A stretch of 48,092 nucleotides of DNA from Desulfuromonas sp. (lineage in GTDB: Bacteria; Desulfobacterota; Desulfuromonadia; Desulfuromonadales; Geopsychrobacteraceae), in the NCBI GenBank assembly GCA_002869695.1, contig PKUD01000199.1, positions 1 through 48,092 of the forward strand, in the 5' to 3' direction. This document shows, piece by piece, positions 1 to 48,092 of this stretch. Made by a program: the position numbers and the translations under genes. The notes under the pieces were generated by a model. That model did no database searches and was not told where the DNA came from. It worked only from the letters and a program-made list of their open reading frames with translations. The stretch's first letter is position 1. Each line of letters opens with the position of its first letter.

Positions 1-71
1 GCCGGAATCCGTAACTGCAAGAAATCGATCACGGGCAACCCACTTTCTTCCGCAGCAACTGTAAACATCAT
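1..71 (-). CDS. Start of a truncated gene, possibly RluA-family pseudouridine synthase
   Basis: An open frame begins at ATG 71 (a second ATG lies at 68) and runs off the left edge of the window. Only 23 residues are visible, reading MMFTVAAEESGLPVIDFLQL and then RIP. GGGA lies about 8 bases upstream and the start is only 12 bases past the Smr-gene stop, so the two genes are probably cotranscribed. The pattern, a short strand followed by an acidic Gly-Leu-x-x-x-x-Phe-Leu segment, resembles the S4-like N-terminus of RluA-type pseudouridine synthases. That is a weak identification from a few residues; only the existence of a coding start is reasonably supported. Confidence 0.45.
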   Translation of the reverse strand, partial: MMFTVAAEESGLPVIDFLQLRIP

Positions 72-83
72 CAGATCAGTCCC

Positions 84-767
84 TCACTGGCCATCGGGGC
101 AACCCTTCAGAAAAACAATCAAAGCCCCTTCGCCCCCGTATTGTCTAGGCGCTCGTCCCCACTCTGCGACCTGTCTCCGCCCTTCCCCCTGCAGAAAACG
201 TTCGACCTCCGATCGCAACACCGGCTCACCACTTGAGTGCAGCCCCCGCCCGGTGACAATCAGGACGGTGCGCTGACCCTGGTATTGAGCATCCTGTAGG
301 AAAAATGCGACCTTCTCGGCAACCTGATGCCGCAACAGGCCATGCAGGTCGAGGGTTGCCTCGGGCTGCAGGCGCCCTTGCCTGAGAAGTTTCATCCGCC
401 GTGGAACGGCCTGCTTCGAATCGGCGGCTTCAGGCAGATGCTCCTCAAACTGCACTGTCATCGCTCCCAGCGCGGCCAGAAACTGATCTCTGTCAGACTT
501 GGATTCATCGGTTGCAGGGGTGGCAGGAACCTCAGTTGAGGGCATTCCCGGAGCAACAGACCTTCCGGCGACCGGCTCGACTCCCAGCATACTCATCTCG
601 CGGGCGAACAGTTCTTCCCCGGAGACCTCCGGTTGCGGGTGGCATCCCGGCTCAGACTCTTCAACCGGTTCTGGCTCGGATGGCGATACAGAGAACCCCT
701 TCAGTTCCCTGAAGGGGTCGCTTTGAAATACTTTTTTTTTCTGCTTTGCGTGCTTTTTCTTGCCCAT
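84..767 (-). CDS. Smr-domain protein (MutS2 C-terminal-like, putative nuclease)
   Basis: This 227-residue protein has a very basic N-terminus (MGKKKHAKQKKK), a low-complexity acidic and proline-rich stretch to about residue 130, and a C-terminal Smr domain. Diagnostic Smr motifs are LDLHG near residue 140 and TGRGLHSSG near 172, followed by a Gly-rich segment and the closing strand ALIVFLK. Stand-alone Smr proteins are linked to nucleic-acid nicking and, in some bacteria, to rescue of collided ribosomes; which applies here cannot be told. It lies 23 bases downstream of the membrane-protein gene and directly upstream of the truncated gene at the left edge. The domain assignment is firm and the substrate is not. 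Confidence 0.85.
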   Translation of the reverse strand: MGKKKHAKQKKKVFQSDPFRELKGFSVSPSEPEPVEESEPGCHPQPEVSGEELFAREMSMLGVEPVAGRSVAPGMPSTEVPATPATDESKSDRDQFLAALGAMTVQFEEHLPEAADSKQAVPRRMKLLRQGRLQPEATLDLHGLLRHQVAEKVAFFLQDAQYQGQRTVLIVTGRGLHSSGEPVLRSEVERFLQGEGRRQVAEWGRAPRQYGGEGALIVFLKGCPDGQ

Positions 768-790
768 GGCAATCCCTGCCCTGAAAGGAC

Positions 791-1516
791 TTAGCGACGG
801 ACCATCTTGCGTCGCCCGGTCATCGCCTTGGTCTGCTTTTTGATCATCGCTCCCGGTTTTTCCAGGTGGAACTGGAACCAGAGGTCACCATAGAACTTCA
901 TCTTCATCTTTTTGCCCTCCTTGAGCAGGGCCAGGTTGCTGCTGATTCCCTCATCACTGCAGCCCTTTTTCTGTGCTCGCTCGAGAACACTGATCGCCTT
1001 ACCGCGATCCCCCGATCTTTCCATACAATAGGCATAAAGTGCCCACAGCAAAGATTCCTTCTTGCTGGCGGAAACAGCCTTGTCAAAGGTCTCAACCATC
1101 TTATTCGTTTTATTTTTTTTCATGTAGCAGACCCCGAGCATGCCCATGGCAATCCAGTTACGGACAAAACTTTTTTCCAGGTAGGGAAACGCTGCGGCAA
1201 AGTCTCTTTTGAGATAAAGGATCGTTCCTATCTGCGAATTGATCTGCGATTTCACCATGAACTGCCAATTGCTGAATTTAAAACCATCCTCCAGCGCCTT
1301 TACCGCCTTTTCAGCTCGGTTGGCCTGTACGTCGCGCTGGGCACCCTCCATCAGCTCACCGATCTGCTTCATTATGTAGCGGGAAATCAAATAGTAGCAG
1401 AGCGCGAAAACTGCCACCGAAACGGCTACAGCAATCCAGGCATCGAGACCAATGACCTGGTTCAACACAAATGAAACAACAAGAGATATAGCCATGGAGA
1501 TGATCAGATTATACAT
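791..1516 (-). CDS. Membrane protein with helical (TPR-like) repeats, unknown function
   Basis: The frame opens upstream at 1567, but ATG 1516 is preceded by AGGGA at a 10-base spacing and begins directly with a membrane segment (MYNLIISMAISLVVSFVLNQ), so 1516 is preferred, giving 241 residues. Two hydrophobic helices occupy about residues 1-50. The rest is a soluble helical region with pairs that look like degenerate tetratricopeptide repeats (for example ALEDGFKF and YLEKSFVRNWIAMGMLGVCY), ending in a basic tail (GRRKMVRR). I do not recognise a named family. The topology suggests a membrane-anchored protein-interaction platform. It is followed closely by the Smr gene. Confidence 0.7.
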   Translation of the reverse strand: MYNLIISMAISLVVSFVLNQVIGLDAWIAVAVSVAVFALCYYLISRYIMKQIGELMEGAQRDVQANRAEKAVKALEDGFKFSNWQFMVKSQINSQIGTILYLKRDFAAAFPYLEKSFVRNWIAMGMLGVCYMKKNKTNKMVETFDKAVSASKKESLLWALYAYCMERSGDRGKAISVLERAQKKGCSDEGISSNLALLKEGKKMKMKFYGDLWFQFHLEKPGAMIKKQTKAMTGRRKMVRR

Positions 1517-1663
1517 TGGAGCGAAGTCCCTTTCGATCGCAGATATTTCAGGGTGGGCAGACAGCACAGTGCGCCCGGGTCAAGGTGCAGAACTTTACCA
1601 ATCCGGCATGAAAAAGTCAAAGCAATCCAAGGCTTGAAGGCATGAATATAGCGGAAAGGAGAG

Positions 1664-3298
1664 TTAACTCCGCTGGGTTTTGGAAACCAGCAGGGTCAGC
1701 TTCTGGCCGGGTTGCAGCAGGTGATCGTGTTCCAGGTCGTTCCAGTTGCGTATCTGATCCATCTTGACATCGAACTGGCGACCGATTCCCCAGAGCGTAT
1801 CCCCCGGCTGGACCCGGTAAACCAGCTTGCGCGTCGGACCGGATGAGCGCTTGACGATCTGCTTGCCCTTGTTGGAGACAGCCAGAACCTGGCCGGGGCG
1901 GAGCAGGTTACTCCAACCAAGCCGATTCCAGACCCGCAGTTCCTTCTCTGATACCCCGAAACGCTGGGCAATCTTCCACAGACTGTCGCCCTTGCGCACC
2001 GTATAAACCTTTCGCCGACTGCGGACATAATCGTCCGACATCTCGTCGATCGGCAACCGGGTAAAACCTTCCCTTAATGGCAGAATCAGGTCGTCACCGA
2101 TCTGTAATGATCGTGGGTTACTGATCTCGTTCAGGGCCATGATGTCATCGACCCGGATCCGGTAACGTTTCGCCAGAGCTCGCAACGTATCCCCCCTGGC
2201 GACCTGATGGCGGTGGTAGCGAGCCCTTTGATCAACAGGCAGAGCGGCATAAGCGGCCTTTATCCTCTGGCCACTGTCGGTGGGAACCCGTAGACGGTAA
2301 TTTTTCACACCGGGCGGGGTACACCAGCGTTTCAGTTCCGGATTCAACTCTTTCAATCTGTCGTATTCGATATCCCCCAACCGCGCGATCACTTCGAGGT
2401 CGGTCGTAGTCGGCAGCGTGACAGTCTCGTAGGGCTGAGGCTGCTGAAAATTCAGTTCCGTAAATCCATAGTCTTCGAGGTTGCTGACAATTCGCAGAGT
2501 CGCCAACAGCTTCGGCAGGTAATTTTTGGTCTCCTCGCTGAGCACATTGCCATCCGTCAGGCTCCAGAAGTCCGCACTGCCGCTGGCTCTGACGGCCTGA
2601 CTGACTTTACCGCCACCAGCATTATAGGCTGCGGCTGCAAGATACCAGTCCCCCTTGAAGCGTTTGTTGAGGTCCTTGAGAAATCGTGCTGCTGCAAGGG
2701 TAGACTTTTCAATATCCCGTCTTTCGTCACGCCACCAGTCGTTATGCAGACCGTAAAGCCGACCAGTGCTTTCGATGAATTGCCAGGGTCCTGCAGCATG
2801 CGCCCAACTGTAAGCGCGCTCATTGAAGCCCGACTCGATCATTGCCAGGTAGGCCAGATCGAGCGGCACCCCTTCGTTGGCAAAAATCAACTGAATCCGA
2901 GGAATATGACGTCCCGCACGCTCCAACCAGCGGCGAAAGGATTTGCGCCCATTGCCGGTATAGTAATCAAGCAACCTGTCGATGCGGGAATGCTCAGCCA
3001 AAGGCAGATCGGCAGCATAGGGAAGTCCCATCGGGGCCGATTCAAGGTAAGATTCAACCAGTTCAGGAAGTGGAGCTATGGCCGCGGCCATCACCGATGC
3101 CGTCAGCTCTGGATCGAACGGATCGGGCTCAGAGACAACGACAACTGGCTGCGGGGAAACGACATCGTCAGCAACATCGATCTGCGTTTCAGGACCGACA
3201 ACTTCCTGCGACTGGACCGTCGGTGGTGAGACCGGCAACTGAGGAAGACAGCCGGTAAGCGGGATCAGCAACAGCAGAACCCAGCGATATCTGAACAT
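1664..3298 (-). CDS. mltD: Membrane-bound lytic murein transglycosylase with three LysM domains
   Basis: This 544-residue lipoprotein cleaves peptidoglycan glycan strands to 1,6-anhydro products. The signal peptide ends in a lipobox (LIPLTGC, Cys17). A Pro/Val-rich linker leads to an SLT domain at about residues 100-260, with the catalytic Glu in AMIESGF, then AGPWQFIESTGRLYGL and AAAYNAGGGKV, the usual family-1 motifs. Three LysM peptidoglycan-binding modules follow near 365-408, 432-475 and 493-538, each starting with a YxV/HQVxxGDTLxxLAxR-type pattern. E. coli MltD has two LysM modules in the common description, so three is a modest variation. It is transcribed in the same direction as hflX but 129 bases downstream. 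Confidence 0.92.
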   Translation of the reverse strand: MFRYRWVLLLLIPLTGCLPQLPVSPPTVQSQEVVGPETQIDVADDVVSPQPVVVVSEPDPFDPELTASVMAAAIAPLPELVESYLESAPMGLPYAADLPLAEHSRIDRLLDYYTGNGRKSFRRWLERAGRHIPRIQLIFANEGVPLDLAYLAMIESGFNERAYSWAHAAGPWQFIESTGRLYGLHNDWWRDERRDIEKSTLAAARFLKDLNKRFKGDWYLAAAAYNAGGGKVSQAVRASGSADFWSLTDGNVLSEETKNYLPKLLATLRIVSNLEDYGFTELNFQQPQPYETVTLPTTTDLEVIARLGDIEYDRLKELNPELKRWCTPPGVKNYRLRVPTDSGQRIKAAYAALPVDQRARYHRHQVARGDTLRALAKRYRIRVDDIMALNEISNPRSLQIGDDLILPLREGFTRLPIDEMSDDYVRSRRKVYTVRKGDSLWKIAQRFGVSEKELRVWNRLGWSNLLRPGQVLAVSNKGKQIVKRSSGPTRKLVYRVQPGDTLWGIGRQFDVKMDQIRNWNDLEHDHLLQPGQKLTLLVSKTQRS

Positions 3299-3427
3299 AT
3301 AATGCCTCCAGACCGCAGCCTTCCAGTCAGAAACGGTCTTTTTTCGAAAAAATCATGCCCGGATGACAAACCGAGACTGCAAACATGAATTAGATTGGGA
3401 TAATCTAACGGAGACTCTCCCCAAATG

Positions 3428-5074
3428 TCAAGTCAACTCAGGATTTTCGGCGTTCTGCTCCGGCCAGAAGCGCCGCTGTAACTCCTCGACCAACGGGGTA
3501 AAACTGTCGCGGTTCAATGCGCTGACCGGGACAGCTTGAAATCTTCGGCAATACGCCTTGACTTCCTGTTCCGGCACCTGATCAACCTTATTAAAAACCA
3601 GGAGACGCGGTCTGCGGGCCAGATCAAGGTCACTCAGAATCTTCTCCACAGACCCGATCTGGTCTTCAAAGCGAGGGTTGGACAGATCAACCAGATGAAG
3701 CAGCAGATCTGCATCGTCCAGTTCTTCGAGCGTGGCCTTGAAGGCTCCGATCAGGCTCGGTGGCAGATCACGGATAAAACCAACGGTGTCAGTGATAATC
3801 ACCTCGCGATCCAGCGGGAAACGCAACCGTCGGGTCGCCGTATCCAGAGTAGCGAACAGCAGGTCCTCGGTAAACACCTCACTTTGGGTCAGAGCGTTGA
3901 GCAGGGTCGATTTGCCCGCATTGGTGTAACCGATAATCGAGATGATCGGCAGCCCGGCCCGTACGCGCTTCTGCCGCCTCTGCAAGCGACCTCTCCCGAG
4001 ACCGTCAAGCTCTTTTTCCAGCCGTCGAATCCGGTCACGGGTTCGGCGCCGGTCGATTTCCAGTTTGGTCTCTCCCGGGCCGCGACCGCCGATGCCGCCC
4101 ATAAGGCGTGACAGTGCTGTTCCTTTGCCGGTCAGACGAGGCAGAATATATTTGAGTTGGGCAAGTTCTACCTGCACCTTACCGTCGCGGGACTGAGCCC
4201 GCCCGGCGAAGATATCGAGTATCAGCTGGGTCCGGTCGATAACCTTCATCTCGGTGATTGCCGAAATGGAACGGACCTGATTGGGGCTGAGGTCCTGATC
4301 GAACACCAACAGCGTGGCATGCTGCTGCAGAGCACGGATAACGATTTCCCGCAGCTTCCCCTCCCCGACCAGGTAGCGAGGATTGAGTTTGCGCGGCCGC
4401 TGAATGACCTGGTCGATCACCACCAGGTCGGCGGTCCGGGCCAGTTCGGACAGTTCCGCCATCGAGTCCTTGACCTGCTGCGCCGTTCTCTGCCCGACAC
4501 TGATCAGGATTGCCCGTTCACGGCCGTCAGACAGGTCAACCGTCTCCGCCGCGATCTGCTCCATTTCGCGATCAAGAGCCCCGATGAATGCCGCGAAATT
4601 CAGTTCCAGGCGATGCGTCGCCGCTATTGTCACCCGCTCGATCTGCGCTTTATCGCGGGTCGGCACCAGATGAGCATATTCAAGACGTCCCGGCAGGCCG
4701 TCTTCGCCAACCCCCAGGGCAACCATCGCGTCCAGTCTCAACAGTTCAAGATCCGTCAAGTCATCGCGGGAGAGGGGTTCCTGCTTGAGGTGGGTATGAA
4801 TACAGCGCAAACCACGCAGGCCGCTTCGGCCAAGGGCAAAGCCGGACAGGTCTGGGATGAGGATTTCCCGGTCGTCACCGACGATTACATGCTTCACCCC
4901 CCCGGACCGGTCGACAATCAATCCGATCTGCCTGTGAATTTGATGCGACTGTTCCGACAGGTAGCGGGCCAACTCCTGAGTAATCAACTTATCGGCCGGT
5001 ATCCGGCGCCGGTAAATCCGCTCCAGAGCCTGAACCTGACTCGCTTTCAGACCGCTTGTTTTGCCGTGAATCAT
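3428..5074 (-). CDS. hflX: GTPase HflX
   Basis: This 548-residue ribosome-associated GTPase acts on stalled or heat-damaged ribosomes in better studied species. The glycine-rich HflX domain is seen at GGIGGRGPGETKLEIDRRR, followed by a coiled coil and the G domain: G1 GYTNAGKST near residue 383, G2/G3 region ATLDTATRR and DTVGFIRDLP, and G4 NKVD. It is longer than E. coli HflX (about 426 aa) because of an N-terminal extension of roughly 180 residues containing HTHLKQEPLS and VGVGEDG, a form common in Geobacter-like and clostridial proteins. ATG 5074 has only a weak ribosome site (GGACAG), lying immediately after the fabI terminator U-tract. Confidence 0.95.
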   Translation of the reverse strand: MIHGKTSGLKASQVQALERIYRRRIPADKLITQELARYLSEQSHQIHRQIGLIVDRSGGVKHVIVGDDREILIPDLSGFALGRSGLRGLRCIHTHLKQEPLSRDDLTDLELLRLDAMVALGVGEDGLPGRLEYAHLVPTRDKAQIERVTIAATHRLELNFAAFIGALDREMEQIAAETVDLSDGRERAILISVGQRTAQQVKDSMAELSELARTADLVVIDQVIQRPRKLNPRYLVGEGKLREIVIRALQQHATLLVFDQDLSPNQVRSISAITEMKVIDRTQLILDIFAGRAQSRDGKVQVELAQLKYILPRLTGKGTALSRLMGGIGGRGPGETKLEIDRRRTRDRIRRLEKELDGLGRGRLQRRQKRVRAGLPIISIIGYTNAGKSTLLNALTQSEVFTEDLLFATLDTATRRLRFPLDREVIITDTVGFIRDLPPSLIGAFKATLEELDDADLLLHLVDLSNPRFEDQIGSVEKILSDLDLARRPRLLVFNKVDQVPEQEVKAYCRRFQAVPVSALNRDSFTPLVEELQRRFWPEQNAENPELT

Positions 5075-5083
5075 GTTCTGTCC

Positions 5084-5114
5084 GAAAAAAGAGAAAAGGC
5101 CCCATACGGGGCCC
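5084..5114 (-). terminator. Intrinsic terminator of fabI
   Basis: Six-base GC stem GGCCCC (5098-5103) and GGGGCC (5108-5113) with a four-base loop. Read on the minus strand it is followed by TTTTCTCTTTTTT. It sits between the fabI stop and the hflX start, with the U-tract ending 9 bases before the hflX ATG. Confidence 0.85.
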
Positions 5115-5147
5115 TTCCTAGGCTAATACTGAGAATGATCAATCCAC

Positions 5148-5915
5148 TTAACCCGCATTATTGCTGAATCCGCCATCCACATAATGGATTTCACCGGTCA
5201 CAGCGGTGGAAAGGTCGGACAGCAGATAGAGGGTCGACTTGCCGACCTCATCCTGAGTCACCAGACGCTTGAGCGGAGAACGTTCTTCGGCAATTGAAAG
5301 TTTTTCCTTGAAGTTAGCAATACCCGACGCCGCGAGGGTCTTGATCGGTCCGGCGGAAATCGCATTGACCCGGATCCCTCTTTCGCCGAGTTCGGCCGCC
5401 AGGTAGCGGACCGATGCCTCCAGCGCTGCTTTGGCAACCCCCATGACGTTGTATTGCGGCACCGAACGAACCGAGCCAAGATAGGTCATGGTGACGATGC
5501 TGCCGCCATCATTCATGATCGGGGCGGCATAACGGGTCATGGAGACCAGCGAGTATGCACTGATATCCAAAGCCAACTGGAATCCTTCACGCGACGTCTG
5601 GCTGAACGGCTTTTTCAGATCTTCCCGGTTGGCGAAGGCCACGGCATGCACGACAAAATCGATCTTGCCCCACTGCTTTTCAAGTTCGGCAAAAACAGCA
5701 GCAAGCTGGTCTTCGTTTACCACGTCGCAGGGTAGAATAATTTTAGACCCGAGGCTCTCAGCCAAAGGTCGTACCCGCTTTTCCAGCGCTTCGTTCAGAA
5801 AGGTAAAAGCCAGTTCCGCACCAGCCTCCTTGAGTTGCTGTGCAATCCCCCAGGCAATGCTTTTATCATTGGCGAGCCCGAAAATAACCCCACGTTTTCC
5901 AGCCATTAAGCTCAT
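5148..5915 (-). CDS. fabI: Enoyl-[acyl-carrier-protein] reductase (NADH), FabI type
   Basis: This 255-residue short-chain dehydrogenase-type enzyme reduces trans-2-enoyl-ACP in the last step of each fatty-acid elongation cycle. The N-terminus MAGKRGVIFGLANDKSIAWG is the typical FabI nucleotide-binding start. The catalytic pair lies in YNVMGVAKAALE (Tyr-x6-Lys), and SAGPIKTLAASGI is the substrate-loop region. The C-terminus EIHYVDGGFSNN is also typical. AAGGAG lies 10 bases before ATG 5915. Length matches the family. It appears monocistronic, closed by a terminator. Confidence 0.96.
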   Translation of the reverse strand: MSLMAGKRGVIFGLANDKSIAWGIAQQLKEAGAELAFTFLNEALEKRVRPLAESLGSKIILPCDVVNEDQLAAVFAELEKQWGKIDFVVHAVAFANREDLKKPFSQTSREGFQLALDISAYSLVSMTRYAAPIMNDGGSIVTMTYLGSVRSVPQYNVMGVAKAALEASVRYLAAELGERGIRVNAISAGPIKTLAASGIANFKEKLSIAEERSPLKRLVTQDEVGKSTLYLLSDLSTAVTGEIHYVDGGFSNNAG

Positions 5916-5945
5916 TACAATCCGTCTCCTTGAGATAATAATCCT

Positions 5946-5967
5946 TCACCGGCAGGTCTGCCGGTGA
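5946..5967 (-). promoter_or_regulatory. Hairpin in the fabI leader
   Basis: An inverted repeat TCACCGGCAG / CTGCCGGTGA separated by two bases lies 31 bases upstream of the fabI start. It has no U-tract, so it is not a good terminator. It may be a leader hairpin or a protein-binding dyad. No role can be assigned. Confidence 0.35.
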
Positions 5968-6130
5968 CAGGAGTTTTATAAGACTGTTCTTTTTAACAAA
6001 AGTCCTAGCCAAAGGCAAGTGAGCACACCCCTTCGCGAACATTTTTATCAGGGGCATGCGGGGTATCCGTGGAACCATCGCCTTGCAGGGGTCCTGGGAG
6101 GAGTCTGGGCAACCTTCTTAGGGCAGGGCC

Positions 6131-6170
6131 AAAACGACAACGGCCAGCTCGAGGTTTCGAGCTGGCCGTT
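6131..6170 (-). terminator. Long hairpin, probable terminator of the nfu operon
   Basis: A perfect 14-bp stem (6139-6152 with 6157-6170) with a 4-base loop lies 30 bases past the stop of the 64-aa gene. On the minus strand it is followed by GTCGTTTTGG, a short U-tract a few bases from the stem, so termination efficiency is uncertain. Confidence 0.65.
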
Positions 6171-6199
6171 GCATGTCTGAGCTGAGGATAGATTCAATA

Positions 6200-6394
6200 T
6201 TATTCTTCGTAAACCAGCACCCGGATCAGGCCTATGGTCTGGCCCTCCTCGGTGGTGGTACTGTCACTGACGGAAATGACCCGCTTAATGCCGTTCTCCC
6301 GGATAAAGTCGTTCACCCGAGTATCGAGCTCGATAAGCTCTTTGTGGGCCCTGAACACCTCCAGTGGTTCTCCGAAAGTCTTGACCTTAATCAT
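6200..6394 (-). CDS. Small uncharacterised protein (64 aa), Cse60-like
   Basis: The protein has 64 residues, with GGAGG 5 bases before ATG 6394, so it is very likely translated. It starts IKVKTFGEPLEVFRAH, has an acidic helix with VNDFIRENG, and ends with two beta strands, the last being IGLIRVLVYEE. The beta-alpha-beta-beta pattern and closing xxVLVY strand resemble the small Cse60-type proteins first named in Bacillus sporulation, but this is recollection of a pattern and not a proven homology. It follows nfu by 21 bases and is probably cotranscribed with it. There is no catalytic motif, signal peptide or membrane segment. Confidence 0.75.
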   Translation of the reverse strand: MIKVKTFGEPLEVFRAHKELIELDTRVNDFIRENGIKRVISVSDSTTTEEGQTIGLIRVLVYEE

Positions 6395-6415
6395 GGCAAC
6401 CTCCGCTTGGCAGTT

Positions 6416-6640
6416 TTATCTGACCTGAACAACCTCTTTTACTTCGGCAATCTTTTCCTTGAGAGTTCTTTCAATCCCCATTTTCAACGTCATGGTCGAC
6501 ATCGGACAAGAACCGCAGGCACCGGTCAGTTTGACACTGACGACACCGTCTTCACTGACATCGACCAATTCGACATCGCCGCCGTCTGCCTGCAGGGCGG
6601 GATGAACCATATCCAAAACTTCTTCTACTCTTGCCTTCAT
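6416..6640 (-). CDS. Nfu-type Fe-S cluster scaffold (NifU C-terminal domain)
   Basis: This is a 74-residue NifU C-terminal-like domain protein that carries or transfers [4Fe-4S] clusters. The CxxC cluster site lies in [18 protein letters not shown], and [13 protein letters not shown] is the typical strand-turn before it. The frame extends to ATG 6655, but that codon overlaps a GGAGG placed 8 bases ahead of ATG 6640, so 6640 is the likely start ([10 protein letters not shown]). It is the first gene of a two-gene unit with the 64-aa protein. Confidence 0.92.
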
Positions 6641-6769
6641 GAATAAAACCTCCATTTCGTGGGTTGGTATGTACTTAGGTACGATCAGTATAACGCTTTA
6701 CGCCAGCGCCGACAAACATCGGAAGTCGATTCTTCCGTAGTCTGGAAACAACAAGTTTTTCGCCACAGA

Positions 6770-7957
6770 TTAAAACATTCCGGACGGGACTCCGATATCC
6801 CTGATTTTCCTGGCGCAGAGCAGTTCGGGGGCATCGACGCCTTTACCCTGGACCAGAATTTTAAAGCTTTCCCCCATCCCCCCTTCCGGAAGAATCAGGT
6901 TCTTGAGGGTCATCCGCAGGGCCTGGGCTTTCTGCGGATCGGGTTCACTTGCCTGCAGTTCGACCAAAGCTTCGAAAAAACCGAGTCCCATCAGAAAACG
7001 GTACTGTTCTCCGAAGTAGAGACTCTGCAGACCCTGCTGTTCACCGATTTTCTGCAGCGCGGTAAAATCGATATGCGCGGTAATATCCTGACAGCCGACC
7101 CTCTGATAGGGGTCTTCACTGGTCTGGTGACGATGATAGCAGAGCAGGGTTCCGGTCTTGCGATAGGGCGCCATCAGCTCCTCTGCATGATAACCATAAT
7201 CGATGGTCATGACGAAACCACGACCAAGAATGCCAGCGACGTCTTTCATCCAGGCGAGCGCCTCAAGGTTGACTTCGCTCCGGTTCCCTTCTGCGGGCTG
7301 CAGTTCAACGAGCCGATGATAATCGGCAATCTTATCCGTGGAGAGTGGGCGCAGCTCTTCGGCAAATCCCTGCTCACCGTGGACAACAAAGACCTCCCGT
7401 AGCTCGCCCCCCCGCTTTTCCACCAGATGGACAGGGAAGGCATCGACCAGCTCGTTGGTCAGAAAGCAGCCCTGCATCCCCTGCAGGTCGTTAAACGAGC
7501 ACCATTCAACCCGCCCGGCGCTGAGATGATTGGCCAGATTTGCCGCCTGTCGCTGCTGATGATCTGGACTTATCTCGACAATCCGGTAGTTCAGACAGGC
7601 ATAAAACTCTGGGAATTCTTCTGCGGCAGCATCAAGGATGTCGCCGCAAAGATGGCCCTCTCCGGCCCCCTGTTCGGCGATGGTAAATTCACCGCAGCCA
7701 AGCAGCTGCAACATCTGGTTCAGCTGACGCGCAATCAGCCGGCCGAAGAGGGCATGGACACTGGACGAGGTAAAGAAGTCACCCTCCTTACCAATACGGG
7801 TCCGCGCAGAGGTATAGTAACCATATACGGGGTGGTAAAGACACTGCTCCATGAACTGGGCAAAACTGATCCCTCCACGCTCTGCGATCAAATCACACAG
7901 CAGCGTCCGCAACGCCGGCTTCTCTTCCATACAATCTGTCACGTTTGATTCGTTCAA
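6770..7957 (-). CDS. SAM-dependent methyltransferase, MidA/NDUFAF7 family (DUF185)
   Basis: This 395-residue protein has the N-terminal ISFAQFMEQCLYHPVYGYY motif characteristic of the DUF185/Methyltransf_28 family, then GDFFTSSSVHALFG, and the SAM-binding GAGEGHL (an E-Q-G-A-G-E-G loop). Further family motifs are FLTNELVDAFPVH and TIDYGYHAEEL. The mitochondrial relative NDUFAF7 methylates an arginine of a complex I subunit; the bacterial substrate is not established. The start is TTG 7957 with AGGT 6 bases upstream. ATG 7930 is possible but lacks a ribosome site. It is separated from nfu by 129 bases. Confidence 0.88.
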   Translation of the reverse strand: MNESNVTDCMEEKPALRTLLCDLIAERGGISFAQFMEQCLYHPVYGYYTSARTRIGKEGDFFTSSSVHALFGRLIARQLNQMLQLLGCGEFTIAEQGAGEGHLCGDILDAAAEEFPEFYACLNYRIVEISPDHQQRQAANLANHLSAGRVEWCSFNDLQGMQGCFLTNELVDAFPVHLVEKRGGELREVFVVHGEQGFAEELRPLSTDKIADYHRLVELQPAEGNRSEVNLEALAWMKDVAGILGRGFVMTIDYGYHAEELMAPYRKTGTLLCYHRHQTSEDPYQRVGCQDITAHIDFTALQKIGEQQGLQSLYFGEQYRFLMGLGFFEALVELQASEPDPQKAQALRMTLKNLILPEGGMGESFKILVQGKGVDAPELLCARKIRDIGVPSGMF

Positions 7958-8012
7958 GAGATGACCTGTTGGATGTCCTGTAAGAGGATTGTTACGCCTT
8001 ACACCTGAGCGG

Positions 8013-8405
8013 TCAGGGACCGCCCTTTAGGACGGGGTAGCCACGCAACTGCCAAGCCCAGATACCGCCGTTCAGATTATAAACCGGGCCGTAACCATTT
8101 TTTGCCAGATAATTGACCACCTGGGAACTGCGGGAGCCAACCGCACAATAGACCAGAATGGGTCTATCCTTGGGCAGCTCGGCAATGCGGCGCAGTAACT
8201 GGTCGATCGGAATCAGCCTTGCGTCCTTCATGCGAACCTGTTGGTATTCAGGGAAGGTCCGCACATCCAGTAAGAAAACCTGGCTGTCCTGCTCGATCAG
8301 GTCACGCGCCTGAGACGCGGTCAGGTTCTGCGGGATTGAAGCCAGCACAGATCCGGCGCCTGCCAGGAGAAGCAGCAGGGCAAGTAAAAGTTTCCGTAAT
8401 GTCAA
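8013..8405 (-). CDS. Exported rhodanese-domain protein
   Basis: The protein has 130 residues. The start is set at TTG 8405 because GGAGG (8413-8417) lies 7 bases before it and the product then begins with a clean Sec signal (basic TLRK, a run of leucines, cleavage near VLAS). The upstream ATG at 8450 would put 15 polar residues before the signal. The rhodanese domain covers about residues 35-128, with VFLLDVRTFPEYQ, the active-site loop CAVGSRS containing the catalytic Cys, and the closing GGIWAWQLRGYPV. It is probably a periplasmic sulfurtransferase or sulfane-sulfur carrier. Confidence 0.88.
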   Translation of the reverse strand: MTLRKLLLALLLLLAGAGSVLASIPQNLTASQARDLIEQDSQVFLLDVRTFPEYQQVRMKDARLIPIDQLLRRIAELPKDRPILVYCAVGSRSSQVVNYLAKNGYGPVYNLNGGIWAWQLRGYPVLKGGP

Positions 8406-8452
8406 GCTGAGACCTCCGTCAATTTTTCGAGACGACACTATATTCAACACCT

Positions 8453-8480
8453 CATATAAATACTAGTCCCAAATCGACAA
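8453..8480 (-). promoter_or_regulatory. Possible sigma-70 promoter of the rhodanese gene
   Basis: On the minus strand TTGTCG (8475-8480) and TATATG (8453-8458) are separated by 16 bases and lie about 50 bases before the TTG start. Both boxes are imperfect, so the call is tentative. Confidence 0.3.
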
Positions 8481-8699
8481 AAAAATCCACCTCATCCAGG
8501 TATGTTTTTTCAACAAGTGACAGCTCTGCATCTCATCAGCAGCTTGAACTTGGCTTCGATTCATGCAATTATGACCCGCTATGGAAAAGATCAGTGTCCG
8601 GACCGGTAACGACCTGATCCGATCCGCTTGAGATCGTCAATATTTACCAGGTACACTCAGCCTGGCACGGCAGCTAACTACGACCCCGGAGAAATTTTT

Positions 8700-9527
8700 A
8701 TGGCAATTATTACCATCTCACGAGAAATGGGTGGCGGCGGCATCCCGATCGCACATCAGGCGGCAGAAGACCTCGGCTACAAACTGATCAACGGTGATGC
8801 CATCAAAGAACTTGCTCCGCAATACGGATTGACCAATGAAATCCTGACCCAGATTGACGAGAAACCACCGGCCTTTATCGAAAAACTTGATCGTCAGATT
8901 GAACTCGGGGTTCACCGTATTCAGCTGATCATTCTGGAGCAGTCGCTGAAGGGAAACGTCATCATCTACGGTCGTGGCGGCCAGGATTTGTTACCCAATA
9001 TCAACAGCGTGTTCCGGGTCCGGGTTATTGCACCTTTTGAAGACCGGGTAGAGCGCTGGGCGGAACGAGAATGGATCGACCCGGATCTGGCCCACTCGAT
9101 GGTCCGCAAAAGTGACCAGCAGCGTGCCGGTTTCATCAAATATTATCATGACCGCGATTGGGAAGATCCTCTCCACTATGATCTGGTCATCAACACGGTC
9201 CGTCTCTCTTTCGACATGGCGGTCAAGCTGATTGTCGAGGGCGTCCATGACAAGAATCTGGCAGAGAATAAGGACGCAGGCAAAAAGAAACTGAGGGACC
9301 TGATAATCCAGAAAAAAATCCAGATAGCCCGGCTCGCGGATGAGCGGATCGAGGACATCTATTTTGACATCAGTGTCCGCGATGGCGTGGTGACCCTTGA
9401 GGGTCATGTCTACAGTGAAGCGGAACGTAAAGTCGCTATTGCTGACACCAGAGAGGTCGAAGGGGTCGTTGATCTGATTGACCGACTCAAAGTCGTCGGC
9501 TATCGATCCTCTGCTCAAGACCACTAA
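8700..9527 (+). CDS. Cytidylate-kinase-like protein fused to a BON domain
   Basis: The protein has 275 residues from ATG 8700, preceded by GGAGA at 8 bases. The frame is open from 8628 but the upstream part has no ribosome site. Residues 1-190 match the cytidylate-kinase-like P-loop family: ITISREMGGGGIPIA at the start, VIIYGRGGQDLL in the middle, then an Arg-rich lid (RVERWAEREW) and YYHDRDWEDPLHYDLVINT. The P-loop-like GGGG segment has no obvious Lys, so phosphotransfer is uncertain. Residues about 205-270 form a BON domain (DISVRDGVVTLEGHVYSEAE), a module usually found in periplasmic or ligand-binding proteins. No signal peptide is visible. The gene stands alone between an upstream divergent gene and yebC. 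Confidence 0.85.
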   Translation: MAIITISREMGGGGIPIAHQAAEDLGYKLINGDAIKELAPQYGLTNEILTQIDEKPPAFIEKLDRQIELGVHRIQLIILEQSLKGNVIIYGRGGQDLLPNINSVFRVRVIAPFEDRVERWAEREWIDPDLAHSMVRKSDQQRAGFIKYYHDRDWEDPLHYDLVINTVRLSFDMAVKLIVEGVHDKNLAENKDAGKKKLRDLIIQKKIQIARLADERIEDIYFDISVRDGVVTLEGHVYSEAERKVAIADTREVEGVVDLIDRLKVVGYRSSAQDH

Positions 9528-9553
9528 ACTATTAATCCAAACATGACTCACTC

Positions 9554-9579
9554 AAACGCCGGCAGTTGTGCCGGCGTTT
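9554..9579 (+). terminator. Hairpin after the kinase-BON gene
   Basis: A perfect 11-bp stem AAACGCCGGCA / TGCCGGCGTTT with loop GTTG lies 27 bases past the stop. The stem itself ends in TTT but is followed by CCTGT, so it is a weak intrinsic terminator. Confidence 0.6.
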
Positions 9580-9609
9580 CCTGTAGAACAGAACAAGGAG
9601 TAAAGAACC

Positions 9610-10356
9610 ATGGCAGGACACAGCAAATGGGCCAACATCAAACACCGCAAAGGGGCCCAGGACGCCAAACGGGGGAAAATCTTCACCAAACTGATCAAGG
9701 AAATCACGGTCGCCGCGCGGATCGGCGGCGGTGATTTTGAAACGAATCCTCGCCTGCGACTGGCGGTTGACAAAGCTAAACAGGCAAACATGCCCAAGGA
9801 CAACATCGATCGGGGCATCAAGAAGGGGACCGGCGACCTCGACGGCGTTACCTATGAAGAAGGAACATTCGAAGGCTACGGCCCCGGCGGTGTTGCGGTG
9901 ATTGTCGAATTTCTCACCGACAACCGTACCCGTACCGTGGCGGATGTTCGTCATGCCTTCAATAAGTACGGAGGAAGCCTCGGCGTTAGTGGCTCGGTGG
10001 CCTTCATGTTCGACCGTAAAGGACAAATCATCTTTTCCGAAGATCTGGATTTCGACACGATTTTCGAAGCAGCTCTTGAAGCAGGTGCCGAGGACGTCAA
10101 GGAAGAGAATGGCATCATCGAGGTCGTGACCGATCCGGCTGAATTTGAAACAGTTAAAAATGCTCTTGATGCCCAGGGCCTTGAATATCAGTCTGCTGAA
10201 ATCACCATGATTCCTCAAAACATGTCACCGGTCGAAGGGAAGCAGGCTGAAACACTGATGAAAATGATCGACGCCCTTGAGGACAACGATGATGTGCAGA
10301 ACGTCCATGCCAACTTTGACATCTCCGACGAGGAGATGGAAAGGATCATGGGGTAA
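9610..10356 (+). CDS. YebC/PmpR-family regulatory protein
   Basis: This 248-residue protein starts [20 protein letters not shown], the signature N-terminus of the YebC/TACO1 family, and continues with [20 protein letters not shown] and [11 protein letters not shown]-like sequence ([11 protein letters not shown]). Members act as transcription regulators or, in recent work on several bacteria, as translation factors that ease proline-rich stalls. AAGGAG lies 9 bases before ATG. It is the first gene of the ruvCAB cluster, a common arrangement in bacteria. Confidence 0.95.
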
Positions 10357-10435
10357 GTCGGTGCGTGACGCACGGCTCTCGACGGTCCGAACTGACCTTG
10401 GACAGCGCATCGCATAAATCGCACGTGAAGAAGTG

Positions 10436-10951
10436 ATGAGAATTCTCGGAATTGATCCCGGCAGCCGTGCCACGGGCTACGGATTGATCGAACAACAGGG
10501 CAATCGGTTAATTCATCTCGACAACGGAGCAATCACCACTCGTAGTGGAGATGAACTGGCTCTGCGCCTGCAGCGTATCTATCGCGAACTCTCCGAGTTG
10601 ATCGATAAATTCCGCCCTGACGCGATGGCCGTGGAACAGGTTTTTATGGCCAAGAATCCGGCCTCGGCCCTCAAGCTGGGCCACGCCCGTGGAGCCGCCC
10701 TGTTGGCCGGAGTCAATGCCGACCTGCCTGTCGCTGAATACTCAGCACTGCAGGTCAAAAGTGCCGTTGTCGGATATGGCCGGGCCGCCAAGAGCCAAGT
10801 CCAGCAGATGACCAGGACCCTGCTGAATCTTCCCGAAATTGCCCAGGAAGATGCCGCCGATGCCCTGGCTGTAGCGATCTGTCATGCCCACAGCCACCAC
10901 CTAGCCAGCAGGATGGCCGCGACCAACCTGCGCCCACGCGGGAGACGCTGA
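10436..10951 (+). CDS. ruvC: Holliday-junction endonuclease RuvC
   Basis: This 171-residue junction resolvase has the catalytic acidic residues in [13 protein letters not shown] (Asp7), AVEQVFM (Glu) and a C-terminal [14 protein letters not shown]. Start ATG 10436 (MRILGIDPG) matches the family's usual start; a GTG directly before it could also be used. The stop overlaps the ruvA start by one base (TGATG), indicating translational coupling in the yebC-ruvC-ruvA-ruvB operon. Confidence 0.97.
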
Positions 10952-11550
10952 TGATCGCCATGTTGACCGGACAGATTGCCTATCGCAGTACCGACCATAT
11001 CATTCTGGATGTCGGCGGCGTTGGCTATCGCCTGCAGATTCCCCTTTCGACCTTCTATGCCCTGCCCGAAACGGGACAGGTTCAATTGAAGGTTCATACT
11101 CACGTCAAGGAAGATGCGATCCAGCTGTTCGGCTTCCTCACTGAAGCTGAAAAAAACTTTTTTGCTCTGCTGATCTCGGTCTCAGGGGTTGGTCCGAAAC
11201 TGGCAACCACCGTTCTGTCGCATATCCCGACGGATGAACTCGGGCAGGCCCTGACCGATGGTGATATTGCCCGCCTGACGGCGATTCCGGGGATCGGCAA
11301 AAAAAGTGCTGAGCGACTGGTCCTGGAACTGCAGGACAAAGCCGCAACCCTGTCCATCAATCTTCCGGCTCCGGTCAAAGGGGCAGCACCGACGCGGATC
11401 GACAGCAGTCACCAGGACGCCATTTCAGCACTTGTCAATTTGGGCTACAAAGAGAACCTGGCGAAGAAAGCCCTCAAAGGAATTGAACTTCAGCCGAACA
11501 CCCCGCTTGAGGAGATCCTCAAAGGGGCTCTCAAGATTCTGGTCAAATAA
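10951..11550 (+). CDS. ruvA: Holliday-junction branch-migration subunit RuvA
   Basis: The protein has 199 residues and binds four-way junctions as a tetramer, recruiting RuvB. The N-terminal OB-fold is visible at GQIAYRSTDHIILDVGGVGY. Helix-hairpin-helix motifs follow at SVSGVGPKLA and AIPGIGKKSAERLVLELQDK. The C-terminal RuvB-binding domain (DAISALVNLGYKENLAKKAL) is complete. It overlaps ruvC by one base. Confidence 0.97.
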   Translation: MIAMLTGQIAYRSTDHIILDVGGVGYRLQIPLSTFYALPETGQVQLKVHTHVKEDAIQLFGFLTEAEKNFFALLISVSGVGPKLATTVLSHIPTDELGQALTDGDIARLTAIPGIGKKSAERLVLELQDKAATLSINLPAPVKGAAPTRIDSSHQDAISALVNLGYKENLAKKALKGIELQPNTPLEEILKGALKILVK

Positions 11551-11568
11551 ACCGGCAATGGAGAGACC

Positions 11569-12594
11569 GTGAACGAACGTCTGATAGCTGCTGAACTGAA
11601 ACCTGAAGATCTGACGCTGGATGTGGGCCTGCGGCCGCAGTCACTGGCTGAGTACGTCGGCCAACTGAAAGCCAAGAAGAACCTGCAGATCTTTATTGAT
11701 GCCGCCCGCAAGCGCCAGGAAGCCCTTGACCACGTCCTTTTTTTTGGCCCACCGGGACTCGGCAAGACAACCCTGGCAAACATTATCGCCCAGGAGATGG
11801 GGGTTAGCATCAAAAGCACTTCAGGACCAGTCATTGAAAAAGCCGGTGACCTTGCAGCGGTGCTGACCAATCTGGAAGAGGGTGACGTCCTTTTCATTGA
11901 TGAAATACACAGATTATCCCCTGTTGTTGAAGAAATTCTCTATCCGGCAATGGAAGATTATCAACTTGATATCATGATCGGTCAGGGCCCCTCAGCGCGC
12001 ACCATCAAGCTTGACATCCCTCGCTTTACCCTGGTCGGAGCAACCACCAGAGCAGGCTTGCTCTCTTCGCCGCTACGTGACCGATTCGGCGTCATCAGTC
12101 GCCTCGAATTCTACTCGACCGAGGAACTGACCACGATTGTCCAACGCAGCGCCAGAATTCTTGATATCGAGATCGAAGTCGAAGGAGCAGTGGAGATCGC
12201 CCGTAGAAGCCGCGGCACGCCGAGAATAGCCAACCGGCTGCTGCGCCGGGTGCGCGATTTTGCTGAAGTCGAAGGTGATGGCATTGTAAGCCGTTCTTTG
12301 GCAGACAGTTCCTTAGGGCGCCTTGAAGTGGACAAGCAGGGGCTGGACTATATGGACCAGATTCTGTTGCTGAGTATCATCGAAAAATTCGCTGGCGGTC
12401 CGGTCGGTCTTGACACATTGGCGGCAGCGATCGGCGAAGAGCGTGATACGATTGAAGATGTGATTGAACCCTACTTAATCCAGCAGGGTTTCCTGAATCG
12501 CACGCCTCGCGGCCGTACAGCGACGGAGCTCTGTTATCGCCATTTTCAGAAAACTCCCCCGGAGCAGGGCCGCAACGGCACCCTGTTCGGTTGA
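11569..12594 (+). CDS. ruvB: Holliday-junction ATPase motor RuvB
   Basis: This 341-residue AAA+ ATPase drives branch migration on RuvA-bound junctions. The Walker A is [12 protein letters not shown], Walker [13 protein letters not shown], sensor 1 LVGATTRAG and the arginine-finger region PLRDRFG. A winged-helix domain follows at the C-terminus (FLNRTPRGR). The start is GTG 11569, with GGAGAG 5 bases before it. The ruvA-ruvB gap is 18 bases. Confidence 0.97.
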
Positions 12595-12609
12595 AGAAAG
12601 GTCGGCTTT

Positions 12610-13068
12610 TTGAAAAAGCTCTTTTCATGCTGCCTGTTACTGTGGCTGTCAGCCTGTGTTCCTCTGCTGGACAGTATCAACGAAACCACCCAGAAAATCC
12701 CTGCTGATCAGCAGCTCTTCCTGGATGGAGTTGAACAATTCAGCCAACAGCGGGAGGCGTCAACGCTGCGTCTGTTGCAAGACCGTTTCCCTTCAAGCCC
12801 CTGGACCAGCAAGGCCGCGGCGATCCTGTCCCTGATTGATCAAATCAACGGCCAGGAACAGCAACTCGCACAACTGCAGAGCCAGCTGGCACAGCAGCAA
12901 CAGCAGCTGGCCAAACATGCGAACCACAGTACCGATCAGGAGCTGGAAGAACACATCAAACGCTGTCAATCGGACAATCAGCGACTGAAAGAAGAGTTAT
13001 CCGTCTCCCGCAGGCAGCTGGAAGCGCTACGTGAACTCACCATCGAGCTGGAACTGAAAGAACCTTGA
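12610..13068 (+). CDS. Coiled-coil lipoprotein, unknown function
   Basis: The protein has 152 residues and starts at TTG 12610, with AAGG 8 bases upstream. The signal sequence KKLFSCCLLLWLSAC has a lipobox ending at Cys16, so it is a likely lipoprotein. A short helical domain around residues 35-75 contains FLDGVEQFSQQREAS and the repeat-like RFPSSPWTSKA. Residues 82-150 form a Gln-rich heptad coiled coil (QLAQLQSQLAQQQQQLA). The layout recalls small TPR/coiled-coil lipoproteins that organise envelope complexes, but no family is assigned. It sits 15 bases after ruvB and 16 bases before the unknown 779-aa gene. Confidence 0.8.
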   Translation: MKKLFSCCLLLWLSACVPLLDSINETTQKIPADQQLFLDGVEQFSQQREASTLRLLQDRFPSSPWTSKAAAILSLIDQINGQEQQLAQLQSQLAQQQQQLAKHANHSTDQELEEHIKRCQSDNQRLKEELSVSRRQLEALRELTIELELKEP

Positions 13069-13084
13069 TCTGCAGGGCAGCTTG

Positions 13085-15424
13085 ATGAAAGAGACCGATC
13101 TCAAACAATTCGCCAGACAACTTGCCATCTGGGCAGATCTGGTGATCGAACATGGTCGGACACCCTTTCGCCGGGTCGATCAGTTCCCTCTCCTGTATAC
13201 CAGCAAAGGCTTTTTCCGCCCGCCTCTGGTCTTCTGGATCAATCGACAGAGCCTGATGGCCGGCGGCATCGTCCTCCTCCCAGACAACAATCTGCCGAAG
13301 CAACTGGAACTGGGCTCTGCCACTGCCGCAGCCCTCGGCCTTAAACATTTCGTCACATGGGAAAGCAGCAGAATCTGTATCTGGAACACTGATGGCGAAA
13401 CAACCTGCATGGAGAAGCAGCTTCCGGTGACTGCGGGCGATGAACCGGAAACCTTTCGGGCCCTGCTGTTGGAGGTTATGGAAGAGGTCAAGCTGCTGTC
13501 CGTTTTGGGCATGGTTCCGGCCAACCAGTTGTCAGCCACTTATCTCCACAACCTGTTCCAGGAGACCCTCAATTCAGCGCGTGGCCCGCTGGTCAACACC
13601 TTCCGCCAGACCCGGGCTGATGGACAATTAAAAGAGAACATCAGCAGGGCAGACCGGCAAGCAGAGCAATTTAACCGCCTGACCCTGCTGCGCCTGTTGG
13701 CACTCCTCTGGCACGATGTGTTGCCGGAATCAATTCTGCCGGAAAAACTGCAAACGGCTATGCAATTGGTGATCCCGTCTCTGCCTCCGGAGCTCCACCA
13801 GCCCCTTTCTCAGGGCCTGCAGGAGCAGGAACCGGTCCTGCCGCTCGAGAGCGCGGTCTGCTATCATCACCTGCTGCTGCGCCTTCGTCAGATCACCTGG
13901 AACAAGCCCGTCGAACGGGCCAGGCAGGCCATCAGTCAGTTCCTGTCCCCGGAAAAGACGTCCCCCGTGCGTCCCTTTCTGCCCCCAGCAAAAGAGGTCC
14001 CACTGCTGCAAATCAACCCAAAAGTGCCGTTGTTGGGCTATAGTCTGCTCCATGAGCTTTCCGGATCGGCATCGTTCCTGGCCTCGGCTGCCCTGCTGCG
14101 ACATGTCAACAATGACCCGCCTGCGCATCAACACTGCGGCACCCTGTTCCGGTTTTCCGAGCTTCCCCTCCCGGCTACCCGCATCCAGGGTCAGCTCACC
14201 AACCGGAGAAGAGTTCCCAGGGACGTGCGTCAGCGATACGATGCCCTGCTCAGAGCCTCCTGGCCGACCCGACGGTTCGACCTGCCCCCCGACTCACCCT
14301 ACTGGGTATTAGAAACCATCCACCTGCTCGGCATGAGTCCCATGAATGCTGAATTGGAACTGGAAATCCCTTCTTCCTGGCTCATTGCACCATGCGGGCA
14401 GACCCTGTGGACCCTGATAAGCGAAAATTTCCAGCTGCACACGGTAACCTGGGAGGAGCAGACAACGATCCTTTCTCTGCAAAAACAGCGGGGAGGGGTA
14501 GACATCACAAAAGTTATCTACCGGCAGACGGAACGTCAGATCGACTGGAGTGAAACAACCGGCAGGACGCGTGCCTTGCTGCTGTTCAGCTTGCTCCTCC
14601 CGGATCCCATCTATCAGCTGTTGCAATCGGACCGCTTTCAACCCTGCAGAGAGATTTCAACAACCGCTGCGACCGATCAGGGTCTGCGCGCCTACAGCAG
14701 AACTTTGCTGGGTCGCCGCCTCTGGAAACTGCTCGGCGGCGACGAACCAGCTGACACTGCCGATCAGATCAGACAACAGTCCGACATGCTCGGCTGGCCT
14801 GTGCCGGCAGAAGACATCCTCTGCCGGCTGAGCCTTTCGGCGACAAACGAGCCCCGGTCTGACCGTCATCAGCAGGAACAAGATCAGACACTCACTGAGC
14901 TGCTCAAGCTTTCCACAGATCTCGATTTCCCGGTTCCGCAATGGCAGGAGACACACCCGGCCTCGTCCGTGCGTCAGGTGGCGACGTCCAACCACCGGCA
15001 AAGGATTGTCCACAACCTTAAAGCCCGGGGACTGCCAGATTTTCCAGAACAGTATCTCTATCAACTCGACTCTCCGGAACTGACCCGCTACCACTTCCAA
15101 CCACCGCTGCAGGTCACCAGCGAACTCCTGGGACAGTATGAGTTGATCGACTCAACTCAGGCCAGCTTCATCGTCCAGGGTGAAGCGACGGTCGAAGCGT
15201 TAAATCTCTGCGCAAAGCTTGGTCGCTGCGAGGTCGAACTTCCAGTGGATCAGCAGCAGCTCAACAGCATACTCACCTCCTACCGCAATGATCTGTTGCA
15301 ACTGCGACAGGAATTGTCCCGACAGGCGCATGTCCTGCTGGAAAACCCGCAGGCAGCAGAAAGGCTCTCCAAAAAAATCTGGCATGAGCTGAATCTCCCC
15401 CCCTGGAAATGGCTCGAACATTGA
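13085..15424 (+). CDS. Large uncharacterised protein (779 aa)
   Basis: I do not recognise this family. The start is placed at ATG 13085 (MKETDLKQFARQLA), with AGGG about 8 bases upstream; a TTG lies directly before it. There is no signal peptide or membrane segment. Residues 1-110 hold alternating strands and helices, with FRRVDQFPLLYTSKGFFRPP and GLKHFVTWESSRICIWN, a shape loosely like restriction-endonuclease-type N-terminal domains. The middle (about 120-290) is helical, with LLRLLALLWHDVLPESILP. A linker is followed by FRFSELPLPATRIQGQLTNR and a C-terminal domain ending PPWKWLEH. Base composition matches its neighbours. It is probably cotranscribed with yebC-ruvCAB and the lipoprotein, which suggests but does not show a DNA-related role. 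Confidence 0.8.
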   Translation: MKETDLKQFARQLAIWADLVIEHGRTPFRRVDQFPLLYTSKGFFRPPLVFWINRQSLMAGGIVLLPDNNLPKQLELGSATAAALGLKHFVTWESSRICIWNTDGETTCMEKQLPVTAGDEPETFRALLLEVMEEVKLLSVLGMVPANQLSATYLHNLFQETLNSARGPLVNTFRQTRADGQLKENISRADRQAEQFNRLTLLRLLALLWHDVLPESILPEKLQTAMQLVIPSLPPELHQPLSQGLQEQEPVLPLESAVCYHHLLLRLRQITWNKPVERARQAISQFLSPEKTSPVRPFLPPAKEVPLLQINPKVPLLGYSLLHELSGSASFLASAALLRHVNNDPPAHQHCGTLFRFSELPLPATRIQGQLTNRRRVPRDVRQRYDALLRASWPTRRFDLPPDSPYWVLETIHLLGMSPMNAELELEIPSSWLIAPCGQTLWTLISENFQLHTVTWEEQTTILSLQKQRGGVDITKVIYRQTERQIDWSETTGRTRALLLFSLLLPDPIYQLLQSDRFQPCREISTTAATDQGLRAYSRTLLGRRLWKLLGGDEPADTADQIRQQSDMLGWPVPAEDILCRLSLSATNEPRSDRHQQEQDQTLTELLKLSTDLDFPVPQWQETHPASSVRQVATSNHRQRIVHNLKARGLPDFPEQYLYQLDSPELTRYHFQPPLQVTSELLGQYELIDSTQASFIVQGEATVEALNLCAKLGRCEVELPVDQQQLNSILTSYRNDLLQLRQELSRQAHVLLENPQAAERLSKKIWHELNLPPWKWLEH

Positions 15425-15474
15425 CAATCCCGAGTTTTTCTGGCAATGCTGGATTTTATCTTCAGAGGTGAACC

Positions 15475-16011
15475 ATGAATATTTTGCTGCATGTCTGCTG
15501 TGGAAACTGCGCGATCTATCCGGTTAAAGTTCTGCGCGAGCAGAACCATACTGTCACCGGCTATTTCTTCAATCACAACATCCACCCATATCAGGAATTC
15601 AAACGTCGTCTGGAAACCACCAGGGAATACGCTGACCGGGTGGAACTACCGCTTTTGATTGACGAAGAGTACCGCCTGGAAACGTTCCTGGCGGAAGTCG
15701 CTGCCGATCCCTCCCGCCGCTGCAGCTACTGCTACCGCTCCCGTCTGGCAGCAACTGCCAGGACCGCAGCAGAGTCGGGGTTCGAAGCGTTCACCACGAC
15801 GCTGCTCTATTCCCGCTATCAGCAACACGATGAGATTGTCGAGTACGGTCAACAACTGGCCACAGAATTCAATCTGACTTTTCACTACGAGGACTACCGG
15901 AGTGGCTGGCAGGAAGGAATCCGCATCTCGAAAGAGTTGGGTCTATACCGTCAACAGTATTGCGGATGTATCTATTCGGAGAAAGAACGTTACGCTCCGC
16001 GCCCGCAATAG
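15475..16011 (+). CDS. queH: Epoxyqueuosine reductase QueH
   Basis: This 178-residue protein of the former DUF208 family performs the last step of tRNA queuosine synthesis (epoxyqueuosine to queuosine), replacing QueG. Family motifs are the N-terminal LLHVCCGNCAIYP, the FNHNIHPYQEFKRRL loop, RCSYCYRSRL, FTTTLLYSRYQQHD and the C-terminal YRQQYCGCIYSEKER. The paired CC and CxxC motifs fit the metal and [4Fe-4S] ligands known for QueH. GAGGTG lies about 6 bases before ATG 15475. Confidence 0.95.
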   Translation: MNILLHVCCGNCAIYPVKVLREQNHTVTGYFFNHNIHPYQEFKRRLETTREYADRVELPLLIDEEYRLETFLAEVAADPSRRCSYCYRSRLAATARTAAESGFEAFTTTLLYSRYQQHDEIVEYGQQLATEFNLTFHYEDYRSGWQEGIRISKELGLYRQQYCGCIYSEKERYAPRPQ

Positions 16012-16086
16012 TTTCGACTTTGACTGCCAGGGCCTTCGGAACACTGTTCGTTGCGCATTGCCCGGCACCCCGGGCCATACTCTTTA

Positions 16087-16095
16087 TGTTATAAT
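16087..16095 (+). promoter_or_regulatory. Extended -10 promoter for the phasin-ubiB unit
   Basis: The sequence TGTTATAAT is an exact extended -10 element (TG-n-TATAAT), about 50 bases upstream of the phasin-like start. No good -35 is seen at 17 bases, as expected for this class. A short GC hairpin (16060-16075) lies just upstream. Confidence 0.55.
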
Positions 16096-16145
16096 TTTCA
16101 CGAGTTACAAAGGCAGCCTAACATCTTTTCATGGGAGGAACGAAT

Positions 16146-16454
16146 ATGCTCGAGTTTGTTGAAAAGACCATGTTGGCCGGTATCGGCGCCCTTTCCCTGA
16201 CCCAGAAAAAGGGCGATGAGCTGCTCCAGGAACTGAAGGAACGGCTCGACCTGACCGAGGAAGAAGGCAAAAAACTGCTGGGCAAGCTGGAAGATGCGGC
16301 CCGCGAAAACCAGGCCCGCCTGGAGGAATTGGCCCGCGAAGAGGTCAAAAGCGCCTGTCAGAGGGTCGGATTGGTCACCAACGAAGAATTTGAAAAGATG
16401 AAAAAAAAGGTGGGCCAACTCGAGAAACAGTTGAAAGCCCTGAAAAACTCCTGA
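16146..16454 (+). CDS. Phasin-family-like coiled-coil protein
   Basis: This 102-residue, highly charged protein is predicted to be almost entirely helical. ATG 16146 is chosen because GGAGG lies 7 bases upstream; an upstream ATG at 16131 overlaps that site. It begins LEFVEKTMLAGIGALSLTQKK, continues with helical LLQELKERLDLTEEEGKKLL and ends in a coiled coil (KKKVGQLEKQLKAL). This matches small PhaF/phasin-superfamily proteins, which often precede UbiB-family genes in Desulfuromonadales (recollection). Whether it binds polyhydroxyalkanoate granules or membranes is unknown; no PHA synthase is in the window. Confidence 0.8.
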   Translation: MLEFVEKTMLAGIGALSLTQKKGDELLQELKERLDLTEEEGKKLLGKLEDAARENQARLEELAREEVKSACQRVGLVTNEEFEKMKKKVGQLEKQLKALKNS

Positions 16455-16471
16455 GCGGATAATTACCATTG

Positions 16472-18163
16472 ATGCTGCCCTTTACCCGGATCAACCGCAA
16501 TATCCGTTCCCTGAAACGTTACCGCCAGGTCCTCGGCGTCCTGATCAAATACGGCTTTGGTCATGTCATCGAAGAGTTGAATATCAACTATTACCTGGAG
16601 CTGGGCAAACGGATCGTGACTTTGGGTGCCAAAACTCAGGACATCGAGCGACTGACCCAACCGGAACGTCTGCGGATGGCGATGGAGGAATTAGGCCCGA
16701 CGTTCGTCAAACTCGGGCAAATCCTTTCCACCCGACCCGACCTGGTTCCGAAAGAATACACCGAGGAATTCAGAAAACTGCAGGACAAGGTTCCCGCAGT
16801 GGACTTCCAGCAGATACGTCAGCAGATCGAGAAAGAATTCGACCGACCAATCACTGAGACGTTTGCCGAAATTGACCCGGAACCGATAGCGGCCGGGTCA
16901 ATAGCCCAGGTCCACCGAGCACGATTACATTCCGGTGAAGACGTGGTGGTAAAAGTCAGACGACCGGGCATCCTCAAGATTCTCGAAACCGATCTCGACA
17001 TCCTCGCCGGACTCGCCTATCTGGTTGAAAACCATCTGCCGACCAGCGAGCTGTACGACCCCTCCGGAGCTGTTCGCGAATTCCGTCGAACCGTTTTTCG
17101 CGAGGTTGACTTCACCCGTGAAGGGCTTACCACTGACCGGTTCGCCAATCACGCCAAGGACATTAAATCAGCCTACACGCCCAGTGTCTACTGGGATCAG
17201 ACCGGTGAAACTGTTCTGACCCTGGAACAGGTCGATGGCATCAAAGTCACTTCTTTTGAGGAACTTGAATCCCAGGGTCTCGACCGCAAAAAAATAGCCG
17301 AGAACTGCGCCACAATTCTGCTCGAACAGGTTCTGGTCCATGGCCTTTTCCATTGTGATCCACATCCCGGCAATATCATGGTCCTGCCAGAGGAAAAAAT
17401 CTGCTTTCTTGATTACGGTATGATCGGTCGACTGGACGATGAACTGAAACAGCAACTGGCTGAGCTTCTGGTTGCGGTCCTGCAGCGGGATGCTCAGCGG
17501 ATCATCAGCCTGTTGATCTATTCCGGGGACCTCACCGAAGACATTGATCGCGGCGCCCTCAAGCGGGATATCACTGAATTCATTGATGACTACTACGACC
17601 TGCCCCTGGCTGACTTCAATACCGGTCGTCTCCTGACCGATTTCGTCGATATCCTGAACCGTTACCGGATCCGCTTCCCGGCAGATCTGATCCTCTTGGC
17701 CAAAGCACTGGTGACGCTGGAAGGGGTGGCCCGCCAACTTGATCCGGAGTTCAACCTTGTCTTTTACTTGAAACCACAGGTCGAGCATCTGGTGCGCGCC
17801 AGACTCAGCCCGATCTGGATGTCGCGAGATCTGGTTGCCCTCGGACGCGACTATGGATCCCTGTTCCGGCAACTGCCACAGGACCTGCGTGAACTGGTTC
17901 ATCGGGTGAACCACAACAAATTCAAAATTGATCTGGAACACCGCGGCCTCGAACGGCTGATAACCGATCTCGACAAATCCACCAACCGCATCTCCTTCAG
18001 CATGGTCATTGCTGCGCTGGTGATCGGTTCTTCGCTGATCATGCAAACCGACAAAGGTCCGATGCTGTTTGACTTCCCAATCCTCGGGCTGCTGGGTTAT
18101 TCAATTGCCGCATTTCTCGGCCTGGGCCTGGCTGTTGCAATTCTCCGCTCGGGCCGGATGTAA
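16472..18163 (+). CDS. ubiB: UbiB/ABC1-family protein kinase-like ATPase
   Basis: The protein has 563 residues. The UbiB KxGQ motif is in [16 protein letters not shown], the Ala-rich loop is [13 protein letters not shown], the catalytic and metal motifs are [12 protein letters not shown] and [10 protein letters not shown], and two hydrophobic helices close the C-terminus (near 500-560). Family members are atypical kinase-like ATPases needed for ubiquinone synthesis or lipid homeostasis. In a probably menaquinone-using organism the role may be in quinone or isoprenoid-lipid handling. ATG 16472 is used; the TTG before it is an alternative and the ribosome site is weak. It follows the phasin-like gene by 17 bases. 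Confidence 0.92.
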
Positions 18164-18219
18164 GATCAAATCTGCGCAGTTGTGTCTTTAACAACACAGA
18201 GCCCCGTAAATTTTCCAAG

Positions 18220-18275
18220 TATTGCTACAGCAATAATCCCTGGAGCAATAACGCTTCAAATCCCTCTCAGCAATT
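18220..18275 (+). promoter_or_regulatory. Candidate enhancer-binding sites upstream of the lpxC sigma-54 promoter
   Basis: A perfect dyad TATTGC-taca-GCAATA (18220-18235) overlaps the first of three AGCAAT elements starting at 18229, 18244 and 18269. They lie about 30 to 85 bases upstream of the sigma-54 core, within reach of a bound bacterial enhancer-binding protein. The nearby NtrX is an obvious candidate, but no binding consensus was tested. Confidence 0.5.
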
Positions 18276-18302
18276 CCGAGCAGTTACATAACAGAGAAAA
18301 CA

Positions 18303-18318
18303 TGGCAAAATAATTGCA
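18303..18318 (+). promoter_or_regulatory. Sigma-54 (RpoN) promoter of lpxC-ntrY-ntrX
   Basis: TGGCAAAATAATTGCA matches the sigma-54 -24/-12 consensus TGGCAnnnnnnTTGCA, with the invariant GG and GC exactly 10 bases apart. Transcription would start near 18329, giving a leader of about 34 bases before lpxC. Confidence 0.8.
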
Positions 18319-18362
18319 TATCTTATGAACTTGTTTTTTAACCCTGTAAAGACGGCAGATTT

Positions 18363-19292
18363 ATGATTCTACAACGCACCATCGGCGCCCCGACCCAAAT
18401 CAGCGGAATCGGGCTACATTCCGGAGCCCAGATCAATCTCAAACTGCGCCCTGCGCAAGCGGATACGGGTATCATCTTCCATCGTCACGATGGCGACAGA
18501 ACCGTTGCCATCAAAGCAGCAGCTGAAAATGTTGTCGATACCAGACTGGCAACAGTTCTCGGTTGCAATGGAGTGACGGTTTCAACTGTGGAACATTTTC
18601 TGGCCGCCCTGACTGCCTGCGGTATCGACAATCTACATGTTGATATCGATGGTCCGGAAATCCCGATCCTAGATGGCAGCGCCTCTCCTTTCATTCAACT
18701 GCTGCAGAAAGTCGGCACAATAAACCACGACAAGACCCGCAAATTCATTGCCATTCGCAAACCGATTGAGCTCATCGAGGGTGAAAAACGGATCAACATC
18801 ATTCCATCCCGTTTTTTCCGGGTCACTTTTGACATTGTCTTCGAGCACAAGGCAATCGCCCTGCAACAATACAGCATGAAATTCTCCACCGAGAACTTTT
18901 CCAAAGAGATCGCCCCGGCCCGCACTTTCGGCTTTCTTCATGAAGTCGAATATCTCAAAGCCAACGGCCTTGCCCGTGGCGGTTCCCTGGACAACGCGGT
19001 AGTCATAGATGAAGAGGGGGTCATGAACCCGGACGGACTGCGTTTCCAGGATGAATTTGTCCGTCATAAAATCCTCGACGCTTGTGGTGATTTCAGCCTG
19101 CTGGGCCATCCGATGCTTGGCCACATCAGAGCATTTAAGGCCGGTCACGACATCAATGCCAAGATGGTTCGCAAAATTCTTGACACACCGGACTGCTGGA
19201 CCTATGTCGAATTCGGCGAAGAGGCTCTTCTGGAAGCCAGAAGAACCAGTCCACAGTCATATGCCAACAACTTGGCCTGGCTCCAAGCCTGA
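18363..19292 (+). CDS. lpxC: UDP-3-O-acyl-N-acetylglucosamine deacetylase
   Basis: This 309-residue zinc enzyme catalyses the committed step of lipid A synthesis. Zinc ligands are in VEHFLAALTACG and in the HKILDACGDFSLLGHP segment (His and Asp). The conserved FRVTFDIVFEHKAI strand region, ARTFGFLHEVEYLKANGLARGGSLDNAVV and the terminal HDINAKMVRKIL are all present. Length is normal. It is the first gene after the sigma-54 promoter. A terminator hairpin follows its stop, so ntrY may be reached by readthrough or by its own promoter. Confidence 0.97.
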   Translation: MILQRTIGAPTQISGIGLHSGAQINLKLRPAQADTGIIFHRHDGDRTVAIKAAAENVVDTRLATVLGCNGVTVSTVEHFLAALTACGIDNLHVDIDGPEIPILDGSASPFIQLLQKVGTINHDKTRKFIAIRKPIELIEGEKRINIIPSRFFRVTFDIVFEHKAIALQQYSMKFSTENFSKEIAPARTFGFLHEVEYLKANGLARGGSLDNAVVIDEEGVMNPDGLRFQDEFVRHKILDACGDFSLLGHPMLGHIRAFKAGHDINAKMVRKILDTPDCWTYVEFGEEALLEARRTSPQSYANNLAWLQA

Positions 19293-19310
19293 GCAGTTCA
19301 ACATCGTCGC

Positions 19311-19345
19311 AAAAGGCAGCCCTGTAGGCTGCCTTTTCCATTTTG
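19311..19345 (+). terminator. Intrinsic terminator after lpxC
   Basis: An 11-bp stem AAAAGGCAGCC (19311-19321) / GGCTGCCTTTT (19327-19337) with loop CTGTA, followed by CCATTTTGG. The T-run is partly inside the stem. It lies between lpxC and ntrY, so it may cause partial termination. Confidence 0.75.
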
Positions 19346-19437
19346 GTCAACTTGCATTTCTGACACAGCTTGCCTACAATCGATCAGTTCAGCCAGTGTT
19401 CCGTATGATCTGAGGACAACAGTCAACGAGGAAGCAA

Positions 19438-21678
19438 GTGCCCCCAACAACAACCGCAAGCACTAACCAGAAACCAGCTTCTCGCAGTCGTCGGCGGCGC
19501 GAATGGATTCTTGTTCTTGTGCTTGTGGCGGCAATCTCGCTCCTCCCCAAACTCGAACTCCAACTCCTTGATATCACTACCAAGTTCCCACTAGGAAACG
19601 GCATCATCGCTCTGACGATGATTAACCTGAACCTGTTGTTGGTGATCTCTTTTCTCTTCCTGATCTTCCGCAACCTGTTTAAGTTGATTCTGGAACGTCG
19701 TCGAGGGGTGCCTGGTGCACGACTGCGCAGCAAGCTTGTCGGAGCATTCATCGCCTTATCCCTGATTCCAACCATGCTGCTTTTCATGGTATCGGCGGAG
19801 TTTATCAGCAAAAGCATCGACAGCTGGTTCAACACCCAGGTTGAGTCGGCGCTGGACGAATCACTACAGGTGGCCCAGACCTACTACCGCAATTCGGAGA
19901 CCAATGCCCTTTATTACGCAGATCAGCTGGCTCAACGGATCAAGGATGAGAAACTGATCAACGAGGAGAATCTGGAGGCACTGCGCACCCGTATCAAACA
20001 AAAACAGGAAGAGTACAACCTCGGCATTGTCGAGGTTTTTTCTGCGACCAATGAAGAGCTAGTCAGGGTCGCCAATCCTAAAATCCCCATTATTGAGATC
20101 ACCACGGCAACCTCTGACCTCGTTCTTGAAAGTCTTCAGGGAAATCGCTTTTCACGTATCACCCCTGTTGCAAAAGCCGACCTGATCCGCGGGTTTGTCC
20201 CGATCTATTCCAACTGGAACCCCAAAGACGTCGTCGGCGTTGTGGTTGTCAATTATTACGTTCCCTACTCGCTGATCAACAAGATGAAGGAGATATCAAG
20301 TTCTGTTGAGCAGTATAAAATCACCAAACAGATCAAAACCCAGATTCAGCAGAGCTATGTCATTGTTCTGCTGCTGATCGCCCTGATCATCCTGTTTCTG
20401 GCGACCTGGTTCGGCTTCCAGTTGGCCCGTGGCATCACCGTCCCGATTCAGGACCTGGCCACAGCGACCAGCCGGGTTGCGTCAGGCGACCTGGACATCC
20501 AACTGGAAACCCGCAGCACAGACGAGGTCGGCACGCTGGTCAAAGCGTTCAACAAAATGACTGCAGACCTGCGTCGCAGTCGCCAAGCCGTAGAACAGGC
20601 CAACCAGGAGCTCAAGACCTCAAACCTAGAGCTGGAACAACGCCGTGGCTACATGGAAATTGTCCTGGCCAATGTCACCGCAGGCGTCATCTCGGTGGAT
20701 CGTTATGGCCGGATCACGACGATCAACAAGTCGGCGGAAAAACTACTTCACTTCAAATCAGGCGAGGTCCTCGGCAAGGATTTTCGCGACGTGATTCCGG
20801 GAGCATATCAGACCAAAATCAAGGACTTGTTCAAGGATCTGTTTCAGTCCGAGCAGGGATCAATCCGTCAACAGCTGACCCTGTCCATCGGCGATGAAAA
20901 GATCACAATCCTTGCCAACCTCAGTATTCTCCGGGACGATGCGGACAAATTCATGGGCACTGTGATCGTCTTCGATGATCTGACCCAACTGATCAAAGCA
21001 CAAAGGATGGCGGCCTGGCGCGAGGTCGCCCGGCGTATCGCGCACGAAATCAAAAATCCGCTGACACCGGTACAACTTTCCGCTCAACGCTTGCGCCGCC
21101 GCTACCTCGATCGCTTTTCCAGTGAGGATCACGTTTTTGACGAATGCACCAGGATGATCATTCATCAGGTCGATGAGTTGAAAAACCTGGTCAACGAGTT
21201 TTCCAACTTCGCCCGCATGCCAGCGACCAAACCCTCACCAAGCAACCTCAACGAGATCATCACCGAAACGCTTATCCTCTATCAGGAAGGGCACAAAAAG
21301 ATCGACTTCGAACAATCCCTCGATCTCAATCTGCCCTCAGCAAACCTTGACCGTGAACAGATTAAACGGGTGCTGATCAACCTGCTGGAAAATGCAGTTG
21401 CGGCAATGGACGGGGAAGGTGCAATCGGTCTGGAAACTCAGTATAATCAGGATTTGCAGATGATTACCATGACCGTCTCGGATACCGGTTGTGGGATCCC
21501 TGCGGAAGATAAGACTCGCTTGTTCGAACCTTATTTTTCAACCAAGAAATCGGGAACAGGACTCGGCCTGGCCATAGTTGCAACGATCATCTCTGATCAC
21601 AACGGCTACATCCGGGTCCGCGACAACATCCCTCGCGGTTCAAAATTTATCGTCGAACTCCCGGCGGGCCGCAGTTGA
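19438..21678 (+). CDS. ntrY: NtrY-like sensor histidine kinase
   Basis: This 746-residue membrane kinase starts at GTG 19438, with GAGGA 6 bases upstream. Hydrophobic segments lie near residues 22-40, 60-75 and 103-125 before an extracytoplasmic region of about 180 residues, and another at about 302-325. HAMP follows (GITVPIQDLATATSRVASGD), then a PAS domain (VLANVTAGVISVDRYGRI), the HisKA phosphoacceptor in ARRIAHEIKNPLTPVQLSA, and the HATPase motifs NLLENAVAAM, DTGCGIP and GTGLGLA. The organisation is that of NtrY, partner of NtrX, not of cytosolic NtrB. It lies 49 bases before ntrX. Confidence 0.92.
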   Translation: MPPTTTASTNQKPASRSRRRREWILVLVLVAAISLLPKLELQLLDITTKFPLGNGIIALTMINLNLLLVISFLFLIFRNLFKLILERRRGVPGARLRSKLVGAFIALSLIPTMLLFMVSAEFISKSIDSWFNTQVESALDESLQVAQTYYRNSETNALYYADQLAQRIKDEKLINEENLEALRTRIKQKQEEYNLGIVEVFSATNEELVRVANPKIPIIEITTATSDLVLESLQGNRFSRITPVAKADLIRGFVPIYSNWNPKDVVGVVVVNYYVPYSLINKMKEISSSVEQYKITKQIKTQIQQSYVIVLLLIALIILFLATWFGFQLARGITVPIQDLATATSRVASGDLDIQLETRSTDEVGTLVKAFNKMTADLRRSRQAVEQANQELKTSNLELEQRRGYMEIVLANVTAGVISVDRYGRITTINKSAEKLLHFKSGEVLGKDFRDVIPGAYQTKIKDLFKDLFQSEQGSIRQQLTLSIGDEKITILANLSILRDDADKFMGTVIVFDDLTQLIKAQRMAAWREVARRIAHEIKNPLTPVQLSAQRLRRRYLDRFSSEDHVFDECTRMIIHQVDELKNLVNEFSNFARMPATKPSPSNLNEIITETLILYQEGHKKIDFEQSLDLNLPSANLDREQIKRVLINLLENAVAAMDGEGAIGLETQYNQDLQMITMTVSDTGCGIPAEDKTRLFEPYFSTKKSGTGLGLAIVATIISDHNGYIRVRDNIPRGSKFIVELPAGRS

Positions 21679-21727
21679 AAAGAACGTACGCTTTATAAAA
21701 GCAGTATGAATATTATTGAGGTCATTA

Positions 21728-23104
21728 ATGGAAACAATACTCATTGTCGATGATGAAGAAAGCATCAGCCTCAGCTTGGAAGGAATCCTCAGTGATGAAG
21801 GATTCCGCACAGCTGTCGCAGCGAACGGAGAAGAGGCCTTGGCCATTGCCCAGGCGGAAGATCCGGACCTGGTTCTTCTTGATATCTGGATGCCCGGCAT
21901 TGATGGGCTTGAAACCCTGCAGCGTCTGCGTCAGAACCGACCGAACCAGCTGGTGATCATGATGAGTGGTCACGGCACTATTGAAACCGCCGTAAAAGCG
22001 ACCCGGTTGGGGGCTTACGACTTTATTGAGAAACCCCTGTCTCTGGAAAAAATTCTGCTTTCTATCCAGAATGCGATGAAGATAGGTCAGTTGGTTGCTG
22101 AAAATCAGGCTTTGCGGGAAAAGATTGACCTTGATTATGAGATGATCGGCGAAAGCCCGGCCATCAGCCGTCTGAAAGGACAGATTGCGGTTGCTGCACC
22201 CAGCTCGGGCTGGGTCTTGATAACGGGAGAAAACGGGACCGGCAAGGAGCTGGTTGCCCGCGCGATCCATTATCAGTCAAATCGCAGCCAGCGCCCGTTT
22301 GTCGAAGTCAATTGCGCGGCGATCCCGGAAGACCTGATTGAATCGGAACTGTTTGGACACGAGAAAGGCGCCTTTACCGGAGCCACTGCTGCACGCAAGG
22401 GCAAATTCGACCAATCACATGGCGGCACCCTGTTCCTTGATGAAATTGGTGACATGAGCCTCAAGACCCAGGCGAAAATTCTACGAATTCTGCAGGAACA
22501 GAAATTTGAACGGGTCGGTGGCAACCGCACCATTGAAGTGGACGTCCGGGTCATCGCCGCGACCAACAAGGATCTGGAAGAAGAAATCAAACAGGGTGCT
22601 TTTCGCGAAGACCTCTATTTTCGCCTGAATGTTCTGCCGTTCCAGGTTCCACCCTTGCGCGATCGGCGAGAAGACATCCCCATGCTGGTCAAACATTTTC
22701 TCGCCTATTTCTGCAGCAAGGAGAGCAGAGAGATCAAGACGACATCCGACCGAGCCATGCAATCACTGGTCAACTACAACTGGCCGGGAAATGTTCGTGA
22801 ACTGAAGAATCTGATTGAACGGCTGGTCATCATGACCCCGGAACAGGAGATTGATTTGGTTCACCTCCCTCTGTCGATCGGCAAACTTGCAGCCGAACAC
22901 CAGGATGGGGGGATTGCCATTACCGGCACGCTGCCGGACTCATATCGGGAAGCAAAAGAGCTGTTCGAAAAGCGCTACCTGCTGGAAAAACTGCAGAAGA
23001 ACGGCTGGAACATATCCCGTACTGCGGAGGAGATAGGGCTTGAGCGCTCCAACCTGCACCGCAAAATCAAATCCTACGGCCTGGAGTCGGAAAAACAGTC
23101 ATAG
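21728..23104 (+). CDS. ntrX: NtrX-like sigma-54 response regulator
   Basis: The protein has 458 residues from ATG 21728, which has GAGG 6 bases upstream; the frame is open from 21716. The receiver domain has the DDEE acidic pocket and phosphoacceptor Asp in LVLLDIWMPG. The AAA+ domain carries Walker A GENGTGKELVARAIH, the sigma-54-contacting GAFTGA loop, Walker B GGTLFLDEIGDM and the NWPGNVRELKNLIERL sensor II motif. A Fis-type helix-turn-helix ends the protein (GLERSNLHRKIKSYGL). As an activator of sigma-54 promoters it is the natural candidate to control the promoter ahead of lpxC. The downstream gene rsmI is convergent. Confidence 0.93.
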   Translation: METILIVDDEESISLSLEGILSDEGFRTAVAANGEEALAIAQAEDPDLVLLDIWMPGIDGLETLQRLRQNRPNQLVIMMSGHGTIETAVKATRLGAYDFIEKPLSLEKILLSIQNAMKIGQLVAENQALREKIDLDYEMIGESPAISRLKGQIAVAAPSSGWVLITGENGTGKELVARAIHYQSNRSQRPFVEVNCAAIPEDLIESELFGHEKGAFTGATAARKGKFDQSHGGTLFLDEIGDMSLKTQAKILRILQEQKFERVGGNRTIEVDVRVIAATNKDLEEEIKQGAFREDLYFRLNVLPFQVPPLRDRREDIPMLVKHFLAYFCSKESREIKTTSDRAMQSLVNYNWPGNVRELKNLIERLVIMTPEQEIDLVHLPLSIGKLAAEHQDGGIAITGTLPDSYREAKELFEKRYLLEKLQKNGWNISRTAEEIGLERSNLHRKIKSYGLESEKQS

Positions 23105-23146
23105 GGATTGAAACGGCAAACGGCAGTAGCTGAGAACGGCTGCCGA

Positions 23147-23983
23147 TCAGTGCTGTTGTTGGCGCAATTCCAGTGATTCACGATAGACATCCCGACTGGG
23201 AAGGTCAAAATCCCTGGCAACCTGCTTGACTATCTCTTTCCAGCTCAATTCGGTTTCGTTGCGCAGGCGCAGTAAGTTATCCCTGACCGTCCCTTGCGGC
23301 CTCCGCTTCAGGGCCGGGCCGATCAAAAGAACCAGTTCTCCTTTGACTTTACCTGCAGAAAAATATTCAGCGGCTGCGACAGCAGTGCCGTGGAACAGTT
23401 CCTCATGACGCTTGGTCAGCTCTCGAGCGACTGCCAGTATTCGCTCGCCTCCAAGCACTTCAACGATATCGTCCAGAGTGGTCTGAAGGCGGTGCGGGGT
23501 TTCATAGCAGGCAACGGTGCGCGACTCACCCTCCAACGCCTGCAGAACTCCTCGCCGGGCCAGGCTTTTGGCCGGAAGAAAGCCGATAAAAAGGAAACTG
23601 TCAGTCGGCAGCCCTGCTATCGACAGTGCTGCAACCACTGCAGACGGTCCCGGGATCGCGACAACGTCAACGCCAGCTTGCCGACATCGCAGAACCAACC
23701 GGTATCCAGGATCAGCGATTCCGGGGGTTCCTGCATCTGAGATCAGCGCCAGGGATTCCCCCCTTAACAACCGTCCACACAACTGTTCCGACCGTTGCGT
23801 CTCGTTATGTTCGTGATAAGAGATCAGTGGCGTTCTGATCGCATAATGATCCAGCAGCCGACGGCTGTGCCGAGTATCTTCAGCGGCAATCAGGTCGACT
23901 TCATTGAGCACCCGCACCGCCCGATAGGTGATGTCCTCGAGATTGCCGATCGGTGTTGCAACAACATACAGGATACCGCTCAA
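23147..23983 (-). CDS. rsmI: 16S rRNA (cytidine1402-2'-O)-methyltransferase
   Basis: This 278-residue tetrapyrrole-methylase-fold enzyme starts (M)[21 protein letters not shown], with [15 protein letters not shown] and the [13 protein letters not shown] loop, all RsmI signatures. The start codon is TTG 23983, which overlaps the nadE stop as TTGA and has GGAGGGG 5 bases upstream, so translation is coupled to nadE. It is the last gene of the rnhB-yraN-nadE-rsmI group. Confidence 0.95.
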
Positions 23984-25950
23984 TCGTTCCCCTCCAACTG
24001 TTGAAGCCAGAGAGCAACACTGGCATCGCTAGGCATCCGCCAATCACCGCGCGGCGAGAGCGCAACGCTACCGACCTTCGGGCCATCAGGCAGGCAGGAA
24101 CGTTTAAACTGTTGGGAAAAAAAGCGACAATAGAAGATTCGCAGCCACTTGCGGACCTCTGTCAAACTGTATTCCGAGCCAAATGCCTGTTGCGCAAGAA
24201 TCAGAATTTTCCATGGCGGATAATGCATCCGGACCACTTGATAGAGGAAGAAATCGTGCAGCTCGTAGGGACCAACCACCTGCTCGGTAAACTGTCCGAT
24301 ATTCCCTTCATCATCAGGGGGCAGCAATTCCGGTGAAACCGGTGTGGCGCAGATATCGATAAGAATCTGGGCAATTTCATTGCCAAACTCGACCTGAGAA
24401 CACCATTCAACCAGATATCGGACCAGCGTCTTGGGAACCCCGCAGTTGACCCCATACATCGACATATGATCGCCGTTGTAGGTGCACCACCCTAGTGCCA
24501 GTTCAGAAAGGTCACCGGTACCGACCACAAAGCCTCCGACCTGGTTGGCAACATCCATCAGAATCTGGGTCCGCTCACGGGCCTGGGTGTTCTCATAAGT
24601 GACATCATGACAGGACTCATCATGGCCGATATCGGCAAAATGCTGTCGAACCGCCTGATCGATGGAGACAACCCGCAAGTCGACACCCAGCAGGGCTGCC
24701 AGGCGTTCAGCATTATCACGGGTGCGCCCGGTGGTGCCGAAACCTGGCATCGTCAGAGCAACTATTCCCTGACGATCTAAACCCAACCGATCGAACGCCT
24801 TGACCGTAACCAGCAGAGCCAGAGTCGAATCCAGTCCTCCCGAAAGACCAATCACCACCTTCTGACTGTCGGTATGACGCAACCGTTTTGCCAACCCACT
24901 GGTCTGCAGTTGAAAAATCTCCCGGCAGCGTTCACAACGTTCAGCATCATCTGGCGGCACAAAGGGTGTGCGACTGACCGGTCGTTGCAGGCGAGACACC
25001 AGGGACTCATCCATAATAAATGGCAGCAGGCGATAATTCTTGTTCCGACGACCAATTGCATAACTGCTGTTTCGTTGACGTTCGCCGACCAAACGCTCCA
25101 GGTCGACATCAGCAAAAGCCAGCTGGCTCTCAAACCGGAAACGTTCCGTTTCGGCCAGCACCTGCCCGTTTTCCGCGATCAGAGAGTGGCCGGAAAAAAC
25201 CAGATCTGTGCTTGACTCACAGGGACCGGCAGAAGCATAAGCGTAAGCGGCCAGACAGCGGGCGGACTGTGACTCGACCAGGGCTCGACGATAGGCATGT
25301 TTACCCAGGGTCTCAGGACTCGCTGACAGGTTAAGCAGCAGGGTGGCGCCGGCAAGGGCCATAGAGCCACTTGGAGGCTCCACCGACCAGGCATCTTCAC
25401 AGATCTCAACACCGACCAGGCATTCAGGGAAACCATCTGCCTGAAACAGCAAATCAACCCCGAAGGGAATTGCAGTACCATGTAAATCGAGAGTCGCACA
25501 ATCACTCTCACCGGACGCGGAAAACCAGCGCTGTTCGTAAAACTCGCCGGTATTCGGCAGATAGGTTTTCGGCACAACACCACAGATCTTACCCTGGGAG
25601 ATAAAAACGGCACAATTAAACAGGCGTCCTCCCTGCCTGAGTGGCGCACCGACCACCAGAGTCAGCTTCTGCCTGGCAGAAAACTCTGTCAGCTCAAGTA
25701 AACCCTGCTCGACCCGACGCAACAGTTCCTGCTGAAAGAAGAGATCCGCGCAGCTGTAGGCGCTGAGGCAAAGCTCCGGAAACAGCAGGAAGCGGCATTT
25801 CTGTTCCATCGCGATCAGGCAGGCCTGCCGGATTGCTGCGACATTGAAGGCAACATCAGCAACCCGGAGTTCCGGGGTAATGACCGCAAGTCTCAACAAG
25901 CCAAGATCACGCAGCGAAATTTTAGCTCTATCTGTCTGTTCTGCTGACAT
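23980..25950 (-). CDS. nadE: Glutamine-dependent NAD+ synthetase
   Basis: The protein has 656 residues and converts deamido-NAD to NAD using glutamine. The N-terminal nitrilase-type amidase domain shows the Glu-Lys-Cys triad in [26 protein letters not shown] and GVEICEDAW. The C-terminal synthetase domain has the ATP PP-loop [25 protein letters not shown] and the closing [11 protein letters not shown]-like segment ([15 protein letters not shown]). ATG 25950 follows GGGAGAGG by a few bases and is preferred to GTG 25962. It lies 18 bases after yraN and overlaps rsmI by 4 bases. Confidence 0.95.
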
Positions 25951-25968
25951 AGCCTCTCCCACGACAAT

Positions 25969-26349
25969 TCAATTATTCAGAAAATCCACCGAGAAGGCAT
26001 TCGGCACATGATCGATCAATGCCTGACCGTGCAAACCGGGCATGACCGCAATAACGTCAAAACGTGGTTGAAGTTTATCAACCTTATGTTCAGAAATATA
26101 CCATTGTGCAGCACGAATTATCTGCCGTTGCTTCCGCTCACCCACGGCTTCTAACGGAGTCCCGTAATAAGTGGTCCGGCGCGCCTTGACTTCGACAAAC
26201 ACCAGTTGCTTCCTGTGACGCGCGACAATATCGATCTCGCCCACCGGAGCACGGTAGTTTCGCTGAAGTATTTTCAAGCCGTTGCGACGCAAAAAGTGAG
26301 CGGCCTCGTCCTCCCCCCAGCGGCCCAGGGCCATTCGCTCTTCACTCAT
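25969..26349 (-). CDS. UPF0102 (YraN) family endonuclease-like protein
   Basis: This 126-residue protein of restriction-endonuclease-like fold has the PD-(D/E)XK pattern in GEIDIVARHRKQLVFVEVKAR. The N-terminus LGRWGEDEAAHFLRRNG is typical of UPF0102. Start ATG 26349 has GGAGGGG just upstream and overlaps the rnhB end by 8 bases; a longer frame to 26382 has no support. The rnhB-yraN pairing is widespread. The cellular function is not established. Confidence 0.92.
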   Translation of the reverse strand: MSEERMALGRWGEDEAAHFLRRNGLKILQRNYRAPVGEIDIVARHRKQLVFVEVKARRTTYYGTPLEAVGERKQRQIIRAAQWYISEHKVDKLQPRFDVIAVMPGLHGQALIDHVPNAFSVDFLNN

Positions 26350-26992
26350 TACCCCTCCCGAGATATTCCCGGACACCGGCAAAACTTTTCCGATGAGGTT
26401 TCACCGGTCCCATTTCAGCAATAAGTTGACGATGAAGAGCGGTACCATACCCCTTGTGACCGGCAAATCCATAACCCGGGAACTGCCTGTCCACCGCCAC
26501 CATGATCCTGTCCCTGATGACTTTGGCGATGACCGACGCTGCAGCAATCGATAGCGAGCGACTGTCCCCTTTTTTCAAAGTCTGCTGCGGCAACAGGGTC
26601 GGCAACGGGGTAATGCCGTCGATCAGCAGGTAGTCTGCCGCAAGCGGTAACCGATGAACCGCGCGTCGCATCGCCAGAAGGGTCGCCTGGAGGATATTGA
26701 TCCGGTCAATCTCTGCGGCGCTCGCCACCCCGACCCCTACCGCCCGGGCCTGTTTTCGGATTTCTGGATAGAACCCCTCACGCTGTTTTTCACTCAGCTT
26801 TTTTGAGTCGGTCAACCCGGGTAAAGCGAAGCTGTCTGGTAGAATCACCGCTGCGGCGACCACCGGACCTGCCAGCGGCCCACGGCCAGCTTCGTCGATT
26901 CCGGCAACCGCCTGAAATCCATGACTGCTCGCCTGTTCCTCAAAAAAGAGTGTCGATAGCGATTGGTCGGGGAAAAGGGTCAGACTTGTCAC
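26342..26992 (-). CDS. rnhB: Ribonuclease HII
   Basis: The protein has 216 residues and removes ribonucleotides from DNA and RNA:DNA hybrids. The catalytic motif GIDEAGRGPLAGPVVAAAV is complete, with further acidic residues in LTDSKKLSEKQRE and in YLLIDGITPLP. GTG 26992 is chosen because AGGAGG lies 4 bases before it; the frame extends to 27040 across the rplS terminator. It probably depends on terminator readthrough from rplS or on a weak local promoter. Confidence 0.95.
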   Translation of the reverse strand: MTSLTLFPDQSLSTLFFEEQASSHGFQAVAGIDEAGRGPLAGPVVAAAVILPDSFALPGLTDSKKLSEKQREGFYPEIRKQARAVGVGVASAAEIDRINILQATLLAMRRAVHRLPLAADYLLIDGITPLPTLLPQQTLKKGDSRSLSIAAASVIAKVIRDRIMVAVDRQFPGYGFAGHKGYGTALHRQLIAEMGPVKPHRKSFAGVREYLGRGNE

Positions 26993-27020
26993 TCTGCCTC
27001 CTGTTTTCGCTACGCCGCTG

Positions 27021-27052
27021 GCAAAAAAAAGCCCCGGCATTTGCCGGGGCTT
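27021..27052 (-). terminator. Intrinsic terminator after rplS
   Basis: A stem GCCCCGGC (27031-27038) / GCCGGGGC (27043-27050) with a 4-base loop, followed on the minus strand by an uninterrupted run of U residues (8 A bases, 27023-27030). It separates the ribosomal-protein cluster from rnhB. Confidence 0.9.
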
Positions 27053-27073
27053 ATTGTAACTGATGTTGCCTGA

Positions 27074-27421
27074 TCAGGCCATACGCTTTTCTGGAATCCG
27101 CGCTGCCTTACCACGAAGATTACGCAGATAATACAGCTTGGCACGGCGCACCCGTCCCACCCGCAGAACCTCAATCTTCTCCACGCTCGGAGAATGCAGC
27201 GGGAAAATCCGCTCAACCCCGATGCCACCGGACATCTTGCGTACGGTGTAGGAAGAGCCGAGGCCACGATTCATACGCTTAATACAGACCCCCTGGTAAA
27301 GCTGGATCCGTTGCTTGTCACCCTCGGTAATCTTGACATGGACCTTGAGTGTGTCACCCGGCTTGAAAGAAGGAATGTCCTTCTTAATCTGCTCCATTTC
27401 CAATTTATCAATGATGTTCAT
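27074..27421 (-). CDS. rplS: 50S ribosomal protein L19
   Basis: A 115-residue ribosomal protein with the typical [51 protein letters not shown] and [17 protein letters not shown] segments. It is the last gene of the ffh-rpsP-khpA-rimM-trmD-rplS cluster and is closed by a strong terminator. The 99 bases between trmD and rplS hold no gene. Confidence 0.98.
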
Positions 27422-27520
27422 TTTGTCTTCCTCCTGCTGATCTATTCGTCTCAGTCACTTAGCTGTCACGTCTATGCTTAATAAACAGACAAAGACCTTC
27501 TCCTTGCCTGCGCTGTTACT

Positions 27521-28267
27521 CTAGTCATCCGACATTGTTTGCTGGCTACGGAGCTCCGCAAGAACCCTCAGATCTTCCTCCGTCAATCTGGCACCATCCA
27601 GCAGATCGGGTCTACGTCGCAAGGTCCTCAGTAATTGTTGCCTGCGGCGCCAAGCGGCAATCTTTCCGTGGTCACCGGACAGAAGCACCTTGGGGACCTC
27701 CATCCCTTCAAAAACGGCAGGACGGGTATATTGCGGGTACTCCAGGAGACCATCCGAAAATGAATCGGTTGCCGCACTCGAGGCATTGCCGAGGACTCCG
27801 GGAAGGTAGCGGGCGATGGCATCAATCATGACCATCGCGGGCAATTCGCCGCCGGTAAGGACGTAATCGCCAATAGAGAACTCTTCGTCCACCATGCTCT
27901 GACGAATCCGTTCATCAAAACCTTCGTAGCGACCGCAAAGAAAAATCAGTCCCGGCTCTGCAGCCAGCCGATGTGCGTGTTGCTGCGAAAAAGGCTGGCC
28001 CTGGGGGCTCATCAGCAGCACCCTGGCGTCCGGAGACTGTTTTTTCAGAGCAGCTATCGCCCGAGCGACCGGTTCCGGTTTCATGACCATGCCGTCCCCA
28101 CCACCGTAGGGAGTATCATCGGTGGTCAGGTGCCGACCCTCAGCCCAGTCACGCAGGTTATGTGCCCGCACCTGCAGCAAACCCTGGTCTGCCGCCCTTC
28201 CGAGGATACTTTCCTGCAACGGCGCAGTGATCATCCCCGGAAACAATGTCAGAATGTCAAAGATCAT
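27521..28267 (-). CDS. trmD: tRNA (guanine37-N1)-methyltransferase
   Basis: The protein has 248 residues and is a SPOUT methyltransferase that methylates G37 to prevent frameshifting. Motifs are [12 protein letters not shown] at the start, [15 protein letters not shown], the trefoil-knot SAM site [12 protein letters not shown], then [17 protein letters not shown] and a C-terminal helical domain. It overlaps rimM by 4 bases (ATGA). Confidence 0.97.
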
Positions 28268-28794
28268 TGGTTTATCGAAACCAGATCATCAGGCAGGTCA
28301 ACTTGCATAACCTGCCCGTCAATATCGATGTCGGTGATGAATTCCGGCACCGCAGGAATCAGGATTTCACCCGCTTCCCCTTCGACGATATAGATATCGT
28401 GGGCCGCGGTGGTGAACATATCCACCAGCCGACCGAGCGGGCCGAGCTGTTCATCGACAACCTGCAGACCCACCAGCCGATGAATACGGAACTGGCCCTC
28501 TTCCGGTTCGGGGAGTTCATCCTCTTTCAGCAGAACCTTTGCACCTACCAGAGGCTCTACTTCGGACAATGAACCATAACCGTCCAGTCGCAGCAGGACG
28601 TTTCCTTTATGCATAGTTTGACGAAGCGGGTTCAAAACCTCAGCTTCGCCATCATTTCGCTGCAGATAGATTTTTTCTGCCGTCAGGAGATCCTCAGCAG
28701 GCAAGGTCGTCATCCTGACCTTGATGTCACCACGCAGACCATGTGTCCCGATAACCAGACCAACTTCCAACAGTGCTTCTGACCCGGACGACAT
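28264..28794 (-). CDS. rimM: Ribosome maturation factor RimM
   Basis: This 176-residue 30S assembly factor binds S19. The N-terminal RimM domain begins [19 protein letters not shown], and the C-terminal PRC-barrel ends in [20 protein letters not shown], both family hallmarks. It overlaps trmD by 4 bases and follows khpA by 46 bases. Confidence 0.96.
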
Positions 28795-28840
28795 CTAAGA
28801 ACCTATCTCTCCACCTCGGCTGCCGAAAATAGCCTGATGT

Positions 28841-29074
28841 CTATTCCATGATCTGCAGCGAAGCCCGTTTGTTCTCCCGGGTTGCCTTGGCATTGAGTAA
28901 TGTACGCATTGCCTTGGCATTCCGACCCTGTTTGCCGATGATCCGCCCCATGTCCTCCTGGGCGGCCGCAAGCTTGACCAAGACTGAGCCATCCTCAGCC
29001 ACTTCTTCGGAGATAACAATCTCCTCGGGTTTCTCAACCAGAGACTTGGCAATGAACTCGATCAGGTCTTTCAT
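28841..29074 (-). CDS. khpA: KH-domain RNA-binding protein KhpA
   Basis: This 77-residue single KH-domain protein has the GxxG loop in GRIIGKQGRNAKAMRTLL. GGAGG lies 7 bases before ATG 29074. Its place between rpsP and rimM is the standard KhpA context. It likely binds RNA with a KhpB/Jag partner, which is not in the window. Confidence 0.95.
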   Translation of the reverse strand: MKDLIEFIAKSLVEKPEEIVISEEVAEDGSVLVKLAAAQEDMGRIIGKQGRNAKAMRTLLNAKATRENKRASLQIME

Positions 29075-29123
29075 AGGTCATCCTCCGGGTAGCGGGGGCA
29101 CAGGCCCCGGATTCGGACCAGTT

Positions 29124-29396
29124 TCAGGCGTCGGCGGAAGCTCCTGCCTTAAACTTGGCCCAGATGCCGCTGTCACGCAGCAAACGGCGCACTGTATCAG
29201 TCGGCTGGGCTCCCTGGCCAAGCCATTCCAGGGTCCGTTCTTCTTTTATATTGAGTAAAGGCTGCTCCTGGCGAGGGTCATACTGACCCAGAGCCTCAAT
29301 GAAACGGCCATCCCGGGGAAAGCGCTCGTCGGCCACAACGACCCTGTAGAACGGTTTCTTCTTGGCGCCACCACGGGCGAGCCTAATCTTTACCAT
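29124..29396 (-). CDS. rpsP: 30S ribosomal protein S16
   Basis: A 90-residue ribosomal protein with the typical start [20 protein letters not shown], then [13 protein letters not shown] and the C-terminal [15 protein letters not shown]. It follows ffh by 77 bases, within a conserved operon order. Confidence 0.98.
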
Positions 29397-29473
29397 GCTG
29401 TTGTTCCTCCTGGTACTTCGTTACGTAAGTCTGGGACTCCCGTCTTACAAGTATAGTCGGGAATTCCGCCGGG

Positions 29474-30826
29474 TCAAAATGGGAGCTGGCCGCCACGGCC
29501 GAGCATCCCTTTGAGCCCCTTGGGGCCCATCTTCTGCATCTTTTTCATCATCTTCTGTGCTTCAGTGAACCGTTTGAGCAACTGATTGACGTCCTGCACC
29601 CTGGTACCACTGCCGTTGGCGATGCGCAATCGGCGGGATCCATTAAGAATGCGGTGATCCAGTCGCTCTTTTGGCGTCATCGAACGGATGATCGCCTCTA
29701 TTCTCTTCAATTCCTCTTCGGGCATTTGCATTCCACCGGCCTTTTTCATAGCCTTGCCCGCTCCTGGAATCATTTTCAGCAGAGACTCTACGGAGCCCAT
29801 TTTTTTGATCATCTGCATCTGTTCAAGGAACGTTTCAAGGGTGAAACCTTCCTTGCGCAGACGCTGTTCCATCTCCGCAGCCTCATCGGCCTCGACCGCA
29901 TGCTGGGCCTTTTCGATCAGACTGAGAACGTCCCCCATCCCGAGGATACGCTGAGCCATCCGGTCCGGATGGAACTGCTCCAGGGCATCAAGCTTCTCGC
30001 CCAAACCGACCAGTTTGATCGGCTTCCCGGTCACCGCACGAATCGACAGAGCTGCACCACCACGTGCATCACCATCAAGCTTGGTGAGGACGACACCGCT
30101 AAGAGGCAGCTGCTCGTCGAAGCTGGCAGCAACGTTGACCGCATCCTGCCCGGTCATTGCGTCGGCCACAAAGAGAATTTCCTGCGGAACGACAGCAGTG
30201 ACAATTCTCTGCAGCTCCTGCATCAACTCAGTATCGATATGCAGGCGGCCTGCGGTATCGAGAATGAGCGTATCAAATCCGTTCAGTTCAGCATATGTCC
30301 TGGCCCGGGTGCAGATATCGACCGGGTCCTGGCCCGGCTGCGAATCGAACACCTCGACACCAAGCTGCCGACCGAGGGTTTTTAACTGTTCTATGGCGGC
30401 CGGACGATAAACGTCCGCCGGCACCAGCAACGGATTACGCTTGTCGCGACGCAACTTTAGCGCCAGTTTGCCGCAGGTGGTGGTTTTACCCGCACCCTGC
30501 AGACCACAAAGCATAATCGGCACCGGTGGCCGAGTCGCCAGATCAAGCTGGTTGTCTTCCCCCTCCCCCATCAGGAGAGCCAGCTCTTCCCGTACTATTT
30601 TGATAACCTGCTGGCCGGGGGTCAGACTCTTGAGGACATCCTGACCGACGGCACGCTCACCCACCCGGGCGACAAAGTCTTTGACAACCTTGAAGTTAAC
30701 ATCAGCCTCAAGCAGAACCAGGCGTATCTCACGCATGGTTTCCTTGATGTGCTGTTCATTCAGGCGGCCGTGCCCGCGCAGTTTCTTGAAAACCGAGTCA
30801 AGCTTTTCTGATAAATTATCAAACAT
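29474..30826 (-). CDS. ffh: Signal recognition particle protein Ffh
   Basis: This 450-residue SRP54 GTPase targets nascent membrane proteins with 4.5S RNA. N domain at 1-90; G domain with GLQGAGKTTTCGKLA, DTAGRLHID, TKLDGDARGG and GLGEKLDALEQFHP; and a Met-rich M domain (about 300-450) with MIPGAGKAMKKAGGMQMP and the RNA-binding RRLRIANGSG. It is complete and of normal length. It is the first gene of the translation cluster and lies 95 bases after the DUF3343 gene. Confidence 0.98.
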   Translation of the reverse strand: MFDNLSEKLDSVFKKLRGHGRLNEQHIKETMREIRLVLLEADVNFKVVKDFVARVGERAVGQDVLKSLTPGQQVIKIVREELALLMGEGEDNQLDLATRPPVPIMLCGLQGAGKTTTCGKLALKLRRDKRNPLLVPADVYRPAAIEQLKTLGRQLGVEVFDSQPGQDPVDICTRARTYAELNGFDTLILDTAGRLHIDTELMQELQRIVTAVVPQEILFVADAMTGQDAVNVAASFDEQLPLSGVVLTKLDGDARGGAALSIRAVTGKPIKLVGLGEKLDALEQFHPDRMAQRILGMGDVLSLIEKAQHAVEADEAAEMEQRLRKEGFTLETFLEQMQMIKKMGSVESLLKMIPGAGKAMKKAGGMQMPEEELKRIEAIIRSMTPKERLDHRILNGSRRLRIANGSGTRVQDVNQLLKRFTEAQKMMKKMQKMGPKGLKGMLGRGGQLPF

Positions 30827-30921
30827 TCTATGAGCTTCGCGTCAAATTCACGAAAGAGTAAATATAGGGAACTCTCCGGTCGCTTGTCAAGCCAAAAACA
30901 GCCTCAAATCGGCTATTTCCA

Positions 30922-31173
30922 TCAACAGCGAACAAAATCTTCACCCCGTTTCTGAAATACCTCCACCGGTGACAGGGCAGCCTCTTTCAGCAGGTCCTCA
31001 ACGAGATCCCGGTCGGCTTCCGCATACCGAATTGCCAGACCGCAATCTGCTGCCAACTGCCGGGGGACCGGAATCAGCAACATCGGTGCATGCTTTTGCT
31101 TCAGAATTTTTTCGGCTTTCATCACCCGGTGTACCGAATGAAATATTGCCACATAGTCACCTTCAGCGACCAA
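30922..31173 (-). CDS. DUF3343 protein (putative Se/S carrier-like)
   Basis: An 83-residue protein. The frame opens at ATG 31191, but GGAGG lies 6 bases before TTG 31173, giving (M)VAEGDYVAIFHSVHRVMKAE, the usual DUF3343 start. The family also shows PVPRQLAADCGLAIR, with a conserved Cys, both seen here. Members are annotated as putative selenium/sulfur carriers or Cys-containing accessory proteins; the function is unproven. A Cys also ends the chain (FVRC). Confidence 0.85.
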   Translation of the reverse strand: MVAEGDYVAIFHSVHRVMKAEKILKQKHAPMLLIPVPRQLAADCGLAIRYAEADRDLVEDLLKEAALSPVEVFQKRGEDFVRC

Positions 31174-31269
31174 ACAGCACCTCCAGACCATCTAGCATGC
31201 CTTATCAGGCCGCGCATAATGACACGTTTGCAAGTCACATGCAAGGGGTGTTTCGAGACCCTCCCGCCA

Positions 31270-31299
31270 TTGACAGCTGAACTCGGGCGAGAGTAGAGT
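31270..31299 (+). promoter_or_regulatory. Possible sigma-70 promoter for the small membrane gene and dciA
   Basis: A perfect TTGACA (31270-31275) and TAGAGT (31294-31299) are 18 bases apart, about 50 bases before GTG 31355. Confidence 0.45.
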
Positions 31300-31354
31300 A
31301 TCAGCAGAATCTGAGCGCCACCGCCCAGAGTATTCCTTTATTTAAGGCTTTTCC

Positions 31355-31612
31355 GTGACATCCGAGCGCATCCTGCAACTGATCATCCTGCTGGTCTTCG
31401 CCTTCAGCGTCAATCTGCCACTGGGTTATCTACGTGAGACCAGTCAGAAATTTTCCTTGCGCTGGTTTCTGCTGATCCATGTTTCCATCCCGTTTATCAT
31501 TGCCCTCCGTGTGATACAGGGGTTCGACTGGCACTTTCTTCCGCTGACTCTTGGCTGCGCTGTCGCCGGCCAGGTTCTCGGGGGTAAATTGCGTCGTCGG
31601 AAAACGCCATGA
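31355..31612 (+). CDS. Small membrane protein (85 aa), unknown function
   Basis: It starts at GTG 31355 with AAGG 7 bases upstream. Three hydrophobic segments are visible: about residues 6-24, 35-53 and 60-76, followed by a basic end (GGKLRRRKTP). Its stop overlaps the dciA start by 4 bases (ATGA), so the two are translationally coupled. No family is recognised. Coupling to a replication-initiation protein is the only clue to its role. Confidence 0.75.
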   Translation: MTSERILQLIILLVFAFSVNLPLGYLRETSQKFSLRWFLLIHVSIPFIIALRVIQGFDWHFLPLTLGCAVAGQVLGGKLRRRKTP

Positions 31613-32127
31613 GCAGATCCAAACGTGCGCCTATGCGTAAAGCGATCAGCATCGGCTCTCTGCTGCAGCAGGTTATTGACGATCAGGGCATGAACGATCG
31701 GCTCTCCCGCTATCAGGCCTGGCTGGTCTGGGATCAGATTGTCGGGGAACAGATCGCCCGCAGAGCAAGACCTTTGAGGTTCAGGGAGGGGATTCTGGAA
31801 GTTCGGGTCGACAACCCGGTCTGGATGCAGCAACTGCAGATGCTCAAGCCAAAAATCCTGCAGAAGTTAAACGACAGGCTGCCCAATGCCCGCATCGAAG
31901 ATATCTATTTACGGCGAGGCAAACATGCTCCCCGAACGGTGGCCGAACCTTCTCCAGCAGCGCCGCCTGCGTGGCGACAGCAGGAACTGAGCAGTCATGA
32001 CCGGGAACAGGTGGAAAACAGCCTGCGGGAGCTGAATGACCCGGAACTCAAAGAGGAGCTGCGCCGGCTCTTTTCTCTCCAGAAGCGGCTGGAAAACGCC
32101 CGACAACACAACCCAGACGAATCCTGA
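31609..32127 (+). CDS. dciA: DciA-family protein (DUF721)
   Basis: The protein has 172 residues. The DUF721 domain at about 10-105 includes AWLVWDQIVGEQIARRARP, REGILEVRVDNPVWMQQLQ and KPKILQKLNDRLPNARIEDI, the core pattern of DciA. DciA assists DnaB-type helicase loading in bacteria that lack DnaC or DnaI. The C-terminal third is charged and helical, possibly disordered. It abuts the convergent trmN6 stop with no gap. Confidence 0.88.
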   Translation: MSRSKRAPMRKAISIGSLLQQVIDDQGMNDRLSRYQAWLVWDQIVGEQIARRARPLRFREGILEVRVDNPVWMQQLQMLKPKILQKLNDRLPNARIEDIYLRRGKHAPRTVAEPSPAAPPAWRQQELSSHDREQVENSLRELNDPELKEELRRLFSLQKRLENARQHNPDES

Positions 32128-32847
32128 TCACGTGCCGTAGAGTTTTAAAATCTCCTCCGTATAATCACGGCCGGGGCCACGATAGACGTACAGAGGCGGC
32201 TCGACAACCAAGCCCTGGCCACCACATTTGCGCCCTTCGACGAGAACGATCCTGGCTGCTTCGCCCAGTCGGGAATGAACACAGCGGAGTCGTTTCGGCT
32301 CCAGCCTCACGCCGCGCATCTTCTCCAGCAGTTCAGCCAGTCGTTCCGCCAGGTAGACCACGACAAAACGGCCCCCGTTGGTCAGCAGGTAACTCGCCGC
32401 TGACAGAAAGTCCTCCAGTCCGCCGGCCAGTTCATGGCGCGCGGCAGCTCGTTCATCCTCCGGAGCGACCCGGCCGCTGCCCGGTTTACGGTACGGGGGA
32501 TTGGCCACCACCAGGCCAAACGCAGCGGCAGGAAACAGATCGCGGATATTGCGCAGATCACCTTCGATGATCTGAATCTGTCCACCGAGATCATTCAACT
32601 CAACATTGCGCCGGGCCCGCTCCGCCAGCCCGCTTTGCAGCTCCAACCCGACGATCCGACTCGCCCCGTCCGATCTGGATAGCAGCAGCGGAATCACCCC
32701 CGCACCGGTCCCCAGATCGAGAATCGCCTGATCTCCGACGGCGCCGACGAACGCTGTCAGCAGGACCGGGTCAAGAGAATAGCGGTAGCCATTCCTGGCC
32801 TGAAGCAATTTAAATCCGCCGGGTTTCAACAGATCAAGGGTTTCCAA
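32128..32847 (-). CDS. tRNA1(Val) (adenine37-N6)-methyltransferase-like protein
   Basis: This 239-residue class I methyltransferase has the SAM loop LDLGTGAGVIPLLL and the adenine-N6 motif VVANPPYRKPGSGR. The start RNGYRYSLDPVLL region matches TrmN6/YfiC proteins. TTG 32847 has CGAGG 8 bases upstream and lies 16 bases past the cytochrome stop. The longer frame to 32988 would lie inside the cytochrome gene. It is thus probably translated from the cytochrome transcript. Confidence 0.88.
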   Translation of the reverse strand: METLDLLKPGGFKLLQARNGYRYSLDPVLLTAFVGAVGDQAILDLGTGAGVIPLLLSRSDGASRIVGLELQSGLAERARRNVELNDLGGQIQIIEGDLRNIRDLFPAAAFGLVVANPPYRKPGSGRVAPEDERAAARHELAGGLEDFLSAASYLLTNGGRFVVVYLAERLAELLEKMRGVRLEPKRLRCVHSRLGEAARIVLVEGRKCGGQGLVVEPPLYVYRGPGRDYTEEILKLYGT

Positions 32848-32863
32848 CGTTTCAACCTCGTAA

Positions 32864-34951
32864 TTAATATTCGACCGCCTGGGCCCGGTCATAAGTCTTC
32901 GCTTTATGGCAACCGGCCGCACAGCTTCCGCCGGTTTCGGTGGGACGGAATTTGACCGGTACCTGCCATTTTCCGAAACCGGGCACACTGCTGACGATCA
33001 ATTTCTGCTGCTCTCCACCATGCACGCCGTGACATGCCCGACAGCTTCTTCCTTTTGGCGCCTTGTTGACATGCAGGGCATGCAGATTCGTATAGCCGTT
33101 GCGAAAATCGGTCAGTCCCGATGTCCGCTTAAGAATAAAAGCCTGCGCATCGTGGCAATTGAAGCAGAGCTGATATTCGTCTTCGGCAAAAGCGACATAC
33201 AGCTGATCAGCATAGCGTCCCTTGAGCAGGAGTGGCTGGTCAGTCCCATGCGGATCATGACACCCCCAGCATTCTCCGTCAGCTACCGGTTGATGCAGGT
33301 AGTTGTGTTTCTCAAGACTGTCACTGAACGCAGGGTGACACCCAAAGCAGAACGCTTTCGGCTCCTCGACCAGCATCAAACCATGACCACTTCCATGGGG
33401 ATCATGACAACCGACGCAGCCCTGCTCCATCGCCAGGTGCGGAACTTTTGCCGAAATCGCCCGCTCCACGACAGCCTCGTGACAGTCGCCGCAGAGCTGG
33501 TCACCGGTCTTGGGCAGCATCAACTCGGCCGGCCCACTATGGGGATCGTGGCATGTCGTACAGCCATCCAGAACAGCGGAATGAAGATTCTCCTTCGCCA
33601 TCAGGGTCGCTTTGTCTTCGTGACAGGAAAGACAAAGTCTGCTTCCCGACACCGACAGAAGTGCCTTCTCAGGCGCCGCATGAACCTCATGACAGTCCCG
33701 GCAATCCCCGGCGGCGACCGGATCATGAACAAACGCCCGAGACTTCACACTGACGTGACACTGATCACAGAGACGGCTTCCCGAAGCGGAGAGCAATTTC
33801 TCGGCCTGCCCCTGATGCGGGGCGTGACAACTGGTGCAGTCATCCTCCGCAATCGGACCATGCACATAGGCCATTCCAGCCGTAACGTCCCCATGGCAGC
33901 GAACACAGAGCTCGACACCGGCTACCTGCAGCATAGCCGGATTGGAACTGGCGTGCGGATCATGACAGGCCAGACAGTCCCCTTCAGCAGCAGGCATATG
34001 GGTACTTGCACCGGTTGCCGTTTTACTCTCATGGCAGCGGTAGCAAAGCTCGCTCCCCTCGGCCGAAAGCAACATCTGTTGATCTCCGGCATGGGGATCA
34101 TGACAAGCGCCACAGCCTTCAGCAAGAGCCGGATGGATCACCGTCTTTCCGGCGAGGAAATTATCGTGGCAGGAGAAACAGAGCTGTCTGTCTTCCCAGG
34201 CCAACATCTGCGGCAGATCTGATGCATGCGGATCATGACAGGAACCACATTCGCCGGCAGCGACCGGCTGGTGCAGGAATGGCTTACCCAGACTCGGGTC
34301 GTCGTGACAGATCAAACAGAGGGCTCCGCCGGTTGTCGGCAAGAGCGTTTCGGCAGCCCCGGCGTGCGGGTCGTGACAGACATGACAGCCATCAGCCATG
34401 ACCGGGTGTACGAACAGTTTCCCGTCGGTCTGATGCTGGTGGCACTGATAGCAGAGAGCACTCTCCTCCAGCGCAAGCATCCCCGGTTGCTGATCAGCAT
34501 GGGGGTCATGGCAGGTTCCGCAGCCTTCCTTCAGAGCGGCATGAACCGAGACGGCTCCACCGGTAACATCCTCGTGACACATGTAGCAGAGCCCCGGTTC
34601 CTGCTGGTAGAGAAGCTGTTGGTGGCTGGACTGATGAGGGGAGTGGCACCCGGTGCAGCCATCCTCCAGAACCGGGTGGCGGTGCCCTTTCCCCTTGGTG
34701 ACGCTGTCGTGGCAGCGGTAACAGAGATCGGCTCCAGGTTCACGCAGGAGGAATGCCCCCTTGACCCCGGGATGCACCTTTTTCTTCTGTTTGTGACAAG
34801 CCTCGCAGTTCAAATCAGCAACCGGCTGATGGACGAAGCGTGCCTGGCCCAGAATGGCATGGCAGTCGGCAGTCACGCAGCCTTCCAGCGCCAGAGCAGA
34901 ACCAGCCAGGAGGAGATAGAGCAATGTTGCCAGCAGAACCGGGCGCAGCAT
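32864..34951 (-). CDS. Multihaem c-type cytochrome with 27 candidate haem sites
   Basis: The protein has 695 residues. A Sec signal (LLATLLYLLLAGSALA) and no lipobox point to a periplasmic or exported protein. I count 25 CXXCH motifs, one CX4CH near residue 25 (CVTADCH) and one CX3CH near 677 (CAAGCH), 27 candidate haem sites in all. Residues from about 75 on consist of 12 tandem modules of roughly 45 residues, each with two motifs, the second usually CxxCHDPH (doubled CXXCH type). Extra His residues before the modules (VHP, LHQP) could be distal ligands. AAGGA lies 8 bases before ATG. It probably moves electrons across the periplasm or outward, next to the tetrahaem cytochrome. Confidence 0.93.
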   Translation of the reverse strand: MLRPVLLATLLYLLLAGSALALEGCVTADCHAILGQARFVHQPVADLNCEACHKQKKKVHPGVKGAFLLREPGADLCYRCHDSVTKGKGHRHPVLEDGCTGCHSPHQSSHQQLLYQQEPGLCYMCHEDVTGGAVSVHAALKEGCGTCHDPHADQQPGMLALEESALCYQCHQHQTDGKLFVHPVMADGCHVCHDPHAGAAETLLPTTGGALCLICHDDPSLGKPFLHQPVAAGECGSCHDPHASDLPQMLAWEDRQLCFSCHDNFLAGKTVIHPALAEGCGACHDPHAGDQQMLLSAEGSELCYRCHESKTATGASTHMPAAEGDCLACHDPHASSNPAMLQVAGVELCVRCHGDVTAGMAYVHGPIAEDDCTSCHAPHQGQAEKLLSASGSRLCDQCHVSVKSRAFVHDPVAAGDCRDCHEVHAAPEKALLSVSGSRLCLSCHEDKATLMAKENLHSAVLDGCTTCHDPHSGPAELMLPKTGDQLCGDCHEAVVERAISAKVPHLAMEQGCVGCHDPHGSGHGLMLVEEPKAFCFGCHPAFSDSLEKHNYLHQPVADGECWGCHDPHGTDQPLLLKGRYADQLYVAFAEDEYQLCFNCHDAQAFILKRTSGLTDFRNGYTNLHALHVNKAPKGRSCRACHGVHGGEQQKLIVSSVPGFGKWQVPVKFRPTETGGSCAAGCHKAKTYDRAQAVEY

Positions 34952-35090
34952 TTGTTAGATCCTTCCCCTCAACATCAACCGGAACAGCGAACTGCGTATA
35001 TCCGACCGAGATTAAATACCTATCATGATACAGAACTAAAACTCAAAAAACCAGAAAAACTTGAGAGATGCTGATGCAGTGGCTCGGCAG

Positions 35091-35132
35091 AAAAACAAAG
35101 GGCCGGCCTGGAAAATTCCAGGCCGGCCCTTT
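35091..35132 (-). terminator. Strong intrinsic terminator after the tetrahaem cytochrome gene
   Basis: A perfect 17-bp stem (35097-35113 with 35116-35132), very GC-rich in its middle, followed on the minus strand by GTTTTTCTG. It insulates the small cytochrome from the large one. Confidence 0.9.
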
Positions 35133-35153
35133 GCATAATAACGTTAAGGAAAC

Positions 35154-35471
35154 TTACTTGACGTGACACTCTTTACACTTGGTCGGGCCACCTTTTTCCT
35201 TGTGGCACCCTTTGCACTGGTCATGGAACGCTTTCTTGGCAGCAGGAGCCGCCTTGTCTACACCATGACAAGAGGTACAGGTACCGGCCTCAACACCTGC
35301 GTGGTGGCAGGCAGTACAATCATTGGCTGCATGCTTGGCGTGACTGAAAGTAATCGCGCCCATCTTTCCGCCTTTCAGCACGATATCATCAGCGGGAGCG
35401 TCAACAGCAACGGCTACGGCAACACTGGCGACAAAAGCAAGAACAGCAAACAGAACGACCAATTTTTTCAT
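35154..35471 (-). CDS. Small periplasmic tetrahaem cytochrome (c7/c3 type)
   Basis: This 105-residue precursor starts at ATG 35471, with AAGGAG 7 bases upstream; the frame extends to 35510 without support. A signal peptide (KKLVVLFAVLAFVASVAVA) leads to a mature domain of about 83 residues with four CXXCH motifs: CTACH, CTSCH, CKGCH and CKECH. Four non-motif His residues (SHAKHA, CHH, AFHDQ) could give bis-His coordination. PpcA-type c7 cytochromes have three haems and lack haem II; this one keeps the second motif, so it is closer to c3. Its role is probably as periplasmic electron shuttle. Confidence 0.93.
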   Translation of the reverse strand: MKKLVVLFAVLAFVASVAVAVAVDAPADDIVLKGGKMGAITFSHAKHAANDCTACHHAGVEAGTCTSCHGVDKAAPAAKKAFHDQCKGCHKEKGGPTKCKECHVK

Positions 35472-35523
35472 GATTTTCTCCTTGACGACTAGATTGAATG
35501 ATACAACCAAAATTCTGGCTGAA

Positions 35524-35551
35524 ATTATTACAACTCAGCCACTCCTGTCAA
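35524..35551 (-). promoter_or_regulatory. Sigma-70 promoter of the tetrahaem cytochrome gene
   Basis: On the minus strand TTGACA (35546-35551) and AATAAT (35524-35529) are separated by 16 bases, the -10 missing one consensus base. The start would be near 35517, about 46 bases before the ATG. Confidence 0.6.
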
Positions 35552-35559
35552 CCCATATT

Positions 35560-35574
35560 CGTATACTGTATACG
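35560..35574. promoter_or_regulatory. Perfect palindrome, possible operator
   Basis: CGTATAC-T-GTATACG is a perfect 7-1-7 palindrome 8 bases upstream of the -35 box of the tetrahaem cytochrome promoter. The GTATAC core resembles operators of GntR-type regulators, but no regulator gene is nearby and the assignment is a guess. Confidence 0.5.
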
Positions 35575-35588
35575 ATTAAATAGTTCGG

Positions 35589-36113
35589 CTAGGTCAGCCC
35601 GTCGGCAGCTAACTTCTGCTGTACCTTGTCCGACTTCTTGACGACACCACTCGCCATGTCCTGTTTAAACGCAACCAGCTTCTCAGCTATTTGCCGGTCT
35701 GTTGTCGCCAAAATCTGGGCGCAAAAAATTCCCGCATTGCGTGCTCCCGCCGCACCGATCGCCATGGTCGCCACCGGAATACCGGCCGGCATCTGCACCA
35801 TCGCCAGCAGCGCGTCCAGTCCCTGCAGTGAGGTCGCATCGATCGGCACGGCAACCACCGGCAGGGTTGTCTCTGCAGCGACGACACCGGCCAGGTGCGC
35901 CGCAGCACCGGCACCGGCGATCATCACCCGGATGCCCCGCTCCCGGGCTTCACTGACGTACTTTGCCGTCCGTTCCGGGGTACGGTGCGCACTCGATACG
36001 ATCATCTCGAAGGGGATTTCAAACTGCTTGAGAACCTTCGCGGACTCGACCATGATTTCGTAATCATTGTCGCTGCCCATGAGAATTCCAACCAGCGGCT
36101 GCTTGTCACTCAT
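35589..36113 (-). CDS. purE: N5-carboxyaminoimidazole ribonucleotide mutase
   Basis: This 174-residue class I PurE interconverts N5-CAIR and CAIR in purine synthesis. The substrate-binding GSDNDYEIMV and SSAHRTPERT motifs, the AGAAAHLAGVVAAET loop and the LLAMVQMPAGIPVATMAIG segment are complete. GGAG lies 7 bases before ATG 36113. It is the last of three purine genes (purH-purD-purE order). No purK is in the window. Confidence 0.97.
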   Translation of the reverse strand: MSDKQPLVGILMGSDNDYEIMVESAKVLKQFEIPFEMIVSSAHRTPERTAKYVSEARERGIRVMIAGAGAAAHLAGVVAAETTLPVVAVPIDATSLQGLDALLAMVQMPAGIPVATMAIGAAGARNAGIFCAQILATTDRQIAEKLVAFKQDMASGVVKKSDKVQQKLAADGLT

Positions 36114-36141
36114 CTGCTTACTCCGTCGTTATTTAATCAGA

Positions 36142-37413
36142 TTATCGGTTCAGCGCCCGCGCGCCAATATCTTTGCGATAGTGAACATCCTGCCAATCGA
36201 TTGCCGCGACACCTTCATAGGCCTTATCGATAGCCTCACGGACAGAGTTGCCCAATCCGGTCACACCGAGCACCCGGCCACCATTATTGACAATCTGGCC
36301 CTCTTTAAGCTTCGTACCGGCGTGGAAGACAACCAGATCATCCAGCATCGCAGCCCGCTCCAGACCGGCAATCGGCAGACCTTTTTCGAATGCCCCCGGA
36401 TAGCCGCCGGACGCCATCACCACACAGACGGCGGCCTTGTCGTACCAGTCGATGGAATCCTGCTGCAACTCACCCCTGGCACAGGCCTGCAGTACCGGGA
36501 CAATATCCGACTTCATCCGCATCAGCAGCGGCTGTGCTTCAGGGTCCCCGAAGCGGGCATTGTACTCGACGACCCGTGGTTGACCGTCCCTGATCATCAG
36601 ACCGACGTAGAGAATTCCGACATACGGGCAGCCATCTGCGGCCATCCCGGCAACGGTCGGCCGGACGATCGAGTCAACAATGATATCGTGTAATTTTTCT
36701 GTTACAACCGGAGCCGGGGAATAAGCTCCCATGCCACCGGTATTCGGGCCCTCGTCATTGTCGTTAACCCGCTTGTGATCCTGCGAAGAGGCGAGCGGCA
36801 GAATATTTCTGCCGTCGGTGAAAGCAAAGAAAGACGCCTCCTCGCCATCCATGAATTCCTCGATCACCACACTGGCGCCTGCAGCGCCGAAAACCTTGTC
36901 GAGCATAATATCATCGACCGCGGCGATCGCCTGCTCCTCGGACATGGCAACGATGACACCCTTGCCTGCCGCTAAGCCATCAGCCTTGACCACAATCGGA
37001 GCGCCCTGTTCCCTGATGTAGTTCACCGCGGCCGCATGATCAGTGAAACTTTTATACGCCGCGGTCGGGATCTGATGCCTGGCCATCAGATCCTTGGAGA
37101 AACCCTTGCTCCCTTCGATCTGTGCTGCAGCTTTATTCGGCCCGAAAATGTCCAGACCGGCCTCCTGGAACATGTCAACGATACCCATGGTCAGCGGAAC
37201 TTCCGGACCGACAACGGTCAGATCGACTGCCTCCGCCTTGGCAAAAGCACAGAGTTCGTCAAGCTCATCGGCTCCGATATGAACACATTCAGCCAGTTCG
37301 GCAATTCCGGGATTCCCGGGAGCACAGTAGATTTTCTCGACCAGCGGCGACTGGGCAATCTTCCAAACCAGGGCATGTTCTCGGCCACCACCACCGACAA
37401 CCAAAATTTTCAT
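36142..37413 (-). CDS. purD: Phosphoribosylamine-glycine ligase
   Basis: The protein has 423 residues and is an ATP-grasp enzyme of purine synthesis. Motifs are MKILVVGGGGREHALVWKIA at the start, the VKADGLAAGKGVIVA lysine strand, EEFMDGEEASFFAFTDG, NTGGMGAYSPAP and the C-terminal YNARFGDPEAQ. It lies 28 bases before purE and 113 bases after purH. Confidence 0.97.
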   Translation of the reverse strand: MKILVVGGGGREHALVWKIAQSPLVEKIYCAPGNPGIAELAECVHIGADELDELCAFAKAEAVDLTVVGPEVPLTMGIVDMFQEAGLDIFGPNKAAAQIEGSKGFSKDLMARHQIPTAAYKSFTDHAAAVNYIREQGAPIVVKADGLAAGKGVIVAMSEEQAIAAVDDIMLDKVFGAAGASVVIEEFMDGEEASFFAFTDGRNILPLASSQDHKRVNDNDEGPNTGGMGAYSPAPVVTEKLHDIIVDSIVRPTVAGMAADGCPYVGILYVGLMIRDGQPRVVEYNARFGDPEAQPLLMRMKSDIVPVLQACARGELQQDSIDWYDKAAVCVVMASGGYPGAFEKGLPIAGLERAAMLDDLVVFHAGTKLKEGQIVNNGGRVLGVTGLGNSVREAIDKAYEGVAAIDWQDVHYRKDIGARALNR

Positions 37414-37526
37414 AATCGAACTCCTTGCTGGTCCCGCTGAAACCCTGTGAGACGACGAAAAATGAAATCCTTAGAAATTCAAGAACTCGTCAGCACAGTA
37501 TATCTGAGCAGTTGACCAATTTTTAT

Positions 37527-39092
37527 TTAATGGCGGAAGTGTCGCATTCCGGTAAACACCATGGCGATGCCGTGCTCGTCGGCCGCGGCAATGACCTCCT
37601 CATCGCGGATCGACCCCCCCGGCTGAATAACCGCCGTCACTCCGGCAGCGGCCGCATTGTCGATGCCATCGCGGAAGGGAAAAAAGGCATCCGACGCCAT
37701 GGCCGAGCCCTGCACTTCCAACCCCGCATGTTCGGCTTTGATCACGGCAATCCGGGCAGAGTTGACCCGGCTCATCTGCCCGGCACCGACACCGATGGTC
37801 ATTCCATCCTTGCCATAGACGATGGCATTTGACTTGACGAACTTGGCGACCCGCCAGGCAAACTGGAGATCTTCCTGCTCTTTCGCCGTCGGCACCCGTT
37901 TGGTCACCACTTGCAGGTCGGCACTGAGCTGCAGATCGGCATCCTGAACCAGCAGCCCGCCGTTGACCCGTTTGAAATCTAAACGCTGTCCGGTTTCGGC
38001 CGGCCATTCGCCACACTCGAGCAGTCGAACGTTCTTTTTGGCCGCCACCACTTCAGACGCCTCGGCGGCCACCTTCGGCGCGATGATAACTTCGACAAAC
38101 TGCTTGTCAACAATGGCTTGGGCGGTTTCGGCGTCCAGTTCCCTGTTGAAGGCGATAATGCCACCGAAAGCTGATTCAGGATCGGTGCTGAACGCACGCT
38201 GGTAAGCGTCGAGAAGGGTTTTGCCGACCGCGACCCCGCAGGGATTGGCGTGCTTGACAATCACGCAGGCCGGTCCCTCGCTAAACTGCTTGACGCACTC
38301 AAGAGCGGCGTCGGTATCGCCGATATTGTTGTAAGAGAGGGCCTTGCCCTGCAATTGTTTCGCCGTGGCGATAGACGCCTCGGTCACATCTTTTTCAACG
38401 TAGAAAGCTGCTTTCTGATGGGGATTCTCACCGTAGCGCATCCCCTGCGCCTTTTTAAACTGCAGGCTGAGTGCGGGGGGGAAATCGACCGCGTCATCAT
38501 CGACCTTGCACCCTAGCCAGTTGGAGATGGCACCGTCGTACGCAGCGGTATGCTGATACACCTTGACAGCCAATTTGAAGTTGGTCTCAGCGGAAACGGA
38601 GCCATTATTCTGCCGCATCTCTTCAATCACCGGAGCGTAGTCAGCGGGGTCAACCAGCACGGTTACCGACCGGTTGTTTTTGGCCGCGCTGCGCAGCATG
38701 GTCGGTCCACCGATGTCAATATTCTCGATGGCATCTTCCAAAGCGCAATCCGGTTTGGCCACTGTCGATTCGAAGGGGTAAAGGTTGACCACCACCAGGT
38801 CAATCGGCTCGATCCCATGCTCTGCCATGGTCGCAACATGCTCCTGGTTGTCTCGCAGGCCAAGCAGTCCGCCATGCACTTTCGGATGCAGGGTCTTCAC
38901 CCGGCCATCGAGCATTTCCGGGAAACCGGTAAACTCGGAAACGTCCTTGACCGGGATTCCTGCATCGCGGATCATCTTCGCGGTCCCCCCGGTAGAAAGA
39001 ATCTCAACCCCGAACCCATTCAGCTCACGAGCAAGTTCGACAATCCCCGCCTTATCGGAGACGGAGACCAGCGCACGTTTGATGACAGCCAT
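37527..39092 (-). CDS. purH: Bifunctional AICAR transformylase / IMP cyclohydrolase
   Basis: The protein has 521 residues and catalyses the last two steps to IMP. The IMP-cyclohydrolase (MGS-like) domain is at about 1-190 ([34 protein letters not shown]). The transformylase domain follows, with [11 protein letters not shown]-like [14 protein letters not shown] and [12 protein letters not shown], which carries the catalytic Lys-His. It ends FTGMRHFRH. Complete. It is the first gene of the purine group; the preceding ASKHA gene is closed by a terminator, so purH likely has its own promoter. Confidence 0.97.
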
Positions 39093-39180
39093 AGCAGCAC
39101 CCTTTCTTGAGAAAATATGGATTGAAAACTATAAGTCTCCCGGCAGGGGTACGGACGTTGAGATGCCGTAAACGCCGGAT

Positions 39181-39218
39181 AAAAAAACGAAGAAAGGACA
39201 GTCGCCAGGGGACTGTCC
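39181..39218 (-). terminator. Terminator after the alr-ASKHA unit
   Basis: A perfect 8-bp stem GGACAGTC (39196-39203) / GACTGTCC (39211-39218) with a 7-base loop, followed on the minus strand by TTTCTTCGTTTTTTT. It lies just past the ASKHA stop. Confidence 0.75.
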
Positions 39219-39226
39219 ATAGGCTT

Positions 39227-40477
39227 TCAGAGTTTCGGGTTCGTCTCTGCAAAATCAAGCGAACTGAGGAAGCTCTGTTCAAATGCGGGGGTACCCGAAA
39301 GGGGATAGGGCTTCAGTTCGGCAGCGAGTCGCCGCACCCGCTCTTCCCCGTCCTTTTCTAACAGCTGGACCATCACTCCATCCAGGACTGCAGAAGGGAG
39401 GAAGCGGACCTTATCTAGCATGATTTCAGGGAGCATGGCAACCCCTTTCAGATCCGTTACGGGGAGTGCCGTCCCCAACGCCCCGGCAATACGGACAGAG
39501 GTGATATCGCTTGGCGCTAAACCGGTTCGTTGCAGCAGACAAGCGATCCCCGCCGCAACAGCCCCCTTGGCCAGTTGAAACGATCTGACATCCTGCTGCC
39601 TGATCAGCAGCCGGTGCCGCGCGTCATAATACAGCTGCAGAAAAACCTCCCCAGCTGACTCAACCAGGTAGCGGGATAACGGGGTATCGACGTCTGAACT
39701 GGAAGAGATGCGCCCCTGCGGATTGAGCAGTCCACCCTTGAGTGCCGTACTAATGGCTGAAAAGAAACCGCTCCCACAGATCCCGACCGGCCCGACCCCG
39801 CCGACGACATCCAGTTCGATCCGTTCGGAATCACAGCTGACACGCTGAATGGCACCGGCCCCGTGGCGCATTCCGCAGGACAAGTGTCCAGCCTCGAAAG
39901 CGGGGCCCGCAGCCACCGACGTCACCAGCCACTGCCGGCCATCCCATAACGCCAGTTCGGCATTGGTTCCCAGGTCGATGTAGAGAGTCGGTGAGACGGG
40001 TTGACCACCGGCCAGAACAACCGCCACCAGGTCACCGCCGACATAACCACTGACCAGCGGGAAAAGGTAGAACGGGACGGGAAGATTGATACCGTTTTCC
40101 CGGGAGTCGAGAAAAGCTCCGGCGAGATCGTCCGGCCGGTGGGGCGGAAACAGGATTTGTTCGACCGGCCGGCCGGCCAGCAGGAGCGAGATCGCCGGGT
40201 TTGCCGCAACCGCAGCGGCTGAGATATCCGCGCGTACCGAACCGGCCTGGCCGAGCAGCTTATCGACCAGCCGGTTCACTGCGCCCGCTAACAGCGCCTG
40301 GAGCTCTTCAGCCTTTCCGGAGCAGGCAGCCTCCAGGCGTCTGATAACATCATCGCCAAACTCTTTCTGCGGATTATCCGTCACCGCCTCGGCGAGTACC
40401 GCACCACCCGGCGTCAAGAGTCGGCCGGCCAGGGTCGTGGTTCCCAGATCAAGTCCGAGCAGGATCGGTTCAGCCAC
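39227..40477 (-). CDS. ASKHA-domain protein (RACo-like, DUF4445), no ferredoxin domain
   Basis: The protein has 416 residues. It resembles the C-terminal ASKHA part of corrinoid-activation/regeneration proteins: ATP-site LGLDLGTTTLAGRLL at the very start, then YIDLGTNAELALWD, SVAAGPAFEAGHLSCGM, GVGPVGICGSGFFSAI and RIAGALGTALPVTDLK. Typical RACo proteins carry an N-terminal 2Fe-2S ferredoxin domain, absent here, so an electron donor would have to be separate. It starts at GTG 40477 and overlaps alr by 8 bases, so translation is coupled. The partner, possibly a corrinoid protein, is not in the window. Confidence 0.85.
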   Translation of the reverse strand: MAEPILLGLDLGTTTLAGRLLTPGGAVLAEAVTDNPQKEFGDDVIRRLEAACSGKAEELQALLAGAVNRLVDKLLGQAGSVRADISAAAVAANPAISLLLAGRPVEQILFPPHRPDDLAGAFLDSRENGINLPVPFYLFPLVSGYVGGDLVAVVLAGGQPVSPTLYIDLGTNAELALWDGRQWLVTSVAAGPAFEAGHLSCGMRHGAGAIQRVSCDSERIELDVVGGVGPVGICGSGFFSAISTALKGGLLNPQGRISSSSDVDTPLSRYLVESAGEVFLQLYYDARHRLLIRQQDVRSFQLAKGAVAAGIACLLQRTGLAPSDITSVRIAGALGTALPVTDLKGVAMLPEIMLDKVRFLPSAVLDGVMVQLLEKDGEERVRRLAAELKPYPLSGTPAFEQSFLSSLDFAETNPKL

Positions 40478-41609
40478 CCTGTCCCTCCAAGTAGCGGCGC
40501 GGCACCCGCTGACCGATCCGACAGAACACCTCGTAGCTAATACTGCCGACCCATTCAGCCCACTCTTCGGCGCTGATCAGCTGATCCCCCATAGCGCCGA
40601 GCAGGGTCACCGGGTCCCCCACGTCTACCTGCGGAATATCAGTGACATCGATCATGATCCAATCCATGCAGACAGTACCGATCACCGGCGCACGCTGCCC
40701 ACCGACCAGGACCTGGCCTCGATTGGTGAGCAACCGATTGTATCCGTCGGCATAACCGATCGGTAAAACCGCGACCAGGGTTTCCCTTCGGGCATGAAAG
40801 CGATGCCCGTAGGAGACTCCGGTCCCTGGCGGAACTCGCTTCAACAGGGCAATCCGGGTGCGCAGGTGCATAACCGGCTCAAGATCAAGCGACTCACGGT
40901 ATTTCTCGCCCGGCATACCGCCGTAGAGCATGATTCCAGGTCTCACCAGGGTACATTCGGGACAGTCCCAGCCGACCAGTCCGGCGCTATTGCCGATATG
41001 GATATCAGGAATTACCAGTCCTTGCGAGCGTACCTCCCGCAGCAACGCGCTGAATTTTTCCAACTGACCCGGAGTCACCTCATCCTGCATCTCATCGGCA
41101 CAGGCCAGGTGTGACATCAGTCCGACAAACCGGAGCCCCTGAAGGTGACTCAACTCCGGCAGCAACTGAAGAAATTCATCGGGGAGAAAACCGGCCCTCC
41201 CCATCCCTGTATCCAGCTTGAGGTGAACCTTCATTGCGTGCCCTGCCTGTCGGGCAAAACGATCCAGACGGAACAGGCTCTGGCGATCACTGACCGCCGG
41301 CATCAGTTGGTGCTGCAGGAACTGCTCTTCCTGCCCGGGATAACACCCTCCGAACACCAGAATCGGGTGGGAAATACCAGCCTGGCGCAGCTCAAGTGCT
41401 TCCTCAAGGAGCGCGACCCCGAACTGTTCAACTCCGGCAGCCGCCAATGCCTGGCTGACGTGAACCGCCCCGTGACCGTAAGCATCTGCTTTGACCACGG
41501 CAAGGATGCGTTGCCCGGAACGGCAGAATCTGGTCACCTGCGCGAGGTTATGACGCAGGGCAGCAAGGTCGATTTCAGCAACTGTCGGGCGTGGACTATT
41601 GGTCATCAT
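40470..41609 (-). CDS. alr: Alanine racemase
   Basis: This 379-residue PLP enzyme makes D-alanine for peptidoglycan. The frame is open from 41771, but AAGGGAA lies 4 bases before ATG 41609 (and 7 before ATG 41606), and the product then starts MMTNSPRPTVAEIDLAALRH, as in the family. The PLP Lys is in VVKADAYGHGA, and the catalytic Tyr in VSYGHRFHA. The end RRYLEGQGG is complete. It is divergent from thiED. Confidence 0.96.
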   Translation of the reverse strand: MMTNSPRPTVAEIDLAALRHNLAQVTRFCRSGQRILAVVKADAYGHGAVHVSQALAAAGVEQFGVALLEEALELRQAGISHPILVFGGCYPGQEEQFLQHQLMPAVSDRQSLFRLDRFARQAGHAMKVHLKLDTGMGRAGFLPDEFLQLLPELSHLQGLRFVGLMSHLACADEMQDEVTPGQLEKFSALLREVRSQGLVIPDIHIGNSAGLVGWDCPECTLVRPGIMLYGGMPGEKYRESLDLEPVMHLRTRIALLKRVPPGTGVSYGHRFHARRETLVAVLPIGYADGYNRLLTNRGQVLVGGQRAPVIGTVCMDWIMIDVTDIPQVDVGDPVTLLGAMGDQLISAEEWAEWVGSISYEVFCRIGQRVPRRYLEGQGG

Positions 41610-41717
41610 CTGCTTCCCTTGAAAATTGGCATAACTCTGAAAAATCAGTATTCTAAGCCGCTCTCCATCTCCCTGTAAAGCATCCAGCCACAGGCAGTTA
41701 AATATTATTAATTGCAA

Positions 41718-41747
41718 TTGACACAAAACGATTGAACCTGATACGAT
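41718..41747 (+). promoter_or_regulatory. Sigma-70 promoter of thiED
   Basis: TTGACA (41718-41723, perfect) and TACGAT (41742-41747) are 18 bases apart. Transcription would start near 41754, leaving a leader of about 150 bases before the ATG at 41905. Confidence 0.6.
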
Positions 41748-41753
41748 TTTTAA

Positions 41754-41904
41754 CTTGCACTGGGGCTGCAATCACTATGACAACGCAACGCCAGCCCACG
41801 ACTTGCGGTATAAGGTTAACCCGGCATCCTGTGCTGGCGCCACCTGGCTACGCTGGTGGAACAGGCAAGACCGTGTCTGCGGTATAACCCCTAGGAGCGT
41901 ACTG
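41754..41904 (+). promoter_or_regulatory. Structured-looking 5' leader of thiED, unassigned
   Basis: The leader can form several hairpins: GGGCTG (41763-41768) with CAGCCC (41792-41797), CCGGCA with TGCTGG (41821-41837 region), and CCACC with GGTGG (41840-41860 region). The 10-mer TGCGGTATAA occurs twice (41804-41813 and 41878-41887); GGTTA near 41814 could pair with TAACC near 41885. The TPP riboswitch core (CTGAGA, then ACCTGATC...GGATAATGCC) is not present. No known riboswitch class was recognised. Confidence 0.5.
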
Positions 41905-43332
41905 ATGCTTTCTGGTCTCTACCTGATTACCGATGACAATCGCGATGGCAACCTGCTGAGCCGGGTTCAGGATGCGCTCCGCGGGGGAGCCCGCGTGGTT
42001 CAGTATCGCGCCAAGCACCAGTCCCCTGCTGAACGTATGGCGACAGCCGAACTGCTGCATGCCGCCTGCCGTGCGGCCGGTGCCAAATTTATTATTAATG
42101 ACCTCCCCGAAATGGTCCGCGAGATAGACGCCGACGGAGTCCATCTGGGGCAGGATGATATGTCGATAAGCGAAGCCAGACAGATTGTCGGACGTGACAA
42201 ACTGATCGGTATCTCCACGCACAGTGTCGACGAAGCGCTCAAAGCCGAAAGTCACGGCGCCGACTATGTCGCTCTCGGCAGCGTGTTTGCCACCGATACC
42301 AAGGACGACGCAAACGTAGTCGGTCTCGACACCTTGAGTAAAGTCCGGCGCGCGGTGCGCATCCCTCTGGTTGCTATTGGCGGGATTGATCCGGCCGGTG
42401 CAGACCTGGCTATCGAAACGGGGGCTGATGCGATAGCCGTCATTTCCGGGGTCATGAATGATTCGAACCCGGCGATCGCGGCACGCGAGTATTCCCTGCT
42501 GTTCAATCGCCACCGCGATCTCCCGCGGGGGCGGGTCATGACGATTGCCGGTTCTGATTCCGGAGGCGGAGCGGGCATTCAGGCCGACCTGAAGACGATC
42601 ACCCTGCTCGGCAGCTACGGCAGCAGCGTGCTTACCGCCCTGACCGCGCAGAACACCCTGGGTGTCGATGCGATCGAGCCGGTCCAGTCCGGATTTGTCA
42701 GCGCCCAGATCGATGCGGTTCTCTCGGATATCGGTGCCGACACAGTCAAGACCGGCATGCTCAATTGGGGCGGCATCATCGTTCGGGTTGCCAGGGCGAT
42801 CGAACAGCACGCTCTGCTCTCTGTTGTCGATCCGGTGATGGTCGCCAAGGGCGGAGCCAAGCTGCTTGACAAGGAAGCCATCGACAGCCTGCTGGCACAC
42901 CTGATCCCTCGGGCTTTCCTGCTCACACCGAACCTGCCGGAAGCGGAAACCCTGACCGGCATGCCGGTCGAGACCGAGGCAGAGATGGAACAGGCCGGTC
43001 GCAGCCTGCTCGAGCTCGGAGCGCGCAACGTCCTGCTTAAGGGTGGACATCTGCAGGGTGCTGCCGTTGACCTGCTGTTCATCGGTGACCAGATGCATCG
43101 CCTCGAAGCACCGCGGATAGACACGCGCAATACCCATGGAACCGGTTGCACCTATTCTGCGGCCATAGCCACCTTCCTGGCCCAGGGCTACCCGCTGCTG
43201 AAAGCTGTCGAACGGAGCAAGCAGTTCATCAATCTGGCCATTGAAAATGCCGTTGATTGCGGTGCGGGCCACGGCCCGGTCAATCATTTACGTGCAGCGC
43301 AACTGCTCGACCAGGAAAAAGATGCAGATTAG
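41905..43332 (+). CDS. thiED: Bifunctional thiamine-phosphate synthase / HMP(-P) kinase
   Basis: The protein has 475 residues from ATG 41905, with AGGAG 9 bases upstream; the frame extends to 41755 without a ribosome site. The ThiE half (about 1-205) has LYLITDDN, VQYRAKHQSP, FIINDLPEMV, DGVHLGQDDM and ISTHSVDEA. The ThiD half (about 210-475) has MTIAGSDSGGGAGIQAD, VDPVMVAKGGAKLL and the NTHGTGCTYSAAIAT nucleotide loop. It couples HMP-PP formation to ring joining in thiamine synthesis. thiC follows 96 bases downstream. Confidence 0.95.
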   Translation: MLSGLYLITDDNRDGNLLSRVQDALRGGARVVQYRAKHQSPAERMATAELLHAACRAAGAKFIINDLPEMVREIDADGVHLGQDDMSISEARQIVGRDKLIGISTHSVDEALKAESHGADYVALGSVFATDTKDDANVVGLDTLSKVRRAVRIPLVAIGGIDPAGADLAIETGADAIAVISGVMNDSNPAIAAREYSLLFNRHRDLPRGRVMTIAGSDSGGGAGIQADLKTITLLGSYGSSVLTALTAQNTLGVDAIEPVQSGFVSAQIDAVLSDIGADTVKTGMLNWGGIIVRVARAIEQHALLSVVDPVMVAKGGAKLLDKEAIDSLLAHLIPRAFLLTPNLPEAETLTGMPVETEAEMEQAGRSLLELGARNVLLKGGHLQGAAVDLLFIGDQMHRLEAPRIDTRNTHGTGCTYSAAIATFLAQGYPLLKAVERSKQFINLAIENAVDCGAGHGPVNHLRAAQLLDQEKDAD

Positions 43333-43370
43333 TATCGGCAAGCAGCCGGCAACTCCAGTTTTGCTCACAT

Positions 43371-43410
43371 GCAGCGTCACAGTCCTGGGACTGCCGACGC
43401 TGCTTTTCTC
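43371..43410 (+). terminator. Hairpin between thiED and thiC, possible attenuator
   Basis: A stem GCAGCGTC (43371-43378) / GACGCTGC (43396-43403) with an inner pairing AGTC / GACT, followed by TTTTCTCTG. It lies 18 bases before the thiC start, so it may tune thiC expression or end thiED transcripts. Confidence 0.55.
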
Positions 43411-43428
43411 TGTTCACAGGAAAAAAAT

Positions 43429-44733
43429 ATGACCCTATTGGAAATGGCCCGAGCGGGCCAGATTAACGACCTCATGCGTCAGGCAGCCAGCACCGAAAAT
43501 ATTGACCCGGAACTGCTGCGCCAGAAGATTGCGGACGGCACCGCCGTCATCTGTCGTAACGTCAAGCACACCAATGCGCCACCCCTGGCCGTTGGCGCAG
43601 GCCTGAGGACCAAAACCAACGCCAACATCGGCACCAGTCAGGACGATACAAGCATCGATAAGGAGCTCGACAAAGCCAAGGTTGCCGTTGCTGCCGGTGC
43701 CGATGCGATCATGGATCTTTCAACGGGCGGACCGATCGACGAAATTCGGGCGGCGATCGCAAATCAGACCAATATCTGCCTCGGTAGTGTCCCTCTCTAT
43801 CAGGCCGCCTGCGATGCGGTCCTCAAACAGGGCAAGCCGATCGTTGATATGACCGTTGATGATATTTTTGCCGGGGTTATCAAGCATCTGGAGGATGGGG
43901 TTGACTTCATTACCGTCCACTGCGGTGTGACCCGCGACACAGTTGCACGGATGGAGCAGGAAGGTCGGATCATGGAGGTCGTCTCACGGGGCGGGTCCTT
44001 CACGGTCGAGTGGATGCTTTACAACAACGCAGAGAATCCCCTTTACGAACACTTTGACCGGCTGCTGGAGATTGTCCGCCCCTACGATGCGGTCCTCTCA
44101 CTGGGAGATGGATTCCGCCCGGGCTGCCTCGCCGACGCCACCGACAGGGCCCAGATTCATGAACTGCTGCTGCTTGGTGAACTGACCCAACGGGCCCAGG
44201 ATGCCGGCATCCAGGTGATGATTGAAGGCCCCGGCCACGTCCCACTGAACCAGATCGAGGCCAACATCAAGCTACAGAAACGCCTCTGTCACGGCGCGCC
44301 GTTCTACGTGCTGGGTCCGCTGGTCACCGACATAGCTCCCGGCTACGACCATATCACCTCGGCGATAGGTGGCACCATTGCTGCGGCCGCAGGGGCTGAC
44401 TTCCTCTGCTACGTCACCCCCAGCGAGCATCTGCGTCTGCCGACGATCGAAGATGTCCACGAAGGGGTCATGGCCGCACGTATCGCCGCCCATGCCGCCG
44501 ATATCGTCAAAGGAGTTCCGGGCGCGATAGAAAAAGATCATGCCATGGCCCGTTGCCGCAAGAACCTGGACTGGAAAGGTCAGTTCAAGCTGGCGATCGA
44601 TCCCGAAAAAGCCCGGCGCTTGAGGGCCGAATCGGGGGTCGACGAAGAGCATGGTGCCTGTACCATGTGCGGAGCGCTCTGTGCCTACAAGGTGATGAAC
44701 GAGCGACACGACAAGGAGACGACACCCAGTTAA
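43429..44733 (+). CDS. thiC: Phosphomethylpyrimidine synthase
   Basis: The protein has 434 residues from ATG 43429 (MTLLEMARAGQINDLM), with AGGA 7 bases upstream. It is a radical-SAM enzyme making HMP-P from AIR. Characteristic segments are AVGAGLRTKTNANIGTS, ADAIMDLSTGGPID, GRIMEVVSRGG, DGFRPGC, EGPGHVPLNQIE and YVLGPLVTDIAPGYDHIT. The cluster motif near the C-terminus reads CTMCGALC, i.e. CX2CX3C, whereas the long E. coli form has CX2CX4C. The length is that of short ThiC proteins. Confidence 0.96.
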   Translation: MTLLEMARAGQINDLMRQAASTENIDPELLRQKIADGTAVICRNVKHTNAPPLAVGAGLRTKTNANIGTSQDDTSIDKELDKAKVAVAAGADAIMDLSTGGPIDEIRAAIANQTNICLGSVPLYQAACDAVLKQGKPIVDMTVDDIFAGVIKHLEDGVDFITVHCGVTRDTVARMEQEGRIMEVVSRGGSFTVEWMLYNNAENPLYEHFDRLLEIVRPYDAVLSLGDGFRPGCLADATDRAQIHELLLLGELTQRAQDAGIQVMIEGPGHVPLNQIEANIKLQKRLCHGAPFYVLGPLVTDIAPGYDHITSAIGGTIAAAAGADFLCYVTPSEHLRLPTIEDVHEGVMAARIAAHAADIVKGVPGAIEKDHAMARCRKNLDWKGQFKLAIDPEKARRLRAESGVDEEHGACTMCGALCAYKVMNERHDKETTPS

Positions 44734-44785
44734 GCGAGGACAGGACTCCTTTCCTGCTGAGACGAGACGTTTTATTCCGTTATTG

Positions 44786-44809
44786 GCTGCCCGCAGTGTT
44801 GCGGGCAGC
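44786..44809 (+). other. Hairpin between thiC and speD
   Basis: A perfect 10-bp stem GCTGCCCGCA / TGCGGGCAGC with loop GTGT. No U-tract follows on either strand, so it may be a rho-dependent end, RNA-stability element or speD leader structure. Confidence 0.5.
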
Positions 44810-44833
44810 TCGCACCTGTGAGACGAATGCCCT

Positions 44834-45646
44834 ATGTGCGCAAAAAAAATGACACGGCCCCGCCGGAGCCGCAAACTGAAACTCGACGGGTTCAACAACC
44901 TGACCAAAACCCTGTCATTCAACATCTACGACATCTGCTATGCAAAGCAACCGCAGGCACGCAAAGAGTACCTTGAATATATTGACGAGGAATATAACTC
45001 TGATCGTCTGACCCGGATTCTCACCGAGGTTGCAGATATCATCGGGGCAAACATTCTCAACATTTCCAGCCAGGACTACGACCCGATGGGGGCCAGTGTC
45101 ACGATCCTCATTGCCGAGGAACCATTGACTCCACAATCGGAACAGACCGCCGCGCTGCAATCGGAACAGGTCCTGGCCCACCTGGACAAAAGTCATCTCT
45201 GCGTCCACACCTACCCGGAGAGCGCTCCCAAAAGCGGCATTTCCACCTTCCGGGTCGATGTCGACGTTTCAACCTGTGGCAAGATCAGTCCGCTCAGGGC
45301 CCTCAATCACCTGATCAGCTCTTTTGACTCTGACATTGTCCTGGTCGATTACAAGGTCCGCGGTTTTACCCGCGACATACAGGGCAACAAGCACTATATC
45401 GACCACAAGATTCAGTCGATCCAGCAGTTTATCCGCAAATCGATTCGCGATCTCTACCAGTGCGTTGATATCAACATCTACCAGGAAAACCTTTTTCACA
45501 CCAAAATGCTGCTCAAGGACTTCAACCTGGAGACATACCTGTTTGCAACAGCCTATGAAGACTTTTCCGAAGCAGAGAAGAAGCAGGTCAAGCAGTTGCT
45601 GCAGCAGGAAATGACCGAAATATTCTATTCCAAAAACATTTACTGA
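44834..45646 (+). CDS. speD: S-adenosylmethionine decarboxylase proenzyme (E. coli type)
   Basis: The protein has 270 residues and is cleaved to a pyruvoyl enzyme that makes decarboxylated SAM for spermidine. [19 protein letters not shown] and [15 protein letters not shown] match the long enterobacterial SpeD; self-cleavage would fall before the Ser of the DKS segment. Later [16 protein letters not shown] and [11 protein letters not shown] are typical. ATG 44834 lacks a clear ribosome site; ATG 44849 is an alternative. No speE is in the window. chaN-like gene follows by 10 bases. Confidence 0.94.
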
Positions 45647-45656
45647 AGGTTCTTTC

Positions 45657-46871
45657 ATGTGTCGACACATTATCCCCTTCCTGATGATTTTTCTGATTCT
45701 GACCGGTTGCGCAGGACATACCCACCTCGGCAATCCCGAGCTGCCCTACCCTCCCCAGCAGAAACCAGTCGTCGGCGGGGTCATCCACCTGCCAACCGGG
45801 GTGGAGACAGACCGCGCAACCATGCTAGAACATGCCCGGCAAGCCCGGATTGTTTATGTCGGCGAGACCCACGACAGCCCGGCCTCGCATGATCTGCAGT
45901 TGGAGATTCTGACCCATCTCCAACAACAGAATCCTCAAAAGGTTGCTCTGGCGATGGAGATGTTCACCCCCGAGCAGCAGGAAACGCTGGACCGCTGGAC
46001 TGGCGGAAACCTGACCGAAAAAGAGTTTATCAAAGAAGTCAAATGGTACCAGAACTGGAAAATGAACTTCGCCTACTACCGGCCACTGCTCATATATGCG
46101 CGTGACAACCAGATACCGGTTATCGGCATTAATGCGCCCAAGGATCTGGTCAGAGCGGTCGGCATGGTTCCAATCGAGGAGCAGCCTGAAGAGATTCGCC
46201 AACGCCTCCCCGACTTCGACTTCGGTGACCCCTACCAGCGCGCCATGGCCACGGCGATCTATGCCGATCATCCCGTCAGCGATGCGATGAAAGACGGGTT
46301 CCTGCGAATCCAGACCCTGTGGGACGAAAGTATGGCAGAAAATCTGGTCAACTATCTGCAAAGTCAGCAAGGTCAGGACAAGCAGGTCATGGTCGTTGCC
46401 GGTGGGAATCACGTCAGCTACGGTTTCGGTATCCCAAGGCGGGCTTTTCGCCGGCTGCCGCTCAATTATCTGCTGATCGGCTCGAGGACCATTGAAATCG
46501 CCGAGGACAAACAGGTTGAGACGATGAACGTCTCCATGCCGGGATTTCCCATGCCCCCCTACCATTTCATGACCTACACCCGCTATGAAACTCTGCCTGA
46601 ACAGGGCGTCAAGCTGGGAGTGCATCTCAAGGAGGAGGCGCAGAACGTCACTGTCATCTCTGTCATGCCCGGCTCGGCGGCGGAACATGCGGGCTTGCTG
46701 CCGGACGATATCCTGCGCAAGATTGACACCATCGAGATCCAGGAAACATTCGACCTGGTCCATGAGCTCAACCAGTTACAAGCGGAAGACCGGGTGACTC
46801 TCGAACTTGAACGAGCGGGTGAGACACTCGAAATTGAAGTCGACTTCTCTAAAGCTGAAGCGCACCCTTAA
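45657..46871 (+). CDS. ChaN-family haem-binding-like lipoprotein with C-terminal PDZ domain
   Basis: The protein has 404 residues. Lipobox LILTGC gives a lipid-anchored Cys17. Residues about 45-290 are a ChaN/DUF399 domain: IVYVGETHDSPASHDLQLE, ALAMEMFTPEQQ, FIKEVKWYQNWKMNFAYYRP, INAPKDLVRAV and VVAGGNHVSYGFGIP. ChaN of Campylobacter binds haem. Residues about 315-400 form a PDZ domain (MPGSAAEHAGLLPDDILRKI). The fusion suggests protein or peptide recognition at the envelope. AAGG lies 8 bases before ATG. It may be cotranscribed with speD. Confidence 0.88.
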   Translation: MCRHIIPFLMIFLILTGCAGHTHLGNPELPYPPQQKPVVGGVIHLPTGVETDRATMLEHARQARIVYVGETHDSPASHDLQLEILTHLQQQNPQKVALAMEMFTPEQQETLDRWTGGNLTEKEFIKEVKWYQNWKMNFAYYRPLLIYARDNQIPVIGINAPKDLVRAVGMVPIEEQPEEIRQRLPDFDFGDPYQRAMATAIYADHPVSDAMKDGFLRIQTLWDESMAENLVNYLQSQQGQDKQVMVVAGGNHVSYGFGIPRRAFRRLPLNYLLIGSRTIEIAEDKQVETMNVSMPGFPMPPYHFMTYTRYETLPEQGVKLGVHLKEEAQNVTVISVMPGSAAEHAGLLPDDILRKIDTIEIQETFDLVHELNQLQAEDRVTLELERAGETLEIEVDFSKAEAHP

Positions 46872-46889
46872 CGCCCACCTGATGCCATT

Positions 46890-46932
46890 CACCCAGTAGG
46901 CCCGTCTGGGGACAGACCGGGCCTATTGGGTG
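46890..46932 (+). terminator. Long imperfect hairpin after the ChaN-like gene
   Basis: CACCCA / TGGGTG, then TAGGCCCG / CGGGCCTA and CTG / CAG pair over 43 bases with small mismatches. No U-tract follows, so it is a terminator-like or stability element. Confidence 0.55.
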
Positions 46933-47028
46933 CTGATTCCCTGTCCTGACACCCCCACCGCTGAAAAAAATCAGCCGTTTCCTTTTTCGGCTCCGCCTGT
47001 CAGCCTGACATCTCTTCGCGTAACCGAC

Positions 47029-47066
47029 AAAAAAAAGCCCCGTGATCTAGGAGGGGATCACGGGGC
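47029..47066 (-). terminator. Strong intrinsic terminator, minus strand
   Basis: An 11-bp perfect stem GCCCCGTGATC (47037-47047) / GATCACGGGGC (47056-47066) with an 8-base loop, followed on the minus strand by eight U residues. It implies a minus-strand transcript entering from the right, most likely from the 60-aa gene. Confidence 0.88.
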
Positions 47067-47190
47067 AAGGATTTGGGAGGTATTTCTAGGAAAGCTTTGT
47101 CATTCGTTTCAACGATCCGCCTGCCACAACGAAGCGTTGATGGTCTATATATTACCTTTTTAGTCAGATATGTCAACGGTAAAATAGCTG

Positions 47191-47213
47191 TTTTTGAAAA
47201 TAATTTTCAAAAA
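47191..47213. repeat. Perfect A/T palindrome
   Basis: TTTTTGAAAA-TAA-TTTTCAAAAA, 10-base arms around a 3-base centre. It lies inside the presumed 3' region of the 60-aa gene. It could be a protein site or RNA hairpin; no role is assigned. Confidence 0.5.
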
Positions 47214-47300
47214 GTTCATAACCCTCTGTTTTATTTCGATTTTTTCAAGGAGGAATGGGGTTTCACTTCAGTAAAAACAGTTGACACAGACCAGAAAAGG

Positions 47301-47483
47301 TCAGAACGACCTGTTCTGATGCTGGGCAGGACTTCTTCTGCGACGTATCGGGTCACGGTTGACATCAACCCAACCGTCTGAACGCTTGAAACTCTCAATC
47401 CGTTTGCTGGCAATCAGCTCCTGAAGGGCGTGGGGGTGAACCTGGCTGAATGTACCATCTGCGTATTTGATCGGAATCATCAT
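47301..47483 (-). CDS. Small uncharacterised protein (60 aa)
   Basis: It starts at ATG 47483 (a second ATG follows at once) with GAGGAG 9 bases upstream. The product begins MIPIKYADGTFSQVHPHALQ, with ELIASKRIESFKRSDGWVDV and DPIRR after it. The I/VKYxDGxxxxVxxxxLxxLIxxxxIxxFxRSxGWVxxxxDPIR pattern recalls a family of very small proteins common in Geobacter-like genomes, often in several copies, of unknown function (recollection). The minus-strand terminator downstream supports a real transcript. The basic tail RRRRSPAQHQNRSF is not obviously conserved. Confidence 0.7.
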   Translation of the reverse strand: MMIPIKYADGTFSQVHPHALQELIASKRIESFKRSDGWVDVNRDPIRRRRSPAQHQNRSF

Positions 47484-47839
47484 GTGTCAAAGCTCCTCAG
47501 CCTTGCAGGCCGATAACGACTCTCCGCCCCTCCTCTGCAAACAGTCAATGAACGCTGATTTGTCTGCCTGCTGATTTTGCCATTCCCGCTCATCAACTGC
47601 AACCTTCTTTTGCTGTTAGAGAGAATATCCGGTTGATATAAAGAGTGATACGTTATTATCCGTATAAAGGACTTCCTTGGCGAACAAAGCAAGACTGTCG
47701 TAAAGCACACGTCTTGCGCAGAGAAATTTCAACGCCGGGCAGATTTCGGCAAGACAAACGGCAACCGAGCCACGTGACCACAAAGGGCCGCCTCCAGCAC
47801 AGGAAGCGGCCCTTTATGACGAGACAGAATGCAGCTAAA
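47484..47839. other. Intergenic stretch, 356 bases
   Basis: No well supported gene is seen. It contains the hairpin after the aldolase gene, an ATACG-n8-CGTAT dyad (47648-47665) in an AT-rich section that could be part of a promoter for the 60-aa gene, and that gene's ribosome site. A minus-strand frame ending at 47480 overlaps the small gene's start and is not favoured. Confidence 0.5.
47782..47815 (-). terminator. Hairpin after the aldolase gene
   Basis: A 10-bp stem AAAGGGCCGC (47782-47791) / GCGGCCCTTT (47806-47815), extended by TCC / GGA, lies 25 bases past the stop. On the minus strand it ends in CCCTTTGTGG, a short U-tract. Confidence 0.65.
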
Positions 47840-48092
47840 TCAGGCTTTACCGGCACTTCCCAGTACCGCCTGATTCTTGTGCTTGATCAGTTCAATCAGC
47901 TCGCTGCGGGCCGCACCAAGATATTTACGCGGATCGAATTCGCCCGGGTTGTTGGCCATGAATTCGCGGATCTTGGCGGTCACAGCCAGGCGACCATCGG
48001 AATCGATATTGATCTTGCAGACGGCACTCTTGGCGGCCTTGCGCAGCTGCTCTTCCGGCACCCCGACGGCGCCATCCATCTTGCCGCCATAC
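47840..48092 (-). CDS. Class II fructose-bisphosphate aldolase, C-terminal part
   Basis: The frame enters from the right edge and its first 5' part is missing; 83 residues are visible. YGGKMDGAVGVPEEQLRKA, AVCKINIDSDGRLAVTAKI and EFDPRKYLGAARSELIELIK are the C-terminal portion of long class II aldolases: the strand carrying substrate-contacting residues (INIDSD) and the terminal helices. It catalyses fructose-1,6-bisphosphate cleavage or synthesis in glycolysis and gluconeogenesis. The stop is at 47840, followed by a hairpin. Confidence 0.9.
   Translation of the reverse strand, partial: YGGKMDGAVGVPEEQLRKAAKSAVCKINIDSDGRLAVTAKIREFMANNPGEFDPRKYLGAARSELIELIKHKNQAVLGSAGKA

Follow-up and report, generated by a model that had tools for sequence, protein, structure and literature searches.

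The window, that is, the whole stretch of 48,092 nucleotides from Desulfuromonas sp. that we analysed, encodes on its minus strand a multihaem cytochrome of 695 residues (Table 1); the plus-strand reading of the same interval, 32864-34951, is interrupted by an internal stop codon. The protein contains 25 CXXCH motifs together with one CX4CH and one CX3CH motif, and all of its 54 cysteine residues are found inside these 27 sites. The CXXCH motifs are spaced by 22-28 residues until residue 561, after which the intervals are 35 and 41. These data bear out the original prediction with respect to the interval, the length of the chain and the inventory of motifs, with the gene placed on the minus strand; likewise, the anticipated density of about one haem per 26 residues is matched by a computed value of 25.7 (695/27). 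As at least two CXXCH motifs are present in only one other frame when all six frames of the window are considered, namely that of the neighbouring four-haem gene, the array is not a product of chance. With the signal peptide placed by eye, the first haem site would lie three residues past the mature N-terminus.

The multihaem gene is preceded by the gene for a small four-haem cytochrome, for which we chose ATG 35471 as the start (the list of open reading frames has TTG 35510) and on whose product the CytC7 and TmcA models stay below their cut-offs. A terminator-like hairpin separates the two genes; our scan near the multihaem gene returned 2 hairpins versus 4.2 expected in shuffled sequences. 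Since a hairpin is found at this position in 12 of the 15 loci having both genes, production of the four-haem carrier may exceed that of its larger neighbour. Directly 3' of the multihaem gene lies trmN6, with TrmN as its best model, albeit below cut-off (68.1 versus 350 bits); it overlaps the multihaem gene by 29 nt if ATG 32892 is its start. No gene for an outer-membrane partner is present near the multihaem gene in the window. Further along, we take positions 41755-43332 (plus strand) to be an apparent fusion of two thiamine genes, presumably followed by a third at 43369-44733.

Table 1. Features of the multihaem cytochrome locus; positions are those of the window.
Feature	Position	Strand	Basis
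Candidate wire gene, 27 probable haem sites, 695 aa	32864..34951	minus	ORF (ATG at 34951, stop ends at 32864), motifs, 12 PF09699 domains, homologues
Likely signal peptide, aa 1-21	34889..34951	minus	By-eye reading of the translation
N-terminal CX4CH (CVTADCH), aa 25-31	34859..34879	minus	Motif scan; shared by 46 of 49 N-terminally complete homologues
C-terminal CX3CH (CAAGCH), aa 677-682	32906..32923	minus	Motif scan; shared by all 50 homologues
Conserved C-terminal cap, about aa 585-695	32867..33199	minus	Alignment of long homologues, cap profile, class-wide search
Extra two-haem module, approximately aa 142-186 (borders may shift by a few residues)	34394..34528	minus	Alignment columns 122-166
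Four-haem cytochrome (c3/c7 type), likely electron carrier	35154..35471	minus	PDB matches to c3/c7 cytochromes including PpcA
Terminator-like hairpin between four-haem and multihaem genes	35095..35134	minus	18 pairs
Promoter-like site before the four-haem gene	35524..35551	minus	11 of 12 matches; 2 such sites in the region, chance expectation 1.9
TrmN-like methyltransferase (trmN6), directly 3' of the multihaem gene	32128..32892	minus	TrmN best model; synteny
purE, purD and presumed purH upstream, locus markers	35589..39092	minus	purE and purD models over cut-off; purH matched across loci

The Pfam domain PF09699 matches 12 stretches of the protein, in agreement with the 12 two-haem modules that had been foreseen; the layout counted from the first CXXCH motif deviates from this number, as it consists of one N-terminal site followed by 13 pairs, the last of which combines a CXXCH with the CX3CH motif. 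Modules 1-11 comprise 45-50 residues and module 12 comprises 76, and the best matches of the modules in other species are mostly collinear along the chain, with exceptions. Growth by internal duplication, also part of the original prediction, finds support in homologues that differ by whole modules and in the window genus, which has exactly one extra module of 45 residues. This module is restricted to the window protein and that of the sole sequenced genus-mate (genome G001; the window genome is G000) among 16 aligned long homologues, and is missing from those with 25 haem sites. We found no tandem array at the DNA level in the gene, only weak repeats, and the modules of the window protein share 22-52% pairwise identity. 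A recent duplication by slippage was rejected on these grounds; the duplications, which it had been suggested to date from DNA, are old.

A bis-His haem requires one histidine beyond its motif. Among the 33 non-motif histidines of the window protein, 25 are invariant in the alignment of long homologues (14 proteins with 25 sites and two with 27), and two further ones are conserved within the extra module in the rows of the window and G001, which yields 27 histidines for 27 sites. We repeated this count for six length classes, leaving out the single 13- and 21-haem rows, and obtained 9 conserved non-motif histidines for 9 sites (2 rows), 11 for 11 (7 rows), 14 for 15 (13 rows), 18 for 19 (6 rows), 25 for 25 (14 rows) and 27 for 27 (2 rows). 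The equality is thus exact in four of the six classes and needs both end motifs as haem sites, while the 15- and 19-haem classes each fall one conserved distal histidine short. The 7- and 14-row classes carry the weight of this argument, because the two-row classes share histidines partly by descent. All 27 sites, end motifs included, are therefore probably haem-binding, as judged from their conserved ligands. The notion that the non-standard motifs at both ends might mark special haems gains substance in the same way, given their retention across homologues (Table 1) and a ligand count that fits haems at both ends. CX4CH sites occur in cytochromes c3 as well. Our protein bears a weak similarity to the class III cytochromes c3/HmcA, but has its CX4CH site at the N-terminal end only and modules of the paired CXXCH type.

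A search for relatives of the protein covered 98 genomes (its own included), 65 of which gave a match. From the loci of the best 30 matches, another scan and further stretches we assembled a pool of 124 open reading frames with at least six CXXCH motifs, and defined as homologues those 50 whose match to the C-terminal end of the window protein has an E value of at most 2e-25; the one ranked after them stands at 2e-8. The CX3CH motif is present near the C-terminal end in all 50, and the CX4CH motif in 46 of the 50; L044 is cut by a contig end, and L055, L142 and L143 are without it. Only the 46 proteins with both end motifs entered the later counts and the tree. Their total number of sites is odd without exception: 9 in two proteins, 11 in seven, 13 in one, 15 in thirteen, 19 in six, 21 in one, 25 in fourteen and 27 in two, one more CXXCH before the CX4CH in three of the 15-haem proteins having been left out of the count. 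Hence, our protein belongs, on the evidence of its sequence, to an MtrA-like family of variable length between two fixed ends, and the 27 sites found in the window and G001 are the longest among the 46. A profile of the C-terminal cap matches in 146 of the 277 genomes of the class, and members with more than 27 haems are possible, as most of these class-wide matches were seen as frame lengths only. In a tree of the end caps (46 rows; 14 of 43 inner branches weak), the two 27-haem proteins are joined with support of 100/98 at the end of a long stem branch, and 11 changes of haem number are needed. The 13-haem protein of G034 (stated genome completeness 76%) falls together with three proteins of 25 haems (99/95) and has therefore probably lost modules. 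Within one open-licence literature library, we recognised no paper on this family of varying length, on its end caps or on the absence of neighbouring genes described below. Separately, a relative of 1045 residues with 42 CXXCH motifs, which is without the CX4CH and CX3CH ends, is encoded in the Deltaproteobacteria MAG OFTM73 (L008:7905-11042).

Among PDB matches by sequence, the MtrA chain of 6r2q ranks first (E 2e-17 by sequence and 9e-25 by profile; the first chain of this entry is mislabelled in the sequence table, the entry title, Mtr complex, being correct). The model for DmsE/MtrA decahaems (TIGR03508) scores 264.3 bits against a cut-off of 192.2, a value that is inflated since the repeats match in five stretches. 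Common to these decahaems and our protein are the paired CXXCH repeats; they differ in their ten haems as opposed to 27 sites, and no MtrB-type barrel gene adjoins ours. The decahaem model for the GSU2203 family (NF041028), whose repeats are related, reaches 248.3 bits and thus stays under its cut-off of 325; a true member of that family (461.9 bits) is encoded on contig C142 of G000, the contig that also holds the only PF11854 match of this genome. As to the wire-like fold that had been suggested, the homology to MtrA speaks for it, whereas the AlphaFold models are of low confidence for both the 27-haem protein (modelled without haem; pLDDT 52.8) and an 11-haem homologue (44.6), and structure prediction was dropped as a proof of such a fold. 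The sole Foldseek match of the model is again MtrA (E 7.9e-5, TM 0.15/0.33, rmsd 16), to which we give little weight. A further lead is GSU0615, a putative homologue.

An observation of its own concerns the MtrB-family barrel gene of G000, located outside the window (C142:12347-14431; L113), which contains an in-frame TGA codon. Of the 12 homologues we looked at, 10 share the TGA at one aligned position and have a conserved frame after it (G033 has none, and G029 is cut), so that we rejected the reading of the gene as broken. Just downstream of the TGA is a hairpin-like, apparently covarying stretch, and a tRNA-Sec scores over its cut-off in G000. The gene is not a new selenoprotein gene either, as the family already figures in passages of two selenoprotein reviews.

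We examined 44 loci of the family and counted 31, setting aside L053, L012 and those having the 15-haem paralogue only. Upstream of the multihaem gene, 27 of the 31 have a pur gene, 15 the four-haem gene and 13 ResB and/or CcsA. On the downstream side, an NHL protein is encoded in 29, an 8-haem cytochrome in 27, and an OmcE-type nanowire cytochrome and a barrel-like protein in 21 each, some of the missing downstream genes being accounted for by a contig that stops there or by the limit of the retrieved sequence. In relatives these genes form a cassette behind the multihaem gene, and beyond this cassette lies trmN6 in eight loci (G007, G056, G057, G062, G067, G072, G073, G090). In both G000 and G001 the cassette is absent from this place and trmN6 directly follows the multihaem gene; G000 is a draft of 219 contigs, so that absence there is no proof, and the direct junction is seen in both genomes. 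The OmcE-type protein of the relatives matches the OmcE filament structures 7tfs and 9yuq. The barrel-like protein of about 740 residues matches no family or solved structure, and its length, leader and terminal F suggest a putative barrel; of ten genomes searched for it two have a match, G000 and G001 not being among them. The profile of the 8-haem cytochrome gives only partial matches in G000 and G001, in other multihaem proteins. Each of these two genomes encodes two OmcE-like proteins elsewhere, and a second set, located on contig C124 in G000 and C39 in G001, combines OmcE-type, 5-haem, NHL-size and 670-680-residue proteins according to the lists of open reading frames; NHL matches occur at like sets in our comparison of loci. 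A ppcA-omcE neighbourhood occurs in Geobacter.

Two features of these loci deserve mention in their own right. The cytochrome c assembly genes ResB/CcsA stand directly before the multihaem gene in 13 of the 31 loci (L046, L049, L050, L051, L054, L059, L061, L123, L124, L128, L129, L132, L134), the others mostly having the four-haem gene there; perhaps they form an assembly system devoted to the odd end motifs. Moreover, a 415-residue protein with 20 CXXCH motifs, about one per 21 residues, adjoins the 15-haem paralogue in G000 and G001 (L063:6410-7654 on contig C26 of G000, L139:8676-9920, L053:9116-10390 and L137), and no NCBIfam model scores over its cut-off on it.

Gene sets of a similar kind have been described. 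A passage of PMC12016550 reports a locus of Geoalkalibacter ferrihydriticus with homologues of MtoA and OmcE and two NHL proteins, a gene content that it has in common with the loci of the relatives. The PCC3 periplasmic cytochromes, as portrayed in excerpts of PMC5566968 and PMC10734462, possess 21-27 haems in repeat units and are proposed to act as wires spanning the periplasm, a likeness by description. Their clusters include a porin, an extracellular cytochrome and a five-helix membrane protein, according to the same excerpts; none of these is found beside our gene with its pur, four-haem and methyltransferase neighbours.

Collectively, these data suggest that the protein most likely serves as a periplasmic electron wire. 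We consider it probable that an exported chain of 27 bis-His haems with fixed ends, fed by small carriers, would conduct electrons towards the outer membrane and an acceptor located there. The c-type cytochrome, in which 12 two-haem modules separate the CX4CH cap site from a C-terminal cap pair that has CX3CH as its last motif, would form a straight chain that electrons enter from carriers such as the product of the neighbouring four-haem gene, and along whose haems they would hop outwards. In relatives, the acceptor is probably the assembly of 8-haem, barrel-like and OmcE proteins encoded just downstream. With this assembly absent at the locus of the window genus, the wire must serve another outlet there, perhaps the second OmcE-type gene set elsewhere in the genome. 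The length of the chain would change through the gain or loss of whole modules between the fixed ends.

The homology to MtrA, the many invariant non-haem residues of the C-terminal cap, and the barrel-like genes at the locus of the relatives and at the second OmcE-type locus of G001 and G000 would also accord with an MtrA-type conduit through the outer membrane, in which a barrel with its gene elsewhere would enclose the C-terminal part, the added modules reaching into the periplasm. We regard this as conceivable but unlikely: no barrel gene lies beside the multihaem gene, the barrel-like protein of the relatives finds no counterpart in the two genomes, and the MtrB-family barrel of G000 adjoins its own decahaem MtrA-like gene, while G001 has no PF11854 match at all. 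Less probable still is an electron store, a capacitor whose charge capacity would follow from the number of haems and which could do without a fixed outlet. Such a store could account for haem numbers that vary between 9 and 27 at one locus and for the persistence of the protein in two species that lack the cassette; the unusual motifs at its fixed ends and the conserved C-terminal cap, however, suggest defined contact points, for which a store would have no need.

The rate at which the protein diverges bears on whether it is still required. Between G000 and G001 it is 54% identical, as compared with 86% for purD and 91% for purH. Among the 36 genome pairs listed, three that retain the downstream genes at similar purD/purH values gave 81% (G005-G020; purD 88, purH 91), 75% (G007-G022; 86 and 88) and 71% (G007-G028; 89 and 92, purH over 277 residues only). 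The protein has hence changed faster in the window genus, yet every haem ligand was kept. This fits partner surfaces that have been freed while the haem chain is still under selection; it fits early decay as well, and could, against our main reading, indicate a relaxed need for the wire. That the protein is a mere relic, decaying after the loss of its partners, as its low identity and the long stem branch of the genus might suggest, is nevertheless very improbable, given that both copies are open, conserve 27 motifs and 27 non-motif histidines and have the extra module in common, and that fast change of such cytochromes outside the haem coordination, which itself stays, is reported in a passage of PMC12977616.

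Returning to the periplasmic wire, a more daring version of it would have the protein bridge the whole periplasm on its own, as the former inner arm of an OmcE-type nanowire system that continued without this system and became one module longer. A passage of one review puts the number of haems needed across a periplasm of 200 A at about 27 (PMC7096707). Against this estimate stand the homologues with 9-13 haems that serve at the same locus elsewhere, and a length fixed by the periplasm was rejected as a rule for the family, its haem numbers ranging from 9 to 27 at one and the same locus. We therefore advance the bridge only tentatively, as an idea with rather modest chances. If true, the protein would become a candidate trans-periplasmic path independent of small diffusing cytochromes; an unidentified periplasmic path independent of PpcA-E is spoken of in a section of another review (PMC12307469).

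The one-histidine-per-site count offers a cheap sequence test for true haem binding at CX3CH, CX4CH and other odd motifs. The question on which the family bears is how electrons cross the periplasm to reach the outer membrane and nanowires. Its window member indicates that such a wire can be kept even where the nanowire partners are missing from the locus, and the family as a whole constitutes a natural length series, from 9 to 27 haems with the same two ends at one locus, in which length may be related to function module by module.
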